This document shows positions 1 to 64,000 of a stretch of DNA of 64,000 nt, one piece after another. A program made the position numbers and the translations under genes. The DNA lies in the NCBI RefSeq assembly GCF_020252405.1, contig NZ_JADCDA010000018.1, positions 1 to 64,000 of the forward strand, given 5' to 3'. Positions within the stretch are counted from its first letter, which is position 1. Every line of letters starts with the position of its first letter. A model generated the notes under the pieces. It saw only the letters and a list, made by a program, of their open reading frames with translations. It did not search any database and was not told the DNA's origin. This DNA is from Aestuariivirga sp. Its GTDB lineage: Bacteria; Pseudomonadota; Alphaproteobacteria; Rhizobiales; Aestuariivirgaceae.

Positions 1-236
1 CCTTATCAACGCTCTAACCCATATGCGATAGCCCTGCCACAAGGGGGGAGGGGCAGGGGCGGGGGGCCCAGGAGTCCAATTCTCAAAGACCTGAGCCCGG
101 GGACCCCCACCCTTAATTCCTCCCCACAAGGGGGAGGGAAAAGCCCCCGACTCTGCATGACCGCCCGCCGCTCTAAATCGAAACCTGCTCCAGGCACATG
201 ACCCATGAGGCGTCGGCGGCTCGCCGGAACCGTCCT

Positions 237-449
237 TGCCTGCATCAGGCGCTCCCGGTTCCTGGAAAACCTTGTAGCACCCCAGACGGCGGCGTCAGCC
301 GAGAGCCCGGCAAACCATCGGTAAAGCAAGTTATCGTAGACCTGCTCCATCAGCTGGCGCTCCGGGCGAAGCGTGAAGAATGCCCGCAGCGGAGATGCCT
401 TCAACAGCTGCGCAGGCGGGATCGAGGGACGGCCCGTGTGCGAATAGAG
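237..449 (-). pseudogene. IS5-family transposase remnant (N-terminal part)
   Basis: The minus-strand frame encodes a typical IS5-group transposase N-terminal region: GRPSIPP, then LLKASPLRAFF, RPERQLMEQ, YNLLYRWF-like and GLS segments, and finally FSRNRERL. About 70 residues are recognisable. After RERLMQA the similarity stops and the frame runs into unrelated low-complexity sequence, so the catalytic DDE domain is missing. No terminal inverted repeats or target duplication could be identified. A half-copy of the dispersed palindromic repeat starts 4 bp upstream. This is a dead scar, not a functional element. The family call is made from remembered IS5 consensus motifs. Confidence 0.75.
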
Positions 450-452
450 CCT

Positions 453-487
453 GGAGCATGATCCGCAAAAAGTGGAACCGCTTCTGG
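453..487. repeat. Partial A-type palindromic repeat
   Basis: GAGCATGATCCGC followed by AAAAAGTGGAACCG matches the left half of the A palindrome found in complete form near 27.4, 27.9, 39.6, 57.6 and 60.9 kb. The right half is missing here. It sits directly beside the transposase scar. Confidence 0.6.
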
Positions 488-497
488 AGATCAGTCT

Positions 498-803
498 CTA
501 GTCGTTATCGTTCTTCGGAAACAGGATCAGAAACACAAGCGCGGCGGCCAAAATGCCGACGATCGACATGAAGACCGGCCTGACGTAAAGCCGGTTCAGG
601 TGTATGTCGAAATTGGCGGTCAGGACATTACCGAGATAGGCCCCGGCGAACAGGATCACGAAGCTGACCACCAGCATAATCACCCCCTGCCAGCGCATGA
701 ACACCGCCAGGATCACTGTTCCGAAGATCGAACAGACAAACGCCACCGGTACGACCGTCGGCGGGAGCACCACGCTGTTCCACCATTCAAGGAGATCCGC
801 CAT
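498..803 (-). CDS. Small multi-pass membrane protein, function unknown
   Basis: A 101-residue protein starting MADLLEWWNS. It has about three hydrophobic segments: residues 14-33 (VVPVAFVCSIFGTVILAVF), about 38-58, and about 78-95, with a charged C-terminus ending KNDND. The open frame extends much further upstream, but that part looks like non-coding antisense to ccr, and the ATG at 803 gives a compact membrane protein. No strong Shine-Dalgarno is visible. It is divergent from the ccr gene across a 162-bp gap. I do not recognise the family. The hydrophobic pattern makes it a credible gene. Confidence 0.6.
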   Translation of the reverse strand: MADLLEWWNSVVLPPTVVPVAFVCSIFGTVILAVFMRWQGVIMLVVSFVILFAGAYLGNVLTANFDIHLNRLYVRPVFMSIVGILAAALVFLILFPKNDND

Positions 804-965
804 GCTGAGTGTCTCATTGTGAGTCGGATGATGGTTATGTCCTGAACACCTTGTGTCAAGGTGGTTGGTCATTGGATAAACAGATTCACACCCCTCCTTT
901 TGTTGCGGTGCGGGACGGTCCTTCCTGGGGTATTCTTGGCAGCATTGTTTTAGGGAGACGACGAC

Positions 966-2255
966 ATGAGTTCCGCCGCCAAGACTGCCCCCGCAAACGG
1001 CAATGCCCCGGTGAAGGATCTCTATGAGGTTGGCGAAGTCCCGCCGCCTGGCCATGTGCCGGCCAGGATGTATGCCTGGTGCATCCGCCAGGACCGTCAT
1101 GGCCCGCCCGACGGCGCCATGCAGGTCGAGGTCGTCCCCACCTGGAAGATCGGCGAGGACGAGTGCCTGGTCTTCGTGCTGGCGGCCGGCGTCAACTACA
1201 ACGGCGTCTGGGCGGCATTGGGCAGGCCCATCTCGCCCATTGACGGCCACAAGAACCCTTTCCACATCGCGGGCTCGGATGCCTCAGGCATCGTCTGGGC
1301 AGTGGGCTCCAAGGTGAAGCGCTGGAAGGTGGGCGACGAGGTCGTGATCCACTGTAATCAGGATGACGGCGACGACGAGGAGTGCAACGGCGGCGACCCG
1401 ATGTTCTCCAACTCCCAGCGCATCTGGGGTTACGAGACGCCGGACGGCTCATTCGCGCAGTTCACCCGCGTGCAGGCCCGTCAGCTGCTGCCGAAGCCCA
1501 GGCACCTCTCATGGGAAGAGGCCGCCTGCTACACTCTCACGCTGGCCACCGCCTACCGCATGCTGTTTGGCCACCGCCCGCATGTGCTGAGTGCGGGGCA
1601 GAATGTCCTGGTCTGGGGAGCTTCCGGCGGCCTGGGCTCCATGGCGATCCAGCTCGCGGCCACCACGGGTGCGAACGCCATCGGCGTCATCTCGGAGGAC
1701 GACAAGACGGATTTCGTCATGCAGCTCGGCGCCAGGGGCGTCATCAATCGCAAGACGTTCAATTGCTGGGGCCAGATGCCCGCGGTGGGCACGCCGGAAT
1801 ACAATGACTGGCTCAAGAATGCGCGGGAGTTCGGCAAGGCCATCTGGCATTTCACCGGCAAGGGCAACAATGTCGATATGGTGGTGGAACACCCGGGCGA
1901 GGCCACCTTCCCCGTCTCGGTGCTGATGACGAGGCGCGGCGGCATGATCGTTATCTGCGCCGGCACCACGGGTTTCAACCTCACCATGGATGCGCGCTAT
2001 CTGTGGATGCACCAGAAGCGCGTGCAGGGTTCGCATTTCGCCAATCTCATGCAGGCATCGGCCGCCAACAGGCTGGTGATGGCGCGCCGCATCGACCCCT
2101 GCATGTCGGAGGTCCATGGCTGGGCCGATATTCCGAAGGCCCACATGAAAATGTGGAGGAACGAGCATCGCCCCGGCAACATGGCCGTGCTTGTGTCCGC
2201 GCCGGCGGCGGGGCTCAAAACCCTCGACGACGCGGTCGAGGCATCGGGTGCGTGA
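966..2255 (+). CDS. ccrA: Crotonyl-CoA carboxylase/reductase
   Basis: This 429-residue medium-chain dehydrogenase/reductase is expected to carry out NADPH-dependent reductive carboxylation of crotonyl-CoA to ethylmalonyl-CoA, the signature step of the ethylmalonyl-CoA pathway for C2 and C1 assimilation. The length fits the family. The nucleotide-binding loop is seen at residues 217-225 (WGASGGLGS). The N-terminal half carries VNYNGVWAALG, the HCNQDDGDDEE insertion and the FSNSQRIWGYETPDG segment, which distinguish Ccr from ordinary quinone or crotonyl-CoA reductases. The ATG is preceded by AGGGAG at good spacing. Another enzyme of the same pathway, mcd, lies at 6376-8043, supporting the assignment. 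The gene stands alone, divergent from the small membrane protein. Confidence 0.95.
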   Translation: MSSAAKTAPANGNAPVKDLYEVGEVPPPGHVPARMYAWCIRQDRHGPPDGAMQVEVVPTWKIGEDECLVFVLAAGVNYNGVWAALGRPISPIDGHKNPFHIAGSDASGIVWAVGSKVKRWKVGDEVVIHCNQDDGDDEECNGGDPMFSNSQRIWGYETPDGSFAQFTRVQARQLLPKPRHLSWEEAACYTLTLATAYRMLFGHRPHVLSAGQNVLVWGASGGLGSMAIQLAATTGANAIGVISEDDKTDFVMQLGARGVINRKTFNCWGQMPAVGTPEYNDWLKNAREFGKAIWHFTGKGNNVDMVVEHPGEATFPVSVLMTRRGGMIVICAGTTGFNLTMDARYLWMHQKRVQGSHFANLMQASAANRLVMARRIDPCMSEVHGWADIPKAHMKMWRNEHRPGNMAVLVSAPAAGLKTLDDAVEASGA

Positions 2256-2296
2256 ACTGGGCCTCTCCCGCTCCCTCGGCGGCAGCCGGCGGCGTG

Positions 2297-3184
2297 CTAT
2301 AACTCCGCGTCGCCGCGTTCCCTGAAGCGCTGCATGCGCATGATCCGGCGCACCTCGAGCACGCGGTTCACCTCGCCGCCGAGGATCAGCACCAGCGCCG
2401 CGAGATAGACGAAGAACATCGCCGTGAAGATGCCCGACAGCGAGGCATAGGTCGAGGCGAAGGTGTTGAACTTGACGAGATAGATCGAAAAGGCCGAGGA
2501 CATCGCCACCCAGGCCACCACGGTGATCACCACGCCGGGCAGCACCTCCAGCACATTGTGCGCTTTGGCCGGCAGCACGCGGTGGCACAGCAGCACACCC
2601 GCCGTCAGCAGCGTGATGCCGATCGGGAAGCGCAGCTGCTCCAGGGTCACGAAGTGGCCCTTCAGGGCCGGCGCATAGACCTCGGCAAACTGGATCATCA
2701 CCGGCGCGAAGACGATAAGCAGCGCGAAGATGAGGAGGAAGACCGCCGAGCCGATGATGAACAGCACGTTTTGGAAATAGAGCCACCAGATCGACCGCGT
2801 CTCGCGCAGGTCATAGGCGCGGTTGAGGCCGACACGCACGCTGTCCACCCCGCCCATGGCGCTCCAGATGGTGATCAGCGCCGAGATGGAGAGCAACCCG
2901 CTGCGCGGCACGGTGAGGATCGAGCGGATCTCCGGCACCAGGGGCTCCACCAGCCGGGCCGGGGCGACGCTGAGCAGGAAGCTGACCACACCCGCCGCCA
3001 GATCGTCGTTGCCGAAGAACCCTGCCAGCGCCGTGAGGAAGATCAGGAAGGGAAACACCGAGAACAGCGTGCGGAAGGCAATGTTGCCGGCCAGCGGAAT
3101 GGCCTCGTCGGCGAACAGCCGGTAGAAGCTTTCGCGCACCAGCTGGGCGAGCGTTGGTCCCTGGTCATCGGGCTTGACCGTCAT
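2297..3184 (-). CDS. YihY/UPF0761 family inner-membrane protein
   Basis: This 295-residue protein has about six hydrophobic segments. The family hallmarks are the N-terminal LAGNIAFRTLFSVFPFLIF stretch (normally GAxLAYYxLxSLxPLL), the central SxxALITIWSAMGGV, and the C-terminal LSGIFTAMFFVYLAALVLILGGEVN, typical of the virulence factor BrkB/YihY family. The family was once misnamed RNase BN, but membrane topology argues against a nuclease and the biochemical role is unknown. It converges with ccr across a 41-bp gap. ATG start at 3184. The last 25 residues are charged and cytoplasmic. Confidence 0.88.
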   Translation of the reverse strand: MTVKPDDQGPTLAQLVRESFYRLFADEAIPLAGNIAFRTLFSVFPFLIFLTALAGFFGNDDLAAGVVSFLLSVAPARLVEPLVPEIRSILTVPRSGLLSISALITIWSAMGGVDSVRVGLNRAYDLRETRSIWWLYFQNVLFIIGSAVFLLIFALLIVFAPVMIQFAEVYAPALKGHFVTLEQLRFPIGITLLTAGVLLCHRVLPAKAHNVLEVLPGVVITVVAWVAMSSAFSIYLVKFNTFASTYASLSGIFTAMFFVYLAALVLILGGEVNRVLEVRRIMRMQRFRERGDAEL

Positions 3185-3211
3185 GGCCGCTCAATAGCGC
3201 ATGGCGGCGGG

Positions 3212-3943
3212 TCAGGCCATCATCTTCGCGGCTTCCTTCTCGACTGCCGCCCTCAGTCCGGGCTCCAGCTTCAGCCGCGACGCCAGCATGGCGAGATAGG
3301 CCTGTTCCGCCGGGTCGTCCGGGTCGATGGCAAGGACCGAGGCGGCATAGATCTCGACCGCCAGTTCCGGCGTCTCCGCCGCCCTCACCACCGCGTCGAT
3401 ATCGAGCGGCTTCCTCAGTTCGTCGATGATGAAGGCCTTCTCTTCCGTGTCAAGGTCAAGCTCGTCGAGCTTGGCGAAGATGCGCCGGTGCTCTTCCGCA
3501 TCGATGTGGCCATCGGCCTTCGCGGCGGAAATCATGGCGCGCAGGATGGCGAGGCTCATGCCGTCGCGCTCGGCGCTTGCCGCCGGCAGGAAGCGGGTGC
3601 CCTCCGGCTTCGGCGTCACGTCCTTCATCGGCGGCGGCGCTTCGGCGGCCGGCGCCTGCTGCGAACTGCGCCATGACTCGTAAGCCTTGTAGGCGAGCCC
3701 GGCGAGGGCCGCCGTGCCGCCCAGCTTCACCGCACCCCTGGCCAGTTTCTTCGAGGTCTTTCCGCCCAGCAGGACGCCGGCGAGGCCGCCCGCCACGCCG
3801 CCCGCCACGCCGCCCGTCGCCAGCCCCTTCATGAAATCGGGCGACAGGCCGCCCGCCGCCCTGCCATCCTTGCCATCCTTGCCCGGTGTGCCGCCCCGGC
3901 CGCCGCCGAGGAACTGCTCCAGAAGTTTCTGCGGATCGAACAT
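3212..3943 (-). CDS. TerB/DUF533-family protein (YebE-like)
   Basis: This is a 243-residue protein beginning MFDPQKLLEQFLGGG. Residues 1-45 are Gly-rich. A glycine-zipper hydrophobic region (GLATGGVAGGVAGGLAGVLLGG) follows, then a second short hydrophobic stretch (LGGTAALAGLAYKAYESW). The C-terminal half is an all-alpha TerB-like acidic domain with MISAAKADGHIDAEEHRRI, as in DUF533 proteins. The start at 3943 is fixed by an AAGGAG seven bases upstream. The frame is open further upstream, but that part is the antisense of the exporter gene. It lies 27 bp from the YihY-type gene on the same strand and may be co-transcribed with it. Function unknown; envelope association is inferred. Confidence 0.85.
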   Translation of the reverse strand: MFDPQKLLEQFLGGGRGGTPGKDGKDGRAAGGLSPDFMKGLATGGVAGGVAGGLAGVLLGGKTSKKLARGAVKLGGTAALAGLAYKAYESWRSSQQAPAAEAPPPMKDVTPKPEGTRFLPAASAERDGMSLAILRAMISAAKADGHIDAEEHRRIFAKLDELDLDTEEKAFIIDELRKPLDIDAVVRAAETPELAVEIYAASVLAIDPDDPAEQAYLAMLASRLKLEPGLRAAVEKEAAKMMA

Positions 3944-4000
3944 GTCTGCTCCTTGAATTAACCGTTTCGCCCCGCCGCCCAAATCAGGGCAAATGGCGCC

Positions 4001-4904
4001 ATGACGCACGCAACGCCCGCCACCCGCGCCCTGATTGCCGCGGCGCCTGTCCTGTTCGTCCTCATGTGGGCAACGGGCTTCGTGGTTGCAAGGCTGTCCG
4101 CGCCACATGCCGGCCCGCTCACCTTCCTCACCATCCGCTTTCCCATCGCCGGGGTGATCTTCGCCGCCATTGCTGTGGCGCTGCATGCCCCGTGGCCGGG
4201 CCGCGCCCAGGCCTTCCATGCCACGGTGGCCGGGGCCTTCCTGCATGGCGGCTATCTGGGGCCCGTCTACTGGGCGGTGGCGCACGGCATGCCGGCGGGT
4301 GTTTCGGCCTTGATCGTCGGGTTGCAGCCGCTGATGACGGCGATCCTCGCCTCCTGGATTGTGAAGGAGAAGATCGCACTGCGCCACTGGGTGGGCCTGC
4401 TCATCGGCATTCTCGGCGTGGCGCTGGTCGTTTCGCCGAAATTGCAGGCGGGCTTTGCAGGCGGCATCACGCCGGTGACCGTGGCGGTCAATGTGCTGGG
4501 CGCGCTGTCGATCTCCTTCGGCACGGTCTACCAGAAGCGCTTTGCAACCGCCCTGAACCTCGCGAGCGGAGGCGCCTGGCAATATGTGGGTGCCACACTC
4601 GCGGTGGCCATCCCCGCCGTGCTGATGGAACAGATGCGCTTCGACGGCAGCTTCAATGCGTGGTTTGCGCTCGGCTGGTCCGTCATCGTCCTGTCGCTTG
4701 GCGCCATTACGCTGCTCATGCTGTTGATTCGAGCTGGGCGACGTGGGCCGGGTGGCGAGCCTCATCTTCCTCGTCTCCGGCGTCTCTGCGCTGATGGCCT
4801 ATGCTCTGTTCGGGGAAACCCTCACGCCGGTGCAGATTCTCGGCATGGCCGTCTGCGCCGGCGCTGTCATCATCGTCACGCGGAAATGGGTGCGCCGGCC
4901 CTGA
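4001..4904 (+). pseudogene. EamA/DMT-family exporter, frameshifted near its 3' end
   Basis: Frame one encodes about 244 residues of a ten-helix drug/metabolite transporter: two EamA repeats, with FVLMWATGFVVARL and SALIVGLQPLMTAILASW. At about 4731-4733 (TTCGAGCTGGGC) one extra base moves translation out of frame. In the next frame the normal end continues as LGDVGRVASLIFLVSG, then ALMAYALFGETLTPVQ, then a final helix and TRKWVRRP, stopping at 4904. The total length of 904 nt equals 3n+1, consistent with one inserted base. Without the repair, translation runs on to 4972 with a nonsense tail and loses the last two helices. It could be a real inactivation or an assembly error. It converges with the DUF1232 gene, overlapping it by 29 bp. 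Confidence 0.82.
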
Positions 4905-5223
4905 TGCGGGCGATGGTTTCGCGGGCGCGGCGGCGGTGCTCTTCCGTTACGTGGTTGCGCACAATGTTATAGGCGGCGAGCAGCACCGCCATGTCGTCGG
5001 TGAAGCCCAGCCCCAGCACAACGTCCGGCAGGGCGTCGACCGGCAGGATGAAATAGGCCAGCGCGCCAATCAGGATGCCCCTGGCCTTCAGCGGCGTTGC
5101 CCGGTCGAGGGCGGCGTAATAGGCCGCCACCAGCTCATCGGCCAGCGGCACCCGCGCCAGAACGCGGGCGAGTTTGGGGAAGAATTTCTGCTTCACCGCG
5201 AATTCGTCAGCCGTCACAGCCAT
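4876..5223 (-). CDS. YkvA/DUF1232 family small membrane protein
   Basis: This 115-residue protein has the DUF1232 core: ARGILIGALAYFILPVDALPD, then LGFTDDMAVLLAAYNIV. That is an amphipathic hairpin around the conserved YxxxPxDxxPD motif. The N-terminal 40 residues are helical and charged, as is usual. The role of the family is unknown. ATG start at 5223. Its 3' end overlaps the repaired reading frame of the EamA gene in a convergent arrangement. Confidence 0.88.
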   Translation of the reverse strand: MAVTADEFAVKQKFFPKLARVLARVPLADELVAAYYAALDRATPLKARGILIGALAYFILPVDALPDVVLGLGFTDDMAVLLAAYNIVRNHVTEEHRRRARETIARIRAGAPISA

Positions 5224-5281
5224 CGCATTGCCTCCGCCAGCCGGGGAGAGACGTGGGAAGGCGGGGGCCGGAATTCAAGCG

Positions 5282-5467
5282 CTACCGGTGGGTGACGTAG
5301 AAGGCGGCCATGAGGATGACGATGGCCACGGCCTGCAAACCCACACGCCAGCGCATGAGCTTTTGCGAGGTGCTGGACGAGCCGCCCCGGAACATGTTGG
5401 CCAGGCCCAGCAGCAGCACCACCGCCACCGCCGCCGTCGCAACATAGCTCAGATATTGGAAGAACAC
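5282..5467 (-). CDS. HIG1-domain twin-transmembrane protein
   Basis: Two hydrophobic helices flank RGGSSSTSQKLMRWRVGLQ, which matches the hypoxia-induced HIG1 signature (RGG...KLMRxRVxLQ) of small respiratory-supercomplex-associated proteins. I place the start at a GTG (5467) preceded by GGAG with six-base spacing, giving 61 residues beginning at FFQYLSYV. A TTG at 5497 would add ten residues. In alphaproteobacteria these proteins are found with cytochrome oxidase, but no oxidase gene is nearby. The role is inferred from the family. Confidence 0.8.
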   Translation of the reverse strand: MFFQYLSYVATAAVAVVLLLGLANMFRGGSSSTSQKLMRWRVGLQAVAIVILMAAFYVTHR

Positions 5468-5548
5468 GTCCTGCTCCGGATTTCCCTTCTGCGCCAACCC
5501 ATGAGCCGGACGGTGGTTCCCGTCAAGGCGGCATTGCGCGCGCGGGGG

Positions 5549-6379
5549 CTATTGGTCCGACGCCTTGTCGAGCACATGGTCCAGCACCCGCTGCGGCAGG
5601 ATGCGCCGGGCGATCGCCATATAGTGCGTTGGTTTCGTCACGTAGTAGCGCGCACGCGGCCTTGGCGCCTCCACGGCCTGGACGAGTTTCTCCAGCACCG
5701 CCTCCGGCCCCAGCTTGTAGCGAGCGGACCCGCCGCGGCCGAGCCGGGCGCGCTGACTGGCATAGGCCTCCTTGTAATGCGACGACGCCTCGTCGATGTT
5801 CTGCTCGAAATTCTTCAGCGAGGTTTCGACGAAGTTGCTGGCGATCGGCCCCGGCTCGATCAGCGAGACGAAAATGCCGGAGCCGCGCAGTTCAAGCCGC
5901 ATGGTGTCCGACAAGGCCTCGATGGCGAATTTCGAGGCGTTATAGGCGCCGCGCCATTTCAGCGCCACGAGGCCAAGGACGGAGGAGCACTGCACGATGC
6001 GCCCTCCGCCATTGGCCCGCATCAGGGCCAGGCAGTCGCGCGTCAGCTGGTGCCAGCCGAAGACATTGCAAGCGAATTGCCGCTCCAGAACCTCGCGCCG
6101 CAAATCCTCCACCGCGCCCGGCTGCCCGAAGGCGCCATTGTTGAAAAGCGCGTCGAGCCTGCCGCCGGTGCGCATTGATACCTCAATCGCACAAGCCGTC
6201 ACCGAGGCGGGCTCCGCATAATCGAGATAAATGGCCTCAACGCCTTCCGCCTCGAGACGCGCCAGATCGCCTGGCTTTCGCGCCGTCGCGAAGACCCGCC
6301 AGCCGCGGGCCTTCATGCCGAGCGCGCAGGTCCAGCCGATGCCGGTGGAACAGCCGGTGATGAGGATGCCGCGGGTCAA
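5549..6379 (-). CDS. SDR-family oxidoreductase
   Basis: A 276-residue classical short-chain dehydrogenase. The cofactor loop TGCSTGIG is at residues 8-15, NNGAFG is the NNAG equivalent, and the catalytic set is SSVLGL...YNASK (Ser, Tyr, Lys). The long C-terminal part with QRVLDHVLDK resembles SDRs annotated as acting on lipid-like substrates, but the substrate is unknown. The start appears to be a TTG that overlaps the stop of mcd (TTGA), with GGAAGG six bases upstream, so translation is probably coupled to mcd. That links it to CoA-ester metabolism only by context. Confidence 0.85.
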   Translation of the reverse strand: MTRGILITGCSTGIGWTCALGMKARGWRVFATARKPGDLARLEAEGVEAIYLDYAEPASVTACAIEVSMRTGGRLDALFNNGAFGQPGAVEDLRREVLERQFACNVFGWHQLTRDCLALMRANGGGRIVQCSSVLGLVALKWRGAYNASKFAIEALSDTMRLELRGSGIFVSLIEPGPIASNFVETSLKNFEQNIDEASSHYKEAYASQRARLGRGGSARYKLGPEAVLEKLVQAVEAPRPRARYYVTKPTHYMAIARRILPQRVLDHVLDKASDQ

Positions 6380-8043
6380 TTACCGCCTTCCAGCAGCCGC
6401 CGCGCGATCACTTGCGCCTGGATTTCCGCGGCACCCTCGAAGATGTTGAGGATCCTCGCATCGCACAGCACGCGGCTGATCTGATACTCCAGAGCAAAAC
6501 CATTGCCGCCGTGAATCTGCAGCGCATTGTCGGCCGCCGCCCAGGCGACGCGCGCGCCCAGAAGTTTCGCCATGCCGGCCTCAAGGTCGCAACGCCGGCC
6601 CGCATCCTTTTCGCGCGCCGCGAAGAGGGTGAGCTGGCGGGCCGCCATCACCTCCGCCGCCATCAGCGCCAGCTTGTCGGCAATGCGCGGGAAACTGACG
6701 ATCGGCCTGCCGAACTGCGAGCGGTCCTGGGCATATTTGAGGCCGAGGTCGAGGGCGCTCTGCGCCACGCCAACGGCGCGCGCCGCGGTCTGGATGCGCG
6801 CGGCCTCAAAGGTCTGCATCAGCTGCTTGAAGCCCTGGCCCTCGATGCCGCCCAGCAGATTTCCGGCCTTCACCTCGAAGTCCTCGAAGCGGATCTCGTA
6901 TTCCTTCATGCCGCGATAGCCGAGCACCCCGATCTCGCCGCCGGTCATGCCCCTGGCGGGGAAAGGATTCTCATCGCTTCCCCGCGGTTTTTCTGCGAGG
7001 AACATGGAGAGGCCCCTGTAGCCCGTCTCGTCCGGGTTGGTGCGCGCCAGCAGCGTCATCACGTCGGCGCGCACCGGGTGGGTGATCCACGTCTTGTTGC
7101 CGGTCACCTTGTAGACATCGCCATCGCGCACCGCGCGGGTGCGCAGGCTGCCCAAGTCGGAACCGGTGTTGGGTTCGGTGAACACCGCGGCGGGCAGTAT
7201 CTCTCCGCTCGCGATCTTCGGCAGCCAGTGTTCCTTCTGCTCCCTGGTTCCGCCACACAGGATCAGCTCGCAGGCGATCTCCGCCCTTGTGCCGAGGGAG
7301 CCAACCGCGATCCAGCCGCGCGAGAGTTCTTCTGAAACCACGCACATCGATTCCCTGGAAAGGCCCAGTCCGCCATATTCCTCGGGCAGCGTCAGCGCGA
7401 AGACGCCGAGCCCGGCGAGTTCCTGCACGATTTCCATCGGCACATAGGCATTGTCGAGGTGCCACTGGTGGGCATGGGGCGCCACCCTGGTCTCGATGAA
7501 GCGGCGCATCGTCTCGCGCATTTCGTTGAGCGTCCCGTCGAGGCCGGAGGAGCCGAAATTGCCTTCGGTGAAAAGCTCCACCAGCCGGCGCCGCGCCGCC
7601 GCCGTGTTGCCGCGCCCGGCCAGCACCAGGTCATGGAGCCCCGCCGTCTCGCCGCGCGTCAGGCCCAGCTCGGCCAAACGCAGGAACTCGCCCTGGTTCA
7701 TCGGAATGCCGCCGGCGGCCTGGTTCACATATTCGCCCGCCGCGATCTGGATGGTCAGCTGCTCGGTCTCGCCGAGCTTGCCTTCGGCGTCCAGCCGCGC
7801 GGCGAAATTGGCGAGTTCGCGCAGCGTCGCGGCATAGGTGGCAAGCCAGGCGAGACCGTGCGCCGCATGCTGCTCCTCGTCCAGAAGGTGCTGACTGATC
7901 TTGCCCCCCGGCATCACCCGGGCCGCGAGGCGGGCCTTGGCCTTGGCGAGAATGGTCTCCACGGCGGTCGCCGCCTGGTCGGTGTGGCTCACCAGATGGG
8001 CCACGCAAACCGTTGAGGACGCTTCGCTTTCCACTGCCGCCAT
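6376..8043 (-). CDS. mcd: (2S)-methylsuccinyl-CoA dehydrogenase
   Basis: This 555-residue flavoprotein is much longer than an ordinary acyl-CoA dehydrogenase (about 380). The first 160 residues are an extra helical domain (HLLDEEQHAAHGLAWLATYAA), as in methylsuccinyl-CoA dehydrogenase of the ethylmalonyl-CoA pathway. The rest has the standard fold: LPEEYGGLGLS, FTEPNTGSDLGS, KTWITHPVRADVM, then QIHGGNGFALEYQISR and a C-terminal IFEGAAEIQAQVIARRLL. It is expected to oxidise methylsuccinyl-CoA to mesaconyl-CoA. The occurrence of ccr 4 kb away strongly supports this over a generic acyl-CoA dehydrogenase. ATG at 8043; AAGGGA lies upstream. Confidence 0.9.
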   Translation of the reverse strand: MAAVESEASSTVCVAHLVSHTDQAATAVETILAKAKARLAARVMPGGKISQHLLDEEQHAAHGLAWLATYAATLRELANFAARLDAEGKLGETEQLTIQIAAGEYVNQAAGGIPMNQGEFLRLAELGLTRGETAGLHDLVLAGRGNTAAARRRLVELFTEGNFGSSGLDGTLNEMRETMRRFIETRVAPHAHQWHLDNAYVPMEIVQELAGLGVFALTLPEEYGGLGLSRESMCVVSEELSRGWIAVGSLGTRAEIACELILCGGTREQKEHWLPKIASGEILPAAVFTEPNTGSDLGSLRTRAVRDGDVYKVTGNKTWITHPVRADVMTLLARTNPDETGYRGLSMFLAEKPRGSDENPFPARGMTGGEIGVLGYRGMKEYEIRFEDFEVKAGNLLGGIEGQGFKQLMQTFEAARIQTAARAVGVAQSALDLGLKYAQDRSQFGRPIVSFPRIADKLALMAAEVMAARQLTLFAAREKDAGRRCDLEAGMAKLLGARVAWAAADNALQIHGGNGFALEYQISRVLCDARILNIFEGAAEIQAQVIARRLLEGGN

Positions 8044-8201
8044 GATCGAAATCCCTTACAAATGATCGGAAACGCTAGCCCAATCCCTGTTGCGCTGCAA
8101 TAATCCATCCGGCCAGCCTCCTGCCGACACATTGACCGCCAAAATTGGGCCGAAATCGTCCACCATTGGATTTTCGCTTCGGCCAGGATTAAGGTTTACG
8201 G

Positions 8202-8720
8202 ATGAATCAGTTTCGGCGCACAGGTGTCCTCGGGATCACCTTCCTCACCCTCACCGCGGGCCTCGCTTGCGCGGAGAACGAACCCAGGCAGATCGGCGAC
8301 TTCCAGGACTGGACAGCCTACAGCTATGACGCCGCCGACTCCAAGGTCTGCTATGTCTCCTCGACTCCCAGGGCGACCGAGCCCAAGGGCGTCAAGCGCG
8401 ATCCGGCCTTCTTCCTCGTCACCAACATGCCGGGCCGCAAGCCGCCGGTGAGGGGCGAGGTCTCCACCATCATCGGCTACCCCTTCAAGGAGGGCGAGCC
8501 CGTCAGGCTCACGATCGACGGCCAGGCCTATGAAATGTTCTCCAAGGGTGACACCGCCTGGGTCGATACCGGCAGCGACAAGAAGATCGTCGCCGCCATG
8601 AAAGGTGGCAAGTCGCTCAAGGTGAAGGGCACCTCCTCGCGCGGCAAGACCACGGAAGACACCTATTCGCTGCAGGGCATTTCGGCAGCGCTCGCCGCCA
8701 TCGACAAGGCCTGCAAGTAG
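8202..8720 (+). CDS. Invasion-associated locus B (IalB)-family secreted protein
   Basis: This 172-residue protein has a signal peptide (hydrophobic stretch to about residue 24, TAGLACAEN). The mature part has the IalB pattern: GDFQDWTAYSY, then SKVCYVSSTP, FLVTNMPGRKP, VSTIIGYPF and TYSLQGISAALAAIDKAC. It has two cysteines, one near the start of the mature part and one at the C-terminus. The family is periplasmic or outer-membrane associated in alphaproteobacteria, named after a Bartonella invasion factor but widespread in free-living species, so no invasion role is implied. It lies one base from the next gene, so the two are probably co-transcribed. Confidence 0.88.
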   Translation: MNQFRRTGVLGITFLTLTAGLACAENEPRQIGDFQDWTAYSYDAADSKVCYVSSTPRATEPKGVKRDPAFFLVTNMPGRKPPVRGEVSTIIGYPFKEGEPVRLTIDGQAYEMFSKGDTAWVDTGSDKKIVAAMKGGKSLKVKGTSSRGKTTEDTYSLQGISAALAAIDKACK

Positions 8721-8721
8721 C

Positions 8722-9462
8722 ATGGCCGGAGCCCTCAGGCTCTGGCTCCTGCTGCTTGCAGTGCTCATCGGGGCGGCGCGGGCCGAGGCCACCTGCACCG
8801 CGGAAAGCTTCGAAGGCAATGACTATACCGTCTGCCGCTTCGACCTGCGGCAGGACCGCCTCCGGCTCTTCAGCCTCGACGACAACGGGGCGCCCTATGG
8901 TTCCTTCGCCAGCCTGCGGCTGTCGCTGGAGGCGAAAGGCGAGACGCTCGCCTTCGGCATGAACGCCGGCATGTATGGCGAGGACCTGAAGCCCATCGGC
9001 CTCTATATCGAGAACGGCAAGCTGCTGCGCAAGCTGAACCGCCGCGACGGCCCGGGCAACTTCCACATGAAGCCCAATGGCGTGTTCTTCATCGACGGAG
9101 ACACGGGCGGCGTGATGGAGACGGAGGCCTTCGCCGCGTCCGGAGTCAAGCCGCAATTCGCCAGCCAGTCCGGCCCCATGCTGGTGGTCGATGGCCAGAT
9201 CCACCCCAGGTTCTCGCCCGCGGGCACATCGCTTCAGCGCCGGAACGGCGTCGGCGCAGCCGACGGCCACACGCTGATCTTTGTCATCAGCGAGGACTGG
9301 GTGAACTTCCATTCCTTCGCCCGCCTGTTCAGGGACAGGCTCAACTGCCCCAACGCGCTCTTCCTCGATGGCTCGATCTCCAGCCTGCACGCCCCGGAGT
9401 TGGGGCGGAGTGACGGTTTTGCCCCGCTGGGGCCCATCGTGGCGCTGGTCAAAGGGTCCTGA
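8722..9462 (+). CDS. Secreted phosphodiester glycosidase-like (DUF2233/NAGPA) protein
   Basis: The 246-residue protein starts with a signal peptide (LWLLLLAVLIGAARAEA). The rest carries the DUF2233/NAGPA fold motifs: AFGMNAGMYGEDLKPIGLYIENGK, FHMKPNGVFF, SQSGPMLVVDGQIHP, RNGVGAADGHTLIFVISED, and the hallmark NALFLDGSISSLH near the C-terminus. Relatives include the mammalian uncovering enzyme and YigE. The substrate is not known; a phosphodiester-linked sugar in the envelope is an inference from the family. It follows the IalB-like gene directly and precedes rlmN. Confidence 0.85.
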   Translation: MAGALRLWLLLLAVLIGAARAEATCTAESFEGNDYTVCRFDLRQDRLRLFSLDDNGAPYGSFASLRLSLEAKGETLAFGMNAGMYGEDLKPIGLYIENGKLLRKLNRRDGPGNFHMKPNGVFFIDGDTGGVMETEAFAASGVKPQFASQSGPMLVVDGQIHPRFSPAGTSLQRRNGVGAADGHTLIFVISEDWVNFHSFARLFRDRLNCPNALFLDGSISSLHAPELGRSDGFAPLGPIVALVKGS

Positions 9463-9504
9463 AGCCCTCATTTCAGGGGATCTCTCGCATTTCCGCCCGG
9501 TTTC

Positions 9505-10707
9505 ATGCTATGGGCCCGGTTCATGACCACGCTGCTTTCAACCGTTGACGTCGCCCCGCGCTATATCCCCAATGATCCGCGCCCCTCGCTCATCGGGCTG
9601 ACGCGGCAAGGCCTTGCGGATGCCATGGGCCGCGCCGGCGTGCCGGAAAAGCAGCGCCGCATGCGGGCCGGCCAGGTGTGGCACTGGCTCTATCACCGCG
9701 GTGTGCAGTCCTTCGCCGGGATGACCAACATCGCCAGGGACCTGCGCCAGCGCCTCGACGGGGAATTCGTCATCGGCCGGCCGGAGATCGTCACCGAGCA
9801 GACCTCGACCGACGGCACGAAGAAGTGGCTCCTGCGTCTGGCCCCCGATGAGCGCGGCGCCCGCCACGAAGTCGAGATGGTCTATATCCCGGAGGAAGAC
9901 CGCGGCACGCTCTGCATCTCATCGCAGGTGGGCTGCACGCTCACCTGCGCCTTCTGCCACACCGGCACGCAGAAGCTCGTGCGCAACCTCACCGCGGGCG
10001 AGATCGTGGCGCAGGTGATGACGGCGCGCGACCGCGTGAAGGACTGGCCGCAGGACATCGAGGCCAACCCCGCCCCGCCGCTCGCCGGCCGCAACATCAC
10101 CAATGTCGTGCTCATGGGCATGGGCGAGCCGCTCTATAATTTCGACAACGTCAGGGACGCGATGGACATCGTCTCGGACGGCGAGGGCATTTCGCTGTCG
10201 AAACGGAGGATCACGCTCTCGACCTCCGGTGTCGTTCCGGAAATCGCGCGCGCCGGCGAAGAGATCGGAACCATGCTGGCGATCTCGCTCCATGCCACCA
10301 CCGACGAGGTCCGCGACAAGCTCGTGCCCTTGAACAGGAAGTATCCGATCAAGGACCTGCTCGCCGCCTGCCGCGCCTATCCCGGCCTTTCCAATGCGCG
10401 GCGCATCACCTTCGAATATGTGATGCTGAAGGGTGTGAACGATACACCTGCCGATGCCAGGCGCCTGGTGCAGCTCTTGAAGGGCATTCCCGCCAAGGTG
10501 AATTTGATCCCCTTCAACCCCTGGCCCGGCACGCAATACGAGTGCTCGGAGTGGGACACGATCGAGGTCTTCGCTGAAATTCTCAACCGTGCCGGCTATG
10601 CTTCCCCCGTCCGCACCCCGCGCGGCCGCGACATCATGGCCGCCTGCGGCCAGCTGAAGAGCGAGAGCCAGAAGCTGCGGGCCAAGGAACGCCTTGGCCT
10701 AAGTTAA
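9505..10707 (+). CDS. rlmN: 23S rRNA (A2503-C2)/tRNA (A37-C2) methyltransferase RlmN
   Basis: A radical-SAM enzyme of 400 residues that methylates C2 of A2503 in 23S rRNA and of A37 in some tRNAs. The [4Fe-4S] cluster motif CTLTCAFC places Cys at 144, 148 and 151. The acceptor cysteine is found in the C-terminal MAACGQL segment. Other family landmarks are [12 protein letters not shown] and [20 protein letters not shown] codons occur at 9505 and 9523; the second (MTTLLSTVD) may be the true start. Its last nine bases overlap the convergent fic gene, which marks the edge of inserted DNA between rlmN and argG. Confidence 0.96.
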
Positions 10708-11316
10708 CTCTTTGCCTGATGCCGAACTTATAACCGAGAGAAGCTGCTTGGCGAGCATGTTCATGAGCAACTCTTCCATCACATCCAAGTTCAACTGCTC
10801 ACCGTTTCTCCAAGCCTCATCGGCATCTTCCAGTGCAGCGAAGTAAGCCTTTCGATCTTTTTGGATCTGTTCGGGAATTGTTGGCACGCCAGGCAGCACG
10901 TATCCTGTCACTATAGAGAGCACTATGTAAGACAGAACTCTGCTGGTTCTCCCATTGCCGTCGGCAAATGGATGGATCCAGTTATGTCTCCACATCACGT
11001 ATGCAGCCAAATGAAACGCTGTTTGGACGTGAAGGTTGTCGTTCACATACTCGCACATTTCGGTCACCAATCCCTCAACGAGGTGTGCCGGGGGAGGCTG
11101 ATGAGCGCTTCCTTCTATCCTGACTGGAGTTCTTCGCCATTCCCCAGGATTAGACTGTATGCCTTGAACGGCAATCTTCTGCAGTTGGAGAATGAGCCCA
11201 GGACGCAATGCAAAGGGCCTGCCGGGTTCCAGATAGTAGCGAATGACCTCAGTGCCTTCTTCGAGTTGCCTGAACCCGTTTTCAGCTTCTCGTTTCGCTG
11301 CTTCTTCGTCGTTCAT
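10699..11316 (-). CDS. Fic-domain protein (AMPylator toxin candidate)
   Basis: A 205-residue protein from the ATG at 11316. The complete Fic active-site motif HPFADGNGR spans residues 115-123, with the catalytic His and the Arg and Asn needed to bind ATP, so it is predicted to transfer AMP (or another NMP) to a hydroxyl of a target protein. Upstream helices carry the typical [15 protein letters not shown] and [18 protein letters not shown] segments. No inhibitory motif is seen in the protein itself, consistent with a partner antitoxin. A GTG at 11340 would add eight residues but falls inside a terminator hairpin. Base composition is visibly less GC-rich than the neighbours, suggesting acquisition. 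The small gene upstream is the candidate antitoxin. Confidence 0.9.
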
Positions 11317-11328
11317 TCTCGGCCCAAC

Positions 11329-11356
11329 AAAAAAAGCCACACCCAGAGGGTGTGGC
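11329..11356 (-). terminator. Rho-independent terminator between the anti-Fic and fic genes
   Basis: Read on the minus strand, a perfect 9-bp stem (GCCACACCC pairing with GGGTGTGGC, three-base loop) is followed directly by seven T. This is a textbook intrinsic terminator. It lies between the stop of the 56-residue gene and the ATG of fic, so it should end most transcripts after the antitoxin. It is expected to reduce fic expression. The alternative fic GTG codon (11340) is inside the stem. Confidence 0.88.
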
Positions 11357-11382
11357 CTATCTACATATAGTTAAATCGCAAT

Positions 11383-11553
11383 TCAAGCGCGCATGGCATC
11401 CGCAATATCATCGACCATCTTCCTTGTGATCGCGGGATTCTCAAAAGCGGTGTTGCCGTATACAAAGCTGCGACGCTGCTCTTCTTGCTGCGCTTCCGTC
11501 ATTTTGACGGCCTTCGCCATCTCTATGAGTTTGGAAATACTGAGTTTTGTCAT
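11383..11553 (-). CDS. Small VbhA-like anti-Fic antitoxin candidate
   Basis: A 56-residue protein (MTKLSISKLIEMAKAVKM...) directly upstream of fic in the same direction. The second half reads RRSFVYGNTAFENPAITRKMV, with a helical, charged pattern like VbhA-type antitoxins. The inhibitory motif of that class is [S/T]xxxE[G/N]; here the nearest match is NTAFEN, which has Asn in place of Ser/Thr, so the assignment is tentative. The start is chosen at 11553 because AGAAGG lies a few bases upstream; a longer frame begins at 11619 with no good ribosome site. A terminator follows its stop. Confidence 0.7.
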   Translation of the reverse strand: MTKLSISKLIEMAKAVKMTEAQQEEQRRSFVYGNTAFENPAITRKMVDDIADAMRA

Positions 11554-11904
11554 CTGTCCTTCTCCGGCAACCGGCTCTTTTCCACTATTTGTTGTCCTAC
11601 CATCTAAAAGGGGTGTCAACCGTTAAGAAGATGTTAACTTTTTGCTTGTCCATCGAGAAATTCGCATTCCTCTTCGAAAGTTCCACCTCATCAGCCAGTT
11701 GGCGCCGGCCAAGGCGCATTTCGCCTTGCAATCGGACGCCGGCTTCGATGCAACCGGTGTGGGTTTGCCTGGATGATCTCCTCCCACTGTGGAGAAGGAT
11801 TATCGAACCCATTTTCCGGCATGCACCGCCTATCAGCCCTCCAGTTGCGGCCAGCGCATCTGACGTGATAGGTGGCGCACAGCCAATTCCAATGGGTGCG
11901 CTCC
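11554..11904. other. Intergenic region before argG, no convincing gene
   Basis: This 351-bp stretch separates the anti-Fic gene and argG. It holds a perfect CtrA-type site at 11623-11638, followed by T-rich sequence. A minus-strand 71-codon frame at 11691-11906 (many Trp and Arg, no ribosome site) looks like chance. Composition is less GC-rich up to about 11,700, so the right edge of the inserted Fic DNA may lie here. Confidence 0.6.
11623..11638 (+). promoter_or_regulatory. Candidate CtrA-binding site
   Basis: The sequence TTAA-GAAGATG-TTAAC is a perfect match to the alphaproteobacterial CtrA consensus TTAA-N7-TTAAC. It lies 70 bp upstream of the anti-Fic start (minus strand) and 267 bp upstream of argG. 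A perfect match is rare by chance in GC-rich DNA. Binding is inferred. Confidence 0.55.
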
Positions 11905-13125
11905 ATGTCCAGGCAGAAAGTGAAGAAAGTGGTGCTCGCCTATTCCGGCGGCCTCGACACCTCGATCATCCTCAGGTGGCTGCAGACGGAATATGGGGCC
12001 GAGGTCGTGACGTTCACCGCCGATCTGGGCCAGGGCGGCGAGCTTGAGCCCGCCCGCGAGAAGGCCCTGATGCTGGGCATCAAGGACATCTATATCGAAG
12101 ACCTGCGCGAGGAATTCGTCAGGGACTTCGTCTTCCCCATGTTCCGCGCCAATGCCGTCTATGAGGGCGTCTACCTGCTCGGCACGTCGATTGCCCGCCC
12201 GCTCATCGCCAAGCGCCTGATCGAAATCGCGCAGGAGACGGGCGCCGACGCCATCGCCCACGGCGCCACCGGCAAGGGCAATGACCAGGTGCGCTTCGAA
12301 CTCACGGCTTACGCGCTGAACCCGGACATCAAGGTCATCGCCCCCTGGCGCGAATGGAATTTCAGGAGCCGCACCGACCTGATCGACTTCGCCGAAACCC
12401 ACCAGATCCCCGTCGCCAGGGACAAGCGCGGCGATGCGCCCTTCTCGGTCGACGCCAACCTGCTGCACTCCTCCTCCGAGGGCAAGGTGCTGGAAGACCC
12501 GTGGGTGGAGCCGCCGCCTTATGTCTACCAGCGCACCATCGCGCCGGAGGATGCGCCCGACAGGGCAACCACCATCGAAATCGAATTCCTCAAGGGAGAC
12601 CCCGTCGCGATCGACGGCAAGAAGATGCCGCCCGCCGCGATCCTCGCCGAACTCAACCGTCTGGGCCATGACAATGGCATCGGCAGGCTCGATCTCGTCG
12701 AGAACCGCTTCGTCGGCATGAAGTCGCGCGGCGTCTATGAAACGCCCGGGGGCACGATTCTGCTCGCCGCGCACCGCGCCATCGAGTCGATCACGCTCGA
12801 CCGCGAGGCGGCACACCTGAAGGACAGCTTCATTCCGAAATATGCCGAGCTTGTTTATTACGGTTTCTGGTTCTCGCCGGAGCGCGAGATGCTGCAGGCG
12901 GCAATCGACAGGAGCCAGGAGCATGTCGAGGGCACGGTGCGCTTGAAGCTCTACAAGGGCAACGTCATCGTCACCGGCCGCAGGAGCCCGAAGTCGCTCT
13001 ACAGCGACGCCCTCGTCACCTTCGAGGATGACCGCGGCGCCTATGACCAGAAGGACGCCGCCGGCTTCATCCGCCTCAACGCGCTCAGACTCCGCACGCT
13101 GGCGGCAAGGAAGCGCAACACCTGA
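11905..13125 (+). CDS. argG: Argininosuccinate synthase
   Basis: This 406-residue enzyme joins citrulline and aspartate using ATP, the penultimate step of arginine synthesis. The N-type ATP pyrophosphatase P-loop AYSGGLDTS is at residues 12-20. Other family landmarks follow: [24 protein letters not shown] and [11 protein letters not shown]. The length is normal for the family. The ATG at 11905 gives the canonical short N-terminus ([16 protein letters not shown]); an upstream ATG at 11872 adds residues not expected in the family. It is followed 14 bp later by the ribokinase gene, probably in one transcript. Confidence 0.97.
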
Positions 13126-13139
13126 ACAGGGAGGTCGTT

Positions 13140-14054
13140 ATGACCATCGCCGTTGTCGGCAGCATCAACATGGACGTGACGGCCTACATGTATCGCCTGC
13201 CGAAGCCGGGCGAAACGCTGCACGGCAAGGACTATATCGTGGGCCTTGGCGGCAAGGGCGCCAATCAGGCGGTGGCGGCAACGAAGCTCGGCAGCGATGT
13301 GGCCTTCATCGGCCGCATCGGGGCCGATGATTTCGGCAAGAGCGCGGAACGCGCGCTGAAATACTACGGCCTCGATCTCTCGCTCATCGCCAAGGACCAT
13401 GACGGCGCCACCGGCATCGCCATCATCAATGTCGGCGAGGGCGGGGAAAACTACATCTCCGTCATCGCAGGCAGCAACTTCCACGTCGATGTCAGCGATG
13501 TCGAAATGGGCCGCGCCGCGCTGGAACAGGCGAAGGTCCTGCTTCTCCAGCTCGAAGTGCCGCTCGAAGCCTCGCTCGCCGCCGCGGCCATCGTGCGGGC
13601 GCACGGCGGCACGGTGATCCTCGATCCCGCGCCGGCGAAGGACCTCGACCCCTCGGTGCTCCGGGCCATCGACATCATCACCCCCAATGAAGCCGAGGCG
13701 GGCCAGCTGCTCGGCTGGCAGCCGCGGACGCCCGAAGAGGGCCTTAGGGCCGCGAAGGAACTCCGCGCGCGCGGCGTCGCCACCGCCGTCGTCAAGCTCG
13801 GCGGCAAGGGCCTCGCCGTCGCTGGCGAGGGCATCGAGAAGACCCTCCCCGCCTTCAAGGTGACGCCCATCGACACGGTCGCGGCGGGCGACAGCTTCAA
13901 CGGCGGCCTCGCGCACGCGCTCGAACAGGGGCAGGGAATCGAGATGGCGCTGCGCTACGCCGCCGCCTGCGGGGCGCTGTCCACCACCCGGATGGGCGCC
14001 GCCGAGGCTGCACCGACAAGCGCCGAGGTCGAAGCCTTCCTGTCGCGGGCTTAA
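13140..14054 (+). CDS. rbsK: Ribokinase
   Basis: A 304-residue PfkB-family sugar kinase that phosphorylates ribose at O5. The N-terminal VVGSINMDVTAYMYRLPKPGETL and GGKGANQAVAATKLG are classic ribokinase substrate-binding segments. The C-terminal DTVAAGDSFNGGLAHAL holds the catalytic Asp and anion hole (AAGD for the usual GAGD). ITPNEAEAGQLLG is also present. GGAGG precedes the ATG. It is 14 bp downstream of argG, and its 3' end overlaps the convergent channel gene by 4 bp. No ribose transporter is adjacent here, but an RbsC-type permease ends the window. Confidence 0.92.
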   Translation: MTIAVVGSINMDVTAYMYRLPKPGETLHGKDYIVGLGGKGANQAVAATKLGSDVAFIGRIGADDFGKSAERALKYYGLDLSLIAKDHDGATGIAIINVGEGGENYISVIAGSNFHVDVSDVEMGRAALEQAKVLLLQLEVPLEASLAAAAIVRAHGGTVILDPAPAKDLDPSVLRAIDIITPNEAEAGQLLGWQPRTPEEGLRAAKELRARGVATAVVKLGGKGLAVAGEGIEKTLPAFKVTPIDTVAAGDSFNGGLAHALEQGQGIEMALRYAAACGALSTTRMGAAEAAPTSAEVEAFLSRA

Positions 14055-14497
14055 TCCTCTTCCCGGTAGAGCTGCTGCGACAGCGCATAGAAGATCGACG
14101 TGCTCCAAGCGAAGGCGAAGAGCCCTGTCACCGCCATGATCACTTCCAAAAGCTGCCACTTCTCCGGCAGCGTGTCATTGGCGAAGCCGACGGTGGTGTA
14201 GGTGCTGCCCGCCAGCAGCACGGCGTGGTGGGGGTTCGGCAGGATCCCCGGCCAGTAGAGAACCATCGACCAGATGAGGATCTGCGCAAGGTGCGACATC
14301 AGCAGGATGATGATGGACGCAAAGAACATCAGATGCGCCGGCCCGTTGCGATTCTGTAACGCCAGCGCCCGCAGCCGCGGCTTCAGCCGCCCCATCACAA
14401 GGGCCACCGTGCTGCCTTGAACAGCAAGGCAAATGAGCAGTGCCGCGCAGCCGATGAGCATGGCCGGTGCATTGAAGATGGTGATTGGCTGTTCCAA
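14051..14497 (-). CDS. Ion-channel-like (K+ channel pore) membrane protein
   Basis: This 148-residue protein has about four hydrophobic helices. Between helices 3 and 4 lies STYTTVGFAND, which resembles the potassium-channel selectivity loop (TxTTVGYG/F). It is therefore likely a two-helix-pore channel of the Ion_trans_2 group, but it lacks a C-terminal RCK domain. The start codon appears to be TTG (14497); an in-frame ATG at 14461 would remove part of the first hydrophobic region. Ion specificity is inferred from the pore motif only. Confidence 0.8.
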   Translation of the reverse strand: MEQPITIFNAPAMLIGCAALLICLAVQGSTVALVMGRLKPRLRALALQNRNGPAHLMFFASIIILLMSHLAQILIWSMVLYWPGILPNPHHAVLLAGSTYTTVGFANDTLPEKWQLLEVIMAVTGLFAFAWSTSIFYALSQQLYREED

Positions 14498-14627
14498 GAT
14501 AAGCGCTCCGGTCAGGATAATCCTTCGCAGCCCCCGCTGGGAAATCGACTGTATGTTGTAAAGTCCCGGAACGGCCCATCACTCCGCAAGGGCGGCGGGC
14601 CACCCTCCACGCGCAGGCCATGGTCAC

Positions 14628-15455
14628 TCATGCCACCTTCACCGTCTTTGGGTCCCAGCCCTCAGCCTCGGGATATTCCGGGTTCATCTCCTCCAGCGTT
14701 TCGCGCACGATGCGGGAGATGGCGGCGTTCCGCACCCAGTTGCGGTCGGCGGGGATCACATACCACGGCGCATGGCGGGTGGAGCAGCGCGACAGCGCGG
14801 CTTCATAGGCCCTCATGTAGTCGTCCCACAGCTTGCGGTCCTCGAGATCGGAGGGGTTGAACTTCCAGCGCTTTTCGGGGAGCTCGATGCGTTCGGTCAG
14901 GCGCAGGGCCTGCTCCTCCCTGGAGATGTTGAGCATGAACTTGAGAATTCTGGTGCCGTTGCCGGAGAGCATCTTCTCGAAGGCGTTGATCTCGTCGTAG
15001 CGCCGCTCGATCACGTCCGGCGGTGCGATGCCCCTCACCTTCACCACCAGAACATCCTCGTAATGCGAACGGTTGAAGATGCCGATGAAGCCGCGTGGCG
15101 GGCAGGCGGCATGCACCCGCCAGAGGTAGTCCTGCGCCAGCTCCCCGGGGTCCGGCGCCTTGAACGGCGTCACCTTCACCCCGATGGGTCCGCAATGGTT
15201 GAACACGGCGCGCACCGTGCCGTCCTTGCCGGAGCAATCGATGCCTTGCAGAATCACCAGCAGCGCGTGCTTTCCTTCGGCATAGAGCCTGTCCTGCAGC
15301 GCATCGATCGCCGCGGCGTCGCGGATGGTATCCGCCTTGGCGGCCTCCTTGTCGCTGAAGCCGTTTGCGGCGCGCGGGTCGCAGTCGGACAGTTTGAGGC
15401 TCTTGCCCGGCTTCACCATGTAGCGCTCGCCGAAGGCCCTGGGTTTTTCCGCCAT
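14628..15455 (-). CDS. ppk2: Polyphosphate kinase 2 family (polyphosphate:nucleotide phosphotransferase)
   Basis: The 275-residue protein transfers phosphate between polyphosphate and nucleotides. The Walker A loop is LQGIDCSGKDGT and the lid region is IGIFNRSHYEDVLVVKV, both diagnostic for PPK2. The N-terminal VKPGKSLKLSDCDP matches the shorter class that phosphorylates nucleoside mono- or diphosphates (class III-like), although class cannot be fixed without alignment. ATG at 15455 is preceded by GGAG; a GTG at 15470 would add five residues. The start of the opposite-strand LOG gene is 135 bp away, giving a shared divergent promoter region. Confidence 0.9.
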   Translation of the reverse strand: MAEKPRAFGERYMVKPGKSLKLSDCDPRAANGFSDKEAAKADTIRDAAAIDALQDRLYAEGKHALLVILQGIDCSGKDGTVRAVFNHCGPIGVKVTPFKAPDPGELAQDYLWRVHAACPPRGFIGIFNRSHYEDVLVVKVRGIAPPDVIERRYDEINAFEKMLSGNGTRILKFMLNISREEQALRLTERIELPEKRWKFNPSDLEDRKLWDDYMRAYEAALSRCSTRHAPWYVIPADRNWVRNAAISRIVRETLEEMNPEYPEAEGWDPKTVKVA

Positions 15456-15590
15456 CTTCCACTCCGTCACAAAACGCTCACCCTGTCACGGGCGAGGCCG
15501 AAAAGCCACCCTCGGGCCAGCCCTTGAAGCCGGGCGGTCACTGCCCTATCCCTGTGCCAAGGACGCCCGCACAGCAGGACTTTCCACCAC

Positions 15591-16346
15591 GTGACCGATT
15601 CCAACAAGGCCCAGATGGCCGCCGCCGCCTACCGCCTTCCCGCCATGGACCAGGATTTTCTGCTGGGCGACACGACGCGGGGCCTGCGCTTCCAGCTCGA
15701 ATACCAGAAGGCGGAGGAGCACCTGCGCGAATGGGGCGTGGCGACGACTGTCATCGTCTTCGGCTCGGCGCGGGTGAGGCCGGGCGAGAAGAACGGCTGG
15801 TATGACGCGGCGCGCGAATTCGCCCGCATCTGCTCCGAGGAGGGCGGCGCCAAGATCGCGCACAACGGCCCGCGCCAGAACGTGATTGCCACCGGCGGTG
15901 GCCCCGGCATCATGGAGGCGGCGAACCGCGGCGCTCATGACGCGGGCGCCCCCTCCATCGGCTTCAACATCACGCTTCCCATGGAGCAGGAGCCCAACGC
16001 CTATTCGACGCCCGATCTCACCTTCCGCTTCCACTACTTCGCGATGCGCAAGATGCATTTCGCCATCCGGGCCGCGGCGCTGGTGGTGTTCCCCGGCGGC
16101 TTCGGCACGATGGACGAGCTGTTCGAAATCCTCACGCTGCGCCAGACCGGCAAGATGGACGACAATCTGCCCGTCGTGCTGCTTGACTCCGCCTTCTGGA
16201 AGAGCCTCGTCAATTTCCGGCATTTCGCTGACACCGGCCTGGTGGCCGCGAAGGACCTCGACCTGTTCGGTTTCGCCGACACCCCGCGCCAGGCCTGGGA
16301 GCAGCTCCTCAGGCGCGGCCTCAAGGTGCCGGGAGCGAAAGCATGA
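15591..16346 (+). CDS. LOG-family protein (TIGR00730; lysine decarboxylase-like fold)
   Basis: A 251-residue Rossmann-fold protein. The family signature PGGFGTMDELFE is present, preceded by ATGGGPGIMEAANRGA and FGSARV. LOG proteins hydrolyse nucleotide 5'-monophosphates, in plants cytokinin ribotides. This long form with an N-terminal helical stretch (about 45 residues) is typical of proteobacterial members often annotated as Rossmann-fold nucleotide-binding proteins. GTG start at 15591. Its stop overlaps the ATG of the next gene by four bases (ATGA), so the two are translationally coupled. Confidence 0.88.
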   Translation: MTDSNKAQMAAAAYRLPAMDQDFLLGDTTRGLRFQLEYQKAEEHLREWGVATTVIVFGSARVRPGEKNGWYDAAREFARICSEEGGAKIAHNGPRQNVIATGGGPGIMEAANRGAHDAGAPSIGFNITLPMEQEPNAYSTPDLTFRFHYFAMRKMHFAIRAAALVVFPGGFGTMDELFEILTLRQTGKMDDNLPVVLLDSAFWKSLVNFRHFADTGLVAAKDLDLFGFADTPRQAWEQLLRRGLKVPGAKA

Positions 16347-18010
16347 TCCGTCTCAAGTTCCATGGCGCGGCGCGCACCGTCACCGGCTCCTGCTACCTGA
16401 TCGAAACGGAGAGAGCCAGGGTGCTGGTCGACTGCGGCATGTTCCAGGGCTCCAAGACCGAGCGCGGGCTGAACTACCGTCCCTTCCCCTTCGATGCCGC
16501 GGCGGTCTCCGCGGTGCTGCTCACCCACGCCCATATCGATCATTCGGGCCTGCTGCCGAAGCTCGTCAAGCACGGCTACAGGGGCCGCATCCACTGCACC
16601 GCCGCAACGGCCGATCTCTGCGCCATCATGCTGCCGGACTCCGGCAACATCCAGGAAATGGAAGTGAAGCAGCTGAACCAGCGCCGCTCCAGGCGCGGCC
16701 AGGACGAGGTGGAGCCGATCTATACCCAGCAGGATGCGGTGGACTGCCTTTCGCAGTTCGAAGGCCATGCCTATGAAACATGGATCGCCCCGGCCCCCGG
16801 CATCCGCGCGCGCTACTGGAATGCCGGCCACCTTCTGGGCTCCGCCTCGGTCGAGGTGGAGGTTGAGCAGCAGGGGTCAAAGCCCGTGCGCCTGCTGTTC
16901 TCGGGCGATCTCGGCCCGGACAACAAGATGCTGGAGCACGATCCGGAAGCTCCCGCCAATTTCGATTTCATCGTCTGCGAGTCGACCTATGGCGGGCGTG
17001 ACCGCTTCGAGCGCAGCGAGGACGGCCGCCGCGAGATTCTGGCGCGCGAGGTGAACGGGGCGGCGGGGAAGAAGGGCGCCCTGCTCATTCCGTCCTTCGC
17101 GGTCGAACGCACGCAGGAACTGGTCACCGACCTGGTCAGGCTGATGGACGGCGGTCAGGCGCCGAGGGCCACCATTTTCATCGACAGCCCATTGGCCTCG
17201 AAGGCCACCGCCATTTTCGTCAGGCACGCGGGCGAATTGCAGCATGGCGGCGATCTCACCCGCGCCTTCACCTCGCCTTACGTGCGCATCACCGAGAGTG
17301 TGGAGGATTCCAAGGCGCTCGCCCGCTTCACCGGCTTCCGCATTATTGTCTCGGCATCGGGCATGTGCGAGGCGGGGCGCATCCGCCATCACCTCAAGAA
17401 CCACCTCTGGCAGCCCTCCACCACCGTGCTGCTGGCGGGCTTCCAGGCCGAGGGCTCGCTTGGCCGCATCCTGCAGGATGGCGCGAGATCCGTCACCATC
17501 ATGGGCGAGGAGATTTCGGTGAAGGCGGCGATCCGCCAGATCGGGGATTATTCCGGCCACGCCGACGGCCCGGAACTGGTGCAATGGGTGAAGGAGCGCC
17601 TGCCCGTCGGCCGCTCGATCTTCCTCACCCATGGCGAGGAGGAGGGCCAGCGCGCCCTGGCGCAAGACCTGCGCGGCCTGGGCCTGCCGCATGACTGCAT
17701 CTTCATGCCCACGCTCGATTCGGTCTATGATCTCTCGGGTGAGGCTTGCGCCTTCGTGGCGGAGGATACGCATCCGCGCATCGATCCCGCCATGGTCGCC
17801 CGTTTCGACAGCCACAACGACATGGCGGAGTTGATCCTCGACATCAAGGGCACGGTGGACAAGGCCGGCGGCGAGAAGGCGCGCGCCGTCATCCTCCGCC
17901 GCCTGCGCCGCGCGCTGGCGGGCGGCGACGGCACGAGCCCGGATGCCACGCGCCGCCGTCCGCCGGTCTCCGGCCCGTCGCGCCGCAGCCGCGGCTGGGA
18001 CGAGGGCTGA
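16343..18010 (+). CDS. MBL-fold beta-CASP nuclease
   Basis: This 555-residue protein has metallo-beta-lactamase motif 2 HAHIDHSG, GHLLGSASVEVEV, FSGDLGP, and the beta-CASP insertions FAVERTQELV, DSPLASKAT and SASGMCEAGRIRHHL, ending with the FLTHGEEE metal ligand. Such proteins (CPSF73-like, RNase J-related) are RNA endo/exonucleases. The last 35 residues are Arg/Pro-rich and disordered. It is coupled to the LOG gene by an ATGA overlap. The RNA target is unknown. Confidence 0.92.
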   Translation: MIRLKFHGAARTVTGSCYLIETERARVLVDCGMFQGSKTERGLNYRPFPFDAAAVSAVLLTHAHIDHSGLLPKLVKHGYRGRIHCTAATADLCAIMLPDSGNIQEMEVKQLNQRRSRRGQDEVEPIYTQQDAVDCLSQFEGHAYETWIAPAPGIRARYWNAGHLLGSASVEVEVEQQGSKPVRLLFSGDLGPDNKMLEHDPEAPANFDFIVCESTYGGRDRFERSEDGRREILAREVNGAAGKKGALLIPSFAVERTQELVTDLVRLMDGGQAPRATIFIDSPLASKATAIFVRHAGELQHGGDLTRAFTSPYVRITESVEDSKALARFTGFRIIVSASGMCEAGRIRHHLKNHLWQPSTTVLLAGFQAEGSLGRILQDGARSVTIMGEEISVKAAIRQIGDYSGHADGPELVQWVKERLPVGRSIFLTHGEEEGQRALAQDLRGLGLPHDCIFMPTLDSVYDLSGEACAFVAEDTHPRIDPAMVARFDSHNDMAELILDIKGTVDKAGGEKARAVILRRLRRALAGGDGTSPDATRRRPPVSGPSRRSRGWDEG

Positions 18011-18022
18011 CCCCAAAATCAT

Positions 18023-18059
18023 TTGGAACGATTGCCCTTTCGTGAAATATTCGTTCCAA
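18023..18059. promoter_or_regulatory. Inverted-repeat operator candidate at the rpiR start codon
   Basis: TTGGAACGA at 18023-18031 and its exact reverse complement TCGTTCCAA at 18051-18059 are separated by 19 bp. The right arm runs into the ATG of the RpiR-family gene. Position and symmetry suggest an autoregulatory site. Binding is inferred. Confidence 0.5.
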
Positions 18060-18895
18060 TGACCGAGGACCTTTCCCCGCCACGTGACTTCGCGGCCCTC
18101 AAGGCGCTGATCGCCGGGCGCGCGCCCGCGCTGCCCAGGCGGCTCGCCCAGATCGCGTCTTTCGCGCTGGAGAACCCGGATGAGATCGCCTTCGGCACGG
18201 TGTCCTCGATCGCCGGGCAGGCGGAGGTTCAGCCCTCGACGCTGGTGCGCTTTGCCCAGGCGCTGGGCTATCAGGGCTTCTCCGACATGCAGGAGATTTT
18301 CCGCTCGCGCCTGCGCGACCGCGTCCTGAATTATGACGAGCGGCTGCGGCAGCTGCGCGAGCATGCCCAGGCGGCGTCGAAGCCCAACGTTATCCTCCGG
18401 GGCTTCTGCGAGGCCTCGGCGAAGTCGCTCGCGGCGCTTCGCGAAAAGCTCGACCCCCAGGACCTCGACCGCGCGGTGGAGCGGCTGGCGGGCGCCGAGA
18501 CGCTTTACCTGATCGGCCTCAGGCGCTCCTTTCCGATTGCCGCCTACATGGCCTATGCGCTGGGCAAGCTCGGTGTGCGGGCGATCCTCGTCGATGCGGT
18601 GGGAGGCCTCGCGGCGGAGCAGATCACCTTCGCCGGACCGGGGGACGCGGTGCTGGCCATCTCCTTCACGCCCTATGCCGCGGAGACTGTGAGCCTCGCC
18701 CGTGCGGCGGCGGAGAAGGGGGTTCCGCTGGTGGCCATCACCGACAGTCCGTTTTCGCCGCTGGCCCAGATCGCCGGATTGTGGATCGAGATTTCGGAGG
18801 CCAATTTCGAGGGCTTCCGGTCGATGGCCGCAACCCTGACGCTGGCCATGACGCTGAGCGTGGCCATCGCCGGGCGGCGCGGGCGGCGGGCCTGA
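18059..18895 (+). CDS. MurR/RpiR-family transcriptional regulator
   Basis: A 278-residue regulator with an N-terminal RpiR helix-turn-helix (FALENPDEIAFGTVSSIAGQAEVQPSTLVRFAQALGY) and a C-terminal SIS sugar-isomerase domain (YLIGLRRSFPIAAYM, VLAISFTPYAAETV, LVAITDSPFSPLAQ). RpiR proteins sense phosphosugars. The ATG at 18059 is chosen because it abuts the operator; a TTG at 18023 would start within the left operator arm. The target genes are not clear: the neighbours are a nuclease and a J-domain protein, while sugar genes (rbsK, ED operon) are elsewhere in the window. Confidence 0.9.
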   Translation: MTEDLSPPRDFAALKALIAGRAPALPRRLAQIASFALENPDEIAFGTVSSIAGQAEVQPSTLVRFAQALGYQGFSDMQEIFRSRLRDRVLNYDERLRQLREHAQAASKPNVILRGFCEASAKSLAALREKLDPQDLDRAVERLAGAETLYLIGLRRSFPIAAYMAYALGKLGVRAILVDAVGGLAAEQITFAGPGDAVLAISFTPYAAETVSLARAAAEKGVPLVAITDSPFSPLAQIAGLWIEISEANFEGFRSMAATLTLAMTLSVAIAGRRGRRA

Positions 18896-18949
18896 CTTCC
18901 GCCATGAAGTTGGCGGATGACGCCCAGGTTGCGGCAAGCGGACCGATCC

Positions 18950-20392
18950 ATGTCGATGACCACCGTTCCTGACCATTATGCGGCCCTGGGGATAGACCCG
19001 GCGGCGGATCCGGACGTGATCGCCGCCGCTTACCGGGCGCTGGCCAAGAAGTTCCACCCGGACACCGGCGCTGCCGCCGGCACCGCCGATCCCCGGCGCT
19101 TCGAGGCGATCCAGCAAGCCTATGAGGTGCTGCGTCGGCCCGAAACCCGCCATGCCTATGATGTCGAGCTGCTTGCCGCCACCGAGGCGGAGCTTCAGGC
19201 CCACATCGCCTCCAAGCGCCGCCTCGTGGTGCGCGGGCGTGAGCGCGCCGCGGGCGATGCCGCAGCGGCACCCCCGCCTGATCTGGGCGACATCCGCCCG
19301 CAGCCCGCCTCGGACCCCGGCGGCCCCGGCGGCCCCGGCGGCCCCGGGCATAAGCCGGCCCCGCGCCGCCGCCAGGCCCGGCGCATGCCCTTCGCCATTC
19401 CGCTGCTGCTGGTGCTGCTGCTGGGCGGCGCCTCGCTGTTCCTGCTCAGGGGGGCGGATACACCGCCACCTCCGTCTCCGGAGCTGCCGCAGGTGGCGGC
19501 CGTGACGCCCGCGCCGCCGACCCAGGTGGCCGCCGCGAAGCCCGCGCCCCAGCCGCCGCAGGCGGCGGTCGTGAAGCCCGCCGCAGCTCCCGTGGCCCCT
19601 GCCGCAGCGCCGCGGCAAACGGATGGGGCGGCCGGCCAACCCGTTTTCGGGTCCACCGCGGCTGAGGACAATCCGCCGGAGGCACGGTCTCCCGCCGCTG
19701 CAGCCCCCCTTGCGGCGGTGAAGCCCGGCGGGACGGACCAGCCGGACCAGCCGGACCAGCCGGACCAGCCGGTTTTCGGCTCCGCCAGCGCGATGGCGGC
19801 GCCCGATGCCCCGGCTGCTGCCGCAACCAATGTCCCCGCGGCCGCCCCGCAGGCAAAGCCGGAGCAGGCCTTGCCGCCGCCGCTTCCCAAGGCCCGGCCC
19901 GCCGCGCCGGCGCGCCAGGCGCAGCAGCCAAAGCCGGCCCAAAAGCAGGCCCAGCAGCCGGCAAAGCCGCGCCAGCAGGTGCAGGCAGCCCAACAGCGCC
20001 CGCCCTCCCGCCCCGTCTACCCGGACCCGCCGCAGTATGACCCGGATGAATACGACCCCTGGCCCAATTACGCCGGGCAATACGACCCGGTGCCCTTTGA
20101 CGCGGAGCCCGACGGCTATCCGCTCCCGCCCCCCGGCTATGACGCAGGGTTCAACCCCGGCTACGACCCCAGCTATGACGCAGGCTTCAACCCCGGCCGC
20201 GGCCCCTATCGCCTGGTGATCTTCGAACGGCTGCCCGGCCGCCAGGCCATCGCGTGGAGCACCGGCGCACTGTTCGGATCGATCGGCAAATGCACGAGGC
20301 AGGGCGTCAGGGCCGCGCTCAGCCGCACCTCCGAGCTGGACGCCTACGGCGCCCGCGTCTGGTACGAGTGCCAGCAGCTGACGCAATACTGA
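18950..20392 (+). CDS. Membrane-anchored J-domain protein with Pro/Ala-rich linker
   Basis: The protein is about 480 residues from the ATG at 18950. The J-domain is at the N-terminus (DHYAALGIDPAADPDVI, then KKFHPD with the essential HPD), so it should stimulate a Hsp70 ATPase. A single transmembrane helix (FAIPLLLVLLLGGASLFLL) follows a basic RRRQARR stretch. Next is a long Pro/Ala/Gln linker with small repeats: four DQP units, a GGP triplet, and two YDAGFNPG units near the C-terminus. The final 70 residues form a small folded-looking domain with two Cys (GKCTRQGV, WYECQQ). The topology suggests a cytoplasmic J-domain with the linker outside. No family is recognised beyond the J-domain. Confidence 0.85.
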   Translation: MSMTTVPDHYAALGIDPAADPDVIAAAYRALAKKFHPDTGAAAGTADPRRFEAIQQAYEVLRRPETRHAYDVELLAATEAELQAHIASKRRLVVRGRERAAGDAAAAPPPDLGDIRPQPASDPGGPGGPGGPGHKPAPRRRQARRMPFAIPLLLVLLLGGASLFLLRGADTPPPPSPELPQVAAVTPAPPTQVAAAKPAPQPPQAAVVKPAAAPVAPAAAPRQTDGAAGQPVFGSTAAEDNPPEARSPAAAAPLAAVKPGGTDQPDQPDQPDQPVFGSASAMAAPDAPAAAATNVPAAAPQAKPEQALPPPLPKARPAAPARQAQQPKPAQKQAQQPAKPRQQVQAAQQRPPSRPVYPDPPQYDPDEYDPWPNYAGQYDPVPFDAEPDGYPLPPPGYDAGFNPGYDPSYDAGFNPGRGPYRLVIFERLPGRQAIAWSTGALFGSIGKCTRQGVRAALSRTSELDAYGARVWYECQQLTQY

Positions 20393-20456
20393 GCCGCAAT
20401 CTCCCGCCCCCCACGCCCGGACGGTCATCCCGGCGAAAGCTGACCCGGCTTTTGCT

Positions 20457-20555
20457 TAAAGCATTTTCGGGTCAAGTGGACACCGGTTGACCGTCGAAAA
20501 TGCCACCGGACAAAGAGACAGAGCAGGTTTCGGTTCCACTGTACCGAAACCTGCT
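20457..20555. repeat. C-D type palindromic element, copy 1
   Basis: A 99-bp element made of two palindromes: C (GCATTTTCG... with GGTCAA/TTGACC inner arms ...CGAAAATGC) and D (AGCAGGTTTCGGT pairing with ACCGAAACCTGCT). The spacer is ACAAAGAGACAG. A second copy of exactly the same length is at 42208-42306. This copy ends one base before the stop codon of the convergent gene. Confidence 0.8.
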
Positions 20556-20879
20556 TTACGCCGCTGGCTCCGGCGGCGTTGCCGCGTCCAGCCGCGCCGC
20601 ATGTGCCGCCATGATGGCCTCCCACTGCCGGGCCTCTTCGGCACAGCCGATTTCGCGCAGCTTGGCCAGCAGATAGGGCCAGGTGCGCTCCCGCATGTCG
20701 GCGCGCCGCGCCGCATCCCACGGCCACACCTCAGCGCGCCCCAGCAGGGCATCGAATTCGGCAAAGCGGTTCAGCACATGCCGCGGCTTCACGCGATAGG
20801 CATCGGCCTTTGGCGCGGCGGCGGGGCCGAACAGGTCCGGTTGATCCTCGCCGAACAGATTGGGCTGGGCATAACTCAT
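20556..20879 (-). CDS. Conserved small hypothetical protein
   Basis: A 107-residue protein beginning MSYAQPNLFGEDQPDLFG. It has no signal peptide or membrane helix and looks helical with many Arg, Ala and Trp (AEVWPWDAARRADMRERTWPY). I recall similar proteins of unknown function in alphaproteobacteria, often with the NLFG start, but I cannot name a domain. ATG start at 20879. The codon pattern is typical of the genome. Confidence 0.72.
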   Translation of the reverse strand: MSYAQPNLFGEDQPDLFGPAAAPKADAYRVKPRHVLNRFAEFDALLGRAEVWPWDAARRADMRERTWPYLLAKLREIGCAEEARQWEAIMAAHAARLDAATPPEPAA

Positions 20880-21045
20880 GACGGCAGCGCCTCGAAATGC
20901 GAATCGATGGGACGACTATGCCCCAACCCCACCCGGCGCGCGAGATGCGGCGCAGCGCTTATCCTCCGTCTCAACTTTCCTGCTCCTCGACATCACCGGG
21001 CGAAAGGGAGAGGGTGAGGGGGCGTCCACCAGGGGAAATGCCCGC

Positions 21046-24000
21046 TCACACCCTGTCCGGAAAGGCCCGCGCATAGGCCAAGTCGATCTCCGCCATCTGC
21101 CGGATGGTGAAGGCCAGTGCATCCGCCACATGGCCCACATGGTCGATTTCGTCCAGGTTCAGCGTCCGCCCCTTGCGGGATTTCAGGTATTTGTCCAGCA
21201 CCTGATAGCCGCCGATGTGGAAGTTCCACACCTCCGGCGGCACTGGCGCGAAGGCTTGCATCTTGTTGATGTGCACCGCCCGCTCCTCAGGCGAGTAACG
21301 CACGCCCTCCACCTCGCCAGAACCTTTTCCTTTGAAGCGCGCCAGCTTCAGCTTCGGCTTCACGCGCAACAGGTGAACCTGCACCAGCGCCCAGCCGAGG
21401 GTGGACAGCGCATCGAACTCCGCCCGGCCTTCCGCAAAGGGAATGCGCGGAAAATCGATGCGCAGGAATTCGGCATAGCGCCTGCGATAGGCCGGCGCAT
21501 GCAGCACGGCATAGATGTAGCCGAGAATTTCTTCCGACGTGTAATGGTGGTCGTAGCGGGTGTCGATGAAGTCGCGGAACGCGGGGGAGAGGTTTTCTGT
21601 AAACTCTCCGCCATCATCCTTTAGCAGCAATGGAAAGACATATGATTGGACGGTCGACTCTCCAGACTTAGTCTCGGCTGGCTTATCCGTGACCAGGAAA
21701 TGATCTGGAAACTGAGATTTGTTGGTCCGCGCAGTGATCAATGCAACATTTGGTGGAGTTATATGACGACTAATCCTAGGAACAGGCCAGCCAATAAAGC
21801 CCCGTGAGATATTTGTATTGTACGTGAATCGGTTATCAAAAGGACGATATGTGATCTCCTGAATAAGCTTCTTGTTTGGGCCGGATTTCTGTATGTCTTC
21901 CTTGGCCCAGGTAGCTTTCCAGTCCCGCACATCTGATGGTAAGTTGAAATCGCTGTGAAGCTGGTGATCAGGAGTATTCGCGAATTGCGTTACTGTGCTC
22001 CAAATCTCCTCTGGCGAGAAACTAATGCATAAGTGATCACGTTTGGTAATGATGCCTGTACCGTTGAGTGAGAATGCATCCGTGAGACCCGTATGATTGC
22101 GGTACTCTGACCGTAAGTTTCTATCTTCAGACGTGATATTGTAGTCTGGTTTATCTGGGTAGATACGACGACAACCCAGTTCTCTGAAGTTTGTACTTGC
22201 TACAGCGGAGTACTTCAAGATTCTGCGGCCCCAAAGATCGTGACGGAAGATTGAGGGTTCGACGCTGGGCCGCTTCACAAAGAGGGTAATCGCAACTCCC
22301 TGTTCAATATCGAAGATGTTCTCGTCTTTTCCACCTTCCGGTGTATGTTCCTTCTTTTTTGTATTGCCGTGGAGGTCGACCACATAAATCTGCTGAAAAG
22401 TCTGCATCAGCGAGGCGCGCATGCCGCGGAAGGTGGGATTATCGAGCCATGAATGGTTTGTAATGATGCCGACGATGCCTTCTTCCACCGCATCCATCTT
22501 CATCTGTGCGAAGCGGATGAACTTCACATAATCGTCCTGTAGCCATTTAGGATTCTTTTCGCCAAGTGGTTTACCGTCCACCATCTTGTAGGCGTCAATG
22601 GTAGCTTTCACTTCAGCCGAATTGTTCTTTGAATGACCAGAATAGGGTGGATTTCCTACAATAACCAGGATCTCCTTCTCCTTCACGCGCTGGGCTTCTC
22701 TGACTTCAGCGGTTAGGGAAGGAAGTATGTTGTGCAGCGCTCCTTGCGTCGGATCGAGTTCCACGCGCTCCAGCGTGTTGGTCAGGAAGATTTGCAGCCG
22801 CTCGTCCTCTTGCAGCGGGTGTCCCTTGTCGCGCAGGTATTGCGAGAGCTTCAGATGCGCGATGGTGTAAGGCGCGATCAAATATTCGAAGCCATAGATG
22901 TTCTTCAGCAAATGCTCGCGCACGATCAGAGCAGCCTGACCTGAGTCCGGTCCGCCGATATTGTCGAACACCTTCTCGAAGGTTTCGAGCAGGAAGGTGC
23001 CGGTGCCGCAGGCGAAGTCCAGCACCGTCACGCGCTTGTGGTCGGCCAGCCCGTCATCGATGCCAAAGGTGTCCTTCAATATGTCGTCCACCGCCCGCAC
23101 GATGAAGTTCACAATAGGCGGCGGCGTGTAATAGACTCCGCGTCCCTTGCGCGTCTCCTTGTCATAGGCTTTGAGGAAGTCCTCGTAGAAATAAATGAAG
23201 GGGTCGCGCTCGAACAGCCGGTGCTCCTCCTCGTCGCCCGCGCGTATCTTGCGGCTGATGGCCCGGCGCTTGCGGAAGGAAAGGTCCGCATGGATGCCTT
23301 CGAGGTCCAGCGTGTTGACGATGGAGAGAACCTCTTCCACCACCCAGCGCACGTCGCGGTATTCGCTCTGGTTCAGCACCGTTAGGAACTCCACCAACTC
23401 ACGGATCAGCCGGAAGGAGGCGGGGATGAAGTCTCTGGCGTTGGACAGCGTCACCTTGTCAGCAACACCCGCGTTCAGCTTGGCGAGGAACAGCCCATAG
23501 GCCAGCATTTGCGCGAAGGCGTCGGCGAATTCCTTCTTTTCCAGCTCGTGGAACACCTGCGCTTTGAAGACCTCGTAGAGGCCGAAGAGCCGGCCCTTAC
23601 GCTGGTCCTTCTCCTGGCGGACCAGTTCTTCCGTCAGGTAGTCGCGCAACAGCAGGCTTCGGGTGGCCAGCGCGAGGGCCAGTTGCTGCGCCTTGCCGAT
23701 GCCCTGCGGAGCCTCGCTGAAGAAGCCGTCCAGCAGTTTCGAAACCGCCGCTTCGTTCTCCGGCGCAATCTGCAGCTTCCTGCCTTCCAGCTCATGCACA
23801 TGGGCCAGCCGCGCCCGCTCGCGCACACCCCGCTCGTCCAGCCACAGGAAGTCCAGATAGTCGGTGAGGATGATGTTGCCCGAAAGCTTCCGGTATTTCG
23901 CGATCTGCTCCGATTTCAGCACCTTGTCGAGGTTGGTTCCGATCTCCTTCACCTCCACATAGCCGATGATTTCGCCGGGCTTTGTCACCTTGAAGTCGGG

Positions 24001-24174
24001 TGCGCCGCGCTCGCTTTCGCGCTTTGGTTCATGCTGGACGTTGATGCGATGGTGGGATTTTGAGGCGAAGCTTTCCAACAGCCGCTCAAGAGCGGCTCGC
24101 CCCGTCAGTTCTGTATGCTGATCTAGGGGTGTTGATCGTAGCTGCACAAGATAGGGTAGAAAAGGGCTGTTCAT
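21046..24174 (-). CDS. Single-chain Type IIG/ISP-like restriction-modification enzyme
   Basis: This 1042-residue enzyme has a PD-(D/E)XK nuclease-like N-terminus (PD at 59-60, EVK at 74-76), a helical connector (about 140-340), an N6-adenine methyltransferase (VYYTPPPIV about 347-355, motif I DFACGTG 386-392, motif IV NPPY 508-511), and a C-terminal specificity region. The end (VWNFHIGGYQVLDKYLKSR) matches the Type ISP C-terminal domain, but the SF2 helicase of true Type ISP enzymes (about 1500-1600 aa) is absent. Cleavage and modification in one chain is therefore expected. The ATG at 24174 fits the family (NSPFLPYLVQLRS); a TTG at 24243 would add 23 residues. The recognition region (about 21.65-22.7 kb) is visibly more AT-rich. 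Confidence 0.88.
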   Translation of the reverse strand: MNSPFLPYLVQLRSTPLDQHTELTGRAALERLLESFASKSHHRINVQHEPKRESERGAPDFKVTKPGEIIGYVEVKEIGTNLDKVLKSEQIAKYRKLSGNIILTDYLDFLWLDERGVRERARLAHVHELEGRKLQIAPENEAAVSKLLDGFFSEAPQGIGKAQQLALALATRSLLLRDYLTEELVRQEKDQRKGRLFGLYEVFKAQVFHELEKKEFADAFAQMLAYGLFLAKLNAGVADKVTLSNARDFIPASFRLIRELVEFLTVLNQSEYRDVRWVVEEVLSIVNTLDLEGIHADLSFRKRRAISRKIRAGDEEEHRLFERDPFIYFYEDFLKAYDKETRKGRGVYYTPPPIVNFIVRAVDDILKDTFGIDDGLADHKRVTVLDFACGTGTFLLETFEKVFDNIGGPDSGQAALIVREHLLKNIYGFEYLIAPYTIAHLKLSQYLRDKGHPLQEDERLQIFLTNTLERVELDPTQGALHNILPSLTAEVREAQRVKEKEILVIVGNPPYSGHSKNNSAEVKATIDAYKMVDGKPLGEKNPKWLQDDYVKFIRFAQMKMDAVEEGIVGIITNHSWLDNPTFRGMRASLMQTFQQIYVVDLHGNTKKKEHTPEGGKDENIFDIEQGVAITLFVKRPSVEPSIFRHDLWGRRILKYSAVASTNFRELGCRRIYPDKPDYNITSEDRNLRSEYRNHTGLTDAFSLNGTGIITKRDHLCISFSPEEIWSTVTQFANTPDHQLHSDFNLPSDVRDWKATWAKEDIQKSGPNKKLIQEITYRPFDNRFTYNTNISRGFIGWPVPRISRHITPPNVALITARTNKSQFPDHFLVTDKPAETKSGESTVQSYVFPLLLKDDGGEFTENLSPAFRDFIDTRYDHHYTSEEILGYIYAVLHAPAYRRRYAEFLRIDFPRIPFAEGRAEFDALSTLGWALVQVHLLRVKPKLKLARFKGKGSGEVEGVRYSPEERAVHINKMQAFAPVPPEVWNFHIGGYQVLDKYLKSRKGRTLNLDEIDHVGHVADALAFTIRQMAEIDLAYARAFPDRV

Positions 24175-24843
24175 ACCTTTAGGTAATCGTGTCTGCTCGA
24201 CTCTGTCGACAAGAAATTCGCTCAATCTGTTGCGGACGAGCAATTTGTGCTCCGAGGTCGTTCGCCACCCTTGCCGCGATGGCCCGCATGGGCTTCATCG
24301 CCGTCCACGACGCCGGCACCCGCTTCGCGCTCCGCCGTGCGGCGTGAGACGCTGCGTGCTTTCCCCCAGTTGCGTGGGCATCAGGGAGTTCGGGTTTCCG
24401 CCCGCCTGGTCCTCCTCCCGCTGGCGCCGCCAAGGGGGGATGGCCGTTGGCGCGTGTTCCGATCAGACGGTTGCGCCTGATCGGAACATGCGTCAGGGCC
24501 ACGGGCGCAGCCGAATGCGGGGCCGTTCTCGCCATGACCGGGCGCAGCCGCAAGGCCGCGAACGGGACGCCGCGCAGGGCCCGCGTGACGCGGGGCGACG
24601 ACAAGGGCCTTGATCGATAGGACTTTGCTCTTAATTTCAAGGAGCAGAATGTGACGTCCCACATCGCCATCAATGCCAGGGCTTGCGGAAGGACTTCACT
24701 TGTTTTTGATCGGCAAAGATCATTTGTGGCTGCTCAACTCCTCTGTCCTCCGGCAAAGTCGCCTTCTGGAGGCAGAGGATAGCAACAATCGACTTCCGAT
24801 CTTGCAAATGAGAGGGGTTGTCGGAATGATCCGAGAGGAAATG
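24175..24843. other. Gene-free stretch between the restriction enzyme and transglycosylase
   Basis: About 670 bp with only implausible Arg/Pro-rich open frames on both strands. It contains one B-type palindrome at 24449-24492. The last 30 bp carry the GAGAGGA ribosome site of the transglycosylase gene. I see no RNA gene or other recognisable feature. Confidence 0.6.
24449..24492. repeat. B-type palindrome, solo
   Basis: GCGTGTTCCGATCAG and its near-complement CTGATCGGAACATGCG flank a 10-base centre. The sequence and the following TCAGGGCC resemble the B module and linker found in the complete repeats, but no A module follows. Confidence 0.65.
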
Positions 24844-25638
24844 ATGAAGCTGCTTTGCATGATTGCCGCATTGTTTATTGGATTGACGACGCCCGCCATG
24901 GCGGCCTCCTGCGGCAAGACGGCTGCGGGCTTCGATGCCTGGAAGACGGCCTATGCGGCGGAAGCGAGGGCTCAGGGCATCGGCCCGGAAGGCCTCGCGG
25001 CGCTGGCGGAGACGAGCTATGCCACGGGCACCATCAAGGCCGACCGCGGCATGCATTCCTTCAAGCTCGGGCTTGATGCCTTCATGGAAAAGCGCGGGGC
25101 CGCCACCATCGTGGCGCAGGGCCGCAAGAAGAAGACGCAGAACGCCGCGCTGTTCAGGAGGATCGAGAAGACATATGGCGTGCCGCCGGGCCCGATCATC
25201 GCCATCTGGGGCATGGAAACGGCCTTCGGCGCCTATATGGGCAACCAGAACACCGTCTCCGCCGTGGCAACGCTGGCCTATGATTGCCGGCGGCCCGATT
25301 ATTTCCGCGAGCAGCTGATCGCGGCTCTGCAGCTCATCGACAATGGCGTGCTGTCGGCCTCCTCCACAGGGGCCATGCATGGCGAGGTGGGGCAGACGCA
25401 GTTCCTGCCCAGGAACGTGCTGCTCTATGGGGTCTCGCTCAACGGCGGCGGCATCGACCTCAACGACAAAGCCGATGCGCTGGCCTCCACCGCCAATTTC
25501 CTGCGCGGCCATGGCTGGCAGCCGGGACAGGGCTACAGCCCCGGCGAGCCCAATTTCGTGGCGCTGCAGGGCTGGAATGCGGCAAGCGTCTACCAGCAGG
25601 CGCTGGCCATCATGGGCACTGAGATCGACGGCAACTGA
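24844..25638 (+). CDS. MltB-type lytic murein transglycosylase
   Basis: A 264-residue secreted enzyme that cleaves peptidoglycan with formation of anhydro-muramic ends. It has a signal peptide (MKLLCMIAALFIGLTTPAMA). The SLT_2 domain has the catalytic Glu at 125 in IWGMETAFG, then STGAMHGEVGQTQFLPRNVL and DKADALASTANFL. Start chosen at 24844 with GAGAGGA upstream; 24841 and 24826 are alternatives. It overlaps the next gene by one base (TGATG), so translation is likely coupled. Confidence 0.9.
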   Translation: MKLLCMIAALFIGLTTPAMAASCGKTAAGFDAWKTAYAAEARAQGIGPEGLAALAETSYATGTIKADRGMHSFKLGLDAFMEKRGAATIVAQGRKKKTQNAALFRRIEKTYGVPPGPIIAIWGMETAFGAYMGNQNTVSAVATLAYDCRRPDYFREQLIAALQLIDNGVLSASSTGAMHGEVGQTQFLPRNVLLYGVSLNGGGIDLNDKADALASTANFLRGHGWQPGQGYSPGEPNFVALQGWNAASVYQQALAIMGTEIDGN

Positions 25639-25868
25639 TGTTCAGGAACGAGCAGAAGCACCCGTTCTACAAGCCCCCGTGGGTGCGGGTGGCGGTGGTC
25701 GTGTCGGTCGCCCTGTGGCTTGGCTTCGAGATCTGGCAGGTCAATGCCGGGCGTGGCTCCGGCCTGTGGCTGGTGATTGCGGCGGGCGTGCTCGGATATG
25801 CGGTCTACACCTTCTTCATCACATGGCCCAGGGACGGGCCGGGGGATGACGGGACCCCACGCGCCTGA
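25638..25868 (+). CDS. Small two-helix membrane protein
   Basis: A 76-residue protein with two hydrophobic segments (VRVAVVVSVALWLGFEIW and LWLVIAAGVLGYAVYTFFI) and an acidic C-terminus. The start ATG overlaps the TGA of the transglycosylase gene. I do not recognise a named family. The coupling suggests a shared envelope role, which is an inference. Confidence 0.7.
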   Translation: MFRNEQKHPFYKPPWVRVAVVVSVALWLGFEIWQVNAGRGSGLWLVIAAGVLGYAVYTFFITWPRDGPGDDGTPRA

Positions 25869-25899
25869 TAGCGTGCCGGGCCGCATCAAGGGGTGATAT

Positions 25900-25983
25900 A
25901 TGGAATACCGCCAGTTCGGCCGCTCCGGCCTCAGGGTCCCGCCGCATGCGCCGCATCCTGCCCGGTCCAGGCCGCGCATGTGA
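25900..25983 (+). pseudogene. Aldo/keto reductase N-terminal remnant
   Basis: An ATG with a good upstream ribosome site (AAGGGGTG) opens a 27-codon frame starting MEYRQFGRSGLRVP, which is the characteristic beginning of aldo/keto reductases (MEYRxLGxSGLxVS). After RVP the match ends and a stop follows at 25981. The rest of the gene is gone. The start signal survives, so a short peptide may still be made. Confidence 0.7.
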
Positions 25984-25999
25984 TTTGAGGGAGTTATCC

Positions 26000-27244
26000 A
26001 TGACGTCCAGGACCAACCTCGCCATCAACCCGCAGCGCCTGTGGGACAGCCTGATGGAAACCGCAGCCTTCGGCGGCACGCCAAGGGGCGGCATCAAGCG
26101 CCTCACCCTCTCGGATGAGGACAAGAAGGTCCGCGATTGGTTCAGGGCCGAGTGCGGGAAGCTGGGCTGCACGGTGGACGTGGACGAGGTCGGCAACATG
26201 TTCGCCACCAGGCCCGGCAAGCGCAAGGACTTGAGCCCCATCGCCATGGGCTCGCACCTCGACACGCAGCCCACGGGCGGCAAGTTCGATGGCGTGCTGG
26301 GCGTGCTTGGCGCTCTGGAAGCCATGCGCACGCTGGTCGACATGGGCTATGAGACCAATGCGCCCATCATGATCGTCAACTGGACCAATGAGGAAGGCTC
26401 GCGCTTCGCGCCCGCCATGCTGTGCTCGGGCGTCTATGCCGGGGTTTTCACCGCCGACTTCGCCTGCTCGCGCGAGGACCGGCAGGGCATCAAGCTGGGC
26501 GATGAGCTGGCGCGCATTGGCTACAGGGGCAAACACAAGGCGGGCGACATCAAGTTCCAGGCCATGTTCGAGCTGCATATCGAGCAGGGACCGATCCTCG
26601 AGGCCGAGGCCAGGATGATCGGCGTCGTCACCGGCGTGCAGGGCATGCGCTGGTACGAGGTGACGGTGACGGGGCAGGAATCGCATACCGGCGCCACGCC
26701 CATGGGTCTGCGCAAGAACGCGCTGCTGGCCGCTGCCCGCATGATCGAGGCCATTCATCAGGTGGGCATGAACAACCTGCCGGGTGTCGCCTCGGTGGGG
26801 CTGATCGAGAACCGCCCCAACAGCCGCAATGTGGTGCCGGGCGAGGTCTTCTTCACCGTCGACCTGCGTCACCCGGATGAGGGTGTTCTGGACAAGATGG
26901 AAGCCGAGTATCAGGCCGCCCTGCCGAAGATCGCCGCCGGGACCGGCGTGACGGTGGAAGAGAAGCGCATCTGGATTTCGCCTGCCGTGACGTTTGCGGC
27001 CCCGCTCGTCGACTGCGTGCGCGAGGCCGCGGGCCAGGCCGGCTATTCGACGCGCGAGATGGCATCGGGTGCTGGCCATGACGCGGCCTATATTGCGCGC
27101 GTGGTCCCCACCACCATGATCTTCGTGCCCTGCCTCGGCGGCATCTCGCACAATGAGGCGGAGTCGACCACGCTGGAGGAGTGCGCCGCGGGCTCGCAGG
27201 TGCTGCTCAACGCCGTGCTCGCCTATGACGGCAAGCTGGCGTGA
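26000..27244 (+). CDS. M20-family Zn-dependent amidohydrolase (N-carbamoyl amino acid hydrolase type)
   Basis: A 414-residue metallopeptidase-fold enzyme. Metal ligands are in MGSHLDTQPTGGKFDG (His, Asp), WTNEEGSRF (Glu) and ELHIEQGPIL (His), with a final His in GGISHNEAE. SHTGATPMGLRKNAL is the dimerisation-domain signature. This pattern is shared by N-carbamoyl-L-amino-acid hydrolase, beta-ureidopropionase and allantoate amidohydrolase, which release carbamoyl or ureido nitrogen; substrate cannot be set from sequence. ATG 26000 is preceded by GGGAG. A RidA gene follows after a repeat element, which fits a nitrogen-salvage role. Confidence 0.88.
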   Translation: MTSRTNLAINPQRLWDSLMETAAFGGTPRGGIKRLTLSDEDKKVRDWFRAECGKLGCTVDVDEVGNMFATRPGKRKDLSPIAMGSHLDTQPTGGKFDGVLGVLGALEAMRTLVDMGYETNAPIMIVNWTNEEGSRFAPAMLCSGVYAGVFTADFACSREDRQGIKLGDELARIGYRGKHKAGDIKFQAMFELHIEQGPILEAEARMIGVVTGVQGMRWYEVTVTGQESHTGATPMGLRKNALLAAARMIEAIHQVGMNNLPGVASVGLIENRPNSRNVVPGEVFFTVDLRHPDEGVLDKMEAEYQAALPKIAAGTGVTVEEKRIWISPAVTFAAPLVDCVREAAGQAGYSTREMASGAGHDAAYIARVVPTTMIFVPCLGGISHNEAESTTLEECAAGSQVLLNAVLAYDGKLA

Positions 27245-27294
27245 GGAACGGCCTTCCGGCGCGGGCGCGCGGGACCGCGCTCACGTCCGCCCCA

Positions 27295-27401
27295 GCGCAT
27301 GTTCCGGTCAGGCGGAATCACCTGACCGGAACATGCGCCAGATCAAGAGCCACAGAATGATCTTATCGCAAGGTGGTTCCGCTTTTGCGGATCATGTTCT
27401 A
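27295..27401 (+). repeat. RIME-like B-A palindromic element
   Basis: A complete 107-bp copy. The B palindrome (GCGCATGTTCCGGTCAGG...CCTGACCGGAACATGCGC) is followed by the linker CAGATCAAGAG and then the A palindrome (GAATGATC...GATCATGTTC with the inner segment GGTTCCGCTTTTGC). It sits between the amidohydrolase and RidA genes. Confidence 0.85.
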
Positions 27402-27430
27402 ATACCACCCCTTCCAGAGGAGAAAAGACA

Positions 27431-27784
27431 ATGGCACTGAAGCGTATCGAACCCGGCAAGCGCATGAGCTCCGCCGTCATCCACGGCAACAAGGTCTATC
27501 TCGCGGGCTTCACGCCGGACAAGGCCCTTGGCAAATCGGTGGCCGAGCAGACCAGGGACGTGCTCGGCCAGATCGACGCGACCCTCGCTGAAGCCGGAAC
27601 CGACAAGACCAGGATCATCAAGGCCAACATCTGGCTCACCAACATCGCCACCTTCGCCGAGATGAACTCGGTGTGGGACGCCTGGGTCGTCCCCGGCCAG
27701 ACCCCGGCCCGCGCCACGGTCGAAGCCAGGCTCGCCGCGCCGGGCATCGACGTCGAGATCATGGTCGAAGCGGCGCTCGACTAG
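27431..27784 (+). CDS. RidA family protein
   Basis: This 117-residue protein belongs to the YjgF/YER057c/UK114 family, which in the RidA group hydrolyses reactive enamine/imine intermediates. Landmarks are VYLAGFTPD, LAEAGTDKTRIIKANIWLTNI, WVVPGQTPARATVEARLAAPGIDVEIMVEA; the conserved Arg in PARATVEA is present, as needed for deaminase activity. GAGGAG precedes the ATG. It is downstream of the M20 hydrolase with only a repeat between them. Confidence 0.9.
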   Translation: MALKRIEPGKRMSSAVIHGNKVYLAGFTPDKALGKSVAEQTRDVLGQIDATLAEAGTDKTRIIKANIWLTNIATFAEMNSVWDAWVVPGQTPARATVEARLAAPGIDVEIMVEAALD

Positions 27785-27893
27785 CGCATGTTCCGTTCAG
27801 GCGGACTCGCCTGAACGGAACGAACATGCGCCAGATTAAAAAGGCTTGCGCATGATCTTGCCGCAAAAGCGGTTCCACTTTCGCGGATCATGC
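27784..27893 (+). repeat. RIME-like B-A palindromic element
   Basis: A 110-bp copy starting at the RidA stop codon. The B arms are GCGCATGTTCCGTTCAGGCG and CGCCTGAACGG, then AACGAACATGCGC, which contains a four-base insertion (AACG). The linker CAGATTAAAAAGGCTT is followed by the A module GCATGATCTTGCCGCAAAAG...GCGGATCATGC. Confidence 0.85.
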
Positions 27894-27906
27894 TGCAGCC
27901 GACAGC

Positions 27907-28440
27907 TCAGCCGCCGAGCCCGCAGGACTTCAGCATCTTGTCGAGCTTCGGATCGGGATCGATCATCACGGGGAGGCCGCCCTCATTCATCATTATCCTC
28001 GCGGCCAGCGGATCGCCGCCTGTCATGGCCTTCCATAAGGGATCGCCATGGTCGAGCCGCACCACGAACTGCTGTGCGCGGTGCGCAGCCTTGTCGTTGA
28101 CCGATTTCAGCTCCAGCGCCTTGGGAAATTTACGGCCATTGGCGGTGAAAACAACCCTCCAGCCATTGGCGGTCCTCCGCAGCGTGGAGGCGCTGCCCTG
28201 ATAGTCATCCCCGGGGCCGTAGGGCAGCATGAGGCGGAGCGACTTCGAACCATCGGTGCAGACAAGATGGGTGAGCTCGTAGTCCTCGTCCACCGCGCTG
28301 CCGTCAACGCCGATCCTGAACTCGTAGATGGCGCCACCCTTGATGCGGGTGAAGCTGCTTGTCCAGTCCTGCTGCTCCTGCCCCAGCGCCGCGCCGGCGG
28401 CTGCAAGCATTCCACAAAGGGCCATCGCAGGCACGCGCAT
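27907..28440 (-). CDS. Secreted hypothetical protein
   Basis: This 177-residue protein has a clear signal peptide (MALCGMLAAAGAALGQ). The mature part is beta-rich with two Cys (HLVCTDGSKSLRLMLPYGPGDDY and a C-terminal KSCGLGG). I do not recognise a domain. It lies 15 bp after the stop of lepA on the same strand and is probably co-transcribed. Confidence 0.75.
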   Translation of the reverse strand: MRVPAMALCGMLAAAGAALGQEQQDWTSSFTRIKGGAIYEFRIGVDGSAVDEDYELTHLVCTDGSKSLRLMLPYGPGDDYQGSASTLRRTANGWRVVFTANGRKFPKALELKSVNDKAAHRAQQFVVRLDHGDPLWKAMTGGDPLAARIMMNEGGLPVMIDPDPKLDKMLKSCGLGG

Positions 28441-28455
28441 CGCGGACCCCGTTCG

Positions 28456-30258
28456 TCAGTTTTCGTCCATCTTGAGGGCGGAGATGAAGGCCTCCTGCGG
28501 GATTTCGACCTTGCCGAACTGCCGCATCTTCTTCTTGCCTTCCTTCTGCTTGTCCAGAAGCTTGCGCTTGCGGCTGATATCGCCGCCATAGCACTTGCTC
28601 GTCACGTCCTTGCGCAGCGCCGAAAGCGTCTCGCGCGCAACGATCTTGCCGCCGATCGCCGCCTGAATCGGTATCTGGAACATGTGGCGCGGGATCAGCT
28701 CCTTCAGCTTCTCGCACATCACGCGGCCGCGCTGCTCGGCGCGCTTCCTGTGCACGATCATCGCCAGCGCATCGACCGGCTCGGCATTGACGAGGATCCC
28801 CAAGCGCACCAGGTCGCCCTCCTCATAGCCGATCATCTTGTAGTCGAAGGAGGCATAGCCGCGGGAGACGGACTTGAGCCGGTCGTAGAAGTCGAACACC
28901 ACTTCGTTGAGCGGCAGTTCGTAGACCACCATGGCGCGCGCGCCCGCATAGGTGAGCTGTTTCTGGCGGCCGCGGCGGTCCTCGCAGAGCTTGAGGATGG
29001 AGCCCAGATAGTCGTCGGGAACGAGGATGGTGGCCTCGATCCACGGCTCCTCGACCGATTCAATCAGCGTCTGGTCGGGCAGGTCGGCCGGATTGTGCAG
29101 GTCAACATGCGTGCCGTCACGCATGTTGACCTTGTAGATGACCGACGGCGCCGTGGTGATGATGTCGACGTTGAACTCGCGCTCGATCCGCTCACGGACG
29201 ATCTCGAGGTGGAGAAGGCCGAGGAAGCCGCAGCGGAAGCCGAAGCCGAGCGCCGCCGAGGTTTCCATGTCATAGGTGAAGCTTGCGTCGTTGAGGCGCA
29301 GCTTGCCCATGGCGTCGCGCAGCTCCTCGAAGCGCGCCGCGTCGACGGGGAAGAAACCGGCGAAGACGACGGACTGCGCGGGGCGGAAGCCCGGCAGCGG
29401 CACGACGTCCATGTTCTTCTCGTCGACGACCGTATCGCCGACGCGCGTGTCGGCCACCTGCTTGATCGAGGCGGTGAAGAAGCCGATTTCGCCGGGGCCG
29501 AGCTCGTCCACATTCTCCTTCTTCGGCCTCGATACGCCCACGCGGTCGAGCTGATAGACGGCGTTGGTGGAGACGAGCCGGACCTTCTGGCCTTTCTTCA
29601 TCGCGCCATCGACGATGCGCACCAGAACGACGACGCCGAGATAGGGGTCATACCAGGAATCGACAAGCAGCGCCTTGAGGGGTTTGTTGCGGTCGCCCCC
29701 GGGCGCCGGCAGGCGGTGCACGATGGCTTCCAGAACATCGGGCACGCCCAGGCCGGTCTTGGCGGAGATCGGGATCGCATCGGAGGCATCAATCCCGATC
29801 ACGTCCTCGATCTGCTGGCGCACGCGGTCGGCGTCGGCGGCCGGCAGGTCCACCTTGTTGAGGACGGGAACGATCTCGTGGTTATTGTTGATCGCCTGAT
29901 AGACATTGGCGAGCGTCTGGGCTTCCACGCCCTGGGACGCGTCGACGACGAGCAGCGAGCCCTCGCAGGCGGCGAGCGAGCGGGAGACCTCATAGGCGAA
30001 GTCGACGTGGCCCGGCGTGTCGATGAGGTTCAGCACATAGTTCTCCCCGTTCTTCGCGGTATAGTCGAGGCGCACGGTATTGGCCTTGATGGTGATGCCG
30101 CGCTCGCGCTCGATGTCCATCGAGTCCAGGATCTGGTCCACCATCTCGCGGTCGGAGACGGCGCCGCAGAGCTGGATCAGCCGGTCGGCAAGCGTCGACT
30201 TGCCGTGGTCGATATGGGCGATGATGGAGAAATTCCGGATATGAGCGGTGTCAATCAT
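28456..30258 (-). CDS. lepA: Elongation factor 4 (back-translocating GTPase LepA)
   Basis: A 600-residue translational GTPase acting on ribosomes. The G1 motif AHIDHGKS is near the N-terminus, with G2 RGITIKA, G3 DTPGHVDF and G4 NKVD. The C-terminal LepA-specific domain with [25 protein letters not shown] is complete. The ATG at 30258 gives the usual start ([19 protein letters not shown]); a start at 30315 would add a tail not found in the family. The secreted protein gene follows it. Confidence 0.97.
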
Positions 30259-30460
30259 GATTGCGGGCTGTTTGGCATTGGGGGTGGGCAAGGTCAAGCT
30301 GTGCAGCGCCCGCATACTCTCCCTCAGCCGTCACCCCTGCGAAGCCCGTGAGGGCTGGGATGTTGGCCATTGGGCCGGGGTGGAGGGACAGAAAGAGGAT
30401 TCGCGGCCTTTGCCAGGCTGACGGCAGTTATGAATGAATGGCCGTCTCCGGGCATGTTCG

Positions 30461-31036
30461 TCACGCGAACTGATCGCCCTCCTCCACGATCCTGAGCCAC
30501 GGCCACCTGGCACGGTAGCTCTCTGCTTTCGTCTGCCATTTGCCTGGCTGCGGGATGACCGGGTTGATGCGGAGGATTCCCGCCGCGAGGTCGGCGAAGC
30601 CGTCAGGGGCGAAAACCCCGCCCGTCGCCACATCGATGCCGACACAGGTGCAGCGCACGAGGTAGCGGGAGATGCCATCCCGCACCGAATGGAGTTGCGG
30701 GTAATCAGCACCAAAGCGCTGACGGTACCAGAGGTGGACGCGGGCCTGGTTCTTCACCTCGACCGGCAGGCCGAGCCGTTCAGCAAGCGGCGTCACGCGG
30801 CGGATCAAGGCGTCCTCCGCCTCCCAGGAGAGATCGCCGCCATCGAAATAGAAGACATCATAGTCCTTGATGTTTTCATGCGGCGGGCGGCCGGAGAGGA
30901 CGTTCCACAGGGTTTGGAAAAGGCAGCCGGCGGTGAGGTGGCACTGCGGCAGGGCGAGTTCCGCAAGGCCTTCGAGGAGCCGGCGGTTGTGCGGGTTCGA
31001 GAGAGCGATCTCGCGGAAGACAGCGGCATCGAGCAT
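30461..31036 (-). CDS. Nucleotidyltransferase-like protein (COG3575 type)
   Basis: This 191-residue protein has the family pattern NPHNRRLLEGLAELALPQ, LTAGCLFQTLWNVLSG, IKDYDVFYFDGGDLSWEAED and a DVATGGVFAPDGFADLAAGILRINP end. The DYDVFYFD segment would provide the acidic metal ligands of a nucleotidyltransferase fold. Substrate and role are unknown. It stands alone between lepA and eda. Confidence 0.85.
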   Translation of the reverse strand: MLDAAVFREIALSNPHNRRLLEGLAELALPQCHLTAGCLFQTLWNVLSGRPPHENIKDYDVFYFDGGDLSWEAEDALIRRVTPLAERLGLPVEVKNQARVHLWYRQRFGADYPQLHSVRDGISRYLVRCTCVGIDVATGGVFAPDGFADLAAGILRINPVIPQPGKWQTKAESYRARWPWLRIVEEGDQFA

Positions 31037-31161
31037 GGGGCGAAGTTAGGGTGAGTCGCGGTGCAAGGAAATGAAACAGACTGGCCCTCAGCCGTCACCC
31101 CATCGGAGAGCCGGGGCCAGACGGCCCAGGGGTTTCCGGCGGGAAAGCGGTGTTCCGCTTG

Positions 31162-31815
31162 TCACCGCGATACGGATGATCCAAGCAGCGCCGCCTCGCG
31201 CGCCAGCTTTTCGATCCCCGCCCAGTCCTTCGCCCCGACAAGCTTCTTCGGCGCCATCCATGAGCCGCCGATGGTGATGACGTTGGCGAGCTTCAGGTAG
31301 GACGCCGCCTTCTCCGGCGTGATCCCGCCTGTCGGGCAGAAGCGGATCTGCGGCAGCGGCGAGGCGAGAGACGAAAGATAAGCCGTGCCGCCAGCGGCTT
31401 CCGCGGGAAAGAACTTCTGGATGGAATATCCCCACTCCAGCAGCGCCATGCATTCGGATGCCGTCACACCGCCGGGCAGCAGCGCGATGTCATAATCCTC
31501 CGCCGCGCCCAGCAGCTGGCCGGTCGATCCGGGCGACACCGCGAACTGACAGCCGAGCCGATGACTGTCGCGCAATTGCTCCGGCGTCAGCACCGTTCCG
31601 GAGCCCACGATGGCGCCTTCCACTTCGGCGATGACGGCGCGGATGCAGTCCATGGCCTTTGCCGTGCGCAGCGTGATTTCGAGAACGGGGAGCCCGCCCC
31701 TCACCAGCGCTTGCGCCAGCGGAACGGCGTCTTCGACATTCTCGATCGCCATCACCGGCACCACCGGCGCCAGCTTCAACGCGGCCGCGAGACCCTTCTG
31801 GTATTCTTTCGTCAT
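31162..31815 (-). CDS. eda: 2-dehydro-3-deoxy-phosphogluconate (KDPG) aldolase
   Basis: A 217-residue class I aldolase that splits KDPG into pyruvate and glyceraldehyde 3-phosphate. The active-site segments are VLEITLRT (Glu) and SIQKFFPAE (Schiff-base Lys), with [15 protein letters not shown] for phosphate binding. ATG at 31815 overlaps the stop of edd (TGATG); a GTG one codon upstream is possible. It is the last gene of the zwf-pgl-edd-eda operon. Confidence 0.96.
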
Positions 31816-33629
31816 CACACTGCCTCGAAAACCGATGCGCCCTGATCGGCGCGGCCCGCGATCCTGCGGAAGGCCTGGAACAATTCGCGCCCCGTGCCGG
31901 CGTTGTTGGCGGAAAGGTCGGCCTTCACGGCTTCGCGCGCGGAGAGATCGGCCAGCACCTCAAGCGTGCCAGCACCGGCGTCGAGCCTTATGAGGTCGCC
32001 GTCCCTGATCCTGGCGATGGGACCGCCGTCAACGGCCTCCGGCGTCAGGTGGATCGCGGCGGGCACCTTGCCCGAGGCGCCCGACATGCGGCCATCGGTG
32101 ACGAGCGCCACCCTGTAGCCCCGCTCCTGCAGCACGGCGAGCGGCGGGGTGAGGCGGTGCAGTTCCGGCATGCCGTTGGCCTTGGGCCCCTGAAAGCGCA
32201 CCACGGCCACCATGTCGCTGTCGAGTTCGCCCGCCCGGAAGGCCGCCTGCAATTCCTCCTGCGAGTGGAACACCTTCGCCGGCGCCTCGACAACGTGGCG
32301 GTCGGCGGGAATCGACGAGGTCTTGATGACGGAGGCGCCGAGATTGCCGGTCAGCACGTTGAGGCCGCCCGTCGGCTGGAAGGGATCGCGCGCGCCGCGC
32401 AGCACCTTGTCGTCCGCTGACGCGTGGACCGCGTCGGCATAGACGAGTTCGCCGTCCGGCCCCAGTCTCGCTTCCCTGGTATAGCCCGACAGACCGGCGC
32501 CCATGATCGTCCGCACGTCTTCGTGAAGCAGGCCCGCGCCGAGCAGTTCGCGGATCAGAAAGCCCATGCCGCCCGCCGCATTGAAGTGGTTCACGTCGGC
32601 CTTGCCGTTCGGATAGATGCGCGCCATCAGCGGCACGGCCCTCGAGAGTTCGGCGAGGTCTTCCCACGTGAGCGCGATGCCCGCCGCCGCCGCCATGGCG
32701 ATCAGGTGCATCGTATGGTTGGTCGAGCCGCCGGTCGCGAGCAGGCCCACCACGCCATTCACCACCGCTTTCTCGTCATAGATACGGCCGATGGGCTGGT
32801 AGTCGTTGCCGAGCGCGGTGATCGACAGCGCGCGCTTTGCCGACTCGCGCGTGATCGCATCGCGCAGGGGCGTATTGGGGTTGACGAAGGTCGAGCCCGG
32901 CAAATGCAGGCCCATGATCTCCATCAGCATCTGGTTGGAGTTCGCCGTGCCATAGAAGGTGCAGGTGCCCGGGCCGTGGTAGGACAGGGCTTCCGCCTCC
33001 AGCAGCTGCTCACGGCCCACCTTTCCTTCGGCATGGAGCTGGCGGATCTTCGCCTTCTCGTCATTGGGAAGTCCGCTGGTCATGGGGCCTGCCGGAATGA
33101 ACACGGCGGGGAGGTGACCGAAGGACAGCGCGCCGATGATGAGACCCGGCACGATCTTGTCGCAGACGCCCAGATAGACCGCCGCATCGAACATCTGGTG
33201 CGACAGGGCGACCGCGGCCGAGAGCGCGATCACATCGCGCGAGAACAGCGAGAGTTCCATGCCCGTCTCGCCCTGCGTCACGCCATCGCACATGGCGGGC
33301 ACGCCGCCCGCCACCTGTGCCGTGCCGCCCACGGCGCGCGCCGCCCCGCGGATCATGGCGGGATAGGTCTCGAAGGGCTGGTGTGCCGAGAGCATGTCGT
33401 TGTAGGCGGTGACGATCGCCAGGTTCGGCGCATTGCCATTGCGCAGCGCGGTCTTGTCATGCGGACCGCAGGCGGCAAAGCCATGCGCGATATTGGCGCA
33501 GCCCAGCGCCTTGCGCTTCGGCGTCAGCGCAATGGCCGCGTCGATCTTCCCGAGGTAGCGGTTGCGCGGCGCGCGGCTGCGGGTGATGATCTTCTCGGTG
33601 ACGGCGGAAATCGTCTCGTTCACGGACAT
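31815..33629 (-). CDS. edd: 6-phosphogluconate dehydratase
   Basis: The 604-residue [4Fe-4S] dehydratase converts 6-phosphogluconate to KDPG. The IlvD/Edd family landmarks are all present: [42 protein letters not shown], and [18 protein letters not shown] near the C-terminus. The Cys in MCDGVT, VCDKI and GTCTF provide the cluster ligands. The ATG at 33629 gives the normal N-terminus. It follows pgl by 23 bp and overlaps eda. Confidence 0.97.
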
Positions 33630-33652
33630 GGGTCTGCCTTCGCTTCGAATTC

Positions 33653-34324
33653 TCAGGGGCACCAGTAGAGCGTCACGGGTGCTGCGCCGCGCAACACGGC
33701 GCGCACCGGCATGTCTTCCTCCGGCCCTTCGGCCAGCGCCTGCTTCAGCACCTGCTTCTTCTGGGCCCCTTCGATGTGGAGCGCAAGCCGCCCGGCGGAT
33801 TCGAGCACGGGGAGCGTAAAGGTGAGGCGCGGCTCGTCCGCACCGGGCGCCGATATGGCGATGAGGCGCTTGCTCGTCCCGGCGTCGATGGCCTCGGCCA
33901 GCGTGTCGCCGCCGGGGAAGAAGGAGGCGGTATGCCCATCGTTGCCCATGCCCAGCACGGCGACATCGAAAGCCGGAAGCTTCGCGGCATCCGGATTGTC
34001 GACCAGCGGCACAAAGCGCGCCGCGGCGGCCTTGTTCCGGAGGAGATGGCGGCGCACCAGGCGGGCGTTGGAGCGCTCGGAGCTTTCCGGCACCTGGCGC
34101 TCGTCCACGAGCGTCACCGACACGCGGCTCCAGGCAATGCCGATCTCCGACAGCTTCTCGAAGAACAGCGTCGGCGTGGCGCCGCCGGAGACGGCGAGCG
34201 TGGCCTTGCCCCTGGCCTCGATGGCGCGGGCGAGTTCGTCCGCCACGTCACGCGCAAGGCTTGCCGCCAGCGCTTCGCGCGCCTCGAAGATGCGTTCGGC
34301 TTCAATCAATGTCCTGGTCCTCAT
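33653..34324 (-). CDS. pgl: 6-phosphogluconolactonase
   Basis: A 223-residue DevB-type lactonase hydrolysing 6-phosphogluconolactone. Family motifs are [38 protein letters not shown] and [16 protein letters not shown]. The ATG at 34324 overlaps the end of zwf by 23 bp; a GTG at 34342 would add six residues. The overlap indicates translational coupling with zwf. Confidence 0.95.
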
Positions 34325-35786
34325 ACCATGTGCGGCCGTCACGCTCGATCAGCGCCACGGCGGAAGAGGGGCCCCATGTGCCCGCGGTGTATGGCTTCGG
34401 CAGTTCGGGCGAGGCGGCCCAGGCGTCGAGCACCGGGTCGATCCAGCCCCATGCCGCTTCCACCTCGTCACGGCGCATGAACAGCGCCTGGTTGCCGCGC
34501 ACAACATCCATGATGAGCCGCTCATAGGCATCCGGATTGCGCACGTTGAAAGCATCCGCGAAGCTCATGTCAAGGGGCACGTTGGACAGCCGCATGCCGC
34601 CCGGCCCCGGGTCCTTGATCATCAGCCACAGCTTCACGCCCTCGCCGGGCTGCAGCCTGATGACCAGCCGGTTGGGCGCAATCGGCCCCGCCTGCCCGTC
34701 AAACACCGAATAGGGGATCGGCTTGAAGGTGACCACGATCTCGGAGACGCGCGAGGGCAGCCTTTTGCCGGTGCGGAGATAGAAGGGCACACCCGCCCAG
34801 CGCCAGTTATTGATCTCGGCCTTCAGGGCCACGAAGGTCTCGGTCTTCGATGCCGCGGAGCCGAGCTCCTCGAGATAGCCCTTCACCGCCCCGCCATTGG
34901 CCGCTCCGGCGCGGTATTGTCCGCGCACCGTGGCGTTGGGCACGGCCTCCGCGGTGATCGGCTTCAGCGACTTCAGCACTTTCAGCTTCTCGTCGCGCAG
35001 CGCGTCGGCCTGGGTCGAGGTTGGCGGCTCCATGGCGACCAGGCAGAGGAGCTGCAGCATGTGGTTCTGCACCATGTCGCGAAGCGCGCCGGCGGTGTCG
35101 TAGTAGCCGGCGCGGCCCTCCACCCCCAGCGTCTCGGCCACGGTGATCTGCACATGATCGACATGGCCGGAGTTCCACACGGGCTCGAACAGCGCGTTGG
35201 CGAAGCGCAGCGCCATCAGGTTCTGCACCGTCTCCTTGCCGAGGTAATGGTCGATGCGGTAAACCTGCGGTTCCCTGAACACCCTGCCGATCGACTCGTT
35301 CAGCGCATGGGCGGACTCGCCGGACTTGCCCAGCGGCTTCTCGATGACGACGCGCGTCCGCGGGGTGACGAGGCGATATGCGTCCAGCTTTTCGCAGATC
35401 GGCCCGAACAGGTCCGGCCCGACGGCCAGATAGAAGACCCGGATGCGGTGGGGCTCAGGGTTCAGCACCTTATCGAGTTCGGCCCATCCGGCATTCTGCG
35501 CGGCATCGGCCGTCACATAGCTCACGCGCTCCAGGAAGCGCGCCATCATCCCGGGCGGCCGGTCGGCGGCCGCCACGTGGTCCTCGATGGCCTTGCGGGC
35601 GAAGGCCCGGAAATCCTCATTCGACAGGGCCCGGCGCGAGCAGCCGATGATGCGCGAGCCCGGCGGAATCTGGCCCTGCAGGTCGCGGTGGAACAGCGCA
35701 GGAAGAAGCTTGCGCTGGGAAAGGTCGCCCGTGGCGCCGAAGACCACGAGGTCGAACAGCTCCACCGGGATGATGCGCGGGGTCAT
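34302..35786 (-). CDS. zwf: Glucose-6-phosphate 1-dehydrogenase
   Basis: This 494-residue enzyme oxidises glucose 6-phosphate with NAD(P)+. The cofactor motif VFGATGDLSQRKLLPAL is at the N-terminus. The active-site segment RIDHYLGKETVQNLMALRFAN carries the catalytic His. EKPLG and the C-terminal domain are complete. It is the first gene of the Entner-Doudoroff operon. An inverted repeat in its leader begins at the start codon and is a candidate operator. Confidence 0.97.
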   Translation of the reverse strand: MTPRIIPVELFDLVVFGATGDLSQRKLLPALFHRDLQGQIPPGSRIIGCSRRALSNEDFRAFARKAIEDHVAAADRPPGMMARFLERVSYVTADAAQNAGWAELDKVLNPEPHRIRVFYLAVGPDLFGPICEKLDAYRLVTPRTRVVIEKPLGKSGESAHALNESIGRVFREPQVYRIDHYLGKETVQNLMALRFANALFEPVWNSGHVDHVQITVAETLGVEGRAGYYDTAGALRDMVQNHMLQLLCLVAMEPPTSTQADALRDEKLKVLKSLKPITAEAVPNATVRGQYRAGAANGGAVKGYLEELGSAASKTETFVALKAEINNWRWAGVPFYLRTGKRLPSRVSEIVVTFKPIPYSVFDGQAGPIAPNRLVIRLQPGEGVKLWLMIKDPGPGGMRLSNVPLDMSFADAFNVRNPDAYERLIMDVVRGNQALFMRRDEVEAAWGWIDPVLDAWAASPELPKPYTAGTWGPSSAVALIERDGRTWYEDQDID

Positions 35787-35838
35787 TGAAAATCTTTCCG
35801 CCGTCCTTGATGTACGCCGCTCAAATAGCGATTTTCAA
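35786..35838. promoter_or_regulatory. Inverted repeat upstream of zwf, candidate operator
   Basis: TTGAAAATC (35786-35794) and its exact complement GATTTTCAA (35830-35838) are separated by 35 bp in the zwf/fructokinase divergent region. Glucose-6-phosphate dehydrogenase operons are often controlled by RpiR/HexR-type repressors, and one RpiR gene is in this window. Binding is inferred. Confidence 0.4.
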
Positions 35839-35942
35839 CGACAAGTCAATGAACGCGGCGATACGTCAGGGCAAGTGATTTATTGCAATCCCCAACAAAA
35901 TGCCCCATGAATGCTTAAAAATCAGCAGGTTGGGAGGGTGGC

Positions 35943-36863
35943 ATGATCCTGTGTTGCGGCGAGGCCCTGATCGATTTCCTGCCGGGAAGAACAGCGGCGG
36001 GGGCCACCGCCTATGAGCCGGTCTGCGGTGGCTCGGTCTATAACACGGCGATCGCGCTGGGTCGCCTGGGCGTGCCGGTGGGCCTGTTCACCGGGCTTTC
36101 CACCGATTTTTTCGGCGACATGCTGCGGGACGGCCTCAAGGCCTCCAAGGTCAGCCTCGCCTTCATCAAGGACTGGGACAAGCCCTCGACGCTGGCCTTC
36201 GTGAAGCTCAGCAAGGGCCACGCCCGCTATTCCTTCTTCGACGACAATTCGGCTGGCCGCATGCTCACGAAGCGCGACCTGCCGAAACTGGCGAAGAGCG
36301 TGCAGGCGCTGCACTTCGGCTCCATCAGCCTGATCCCGGAGCCGGGCGGCGGCACGCTGGAGGCGCTGATGAGGCGCGAGTCCGGGGCGCGCGTCATCTG
36401 CCTCGACCCCAACATCCGCCCCGGCGTGATCAAGCACGCCAGGACGCATATGGCGCGCCTCAACCGCATGATCGCCATGGCGGACATCGTGAAGGTATCG
36501 GACGAGGACGTGGCCTGGATGACCGGCAAGGATGATGCCGCCGCCGCCAGAAAGTGGCTGAAGCGCGGCGCCGGGCTTGTCGTCGTCACCCGCGGTGCCA
36601 GGGGTGTGGAGGCCTTCACCGCGCAAGAGTCGATGCGCATGGCCGCGCAGAAGGTAAAGGTGGCGGACACGGTGGGCGCCGGGGACACCTTCACCGCCGG
36701 TCTGCTGACGGCACTCCGCGCCATGAAGCTGCTCGACAAGGCGAGGCTGCCGGCGCTGAAAGCCGGGGACCTCGCGCTGGCGCTCGGTTTTGCCGCCAAG
36801 GCCGCCGCCATCACCTGCTCGCGGCCGGGGGCAGATCCGCCCTGGGCAAGCGAGATGGTGTAG
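35943..36863 (+). CDS. PfkB-family carbohydrate kinase (fructokinase-like)
   Basis: A 306-residue kinase. The N-terminus CCGEALIDFLPG and GGSVYNTAIALGRLG are typical of fructokinases. The catalytic motif is DTVGAGDTFTAGLL. LDPNIRPGVI is also a fructokinase signature. It presumably forms fructose 6-phosphate, feeding glucose 6-phosphate isomerisation and the divergent Entner-Doudoroff operon. A GGGAGG precedes the ATG. Substrate assignment is from motif similarity. Confidence 0.88.
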   Translation: MILCCGEALIDFLPGRTAAGATAYEPVCGGSVYNTAIALGRLGVPVGLFTGLSTDFFGDMLRDGLKASKVSLAFIKDWDKPSTLAFVKLSKGHARYSFFDDNSAGRMLTKRDLPKLAKSVQALHFGSISLIPEPGGGTLEALMRRESGARVICLDPNIRPGVIKHARTHMARLNRMIAMADIVKVSDEDVAWMTGKDDAAAARKWLKRGAGLVVVTRGARGVEAFTAQESMRMAAQKVKVADTVGAGDTFTAGLLTALRAMKLLDKARLPALKAGDLALALGFAAKAAAITCSRPGADPPWASEMV

Positions 36864-36906
36864 CCGTCCCAGCTCCAAACTCATCACCTTGCCCGGCCCG
36901 ACCGGA

Positions 36907-36953
36907 GCATCTTTTCCGCGGCCCTGAAAAGGATGCGCGGATCATGTCCGCGC
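36907..36953. repeat. Two adjacent short inverted repeats upstream of hrpB
   Basis: GCATC-TTTTC pairs with GAAAAGGATGC with one bulge, and directly after it GCGCGGA-TCATG-TCCGCGC forms a perfect 7-bp stem. There is no T-tract on either strand, so they do not look like terminators. Role unknown. Confidence 0.4.
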
Positions 36954-37008
36954 AAGGTGAGGTGCGGTGCCTTGACATTCCCCCAGTCCCCGCCGAGGTG
37001 ATCCGGCC

Positions 37009-39441
37009 ATGGATTTCACGGTCGACCAGATCATCCCCAGGCTCTCCGACGCCCTCGCCAGGGGGCCAGCGGCCCTGCTCGTCGCCGAGCCCGGTGCCGG
37101 CAAGACCACGCGGGTGCCGCTGAAGCTCATCGACGCGGCCTGGCTCAGGGGCCAGAAGATCGTCATGCTGGAACCCCGCCGCCTCGCCGCGCGCAACGCC
37201 GCGCACCGCATGGCGGAGACGCTGAACGAGGAGGTGGGCGAGACGGTGGGTTACACGGTGCGGCTCGAGCGCCGCGTCTCGGCCAGGACCCGGATCGAGG
37301 TTGTCACCGAAGGCATCCTCACGCGCCGCCTGCAGCAGGACCCGGAGCTTTCCGGCACCGGCCTCGTCATCTTCGACGAATTCCACGAACGCTCGCTCGA
37401 CGCCGATCTGGGCCTCGCGCTGACACTCGACATCCAGCGCGGGCTTCGCGGCGATCTGAGGATCCTCGTTATGTCGGCCACCCTCGATGCCGCGCGCGTC
37501 GCGGCGCATCTCGGCAACGCCCCTGTCATCCATGCGCCCGGCCGCGTCTTCCCCGTCGAGACGCGTCATCTCGACAAGGCCCAGCGCCAGACCATTTCGG
37601 CCGATGCCGCCCGTGCCGTGCACCGCGCGCTGGACGAAACCGGCAAGTCCATCCTCGTCTTCCTGCCCGGCGAGGCCGAGATCCGCCGCACCGAAGAGGC
37701 GCTCGACAGTTCAGGATTGCCGCGCAACACCGTGGTCCGCCCGCTCTATGGCGCCATGAGCTTCGCCGGGCAGGATGCGGCGATCCGGCCATCGCCACCG
37801 GACGGGCGCAAGATCGTGCTCGCCACGACGATCGCCGAAACGAGCCTCACCATCGATGGTATCGGCGCCGTCATCGACACGGGCCTCAAGCGCGTGCCCC
37901 GCTTCGACCCTGCATCGGGAATGACGGCGCTTGAAACGGTGCGTGTCTCGCTCGCATCAGCCGACCAGCGCCGGGGCCGTGCGGGCCGTCTCGGCCCCGG
38001 CATCTGCTATCGCCTGTGGCCCGAGGCGGAATCGCGGGCGCTCAAACCCCATGACGAGCCCGAAATCTTCATCGCCGACCTCGCCCCCCTGGCGCTCGAA
38101 CTCGCCGCCTGGGGCGTCACCGATCCGAAGTCTCTGCCCTGGCTGGATCCGCCGCCCGCCGCGCCCTTCGCCCAGGCGCAGGACCTGCTGAAGCGCCTCG
38201 AAGCGCTGGATGCGGAGAACAGGATCACCCCCATGGGCAAGCAGATGGTGCGCCTGCCGCTGCACCCCCGCCTCGCCCACATGGTGGTGAGGGGTGGGAG
38301 CGCGCTCGCCGCCGATCTCGCCGCCATGCTGTCGGAGCGTGACGGGTTGCCGCGCGATGCGGGCACGGACATCACCTCGCGCCTCTCTCACCTGCGGGGC
38401 GGCGCGCGGGACCGCATCCGCCAGACCGCGAGGCAGATCCGCCAGATCGCCGGCATCAAGGACGGGGACAGCGACGTCAGCCCCGGCCTGCTCGTCGCCT
38501 TCGCCTTCCCGGACCGTATTGCGCAACGCCGCGGCGGAGACCGGCGCTATCGCCTCTCGGGCGGTGGCGGCGCTGTGCTGCCCGAACATGATGCGCTGGT
38601 GACGCAGGACGTCCTCGCCGTGGCGACGACGGACGGCGCCCCGGGCGACCAGAAGATCTTCCTCGCGGCCCCTCTGTCGCTGAAGGAGATCGAGGAGCAT
38701 TTCAGGGATCAGATCGAAGCCCGCGACAGCGTGTTCTGGGACAGCCGCGCCAAGGCGGTGAGCGCGTCGAAATCCCGCCGCCTCGGCGCGCTGGTGCTGG
38801 AGGAGAAGCCCTCGATCAATCCCGACCCCGCGCTTATCGCCGAAGCCATGACCGAAGGCGTGCGCGAAATGGGCCTCGCATCGCTGCCATGGACGGGCGG
38901 CGCGAAAACCCTCCGCGCCCGCGCCATGTTCCTCCGCCGCCTGTTCCCGGAAGAGGGCTGGCCCGACCTTTCGGACGAGGCGCTGCTCGCCAGTCTCGAT
39001 GACTGGTTGGCGCCCTATCTCGCGGGCATCAGCCGCAAGGCGCATCTTGACCGGCTGGACATGCACCGGATCATCCAGTCGCTGATCCCGCATGAGCTGG
39101 CCCGCAAGATGGACCGCCTCGCCCCGGCAGGGATCGAGGTCCCCTCCGGCGCCGAGGTCCGCATCGACTACGAAACGGAAGGCGACCCCGTGTTGCGCGT
39201 GCGCCTGCAGGAGATGTTCGGCCTCGCCCGGACGCCGACAATCGCCGAAGGCCGCAGCCCGTTGCGCATCGAGTTGCTGTCACCGGCAGGCCGGCCCCTG
39301 GCCGTCACCCAGTCGCTCGAAACCTTCTGGACCAACGGCTACCCTTCGGTCCGCTCCGACATGCGTGGCCGCTACCCCAGGCACGCCTGGCCCGAGGACC
39401 CGCTGAACGCCACGCCGGTGAAGCCGCGAAGGCTCAGGTAA
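37009..39441 (+). CDS. hrpB: ATP-dependent helicase HrpB
   Basis: An 810-residue DEAH/RHA-family helicase. Walker A GAGKT is at residues 29-33, the Walker B variant DEFH at 123-126 and SAT at 156-158. Motif VI is in SADQRRGRAGRLGPGICYRLW. The HrpB-specific C-terminal domain ends with SDMRGRYPRHAWPEDPLNATP, as expected in full-length members. The substrate in bacteria is poorly defined. It is monocistronic on the plus strand. Confidence 0.95.
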   Translation: MDFTVDQIIPRLSDALARGPAALLVAEPGAGKTTRVPLKLIDAAWLRGQKIVMLEPRRLAARNAAHRMAETLNEEVGETVGYTVRLERRVSARTRIEVVTEGILTRRLQQDPELSGTGLVIFDEFHERSLDADLGLALTLDIQRGLRGDLRILVMSATLDAARVAAHLGNAPVIHAPGRVFPVETRHLDKAQRQTISADAARAVHRALDETGKSILVFLPGEAEIRRTEEALDSSGLPRNTVVRPLYGAMSFAGQDAAIRPSPPDGRKIVLATTIAETSLTIDGIGAVIDTGLKRVPRFDPASGMTALETVRVSLASADQRRGRAGRLGPGICYRLWPEAESRALKPHDEPEIFIADLAPLALELAAWGVTDPKSLPWLDPPPAAPFAQAQDLLKRLEALDAENRITPMGKQMVRLPLHPRLAHMVVRGGSALAADLAAMLSERDGLPRDAGTDITSRLSHLRGGARDRIRQTARQIRQIAGIKDGDSDVSPGLLVAFAFPDRIAQRRGGDRRYRLSGGGGAVLPEHDALVTQDVLAVATTDGAPGDQKIFLAAPLSLKEIEEHFRDQIEARDSVFWDSRAKAVSASKSRRLGALVLEEKPSINPDPALIAEAMTEGVREMGLASLPWTGGAKTLRARAMFLRRLFPEEGWPDLSDEALLASLDDWLAPYLAGISRKAHLDRLDMHRIIQSLIPHELARKMDRLAPAGIEVPSGAEVRIDYETEGDPVLRVRLQEMFGLARTPTIAEGRSPLRIELLSPAGRPLAVTQSLETFWTNGYPSVRSDMRGRYPRHAWPEDPLNATPVKPRRLR

Positions 39442-39736
39442 AGAGGCCGGACGCCAGATTTCGTCCCCTGCGCTCCACCCCGCAACGCCCTCATACCGGC
39501 GAAAGCCGACGCTCAGCTTTGCGAACGGATTTACCTCCGGAACCTTCAACACGCCCGGGGACACGACCAACCCCGGAATCGCCTCCAGCCTTGCCAGAAC
39601 GTCCTGAAGCAGTTCCTCAGGAGCTTGGAGCATGATCCGCAAGAGCGGAACCGCTCTTGCGACAGGATCATGCCCAGGCTTTTGATCTGGCGCATGTTCT
39701 TTTCGTTCGGGCGAGTCGGCCTGAACGGAACATTCG
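39442..39736. other. Intergenic stretch between hrpB and the RNA helicase gene
   Basis: About 295 bp between two convergent helicase genes. It contains a complete inverted-orientation repeat (39627-39733). A minus-strand frame that runs into hrpB has no family similarity and is treated as non-coding. Confidence 0.6.
39627..39733 (-). repeat. RIME-like palindromic element, inverted orientation (A then B)
   Basis: A 107-bp copy in the opposite orientation: A module GAGCATGATCCGCAAGAGCGG...GACAGGATCATGCCC, linker ending TTTTGATCTG, then the B module GCGCATGTTCTTTTCGTTCGG...GGCCTGAACGGAACAT. Its linker is the reverse complement of the plus-orientation linkers. Confidence 0.8.
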
Positions 39737-41116
39737 CTATCCCTGGCGCTTGCCGAGGTCGCTCATCCAGCTGCCGCCGGAGCTGTGCTTCGGGGCCTGC
39801 TGGCCACCGCCGTTGCCGCTGCCGCGCCTGGGCTGGTGCTGGCCCTGGGGCTTGGCCTGCTTGGCCGCGCCACCGGCGGAATGGTTGCGGTTGGGGCCCT
39901 GGCCGCGGTGGTGGGGCTTGCGGGTCTGCGGCTTGTCCTTCACCGGGTTCCAGCCGAAATTGGGCGCGAGCTGCGCAACACCCCTGAGGCCCAGCGCATG
40001 TTCCACCACCGGCACCTGGGCGCGGATGGTCTTTTCAATGTCGCGCAGCAGGCCGCGGTCTTCCGGCGTGCAGAAGGCGATGGCCGAGCCATCGGCCCCG
40101 GCGCGCGCCGTGCGGCCGATGCGGTGGACATAGGATTCCGGCACATGCGGGAGATCGTAATTCACCACGTGGCTCACGCCATCGACGTCGATGCCGCGGG
40201 CCGCGATGTCGGTGGCGACGAGCACGAGGATCTTGCCGACCTTGAAGCCGGCCAGCGCGCGCTCGCGGTTGTTCTGGCTCTTGTTGCCGTGGATGGCGGC
40301 GGCGCTGAAGCCAGCATTGGAGAGATGCTTCATCACCTTGTCGGCGCCGTGCTTGGTGCGGGTGAACACCAGGGTGCGCGTCATGTTGTTGTCGGCCAGC
40401 AGCGCCGCGAGCAGCTTCGCCTTATTCGCCGGATCGACATGGATGACAGACTGGTTCACGCGCTCCGCCGTGGTGGCGACGGGGGTCACCTCCACCCTCA
40501 CCGGATCGGCGAGCAGGTTGTTGGCAAGGCCCGCGATCTCCTTCGGCATGGTGGCCGAGAAGAACAGGTTCTGCCGCTGTGCCGGCAGCATGCCCGTGAT
40601 CTTTCGGATCGCGTGGATGAAGCCCAGGTCAAGCATCTGGTCCACTTCGTCGAGGACAAAGATCTCGACCCTGGACAGCGTCAGCGCCCGGCGCTCGATC
40701 AGGTCCACGAGGCGGCCCGGCGTTGCGACGACGACATCGACGCCGCCGCGCAGGATCTCGACCTGCTTGCCGAGCGACACGCCGCCGAACACCACGGCGC
40801 GCGACACTTTCAGGAATTTGCCATAGACGCGGAAGCTCTCGCCGATCTGGGCGGCAAGCTCACGCGTGGGCGACAGGATGAGCGCCCGGCAGCTGCCCCG
40901 GGCGGCCCGTTCCGGATGGGCGGCCAGCTTCTGCAGGATGGGCAGCGCGAAGGCCGCCGTCTTGCCGGTGCCGGTCTGGGCGATGCCGAGAAGGTCACGG
41001 CCTGCGAGCAGGCTGGGGATCGACTGGGCCTGGATGGGGGTGGGCTTTTCGTAGCCCTCGGCCTTCAGGGCGCGGAGCAGGGGTTCGGAAAGCTGGAGGT
41101 CGGTAAAATCGGTCAC
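39737..41116 (-). CDS. DEAD-box RNA helicase, RhlE-like
   Basis: A 459-residue RNA helicase. The Q motif region is [10 protein letters not shown], Walker A is QTGTGKT (47-53), PTREL is at 83-87, motif II reads DEVD (156-159) instead of DEAD, then FSATMP and [10 protein letters not shown]. After about residue 385 there is a Lys/Arg/Gln/Gly-rich tail ([19 protein letters not shown]) typical of RhlE-like proteins for RNA binding. The start codon is GTG. The motif II change keeps the catalytic Asp-Glu pair, so activity is probable. Confidence 0.92.
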
Positions 41117-41350
41117 GTTTCTTGTTCTTTCGGTCTTCGGAGCATGAGTGGGCAGCGCAAGCCATGTCCGAAGCGCCGGGATCAGGGAATCCGATCCAGG
41201 CCGGGCGGGCGCTGAAACCTACCCACGTGAAAGGTATGTTCGGGAGTGTCGCTTGCTTTTCGGGCCGGAACGGCTGCACCTTGCGTGCGCCTCACGTGTT
41301 CCAGTCGGCCCCGTGCGACAGGCCCCATATGGGCGTGTTGCGGTGCAATG

Positions 41351-42013
41351 TCAAAACATTCTTTCGGACACCAGTTTTGGCAGTTCGGCCATCGTTCTGA
41401 AAACCGTGCGGGCGCCGGCGGCGAGCAGCTTGCGTGCCTGCCCGTCAGGGTGCGGGTGGGTGCCGGTGAAACCGAGCACCCTGCACCCCGCCCGGTGCGC
41501 CGCCGTGACGCCGGTGACCGAGTCCTCGACAACGATGCAATCCTCCGGCGCGCAGCCCGCGCGGCGGGCCGCCTCGATGAACACGTCGGGCTCGGGCTTT
41601 CCCCGCGCCACATGCTCGAAACTGGTGATGCGGTTGCCGAAAAAGCGGGTGAGGCCGGTGATGCGCAGCGCAGTATCGACCCGCTCACAGGGAGAGTTCG
41701 ACGCGACACTGAAATGCTGCGGCCCCAGGGCTTCAAGTGCCGATTCGACACCATCGACGGCGCGCAGGTCAGTCCCGTAGAGCTTCAGAAGGCGCAGGTC
41801 CTTCTGCTCGGAGGCGTCGGCGGGGAAGGTTGCGCCGAACTCCCGGCGCATCTCCTCAAGCATTGCCGCAAAGGTTTTCCCGACAAAGCGCCGGTGCGCC
41901 TCCGCCTCGCTGATGATGACGCCGTTCTCGGCAAGAATTTGCACGTCGATCCGCATCGACAGAGGTTCGGAATCGACCAGCACGCCATCGCAATCGAAAA
42001 TGAAATGCGGCAC
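41351..42013 (-). CDS. HAD-superfamily phosphatase (phosphoglycolate phosphatase/beta-phosphoglucomutase type)
   Basis: The 220-residue protein has HAD motif I FDCDGVLVDSEP at the very N-terminus, motif II VASNSPC, motif III GKPEPDVFIEAA and motif IV VVEDSVTGVTAAHRAGC. A helical cap inserted after motif I places it in the group of phosphoglycolate phosphatase and related sugar phosphatases; substrate unknown. The start is GTG at 42013, three bases after the stop of a tiny membrane protein gene, suggesting one transcript. Confidence 0.9.
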   Translation of the reverse strand: MPHFIFDCDGVLVDSEPLSMRIDVQILAENGVIISEAEAHRRFVGKTFAAMLEEMRREFGATFPADASEQKDLRLLKLYGTDLRAVDGVESALEALGPQHFSVASNSPCERVDTALRITGLTRFFGNRITSFEHVARGKPEPDVFIEAARRAGCAPEDCIVVEDSVTGVTAAHRAGCRVLGFTGTHPHPDGQARKLLAAGARTVFRTMAELPKLVSERMF

Positions 42014-42016
42014 CGC

Positions 42017-42196
42017 TCAGCCCCTCTTTGCCAGCCTGGCATAGGCGACCGCCGCCGCCATGCCCGCCAGCACGAAGATCACGACGGCGATAACCCCGTT
42101 CACCAGCATGTCAAAGGGCCCGAACAGGAAGACGGCCACCGCCAGCGCGATGCCCGCAAGTGTGATGATGATCTGGACGATTTGGGCGGTGGACAT
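42017..42196 (-). CDS. 59-residue two-helix membrane protein
   Basis: A small gene directly upstream of the HAD phosphatase. The protein starts MSTAQIVQIIITLAGIALAV and has two hydrophobic segments (about 5-25 and 31-50), a middle GPFDMLVNG loop and a basic C-terminus (ARLAKRG). The stop is three bases before the phosphatase GTG, and the codon pattern is strongly GC3-rich, as expected of a real gene. A C-D repeat begins 12 bp upstream of its start. Function unknown. Confidence 0.68.
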   Translation of the reverse strand: MSTAQIVQIIITLAGIALAVAVFLFGPFDMLVNGVIAVVIFVLAGMAAAVAYARLAKRG

Positions 42197-42207
42197 GGGC
42201 AGCGCCG

Positions 42208-42306
42208 TAAAGCATTTTCAGGTCAAGTGGACACCGGTTGACCGTCGAAAATACGGCCAAACAAAGAGATAGAGCAGGTTTCGAGCCCACTGAACCGAAA
42301 CCTGCT
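42208..42306. repeat. C-D type palindromic element, copy 2
   Basis: A 99-bp copy nearly identical to that at 20457-20555. C: AAAGCATTTTCAGGTCAAG...TTGACCGTCGAAAAT; D: AGCAGGTTTCG...CGAAACCTGCT. It lies between the end of rppH and the start of the 59-residue gene. Confidence 0.8.
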
Positions 42307-42334
42307 CTGGAAGGCGTCGGCCTTCAGGGCAACC

Positions 42335-42832
42335 TCAGGCGCCCAGGTGCCTGAATTCCTTCAAGACCTGCTCGTAGACCTGGCGCTTGAAGGGCACGAT
42401 GAGGTCGATCAGCTCGTCCATGCGGGCCCAGCGCCACTGGTCGAATTCCTGGCTGTGTCCGGGCGGGGCAAGATCGATTTCGCTGTCCTCGCCGGTGAAG
42501 CGCAAGGCGAGCCATTTCTGGTTCTGGCCGCGATACTTGCCGTTCCACGACTTGCCGATCAGGTGCTCCGGCAGGTCATAAGCATACCAGTGGGCGGCCT
42601 CGGCGATGATCTCGGCGGAGGTGACGGCGGTTTCCTCGGCCAATTCGCGGAGAGCCGCGGCGCGCGGGTCCTCGCCCTTGTCGATGCCGCCCTGCGGCAT
42701 CTGCCACCAGAGGCCCTTGCCCTCTTCATTCTGCTTGTCGAAACGGCGGCCGATCCAGACGAGGCCCGCCCTGTTGATCAGCATGACGCCGACGCAGGGG
42801 CGGTAGGCGGCGATCTCGCCGTGCTTTGCCAT
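42335..42832 (-). CDS. rppH: RNA pyrophosphohydrolase (Nudix)
   Basis: A 165-residue Nudix hydrolase that removes pyrophosphate from 5' ends of mRNA. The Nudix box is [23 protein letters not shown]. The N-terminal [23 protein letters not shown] and the Trp-rich WWQMPQGG are typical of RppH/IalA. The ATG at 42832 overlaps the TGA of the upstream deacetylase gene (TGATG), so they are translationally coupled. Confidence 0.94.
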
Positions 42833-44064
42833 CAGGTGGCCCGTCCCTTGTAGGCAGCACTCACCGGCACCAGAAGAATGCCCTTCTCCTGCAAGGTTCT
42901 GGCCCATTCGGCAACCGTTTCGATGGTGATGTCGAGGCCCGACCCGGTGGCGATCGCCGAGCCATTCTTGGCGGCCTCCTGTTCGAGCTTCGCCAGGGCT
43001 GCCTTGATGGCCGACTCCGTGGGCTCGGCATCGATCACCAGCCTGGCGCGCTGGACCGGCAGGCGCAATTCCTGCCCCAGTTTCGAAGACAGCGTCATGG
43101 TCACGCTGCCGTCCTCGAGATAGACCAGGCCGCGGGCCTTCACTTCCTTCATCACCGGGCGCAGAGCCCCTTCGGTCACCAGCAGCCGGGCGCCCATATA
43201 GTTGGTGATGCCGGAATAGCCGGCAAAACGGCTCATCAGCCATTTGAGCGCGGCGAGATTCTGCTCGGGCTTCGCATCGGTCAGCAGCGTGCTGGGTCCG
43301 GGGTTGGCGCCGGGGTAGCCCACCGGCTCCATGGGCACCTGCAGCAGAATCTCGTGTCCCTCGGCGCGCGCGGCATTGACCTGGGACTGGAGGTTTTCGC
43401 CATAGGGCGCAAAGCCCAGCGTTACGTCGCCCGGCAGCAGCTCGACCGCCTTCTTCGTCAACCGCGCGTTGAGTCCCATGCCGCCCAGCACAAGCGTTAT
43501 CTTCGGCCAGTCCGAATGAGCGACGGAGAGCGGCGTCATCTGCGAATAGATGTCGAAGGGCGTCTTGCCGCCCGACGAAATACGCGGCAGCGGGCCCTGG
43601 TCCGTCTTCTCCGTCACCGCTTCGACCGGCGCCTTCCTGAGCGGGCGGTGCGGCGGCACGACGATCATCGCCTGATGCTTTTCCGGCGCTATGTTGTCCT
43701 CGGGGGCAATGTCCTCCACCTGGGCGGCGGGCAACTGCCCGGTGTCGTCCATCTGCTCGCCGCCGATGATCTCGATGTCATTCGGGTCGATGACGCCTGC
43801 GGGGGCCTGATCCGGGGCGGCGGCGTCCGTGTTGCTGGCAGGGGTGATCGAGGAAGTGACGATTTCGGCCTGTTCCGGGATCGCGGCTACGACCACGGGT
43901 TCGCCGGTCCCCGGCGGAGGCGGGCGGGAAAGCCACAGGCCAGCGCTGGCGAAGCCCAGCGCCACCAGGCCAGACACCATCGCCAGTGCGCTTGGGCGTC
44001 GGCGCCACAGGCGCTGCACGGGGTTCAGCCGCTTCAGCGGCTGGCGCATTTCGTTACGGGACAT
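42832..44064 (-). CDS. Divergent polysaccharide deacetylase family protein (YibQ-like)
   Basis: A 410-residue protein with an N-terminal transmembrane anchor ([20 protein letters not shown]), a Pro/Ala-rich linker to about residue 150, then the divergent polysaccharide deacetylase domain: [60 protein letters not shown], later [14 protein letters not shown]. The domain is periplasmic. A perfect CtrA-type site lies about 53 bp upstream of the start. It is in line with ctpA and envC and couples to rppH. Confidence 0.9.
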
Positions 44065-44116
44065 GGTTCAAGCCACGATGCATGATTCGCCTGGCCCCGA
44101 CCTTCGGGTCAGCATC

Positions 44117-44132
44117 GTTAACGGCCTGTTAA
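44117..44132 (-). promoter_or_regulatory. Candidate CtrA-binding site
   Basis: On the minus strand the sequence reads TTAA-CAGGCCG-TTAAC, a perfect match to the CtrA consensus TTAA-N7-TTAAC. It lies in the 94-bp gap between ctpA and the deacetylase gene, upstream of the latter. Binding is inferred. Confidence 0.55.
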
Positions 44133-44158
44133 TCCTAACTGGAAAAATGCTCCAAGGC

Positions 44159-45511
44159 TCAGTTCGCGGTGGTGTCCGGCGTTGCGCCGTCCTTCGGCTT
44201 CTCGGTCTTGGGCTTGGCGTTGGACACGACCTTCACCCCATTGAGGAAGTCGATTGCCGCCTTGAGCTGCAGGTCCTTGGTCTTGTCCTCGGGAACGTAG
44301 GCCGATGAGCCGCCGCCCTCGTCGCCGCCCGCCTCGTTGGAGAGGTGGCCCCTGAGGCCGGCCTCGCCCTCGGTCGAGACGTTCTTGCCCTTCAGCTCCG
44401 GCGGCAGTTCCTCCTCGATCACGATGTCAGCGTCGATGCCCTTGGCCTGGATCGAGCGGCCAGACGGCGTGTAATAGCGCGCCGTGGTGAGGCGCAGCGC
44501 GCCCTCGCCGCCGAGCGGGATGATGGTCTGCACCGAGCCCTTGCCGAAGCTGCGCGTGCCGATCACCGTGGCGCGCTTGTGGTCCTGCAGCGCGCCCGAC
44601 ACGATTTCGGAGGCGGACGCCGAGCCGCCGTTGATCAGCACCACGACGGGCTTGCCGCCGGCGAGATCGCCCTTGGTGGCGTTGAAGCGCTGCGTTTCGT
44701 TGGCGTGGCGGCCGCGGGTCGACACGATCTCGCCCTTGTCGAGGAACGTGTCGGAGACCGAGATCGCCATGTCGAGCAGGCCGCCCGGATCGTTGCGCAG
44801 GTCGATGATGTAGCCCTTCACCTTGTCGCCCAGCGTGGTGCGGAAGTGATCCATCGCCTTTTCGAGGCCTTCCTGCGTCTGCTCGGTGAAGGAAGATATG
44901 CGGATGTAGCCGATGTCGTTGCCCTCAATCGAATACTTGACGGACTGCACGCGGATCTTGTCGCGCGTCAGCTTCTGGTCGAAGGGGTCCGTCTTGCCGC
45001 GCATGATGGTGAGCGTGATGCCGGTGCCGATCTTGCCGCGCATCTTTTCGACGGCGTCATTGAGGGTCATGCCCTGCACCTCCACGCCGTCGATCTTGAC
45101 GATCAGGTCATTGGCCATCAGGCCGGCCTTCGAGGCGGGCGTGTCGTCGATGGGCGAGACCACCTTGATCACGCCGTTCTCCATCGTCACTTCGATGCCG
45201 AGCCCGCCGAACTCGCCGCGCGTCTGCACGCTCATGTCGGCGAACTGCTTCTTGTTCATGTAGCTCGAGTGCGGGTCGAGCGAGGCGAGCATGCCGTTGA
45301 TGGCGGCCTCGATCATCTGCTGCTCGTCGGGCTGCTCGACATAGTCGGCGCGCACCCGGTCGAACACATCGCCGAACAGGTTCAGCTGCTTGTATGTGTC
45401 GGCATTGGAGGAGGCCGCTCCGGCCACGCCGAAGGCATGCCACAACAGCGAGGCGGACACCGCACCCGCCAGCACCAGGCCGAAATTCTGCAACCGCGTC
45501 GTCTTGGTCAT
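44159..45511 (-). CDS. ctpA: S41-family C-terminal processing peptidase
   Basis: This 450-residue periplasmic serine protease has an N-terminal signal or anchor (LVLAGAVSASLLWHAFG), a PDZ domain (about 90-180, FGGLGIEVTMENGVIKVVSPI), and the S41 core. The catalytic Ser is in NGGSASASEIVSGAL and the Lys in GTRSFGKGSVQ. The C-terminal 60 residues are charged and variable. The ATG at 45511 overlaps the stop of envC by four bases. With EnvC this fits control of peptidoglycan hydrolysis. Confidence 0.95.
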   Translation of the reverse strand: MTKTTRLQNFGLVLAGAVSASLLWHAFGVAGAASSNADTYKQLNLFGDVFDRVRADYVEQPDEQQMIEAAINGMLASLDPHSSYMNKKQFADMSVQTRGEFGGLGIEVTMENGVIKVVSPIDDTPASKAGLMANDLIVKIDGVEVQGMTLNDAVEKMRGKIGTGITLTIMRGKTDPFDQKLTRDKIRVQSVKYSIEGNDIGYIRISSFTEQTQEGLEKAMDHFRTTLGDKVKGYIIDLRNDPGGLLDMAISVSDTFLDKGEIVSTRGRHANETQRFNATKGDLAGGKPVVVLINGGSASASEIVSGALQDHKRATVIGTRSFGKGSVQTIIPLGGEGALRLTTARYYTPSGRSIQAKGIDADIVIEEELPPELKGKNVSTEGEAGLRGHLSNEAGGDEGGGSSAYVPEDKTKDLQLKAAIDFLNGVKVVSNAKPKTEKPKDGATPDTTAN

Positions 45512-46740
45512 CCACTTGCCTCTTTCAAACCACCGATCCACCAGGGACCTGAGTTAATGGCCTCCGTGCCATCCCGGAATTCGATATATAACACTGGCCG
45601 TCCGTCTGGCGCCACATCGCCGAAAAGTGTGACGGAAGCAGGGCCGGATCCCATTTCGCCGACGGGTTCCCCCGCCCGGAGGAACTCTCCCACGCTTGCC
45701 GTGATCTTGTCCATGCCCGCCAGCAGCACCCGGTAGCCGCCGCCGGGGTTCAGGATGACAACTTGTCCATATGACCGGAATGGACCCGCAAACTCCACCT
45801 TGCCGTCGGCCGGCGTCGTCACCTGGGCATTGGCGCCGGTGGCGATCATCAGCCCTTGCGTTTCGCGGCCCAGCCCGTCCGGCTCGCCGAAGCGGCGCAC
45901 GATGGACCCTTGCGCCGGGAAGGCCAGCTTGCCCCGGGCATCGGGGAAGGCAACCCTGGGCTGGCGCAGAAGGGCCTCCTGTTGCTCGCGCTGGCGCTGT
46001 TCCGCGGCCTTGGCGGCCTCCTGCTGCTGGCGCTGGGCGTCGAGATTGGCAAGCAACTGCTTCAGCGATCTGGCCTTCTCGGCGAGCTCCGCGGTGCGCC
46101 GGCGCTCGGCCTCGAGGTCGGCCGTGCCCTGGCTCACCAGGGCCTTTTTCTGGGTTACGAGGTCCTTCAGCGCGGCGCGCTCGCCGGTGAGCCGCGCAAG
46201 ATCGCGTGCGACGTCGTCCTTGCGTGTGGTGATCGAGGCCTCCAGCTCCTTCAGCTTGTCGAGCTTGGCGGCCAGGTCCCTGGCCTCGTCCTGGAGCTCG
46301 GGGGCAATGGTGCCGAGCAGCATGGCCCCGCGCAGGGCGGACAGGATGTCGCCGGGATCGACCACCAGAGCCGGCGGCGGGTTTTGTTCCAGCCGCTGCA
46401 GACCGGCGAGCAGTTCCGACAGAACGTCCTGCTTCTCGCCCAGCGCGGTGAGGATCATGGCGCGGTCCTGACGGAGCTTCGCCAGGTCCCCTTCGCTCCG
46501 CGCCACTGCGTTTTCCTGCGACTGGATCGACTGGGCGATGGCCGAGAGTTTGGCGGCGATCGCGTCCTGCGCCTGAACCGCGGCGGCGATTTCGCCGGCG
46601 ATGCGCGCCTCATTGGCCCTGCCGCTCTCGATTTGCTGGCTCAGCGTGTCGAGCTGCTGCTGCTCCTGGGCATGGGCGGACCCGCCCCGGAACACGGGCG
46701 TCAGCGCCAGAAGAGCCATCAAGGTTGCAAGATGCCGCAT
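45508..46740 (-). CDS. envC: EnvC-like murein hydrolase activator
   Basis: A 410-residue protein with a signal peptide, a long coiled coil (about 28-240, LDTLSQQIESGRANEARI...) and a C-terminal LytM/M23 domain (about 280-400). The zinc-ligand positions of active M23 enzymes are not conserved: GLMIATG replaces the usual HxGxD segment and LYIEFRDG replaces HLHFE. This is the degenerate form, which activates amidases for septal cell-wall splitting instead of cutting peptidoglycan itself. It precedes ctpA, with which it overlaps. Confidence 0.92.
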   Translation of the reverse strand: MRHLATLMALLALTPVFRGGSAHAQEQQQLDTLSQQIESGRANEARIAGEIAAAVQAQDAIAAKLSAIAQSIQSQENAVARSEGDLAKLRQDRAMILTALGEKQDVLSELLAGLQRLEQNPPPALVVDPGDILSALRGAMLLGTIAPELQDEARDLAAKLDKLKELEASITTRKDDVARDLARLTGERAALKDLVTQKKALVSQGTADLEAERRRTAELAEKARSLKQLLANLDAQRQQQEAAKAAEQRQREQQEALLRQPRVAFPDARGKLAFPAQGSIVRRFGEPDGLGRETQGLMIATGANAQVTTPADGKVEFAGPFRSYGQVVILNPGGGYRVLLAGMDKITASVGEFLRAGEPVGEMGSGPASVTLFGDVAPDGRPVLYIEFRDGTEAINSGPWWIGGLKEASG

Positions 46741-46823
46741 GAGTCCGGCGGTGGGTCCTGAGTTCGCATCAGCCGATCAGGATGCTTCCCACAGCTTTGC
46801 CCGCCGGTCGATTTACATTCGGT

Positions 46824-46865
46824 TAATCATGATGGGCCAGCCCGTAATCATGATGGGCCAGCCCG
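46824..46865 (+). repeat. Perfect tandem 21-bp duplication
   Basis: A 21-bp unit beginning TAATCATGATGGG and ending CAGCCCG occurs twice head to tail (46824-46844 and 46845-46865). It lies between envC and the AraC-type gene, at the left edge of the plus-strand sulfatase module. Confidence 0.9.
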
Positions 46866-46929
46866 GCCCTTATATAACCTGACAATTTCTTGTTTGACTT
46901 GACTGGGTTTCGCCGGGCACTAACAGGCC

Positions 46930-47952
46930 ATGTCCAGTCCGCGACCACCGGCTCTGCAGCGCGCTGGCCCGCTGGCGCGGCTTCCGGGCGTTCTGGCCAG
47001 CCACGGCGTCAGCCTTGATGCGGTGCTGGAGGGGCTTTCGCTCGGCGCGGAGGACCTTCGGCCTGAAACCCATCTGCCCATTCCCGCCATTTCCACCATG
47101 CTCGACCGCGCGGCCGCCTATCCCGGACTGGAGCGCATCGGCCTGTTGCTTGCCGAGGCGCAGAATCACAAGGCCCTGGGGCCCGTCGGCCAGCTGATGA
47201 TGAGCTGCGAGACGCTGGGCAGTGCGCTGGGCACATTTGTGACGCTGCAGATGGCCAACTCCACGGCGGGCGCCGCCTATCTTCAACCGGTGGGTGAGGA
47301 CTATGCGCTGGGCTTCGGCTTCTATGCGCCGGATCTTCCTTCGAGTCATATCTATGACGCCTCGGCCGCGGTTGGCTTGAATATGGTCCGTGACCTGACG
47401 GGTGGCGCCGTCCAGGCCGCAGAGGTGCTGTTCAGCAGGCCCGCGCCCCGCAACCCGGAACCCTACCGGCGGTTCTTCGGCTGTCCGGTCCGCTTCAATG
47501 AGGGCCAGAATTGCCTCATCCTGCCGGGCCGCGGCATGGGCTTCAGGCTGCCCACTGCGGATGCCAAGCTGCGTGAGCGCCTGATCATTGCCCTGCAGCA
47601 GCAGATCGCCCAGCACCAGCAAGGGCTTGCCGCCCGTGTCCGGCATGCCATCCGCCCGCTTCTTCTGGCCGGCGATGCCTCGCATAAGCGGGTGGCGGCC
47701 CACCTTAACCTTCACCCCCGCACCATGGGGCGGCGGCTGGGGGAGGAGGGCGTCACTTTCGAACAGCTGAAGGACGAGGTGCGCCTTGCCGTCGCCCGCG
47801 AATTGCTGGCGCGCACCGCGATCGCCGTGTCCGACGTCGCAGGCTCGCTCGGCTATGCCACGCCCAGCGCTTTCATCCGCGCCTTCCGGCGCTGGACGGG
47901 AACCTCGCCCTCCGCCTGGCGGCGGCAGAACAGTCCTGCCGCCTCCTCCTGA
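46930..47952 (+). CDS. AraC-family transcriptional regulator
   Basis: A 340-residue regulator. The N-terminal part (about 20-200) matches the Arabinose_bd-type ligand domain of OruR/ArgR-like AraC proteins. The C-terminal two-helix-turn-helix domain includes SHKRVAAHLNLHPRTMGRRLGEEGVTFEQL and SDVAGSLGYATPSAFIRAFRRWTGTSPSAWR. It is 79 bp upstream of the arylsulfatase and in the same direction, so it is a likely regulator of that gene. Confidence 0.92.
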   Translation: MSSPRPPALQRAGPLARLPGVLASHGVSLDAVLEGLSLGAEDLRPETHLPIPAISTMLDRAAAYPGLERIGLLLAEAQNHKALGPVGQLMMSCETLGSALGTFVTLQMANSTAGAAYLQPVGEDYALGFGFYAPDLPSSHIYDASAAVGLNMVRDLTGGAVQAAEVLFSRPAPRNPEPYRRFFGCPVRFNEGQNCLILPGRGMGFRLPTADAKLRERLIIALQQQIAQHQQGLAARVRHAIRPLLLAGDASHKRVAAHLNLHPRTMGRRLGEEGVTFEQLKDEVRLAVARELLARTAIAVSDVAGSLGYATPSAFIRAFRRWTGTSPSAWRRQNSPAASS

Positions 47953-48031
47953 CAGGCCCTGTCGTGAAAAGGCAAACATCCGGGGCGGAGTCGATCTATC
48001 TTTCCCGCTGATCTGCAGGATGGAGGATGGC

Positions 48032-50524
48032 ATGAAGCCCCGTTTCGCCCTATTGGCCATGATCGGCCTCGTCATGTGTTTCGGCAATGCCCAGGCCCAG
48101 CAGGTCACCGGCACGCCCGGTTCGCCCAGCGCCACCACCACCATCAGCGGCGAGCAGCTGCCCGCGCCGGCGCCGCCCTTCGGCGGGGTCATCAAGGATA
48201 ACGCGCTTCAGTCCACGCCCTGGTGGGCGCCGCGCATCGTGCCGCCCAAACAGGCCCCCAACGTGCTGCTCATCATGACGGATGACTCGGGCTATGGCGT
48301 GCCCTCCACCTTCGGCGGCGTCATCCCCACCCCCGCGCTCGACCGCGTGGCGGCGGCGGGCCTGCGCTATACCCAGATGCATTCGACGGCGCTCTGCTCG
48401 CCCACGCGCGCGGCCCTCATCACCGGCCGCAACCACCATTCGGCGGGCTTCGGCGTGATCTCGGAGCAATCGACGGGCTTTCCCGGCTATAACTCCATCA
48501 TCGGCCGGGACAAGGCCACCATCGGCCGCATCCTGAAGGACAATGGCTACGCCACCTCGTGGTTCGGCAAGGATCACAATGTGCCGGCCTTCCAGGCCAG
48601 CCAGGCCGGCCCCTTCGACCAGTGGCCGATCGGCATGGGCTTCGAGTATTTCTACGGCTTCGTGGGCGGCGACACCAACCAGTGGCAGCCCAACCTGTTC
48701 CGCAACACGACCCAGATCTATCCCTTCCTCGGCAAGCCCGGCTGGAACCTCACGACCGGCATGGCGGATGACGCCATCGATTATCTGAACCGCATGAACC
48801 AGACGGCGCCGTCGAAGCCCTTCTTTCTCTATTTCGTTCCGGGCGGCACCCATGCGCCGCATCACCCCACCCAGGAGTGGGTGGACAAAATCCACGCCAT
48901 GCGCCTGTTCGACGACGGCTATGAAAAGCTCCGTGAACGGATCTTCGCCAATCAGAAGAAGCTCGGCGTGATCCCGCAGGACGCGAAGCTCTCGCCCTGG
49001 CCCTCCGCCATCCTCAAGCCGTGGGACCAGACGACGGATGACGAGAAGAAGCTGTTCATCCGCCAGGTCGAGGTCTTCGCCGCCTATGCCGCCTACACCG
49101 ACCACGAGATCGGCCGCGTCATCCAGGCGGTTGACGACATGGGCAAGCTCGACAACACCCTCATCGTTTACATCAACGGCGACAACGGCACGAGTGCGGA
49201 GGGCGGGCCTCTGGGCACGCCCAACGAGGTGGCCTTCTTCAACGGGCTCAATATGCTGCCCGTCGACGTGCAGATGAAATTCTACGACGTGTGGGGCACC
49301 GACAAGACCTACAACCACATGTCGGCCGCCTGGTCATGGGCCTTCGACACGCCGTTCAGCTGGTTCAAGCAGATCGCCTCGCATCTTGGCGGCGTCAGGC
49401 AGGGCATGGCCGTGTCGTGGCCTGGCCACATCGACGACGTGGGCGGCATCCGCCCGCAGTTCGCGCATGTGATCGACGTGGTTCCCACCATTCTCGAGGC
49501 CGCGGGCATTGCCGCGCCGGAGGTGGTCGATGGCATCAGGCAGTCGCCGATCGAGGGAACCTCTTTCGCCTATACTTTCAAGAATGAGAATGCCACCGTC
49601 CCGTCGCGCCATTCCGTCCAGTATTTCGAAATGTTCGGTGACCATGCCATCTACAAGGATGGCTGGATCCTCAGCACCAAGGTGAAGCGCGCGCCGTGGG
49701 ATGCCTTCGGGCCCGCCAACCCGGACCCGCTCAACAATGTCGAATGGGAGCTCTACGACCTCAACACCGATTATTCGCAGGTGACGGACATCGCCGCCCA
49801 GCATCCGGACAAGGTCGCGGAGTTGAAGCAGGTGTTCTACGAGGAGGCGGGGAAATACAACGTGCTGCCGCTCGATGCCTCGGTCGCCGCGCGCCTCGTG
49901 GCGCCGCGGCCCAACATCACCGCGGGGCGCGACACCTTCGTCTATACGACACCCATGGTGGGCCTGCCGCAGGGCGACTCGCCGGTGCTGCTCAACACCT
50001 CCTATACCGTGACGGCGGAGATCGAGGTGCCGCAAGGCGGGGCCGAGGGCATGATCCTCACCTCCGGCGGGCGCTTCGGCGGCTATGGCTTCTATCTCCT
50101 CGAGGGCAAGCCGGTGTGGACCTGGAACATGGTGGACCTGGAGCGCATCAAGTGGCAGGGGCCGGATGCATTGACGCCCGGCAAGCACACGCTGGTTTTC
50201 GACTTCAAATATGATGGCCTCGGCGCCGGCACGCTCGCCTTCAACGACTTCAGCGGCGTGGGCCGGCCGGGCACCGGCACGCTGTCAGTCGACGGCAAGG
50301 TGGTCGCCACCAAGACCATGGAGCGCACGCTGCCCATGACCCTGCAGTGGGACGAAAGCTTCGACATCGGCTCGGACACGCTCACCGGCGTCGACGATGG
50401 CGATTATCAGACGCCCTTCCCGCTCACCGCCAAGCTCGACAGGCTCACGGTGAAGCTCGACCGGCCGGTGCTCAGCGCGGCCGATCAGGAAGCGCTCCGC
50501 AACAAGATGATGCAGAAGGATTGA
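48032..50524 (+). CDS. Exported arylsulfatase
   Basis: This 830-residue enzyme has a signal peptide (FALLAMIGLVMCFGNAQAQ). The sulfatase core starts PNVLLIMTDDSGYG (metal-binding Asp 84 and 85), followed by the formylglycine motif CSPTR with Cys 122, and GKDH. Residues about 640-815 form an extra beta-rich C-terminal domain (YTVTAEIEVPQGG ... FGGYGFYLLEGKP). GGAGGA precedes the ATG. Activity needs a formylglycine-generating enzyme, not seen in this window. It should hydrolyse sulfate esters in the periplasm; substrate unknown. Two exported proteins follow it. Confidence 0.93.
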   Translation: MKPRFALLAMIGLVMCFGNAQAQQVTGTPGSPSATTTISGEQLPAPAPPFGGVIKDNALQSTPWWAPRIVPPKQAPNVLLIMTDDSGYGVPSTFGGVIPTPALDRVAAAGLRYTQMHSTALCSPTRAALITGRNHHSAGFGVISEQSTGFPGYNSIIGRDKATIGRILKDNGYATSWFGKDHNVPAFQASQAGPFDQWPIGMGFEYFYGFVGGDTNQWQPNLFRNTTQIYPFLGKPGWNLTTGMADDAIDYLNRMNQTAPSKPFFLYFVPGGTHAPHHPTQEWVDKIHAMRLFDDGYEKLRERIFANQKKLGVIPQDAKLSPWPSAILKPWDQTTDDEKKLFIRQVEVFAAYAAYTDHEIGRVIQAVDDMGKLDNTLIVYINGDNGTSAEGGPLGTPNEVAFFNGLNMLPVDVQMKFYDVWGTDKTYNHMSAAWSWAFDTPFSWFKQIASHLGGVRQGMAVSWPGHIDDVGGIRPQFAHVIDVVPTILEAAGIAAPEVVDGIRQSPIEGTSFAYTFKNENATVPSRHSVQYFEMFGDHAIYKDGWILSTKVKRAPWDAFGPANPDPLNNVEWELYDLNTDYSQVTDIAAQHPDKVAELKQVFYEEAGKYNVLPLDASVAARLVAPRPNITAGRDTFVYTTPMVGLPQGDSPVLLNTSYTVTAEIEVPQGGAEGMILTSGGRFGGYGFYLLEGKPVWTWNMVDLERIKWQGPDALTPGKHTLVFDFKYDGLGAGTLAFNDFSGVGRPGTGTLSVDGKVVATKTMERTLPMTLQWDESFDIGSDTLTGVDDGDYQTPFPLTAKLDRLTVKLDRPVLSAADQEALRNKMMQKD

Positions 50525-50529
50525 ACGGA

Positions 50530-51093
50530 ATGAAAGCCGACGAAAGCATGCCGGGCAGGCCGGTTGACCGCCGTGGTCTGATGGGACTTTCGGTGGCCGC
50601 CGCGGCCACCGCCTTGGCCGCCGTACGACCGGCGCAGGCCGGGGAGGCCGAGCCGATGCTGATGTTCGTTCAGCTGTCAGGCAGCGTGAAGGTGGACGAG
50701 GCCGCCAAGACCGTCCGCCTCGTTAATGTGACCCCCCACACGCTTTACTTCGCCGACCGGCCGGAACGGCTTGCGGGTCATATCAGGATGGCGGCCTATC
50801 TTGAGGAGTGGACGTCGAAGGCCGGCAAGGACAATTTCGCCGCCGACCCGCCGAATGCCGCCCTTTCGGTCTATGAGGAAGGGCAGACCAACAACACCCT
50901 CGCCATCGTCGAAATCAGCGATCCGAAGGTGGACGGGCAGGACCTCGTCTACAGCTATAAGCTGATCAACGGAAAGCCGCCGACCACGGGTGGTGAAACC
51001 GCGCTGTTCATTGACTGGATCGGGGTCGGCGGCGGCGTTGGCGTGGGCTTCCACGGCGTGGGCGTCGGGGTGAGGGGGCCGCGGGTCTTCTGA
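50530..51093 (+). CDS. Tat-exported protein of unknown function, Gly/Val-rich tail
   Basis: A 187-residue protein starting five bases after the sulfatase. The N-terminus has a twin-arginine signal (DRRGLMGLSVAAAATALAAV, cleavage near AQA-GEA). The middle part is beta-rich (FVQLSGSVKVDEAAKTVRLVNVTPHTLYF). The C-terminus is a repeated Gly-Val stretch (GGGVGVGFHGVGVGVRG). No domain is recognised. Close spacing to the sulfatase suggests translational coupling and a shared substrate or location. Confidence 0.8.
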   Translation: MKADESMPGRPVDRRGLMGLSVAAAATALAAVRPAQAGEAEPMLMFVQLSGSVKVDEAAKTVRLVNVTPHTLYFADRPERLAGHIRMAAYLEEWTSKAGKDNFAADPPNAALSVYEEGQTNNTLAIVEISDPKVDGQDLVYSYKLINGKPPTTGGETALFIDWIGVGGGVGVGFHGVGVGVRGPRVF

Positions 51094-51223
51094 CATCCGT
51101 GGCCGGCCGCGCTGGCGCCATCAATTCATCAATTTGCGGGCTCGGCGGCGGAAGCCCGTGATCGTGAGGCAAGTTGTAATCCGGGCGCGCAGCAGCCGCT
51201 TGCCCCTGAGGGAGAAGGAAAGA

Positions 51224-51955
51224 ATGATCACTCGCAGGACGTTATTGACCGGTCTGGCGCTCGGCACTGCCGCCATCGCCCTTGCCGGTTGCCAGATCGA
51301 CACGCGCACGCCGATCAAGGTGTCGCAAATCCTCGAAGTGGCCCGCTCCGGCGTGCCCTCCCCGGTTGCCGCTGCGATCACCGGCCAGTTCATCACGCCC
51401 CCGTGGTGCAAGGACGAAGGCGCCATGGCGGTCGAAACCATCTCGACGCCGGACGTGCCGCTGCAGCTCCAGGCCTGCGCGCCAGGCGGCAGCACCGGCG
51501 CCATTGGCACCTTCCAGATGAACACTAATCTGATTAAGACCGACGGCGGCCAGACCGATGCGGTTATCCTCGCCAATGTTCTGGGCAACGACAATGCCCG
51601 CTTCGCCGTGTTCAAACATGACAAGCACGGGCGCGAACTGCTCTCGGTCGGCCTGTTCCTCAATCTGCCGCAGCTGCAGGCCAACCAGCAGAAGCTCATG
51701 GCCATGCCGGTCTACAAGCGCGGCGGCTATGACAGCAACGTGACCTTCAGCTTCACGCTGGATGTGATCAACGACACCGATAAGCCGGCGAACTTCTACC
51801 TCGCGGACGTCGATGCCGGCGGCGACCTGCCCTCCGACGAGGCCATCCTCACCATCCCGCCCGGCGGCATGGACACGGTGACCCTCGACGCCCAGACCCA
51901 GGCCATGCTCGGCAGCCGCGGCTGGGTGAACTTCATGTCGCTGATCGTGAGGTGA
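51224..51955 (+). CDS. Lipoprotein of unknown function
   Basis: This 243-residue protein has a lipobox LAGC with Cys 23 after an RR-containing signal (ITRRTLLTGLALG), so it may use the Tat route. The body is beta-rich and has two Cys (PPWCKDE, QACAPGG) in the first half. GGAGAAGGA precedes the ATG. I do not recognise the family. It lies 130 bp after the Tat-exported protein in the same direction. Confidence 0.78.
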   Translation: MITRRTLLTGLALGTAAIALAGCQIDTRTPIKVSQILEVARSGVPSPVAAAITGQFITPPWCKDEGAMAVETISTPDVPLQLQACAPGGSTGAIGTFQMNTNLIKTDGGQTDAVILANVLGNDNARFAVFKHDKHGRELLSVGLFLNLPQLQANQQKLMAMPVYKRGGYDSNVTFSFTLDVINDTDKPANFYLADVDAGGDLPSDEAILTIPPGGMDTVTLDAQTQAMLGSRGWVNFMSLIVR

Positions 51956-51963
51956 CGCGCTTA

Positions 51964-52008
51964 ACGCATGTTCCGTTCAGGTGGAACCACCTGGTCGGAA
52001 CACGCGCC
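51964..52008 (+). repeat. B-type palindrome, with partial linker only
   Basis: ACGCATGTTCCGTTCAGGTGG and CCACCTGGTCGGAACACGCG form the B stem. The linker CCAGGTCAGGAACC follows, but the A module is not present. It lies just after the stop of the lipoprotein gene, at the right edge of the sulfatase module. Confidence 0.75.
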
Positions 52009-52102
52009 AGGTCAGGAACCTGAGCATCGGACGGTCAGTCGGCTCCATCAAGGAAATTATTCCGATTTGATCCGACCGCCCGGCGCGCGGGGGATTTACC
52101 TC

Positions 52103-52585
52103 TCACACCCTGTGATACGGGTGTCCCGCAATGATCGTCACGGCGCGGTAGAGCTGTTCGAACAGCATCACCCGCGCCAGCCGGTGCGGCCATGTCATGG
52201 GGCCGAAGCTCATCAAAAGGCCGGCAGTTTCGCGCAGCTCCGGGGCATGGCCGTCGGGGCCGCCGATCAGGAAGGCCATGTCGGAAGCGCCGCCGTCAAG
52301 GTGGCGGCGCAGCAGCTCGGCAAAAGCCCCGCTCGCCAGCGCCTTGCCGCGCTCGTCCAGCACGATGGCGAAGCACTTCGGCGCCAACGCCCCGGCAATG
52401 ATGCGCCCTTCCTCGGCCATGCGGGCGGCGGGTGAGGCCGCCTGCGATTCACTGAACTCGGTGACCGCGATTGTGGAGATGCCGCATTTGCGGCCCAGCC
52501 CTTGCGCGCGGGTGAGATAGTCCCCGGCGAGCGACTTTTCGGGGCCGGGCTTCAGCCGCCCGGCCGCGATCACCTGCAGTTTCAC
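52103..52585 (-). CDS. rlmH: 23S rRNA (pseudouridine1915-N3)-methyltransferase
   Basis: A 160-residue SPOUT methyltransferase. The C-terminal knot has FLIGGPDGHAPELRETAGLLMSFGPMTWPHRLARVMLFEQLYRAVTIIAGHPYHRV, with the family motifs IGGxxG, PHxLxRVxLxEQxYRA and HPYH(R/K). GTG start overlapping the TGA of rsfS (GTGA), so translation is coupled. Confidence 0.97.
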   Translation of the reverse strand: MKLQVIAAGRLKPGPEKSLAGDYLTRAQGLGRKCGISTIAVTEFSESQAASPAARMAEEGRIIAGALAPKCFAIVLDERGKALASGAFAELLRRHLDGGASDMAFLIGGPDGHAPELRETAGLLMSFGPMTWPHRLARVMLFEQLYRAVTIIAGHPYHRV

Positions 52586-53013
52586 ATCGCCGCCGGGTCA
52601 TCCGGCGCGCTGGCGGACAGAAGCTTCTCGAGATTGTAGAAGCTCCTGACCTCCGGCCGGAAGATGTGCACCACCACGTCGCCGGCATCGACCAGCACCC
52701 AGTCGCACTGCGGCATGCCCTCGATGCGGAGGTCGCGGTAGCCCTTCTCCTTCAGCTTCTGGACGAGCTGGTCGGCAATGGCCCCGACATGCCGGTTGGA
52801 ACGGCCGGAAGCAACCACGACGGCATCGGCCACCGCGCGCCGTTCGTCGAGCGGGATCGATACGATCTGCTCCGCCTTGGCATCGTCCAGTTGCGCCAGA
52901 ATCACATCCAGCGCATTGACGGGCTTTCGCGCATCGGCCTTCTTGCCGCGCGGCTTCCTCGGCTTCCTGGCGCGCGGGGCATCTTCCAGCAGCTCGGCCG
53001 GAATCTCCGGCAT
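52582..53013 (-). CDS. rsfS: Ribosomal silencing factor RsfS
   Basis: A 143-residue protein that binds L14 and blocks subunit joining under starvation. The family core is DVILAQLDDAKAEQIVSIPLDE, VVVASGRSNRHVGAIADQL, then GMPQCDWVLVDAGDVVVHIFRPEVRSFYNLEKL. The ATG at 53013 has AAGGAG three bases upstream. In frame upstream, 97 further codons back to a CTG encode a Lys/Ala/Pro-rich repetitive segment with no ATG, GTG or TTG. The N-terminus is therefore uncertain; see the separate entry. Confidence 0.95.
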   Translation of the reverse strand: MPEIPAELLEDAPRARKPRKPRGKKADARKPVNALDVILAQLDDAKAEQIVSIPLDERRAVADAVVVASGRSNRHVGAIADQLVQKLKEKGYRDLRIEGMPQCDWVLVDAGDVVVHIFRPEVRSFYNLEKLLSASAPDDPAAM

Positions 53014-53304
53014 GGGCTCCTTCGGCGGCAGGTCCCTGGGGCGCGGCGCTGCCCGGAACGGCTTGGCTTCGGGTCTGGTCCGGCCGGCGGGCTTGCCCTT
53101 GCCTGCTGCAGGCTTCGCCTTGCCGGCCGCAGGCTTCGTCTTGCTGGCGGGCGGCTTCGTCTTGTCGGCTGCAGGCTTCGCCTTGCTGGCTGTTGGCTTC
53201 GCCTTGGGGGCAGCGGCCTTTTTGGTGGCGGGGCGGCTGCTCCCGGCAGCGGATTTTTTCGCCGCAGGCTTCTTGGCCGCGGACTTCCTGGCGGGCGCTT
53301 TCAG
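53014..53304 (-). other. In-frame Lys/Ala/Pro-rich extension upstream of rsfS without a standard start codon
   Basis: This open stretch continues the rsfS frame upstream to a TAA at 53326-53328. It encodes repeats such as KPAAGKAKPAAGKGKPAG and KKPAAKKSAAG, similar to histone H1-like tails. There is no ATG, GTG or TTG. A CTG at 53302-53304 is preceded by GAGGA at about eight bases. It may be translated from CTG, or be non-coding leader DNA. Either way it accounts for most of the 404-bp gap before nadD. Confidence 0.45.
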
Positions 53305-53417
53305 TGGTCTGGTCCTCGGTTCCGGTTACGTCTCTGCATGGATGCGCGCGGCATGCCTTCGGGGGGAACGACTCAACTGACGCTAAAGGGTCCGCACGCC
53401 GCGTTCAAGGGTCTCCC

Positions 53418-54026
53418 TCAACCCGTTTGCGCCCGGCCGCGCCGTCTGATCGCCGTCGAACTTTCAGGCCTGAGCGGCATGGGGATGAAGCACCAGGCGG
53501 GTGGCTTCGCCGTCACCAGCATGGGTGCAAGGTTGGCCGGAATCTGCGCCTCCGAAAAACGCGTCGCCGCGGGTCCGCCCAGCGCGCTGAGCGAGAAGCC
53601 AGGGCGGGCGAGAACGGCGAGCGGCAGCGTTTCGGGAATCTCCAGCCAGTCGTGCCAGCGGTGCAGGTTGGCGAAGCTGTCCGCCCCCATGATCCACACG
53701 AAATGCGCGCGGCCGAACAGCGGCCTCAGGCCGCGCAGCGTTTGAGCCGTGGTGCGTGCGTCCATCTGCCTCTCGATGCCGGTGACCACGAAACGCGGGT
53801 GCTTCGCCACGTCGCGCGTAAAGGCGAGGCGCGCGGCGTATTCGCCGGTCTCGGAGGGGTCCTTCAACGGGTTCTGCGGCGACACGAGCCACCAGACCCA
53901 GTCGAGCCTCAGCCGCTTCAGCGCATAGAGCGCCACCATGTAATGGCCGTAATGCGCCGGGTTGAAGGAGCCGCCGAACAGCCCGATTCTCTGGCCCTCG
54001 CCGAATGCGGGCGCGCGCGGCATCAT
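53418..54026 (-). CDS. nadD: Nicotinate-nucleotide adenylyltransferase
   Basis: A 202-residue enzyme making deamido-NAD. The nucleotide-binding motif [14 protein letters not shown] is at residues 15-28, with [13 protein letters not shown] and [17 protein letters not shown] following. The C-terminus RPESSTAIR is the conserved SST(x)R motif. Two ATG codons begin the protein; the second overlaps the stop of proA. Confidence 0.96.
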
Positions 54027-55290
54027 GGGCGCGTCTGGCCCGTGCCGCGCACCTGGTATTTGAAGGTTGTGAGCTGCTCGACGCCCACGGGTCCGCGCGC
54101 GTGGAGCTTGCCCGTGGCAATGCCGATCTCGGCCCCGAAGCCGAACTCGCCGCCATCGGCGAATTGCGTCGAGGCATTGTGCAGCACGATGGCGCTGTCC
54201 ACCTCGTTCAGGAAGCGCTCCGCAGTGGCGGCATCCCCGGTGATGATCGAGTCCGTGTGCTGCGAGCCATGGCGCGCGATATGCGCCATCGCCTCATCGA
54301 CGCCATCCACCACCTTCACCGACACGACCGCGTCGAGATATTCGGTGGACCAGTCCTCCTCCGTCGCGGGCTTCACGCGGGGGTCGGCTGCTTGCGTGGC
54401 CGCATCCCCGCGCACTTCGCAGCCCGCATCGATCAGCGTGGCGACGATCGGCTTCAGGTTCGTCTCCGCCGCCGCCCGGTCGATCAGGATGGTCTCGGCC
54501 GAAGCGCAAATGCCGGTGCGCCGCATCTTGGCATTGAGGCACACGCGCCTAGCCATCTCGGTGTCCGCCGCCTTGTCGACATAGACATGGCAGATGCCCT
54601 CGAGGTGGCTGAACACGGGCACGCGCGCATCGGCCTGCACCCGCGCCACGAGGCTCTTGCCGCCGCGCGGCACGATCAGGTCCAGCGCGCCGCCGAGGCC
54701 TTCGAGCATCAGCCCCACGCAGTCGCGGTCGGCATTGGGCGCCATCTGGATGGCGGTGCGCGGCAGGCCCGCGGTGTCCAGCCCGCGCTGCAGGCAGGCA
54801 ATGATCGCGCCGGAGGAATGGAACGAGTCGGACCCGCCACGCAGGATCGCCGCATTCCCGGACTTGAGACACAGGCCGCCTGCATCCGCCGTCACGTTGG
54901 GCCGCGATTCGTAAATGATGCCGATGACGCCGATCGGCACGCGCACGCGGCTGATCTCCAGCCCATTGGGCCTGCTCCATCTGGACATCACCTGGCCCAC
55001 GGGATCCGGCAGGGCGGCGATCTCCTCGAGACCCTTCGCCATCGCCTCGATCCGCGCCCCGTTCAGCGTCAGCCGATCGACGAAGCTGCCCTTCAGCTGC
55101 TTCGCCCTGGCATTCCCGAGGTCGCGGGCATTCTCGGACAGGATGGCGGCGGCGGAGCGGCGGATCTTCGCCGCCATGGCCATCAGCGCGTCGTTCTTCT
55201 GTTGCGCGGGCGCCAGCGCCAGCGCCCTTGCGGCCTCCCGCGCGGCGGCGCCCAGCGTCAGCATCAGCTCGCGGTTGGTCATCTGTCCGG

Positions 55291-55294
<4 letters not shown>
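54023..55294 (-). CDS. proA: Gamma-glutamyl phosphate reductase
   Basis: This 423-residue NADPH-dependent aldehyde dehydrogenase-family enzyme forms glutamate semialdehyde for proline synthesis. Landmarks are [37 protein letters not shown], the active-site Cys in [16 protein letters not shown], and the C-terminal [18 protein letters not shown]. It overlaps nadD and proB by four bases each, so the three are coupled. Confidence 0.97.
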
Positions 55295-57789
<2,495 letters not shown>

Positions 57790-58443
57790 ATGAAGAAAAG
57801 ACTGATCGCAGGATTGCTGTCCGCCGCTGTACTTTCTGGCGTTTCCGTTATACATGCCGAGGCGGCCTGCAAGGGCGCCACGCACTGCTATGGCGCCACC
57901 ACGAAGACCACCCTCACCTCGAAGTCCACCGCGGCCCACCGGCGCCTGGCCCCGCCGAAGACGGCCTCCACCCAGCCGCGCAAGCGCGTGCAAGCCGCGT
58001 CGAAGGCCAATGCCGGAACGCGGCGCATCTCGGCCATCCGCCGCGGCAACACCGATGCGGCGGCGATCGTCATTCCCGCCAGCGCCACCGCCGCGCAGGG
58101 CAATGTCATCGCGCTGATCAAGGCCATGGCGCCGGGGCAGGGCGTTCCCACCTGGTTCGCGCTGCGCATTGCGCATGTCGAATCCAACTACAATCCCCAC
58201 ATGCGCGGCGCCCATGGCGAATATGGGGTGTTCCAGATGAAGTGTTCGACCGCCAGGGACATCGGCTTCAGCGGCGCCTGCGCGGCCTTGCTCGATCCGC
58301 GCACCAACATTCACTGGGGCCTCCGCCACCTGGCGATCGCCATCGGCAAGGCCGACGGCAACCTGCGGCTTGCAGCCTCCAAGCACAATGCGGGCTTGAG
58401 CCGCCGCACCATCGTGGCAAGCTACGTCGCCAAGGTGTTTTGA
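57790..58443 (+). CDS. Secreted SLT-domain transglycosylase
   Basis: A 217-residue protein with a signal peptide (LIAGLLSAAVLSGVSVIHAEA), a basic Thr/Ser/Lys linker, and a C-terminal SLT domain (about 105-217). The catalytic Glu is at 131 in HVESNYNP, followed by GEYGVFQMKCSTARDIGF and LAASKHNAGLSRR. It is expected to cleave peptidoglycan. The linker could bind the wall. The gene stands alone on the plus strand. Confidence 0.88.
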   Translation: MKKRLIAGLLSAAVLSGVSVIHAEAACKGATHCYGATTKTTLTSKSTAAHRRLAPPKTASTQPRKRVQAASKANAGTRRISAIRRGNTDAAAIVIPASATAAQGNVIALIKAMAPGQGVPTWFALRIAHVESNYNPHMRGAHGEYGVFQMKCSTARDIGFSGACAALLDPRTNIHWGLRHLAIAIGKADGNLRLAASKHNAGLSRRTIVASYVAKVF

Positions 58444-58463
58444 TGCGCCGAGGGGGCGGGGGC

Positions 58464-58985
58464 TCATCGCCGCCGCCCCTTCGCCTCTTTCCAGGCTTGG
58501 CGCGTGAGCCGAAGCTTCATGTGCGGAACATCCGCCTGCCGCGCATTCGAATAGGCCGAGCCCTCTTCCGTTTCCACGAAGCCCAGACCCAGCAGAATGC
58601 GCCGCGAGGCGGCATTGCCGACATGATGGCTGGCAAGGAGTTCCTCGCGTTCCAGCATTTCGAAGGCATGGTCCGCCACGGCGCGCGCGGCCTCCGTGCC
58701 ATAGCCCTGGCCCCAGTGCGGCTCCGCCAGCCAATAGCCCAGTTCGCCTTCGAGACCTATGACGCCGATCATCGCGTCACTCCGGGTGATCGCAAGGACC
58801 AGCGTATCCTCCGGCTTCCGCCGCAAATAGACGAAGAAGGCTTCCGCATCCTCGGGTCCGTAGGGGTGGGGGATACGGCCCGTCCAGCGCGACACATTCA
58901 GATTGTTCAGAGCCGGGATCAGCGCTTGCCGGTCCCGCTCCTCAAGCGGACGGAGCATCAGGCGGTCAGTCACGAGAATTGTCAT
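58464..58985 (-). CDS. GNAT-family N-acetyltransferase (RimJ/RimL type)
   Basis: A 173-residue protein from the ATG at 58985. It has TDRLMLRPLEERD at the start, GELGYWLAEPHWGQGYGTEAARAVADHAF (acetyl-CoA loop) and VGNAASRRILLGLGFVETE. This is the RimJ/RimL-like Acetyltransf_3 pattern, acting on a protein N-terminus or small amine. In related genomes a GNAT gene lies between rpmA and obgE, as here. Substrate unknown. Confidence 0.88.
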   Translation of the reverse strand: MTILVTDRLMLRPLEERDRQALIPALNNLNVSRWTGRIPHPYGPEDAEAFFVYLRRKPEDTLVLAITRSDAMIGVIGLEGELGYWLAEPHWGQGYGTEAARAVADHAFEMLEREELLASHHVGNAASRRILLGLGFVETEEGSAYSNARQADVPHMKLRLTRQAWKEAKGRRR

Positions 58986-59002
58986 GGGAGCCATCCAAAC
59001 GA

Positions 59003-59034
59003 AAAGCGGAGAGGTGGTTGCCACCTCTCCGCTT
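59003..59034 (-). terminator. Terminator after rplU-rpmA
   Basis: Minus-strand reading: a 14-bp stem built from AAGCGGAGAGGTGG and CCACCTCTCCGCTT with a three-base loop, followed by TTTT. It is about 65 bp beyond the rpmA stop and 18 bp before the acetyltransferase start, so it should end the rplU-rpmA transcript. Confidence 0.85.
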
Positions 59035-59097
59035 CAACAGTTTCCAGGCGTGCCGGATCGGTGGATCCGGCGGATTTATATGTCCTGAGCCCGCCGG

Positions 59098-59364
59098 TTA
59101 CTCAGCAGCGACGGCTGGGATCACGGACACGGTCTGCTTGTCGCCCTTGGTGCGGCGGAAGCTGACGACGCCGTTCACCACCGCGAAGATGGTATGGTCA
59201 CGGCCAATGCCCACGCCGGTGCCCGGGTGAACCCTGGTGCCGCGCTGGCGGATGATGATGTTGCCGGCGATGACGGCTTCGCCGCCGAAGGCCTTGACGC
59301 CCAGACGGCGGCCCGCTGTATCGCGGCCGTTGCGGGACGAACCGCCTGCCTTTTTATGAGCCAT
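59098..59364 (-). CDS. rpmA: 50S ribosomal protein L27
   Basis: An 88-residue ribosomal protein of the peptidyl-transferase region. It starts [24 protein letters not shown] and includes [28 protein letters not shown], which are fully diagnostic. It is 30 bp downstream of rplU in the same operon. Confidence 0.98.
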
Positions 59365-59394
59365 GGAATCTTCTCCTCATCTCTCTCAGGCGCC

Positions 59395-59706
59395 TCAGGC
59401 GCGAATCTCGCGGATGGTCACCGAGGTCAGGTCCTGGCGGTGGCCGTTGCGGCGGCGATAATGCTTGCGGCGGCGCTTCTTGAAAATGATCACGCGCGGA
59501 CCCCGGTCCTGGGATGCGATCTCGCCCACCACGGTGGCGCCGGCCACGTGCGGAGAGCCGATGCTGATGGCATCGCCGTCGGCGATCATCAGCACGTCCG
59601 CGAAGTTCACGGCATCGCCGGGCGCGCCCTCAAGCTTCTCGATCTGGATTTTGTCGCCGGCAGCAACGCGGTATTGCTTTCCGCCGGTCTTGATGACTGC
59701 ATACAT
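59395..59706 (-). CDS. rplU: 50S ribosomal protein L21
   Basis: A 103-residue ribosomal protein. The start MYAVIKTGGKQYRVAAGD and the end IFKKRRRKHYRRRNGHRQDLTSVTI are typical L21. The ATG is at 59706; the open frame extends further upstream but without family similarity. First gene of the rplU-rpmA operon. Confidence 0.98.
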   Translation of the reverse strand: MYAVIKTGGKQYRVAAGDKIQIEKLEGAPGDAVNFADVLMIADGDAISIGSPHVAGATVVGEIASQDRGPRVIIFKKRRRKHYRRRNGHRQDLTSVTIREIRA

Positions 59707-59975
59707 GTTGTTTCGTCCTTGTTGTCCCGCGCCCTTTGGCGGCGCCGGAAAACCCGTGGTCCGGAGCGCTTCAAGTGCCTGATTTCTCAAGCGAAATTGG
59801 GTTGCCTGGGGCAGCGCAAAACGCGCCTCGGGGGCAGTCCCCTCCGCGCGGATGGCCGGAGATAGGGGAAAGCCGCGTCGGAGTCAAGAAATTGGGGGCT
59901 TGGGCGTCGCGATCGGAGCTTTCGCCGCGTCAGACATCGTATCAAATTAGAAAGAATTTCGTGTTTTGGTTGCTT

Positions 59976-60896
59976 ATGATCATTTTCCAGCGCTTTCGTT
60001 TTTTCCGGGCCTTGCGCCTGCTGCTGCCCGCATTCTTCGCCGCTTCGGCAATCTCGCCCGCGCCCGCCAGCGGGCGGAATGACGATGTTATGTTCCGCCC
60101 CACGGTGACGGCCGAAACGGCCGCTCCCGCGCCGCAGCCCATGGTGGTCGTGCGCATGCGGGGAACCGGGCAGTGCGGCAACCTCTGCCCGGAATGGATC
60201 ATGGCCCAGGGCATTGTCACCCCCAACACGCCCAGGCATTTCCGCGACGTTTTGAGACAGCCCGGCGCGGACAAGCTGCCCGTGGTGCTTGAGTCGAGGG
60301 GCGGCGACCTCGATGCGGCGCTCGAAATCGGCCGCATGATCCGCGCCGCGGGGCTCACCACCATCGTCGGCCGCAGCGAGGTCGAAGGCTGCGGACCGCG
60401 CGAGGCGTGCAGCAAGGCGCAGCCGCTGAGGCTGTTCACGGGCTATGTCTCCTCTCCGGCCGAATGTTCGGGCAGCTGCCTGTTCGTGCTGGCAGGCGGC
60501 GTGCGGCGGGCCGGTTTCTGGATCACCGGGGCCAGCCTTCCCGCGCTGGACAGCTTCAAAACCCGCACACGCGGCGCCAGGGCCGGCAATCTGATAACCG
60601 ACTATCTGGCCGATATGGGGGTTTCGGCGGGCCTCATCGTGCGCCTCCGTCAGGCGGGCGTCGGGCTGGACGGGTCCGCCATGCTGCGCTTCGGCTTGAG
60701 CACGGGCCGCGAGCGGGTGGAGGATTTAACCGGTTCCAGCATCTGCCTCGGCGCCAGCCCCGCGGCAAACTGCCTGATGCCCCCGCTCGACCCGGCGCAG
60801 GTCAGCGCGGCGGCAGCACCGCGAAAGCGGGCGGCGGCCCGGCCCGCGAACCCCGGCAGCCCCGGGAAGGTGATCATCTGGGGCGCTATCGACTAG
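59976..60896 (+). CDS. Secreted COG3904-like protein (ClpP-like fold)
   Basis: A 306-residue exported protein with an N-terminal signal (ALRLLLPAFFAASAISPAPA). The central part has GQCGNLCPEWIMAQGIVTPNTPRHF, then VVLESRGGDLDAALEIGRMIRAAGLTTIVGR, and AECSGSCLFVLAGGVRR. The ESxGGxLxxAxxIG and CSGSCxFVLAGG patterns match the periplasmic ClpP/crotonase-like COG3904 group. It is Cys-rich (eight or more Cys in the mature part), suggesting disulfides. The start may instead be GTG at 59961. Function unknown. Confidence 0.78.
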   Translation: MIIFQRFRFFRALRLLLPAFFAASAISPAPASGRNDDVMFRPTVTAETAAPAPQPMVVVRMRGTGQCGNLCPEWIMAQGIVTPNTPRHFRDVLRQPGADKLPVVLESRGGDLDAALEIGRMIRAAGLTTIVGRSEVEGCGPREACSKAQPLRLFTGYVSSPAECSGSCLFVLAGGVRRAGFWITGASLPALDSFKTRTRGARAGNLITDYLADMGVSAGLIVRLRQAGVGLDGSAMLRFGLSTGRERVEDLTGSSICLGASPAANCLMPPLDPAQVSAAAAPRKRAAARPANPGSPGKVIIWGAID

Positions 60897-60944
60897 CTCA
60901 TGATCCGCAAAAGTGGAACCGGTTTTGCGATAAGATCATGCTCA
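60897..60944 (-). repeat. A-type palindrome with truncated B (inverted orientation)
   Basis: CTCATGATCCGCAAAAGTGG...GGTTTTGCGATAAGATCATGCTC is the A module in inverted orientation. The linker AAGCTATTGATCTGGCGCATGATCG follows to about 60967, but the B palindrome is lost. It begins directly after the stop of the COG3904-like gene. Confidence 0.75.
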
Positions 60945-61040
60945 AGCTATTGATCTGGCGCATGATCGTCCGGCGGTTGCGGGTGCGTGTGGGTGCGCCG
61001 GATCGCGCTTTTTGTCACCTCGCCCACGAAGGGGAATGCC

Positions 61041-61343
61041 ATGGACCTCAAGAGAGTCACCGGCGCGCTGCATGTCGACGATGCCGATCTGTCGTCTTCC
61101 GTGTTCAACAATGCCAATCTGTCATCCAGCAGTTTCAATCAGATCGCGTTTTCGGGCGTGACCTTCAACGACTCCAACATGACCGGCCTTTTCATCAACG
61201 ACGTCAATCTGTCCGGCAGCAGAATACAGAACGCCAACCTCTCCGGACTTGCCATAGCCGATTGCAACCTGGCCGGCGCCACCATCGATGGCGTTCAGGT
61301 CACCGATCTGCTGGCGGCCTACCGGCGCCAGAGCGGGACCTGA
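61041..61343 (+). CDS. Pentapeptide-repeat protein
   Basis: A 100-residue protein composed mostly of A(D/N)LSxx pentapeptides: VDDADLSSSVFNNANLSSSSF, then NDVNLSGSRIQNANLSGLAIADCNLAGATIDGV. These form a right-handed square beta-helix of about three to four coils. GAAGGGGA precedes the ATG. No cargo domain. Function unknown; some family members mimic DNA but this one is very short. Confidence 0.85.
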   Translation: MDLKRVTGALHVDDADLSSSVFNNANLSSSSFNQIAFSGVTFNDSNMTGLFINDVNLSGSRIQNANLSGLAIADCNLAGATIDGVQVTDLLAAYRRQSGT

Positions 61344-61530
61344 AAGCCCCAGCCCACCGCGCCTGCCCGCTCAGCACCGCCATCGCCAGCCGCTCTCGAC
61401 CAACCGGCGTCTGAACTTTCCAGGGCAGAAATTTCAAAGCACAATCAATGGTTAGGCCCAGTCGCCCGGGTCAGCTTAAGCCGCTCCGCCGGGGTGGCGG
61501 GGCGGTTCTGCAGAGTCATCGGAGCGGGTG

Positions 61531-62940
61531 TCAGGCGATCTTGCGCACATCGACGAAGCGGCCGGCGAGGGCAGCGGCCGCGGCCATTTCGGGGGAGAGC
61601 AGGTGGGTGCGGCCCTTATAGCCCTGGCGGCCTTCGAAGTTGCGGTTTGACGTGGACGCGCAGCGCTGGCCGGGCTTCAGCTGGTCCGGGTTCATGCCGA
61701 GGCACATTGAGCAGCCGGGCTCGCGCCATTCGAAGCCGGCGGCCTTGAAGATCTTGTCCAGACCCTCGGCCTCGGCCTGTTCCTTCACAAGGCCGGAGCC
61801 CGGAACGATCATCGCATAGGCGAGGCGGCCGGACACCTGCCTGCCCGCGACGACCCTGGCGACGGCGCGCAGGTCCTCGATGCGGCCATTGGTGCAGGAG
61901 CCGATCCACACGACGTCGAGTTCGATGTCGGTCATTCTGGTGCCGGGCTTCAGGCCCATATACTCAAGCGCCCGCCATTTGGACTGGCGCTTGCCTTCGT
62001 CCGCGATCTCGTCAGGGTTCGGGATCGTGCCCTCGATCGAGATCACATCCTCGGGGCTGGTGCCCCAGGAGACGATGGGCGGCAGGCTCGCCGCGTCGAG
62101 CTTGATGACGCGGTCGAAATGCGCGCCCTCGTCGGTCCTCAGCGTGTTCCAATAGGCGACGGCCTTGTCCCAGGCCTCGCCTTTTGGCGCCATGGGGCGG
62201 CCCTTGAGGTATTCATAGGCCTTCCCGTCGGGTGCGATCATGCCGGCGCGCGCGCCGCCTTCGATGGTCATGTTGCACACCGTCATGCGGCCTTCCATCG
62301 AAAGGCCGCGGATCGCCTCGCCGGCGAATTCGATCACCGAGCCGGTGCCGCCCGCCGTGCCGATCTGGCCGATGACGGCAAGAATGATGTCCTTGGCGGT
62401 CGAGTGCTCCGGCAACTTGCCGTCCACCTCGACCAGCATGTTCTTGGCCTTTTTCTGGATCAGCGTCTGGGTGGCGAGCACATGCTCGACCTCGGACGTG
62501 CCGATGCCATGGGCCAGCGCACCGAAGGCGCCGTGGGTGGAGGTGTGGCTGTCGCCGCAGACAATGGTGGCGCCCGGCAGCGTGAAACCCTGCTCAGGGC
62601 CCACCACGTGGACGATGCCCTGGCGCTTGTCGCGTTCGTTGAAATAGCTGATGCCGAATTCGGCGGCGTTCCTCGCCAGCGTCTCGACCTGGATGCGGCT
62701 TTCATCTTCGGCGATGCCCTTGGAGCGGTCGGTGGTCGGAACGTTGTGATCGACGACGGCGAGGGTCTTTTCCGGGTGGCGCACCTTGCGGCCGGTCATG
62801 CGCAGGCCTTCAAAGGCCTGGGGGCTCGTCACTTCATGGACGAGGTGGCGGTCGATGTAGAGCAGGCATGTGCCGTCCTCGGCCTCATGGGCGAGGTGAT
62901 CGTCCCAGATCTTGTCATAGAGCGTGCGCGGCTTAGGCAT
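61531..62940 (-). CDS. leuC: 3-isopropylmalate dehydratase large subunit
   Basis: A 469-residue aconitase-family [4Fe-4S] enzyme in leucine synthesis. The cluster Cys are in [15 protein letters not shown] and [17 protein letters not shown]-like segment [12 protein letters not shown], the [32 protein letters not shown] block and the [12 protein letters not shown] segment are diagnostic. The partner leuD is not in the window. Confidence 0.97.
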
Positions 62941-63018
62941 GGGGGTGATCGCCTTCGGAAAGAATGGATTTTGGAGCGTATTTAGCGGCTTGGAGCTTCA
63001 AGTCAAATCCCCGAAGGC

Positions 63019-63789
63019 TCACGCCGGGTTGATGCGGAAATCCGCCCCCTCGGGCAGCGTCTGGCCGCCGTCGACGATGATCGTCGTGCCGGTGATGTAG
63101 GAGGCCTCCTCCGAGGCGAGGAAGAGGGCGCAATTGGCGATGTCGCGCGGCGTGCCGAGCCTGCCCAGCGGCACGGCATCCTCCATCGACTTGATGAAGG
63201 CGGGCGAGCGGTGCATCTGCATGCCCGAGGTCAGGATGTTGCCGGGCTCAATGCCGTTCACCGTGATGCCGTAGCCGGAAAACTCCAGGGCCGCCGACTT
63301 GATGAAGCCGTTGATTCCGGCTTTCGACGCGGAATAGTGGCCATGGCCGGGGCTGGTCACCCGCGGGCCGGTGATCGACGAGGTGAAGATCATGCGGCCC
63401 GCCTTCTTCGCCTTCATGTGCGGCAGCGCAGCGCGGGCGGCGAGGAACGCGCCCTTCAAGTTCACCGCCAGCACCTTGTCCCATTCCTCGGGCGAGGTGT
63501 TCTCGATCAGCGTCCAGGGATAGATGCCGGCGTTCTGGACGAGGATGTCGAGGCCGCCGAAGCCATCGAGTGCCGTCTGCGCGGCGCGCTGGGCGTGGTC
63601 CATGCGCGAGATGTCGGTCTCGATGAAGAGGCTGTTGAGGCGCGCCGCCGTCTCCTTGCCGGCCTCCACCTCCGTATCGGCGATGACCACGCGCGCACCT
63701 TCCTCGACGAAGCGCCGGGCGATGCCCTCGCCGATGCCGCGCGCCGCACCGATGACCAGTGCGACCTTGCCTTCAAGCCGTCCCGTCAT
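63019..63789 (-). CDS. SDR-family oxidoreductase
   Basis: A 256-residue classical SDR. The cofactor motif VIGAARGIGEGIA is at the N-terminus, QNAG is the NNAG equivalent, and the catalytic set is SSITG...YSASKAG. The C-terminus ITGTTIIVDGGQTLPE is typical. It is coupled to the permease gene by an ATGA overlap. That neighbour suggests oxidation of an imported sugar or polyol; substrate unknown. Confidence 0.9.
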   Translation of the reverse strand: MTGRLEGKVALVIGAARGIGEGIARRFVEEGARVVIADTEVEAGKETAARLNSLFIETDISRMDHAQRAAQTALDGFGGLDILVQNAGIYPWTLIENTSPEEWDKVLAVNLKGAFLAARAALPHMKAKKAGRMIFTSSITGPRVTSPGHGHYSASKAGINGFIKSAALEFSGYGITVNGIEPGNILTSGMQMHRSPAFIKSMEDAVPLGRLGTPRDIANCALFLASEEASYITGTTIIVDGGQTLPEGADFRINPA

Positions 63790-64000
63790 GCGAACCTCTG
63801 GCGGATCTGGAGTTTCAGGGTGTCGAGCAGCACCGCGGCGAGAACGAGGAGGCCAAGGATCACCTGCGTGTAATGCGCGGGCAGGCCCATCAGGTTGATG
63901 GCGGTGTGAATGGATGAGAGCAGCAGAACGCCGGCATAGACGCCCGGCAGCTTGCCCACGCCGCCCTTCAGGCTGACGCCGCCGATAACCACCGCGGCGA
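63786..64000 (-). CDS. RbsC-type sugar ABC transporter permease, C-terminal end (partial)
   Basis: The window ends inside this gene. The last about 71 residues (VVIGGVSLKGGVGKLPGVYAGVLLLSSIHTAINL..., ending LKLQIRQRFA) match the BPD_transp_2/RbsC permease C-terminus, with the GGxSLxGGxG cytoplasmic loop. The stop overlaps the ATG of the SDR gene, indicating an operon in which transport precedes oxidation. ATPase and binding-protein genes would lie beyond the window edge. Confidence 0.85.
   Translation of the reverse strand, partial: AAVVIGGVSLKGGVGKLPGVYAGVLLLSSIHTAINLMGLPAHYTQVILGLLVLAAVLLDTLKLQIRQRFA

Follow-up and report, generated by a model that had tools for sequence, protein, structure and literature searches.

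A terminator-like hairpin between a small antitoxin-like gene and fic recurs with unrelated sequences and is a candidate attenuator of toxin dosage

How an excess of antitoxin is maintained is a central question for toxin-antitoxin (TA) operons, and type II modules usually answer it by autorepression, translational coupling or differential translation. The locus described here raises the question whether a terminator between the two genes could serve the same end. It lies within a 64-kb window, by which we mean the whole stretch of DNA that was analyzed (64,000 nucleotides), and consists of a hairpin and T-tract that separate an antitoxin-like gene (11553-11383) from fic (11316-10699), all on the minus strand (Table 1). 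The original prediction placed a perfect 9-bp stem followed by seven T between these genes and described it as an attenuation device for toxin dosage; we found that the coordinates of this structure and its strand are exact.

Table 1. Features of the antitoxin-fic locus in the window
Feature	Position	Strand	Basis or remark
Antitoxin-like gene, 56 aa (MTKLSISKLIEMAK...QRRSFVYGNTAFENPAIT...)	11383..11553	(-)	Intact ORF; homologue just upstream of fic in 74/74 distinct loci
Antitoxin-gene Shine-Dalgarno, good (GGAGAAGGA)	11557..11565	(-)	Duplex energy -6.6 kcal/mol
TTGACA hexamer, candidate -35 element upstream of antitoxin	11614..11619	(-)	Sequence; no good -10 found
Terminator hairpin	11334..11358	(-)	Perfect 9-bp core 11336-11356, 3-nt loop, 11 pairs including flanks
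T-tract	11329..11335	(-)	Seven T on the coding strand, immediately 3' of stem
In-frame GTG	11338..11340	(-)	Within hairpin 3' arm; probably unused as fic start
fic, 205 aa from ATG at 11316	10699..11316	(-)	PF02661, E 4e-18

The two arms of the stem (11336-11344 and 11348-11356) are 9 nt each and 100% complementary across the 3-nt loop. Intrinsic terminators have a G+C-rich stem of about 5-14 bp, a short loop and a U-tract right after the stem; the core, with its 11 pairs including flanks, has the former properties, and the seven T provide the latter. Among the terminator-like matches listed for the window (25 of 26), this hairpin alone combines a stem of at least 9 pairs with six T in the next seven bases, and it is, among those matches, the most canonical intrinsic terminator of the window. 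When a 101-nt stretch was folded, it gave a z score of -2.85, with an equally good fold in 1 of 200 shuffles. The window contains no Rfam match. The hairpin is single-copy in the genome, allowing up to 2 mismatches, which rules out an origin from a repeat family.

Our data indicate that the small gene and fic form a conserved module, since a homologue of the small gene lies upstream of fic at every locus that we surveyed. We infer that the two proteins are an antitoxin and its toxin. The HPFx(D/E)GNGRxxR motif of the Fic protein is intact, and the window shares with class I FicTA modules (VbhTA, EcFicTA/YhfG-Fic and Fic-1-AntF) a small gene that immediately precedes a Fic gene with this motif. 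The 56-aa protein had no match in Pfam, NCBIfam or PDB, profile comparison gave no match to VbhA or EcFicA, and a fold search with its low-confidence three-helix model was also without a match. Pfam and NCBIfam hold no model for the family found upstream of fic in the 74 loci, and plasmid records annotate its members as hypothetical proteins. Eight residues of the small protein (Q26, R27, S29, F30, G33, E38, N39 and T43) are invariant within the window's clade. The window protein contains NxxxEN, whose E and N are invariant among its relatives and whose first position is mostly N, with S in loci L004 and L020. The resulting [N/S]xxxEN of the window-clade proteins resembles the inhibition motif of class I FicA antitoxins, [S/T]xxxE[G/N] (PMC5033356). 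Antitoxins of a second clade (alignment A4, with L005, L050, L066 and others) share S-F-x-Y/F-G-N, but the Glu conserved in the class I inhibition motif is missing from them; they may therefore inhibit Fic differently.

Loci for comparison were gathered by Fic similarity alone, with the hairpin ignored, from whole genomes, GTDB contigs, IMG/VR and plasmids. This survey comprises 74 distinct antitoxin-fic loci, some of which come from metagenome bins or from viral contigs; L002 and L044 have an interrupted fic frame. We found a terminator-like hairpin on the fic strand of the gap in 12 of the 74 loci. L068 and L071 additionally carry a strong hairpin with a weak T-tract, and 60 loci have no clear hairpin. 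Dinucleotide shuffles of the same gaps yielded 0.5 terminator-like hairpins on average and never more than 2, compared to the 12 observed, and control segments taken from the antitoxin and fic coding sequences yielded 0-1. The antisense strand of the gaps gave 6 matches at the loose setting, since stems with flanking A and T qualify in either direction. At a strict setting (at least 9 bp, 5 GC pairs and T4) we found hairpins in 8 loci (L001, which is the window's own, L007, L044, L050, L052, L066, L101 and L102); here both the antisense strand and the shuffles gave 0. Of 64 further co-directional gaps no longer than 120 nt, from the same loci and the window, none contained a terminator-like hairpin; this control set was built with a crude ORF caller and is unmatched for gene function. 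Since related loci are not independent, the associated Fisher p = 4e-4 serves as a guide only. The possibility that the hairpin is a chance or functionless remnant fits the fact that most relatives manage without one, but recurrence is far above expectation and none of 5000 dinucleotide shuffles of the window gap produced a stem of at least 9 bp with T4, so we regard it as most improbable.

The sequences of the recurring hairpins are unlike each other, even among the nearest relatives. L052 is the closest relative found (64% Fic identity) and has a hairpin in its gap, with arms AAAGGCCGCGTC/GACGCGGCCTTT; those of the window are GGCCACACCC/GGGTGTGGC, and those of L007 are GGGTGGTCAC/GTGGCCACCC. 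Loci with a hairpin fall in four subclades of the Fic tree. Placing this label on the tree, a quick one with many open forks, takes 9 changes, and well-supported branches force at least 5 of them. Judged from these sequences, the position of the hairpin is kept or regained and its sequence turns over, as expected if selection acts on the presence of a terminator and not on its exact sequence. The device is optional, because a clear hairpin is missing from most relatives, L006 and L024 of the window's own subclade among them. Throughout most of the large sister group of clade A, the fic start coincides with the antitoxin stop codon or precedes it, and in most other relatives the two genes abut or overlap. 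The window's genome contains a second, distant antitoxin-fic pair (L002; G000 contig C40, 51005-53630) with 38% Fic identity; a strong hairpin unlike that of the window occupies its gap, and an internal stop breaks its fic frame.

We found that the T-tract lies too close to the toxin start for a promoter to fit in between. The fic ATG lies 12 nt from the T-tract in the window, and in other loci this distance is typically 0-16 nt, falling to 0-3 nt in L066, L044, L050 and L005. This suggests that fic is probably made by read-through. Transcription from a promoter placed before the hairpin would also meet the terminator on its way to fic, and a scan of 9000-14000, which covers alphaproteobacterial promoters poorly, found no full sigma-70-like promoter. 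These observations bear on a separate-transcript arrangement, in which the terminator merely ends an antitoxin transcript and fic is transcribed from a promoter of its own. A strong canonical terminator does normally mark the end of a transcription unit, but the short distances and the scan argue against this arrangement, which we consider unlikely.

Instead, the hairpin and T-tract probably form a partial intrinsic terminator and serve as an attenuator within a two-gene FicTA operon. This is the best-supported model because there is no promoter room, no sigma-70-like site was found and the Shine-Dalgarno sequence of the fic ATG is poor (duplex energy -2.4 kcal/mol versus -6.6 for the antitoxin gene). 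Transcription would start upstream of the antitoxin gene, from one promoter. Most RNA polymerase would stop at the T-tract past the antitoxin gene, and a minority would read through into fic, so that antitoxin mRNA would exceed toxin mRNA; the weak fic ribosome site near the hairpin would lower toxin output further. We infer both the efficiency of termination and the read-through into fic. Against the attenuator model, a terminator this strong could halt almost every transcript and so all but silence fic. A further alternative is that the hairpin is an RNA-processing or stabilizing element that guards the 3' end of the antitoxin mRNA after cleavage. Such hairpins can alter how stable the two parts of an operon mRNA are relative to each other, yet the T-tract and the strand bias match termination better, and we find this role very unlikely.

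The original prediction also pointed to a GTG that could extend fic and is buried in the stem. This codon is indeed in frame with fic (11340-11338) and inside the 3' arm of the hairpin. It is probably not the fic start, because L052 aligns at the downstream ATG without a conserved N-terminal extension; the alignment backs the ATG at 11316 (N-terminal MDANEIARLE, 10 residues), and the Shine-Dalgarno sequence of the GTG is poor. The attenuation proposal thus finds support in the recurrence of unrelated terminators in the gap and in the short distance to the toxin start; its alternative start is not supported.

A translational role for the hairpin is nevertheless possible. The fic start adjoins the hairpin in many loci, and in L007 the sole possible fic start sits in the hairpin loop, with its Shine-Dalgarno sequence in the stem. 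The hairpin could thus act mainly on translation, by keeping ribosomes from the fic start of a full-length mRNA. Such a block does not need a T-tract, yet the hairpins found at the strict setting carry T4 or more and all lie on the sense strand, and the window ATG is 19 nt beyond the stem. We therefore hold a mainly translational function to be quite improbable. Translation could also enter through the antitoxin gene. At seven loci, the stem begins no more than 6 nt from the antitoxin stop codon or overlaps it, and coupling to the terminating ribosome is conceivable there; it is less so in the window, where the stem begins 24 nt past the stop codon. We tentatively put forward, as a broader and rather doubtful hypothesis, that FicTA modules have repeatedly and independently acquired attenuators like those of type III systems and that, in about half of the cases (stem within 6 nt of the stop), the ribosome ending the antitoxin could mask the hairpin, allow polymerase to enter the toxin gene and so couple toxin transcription to antitoxin translation.

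Attenuation by a terminator between the genes is textbook knowledge for type III toxin-antitoxin systems. In these, a Rho-independent terminator between antitoxin and toxin modulates the toxin level, a feature that has been called unique to type III (review PMC5086642). The window locus matches the position of this terminator in ToxIN, AbiQ and TenpIN. In contrast, type III antitoxins are tandem-repeat RNAs and type III toxins are endoribonucleases (ToxN-like), whereas the window encodes a conserved protein and Fic. We found no tandem repeat in 11200-11900. The window locus is not type III, because it has no RNA repeats and its toxin is Fic; it appears to combine a type III-like dosage control with a build like that of class I FicTA modules. 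Among type II pairs of E. coli, yhfG shares 11 nt with fic, which leaves EcFicTA no room for a terminator where the window has a gap, and the two genes overlap by 1 nt in mazEF, hipBA and relBE. We found no report of a terminator between the genes of FicTA or other type II modules; with subscription literature mostly outside the scope of the search, this is weak evidence of novelty. In axe-txe, a type II module of Enterococcus, a terminator-like attenuator is involved, and extra transcriptional layers tune the toxin-to-antitoxin ratio (PMC3760812). In axe-txe the terminator-like hairpin follows the toxin gene and an internal promoter is located within the antitoxin gene, whereas the window hairpin lies between the genes. 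The recurrence of unrelated terminators suggests that bacteria repeatedly use a device that keeps toxin scarcer than antitoxin. If this is true for FicTA, and if the device was gained repeatedly, a terminator between the genes would be a general solution and not an oddity of type III systems.

The antitoxin-fic cassette is located between rlmN and argG. In a relative from the same genus (L134, RlmN 90% identical) rlmN and argG are adjacent, with a short gap, no fic and no hairpin, and by this comparison the module looks like an insertion. A resident terminator of rlmN or argG is ruled out as the source of the hairpin, since the rlmN-argG junction of L134 contains neither the cassette nor the hairpin. 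On the other side of the cassette, fic and rlmN converge and their ends overlap by 9 nt (10699-10707); our scan found no terminator-like site 3' of fic. Upstream of argG, a 14-nt inverted repeat (TGCACCGCCTATCA / TGATAGGTGGCGCA) spans 11822-11879, and its right arm is partly kept in L134; this repeat is possibly an argG leader structure. Elsewhere in the window, two nearly identical long palindromes (GCAGGTTTCGGTNCAGTGG...CGAAACCTGC) are located at 20523-20554 and 42272-42307 and possibly represent a dispersed palindromic repeat.
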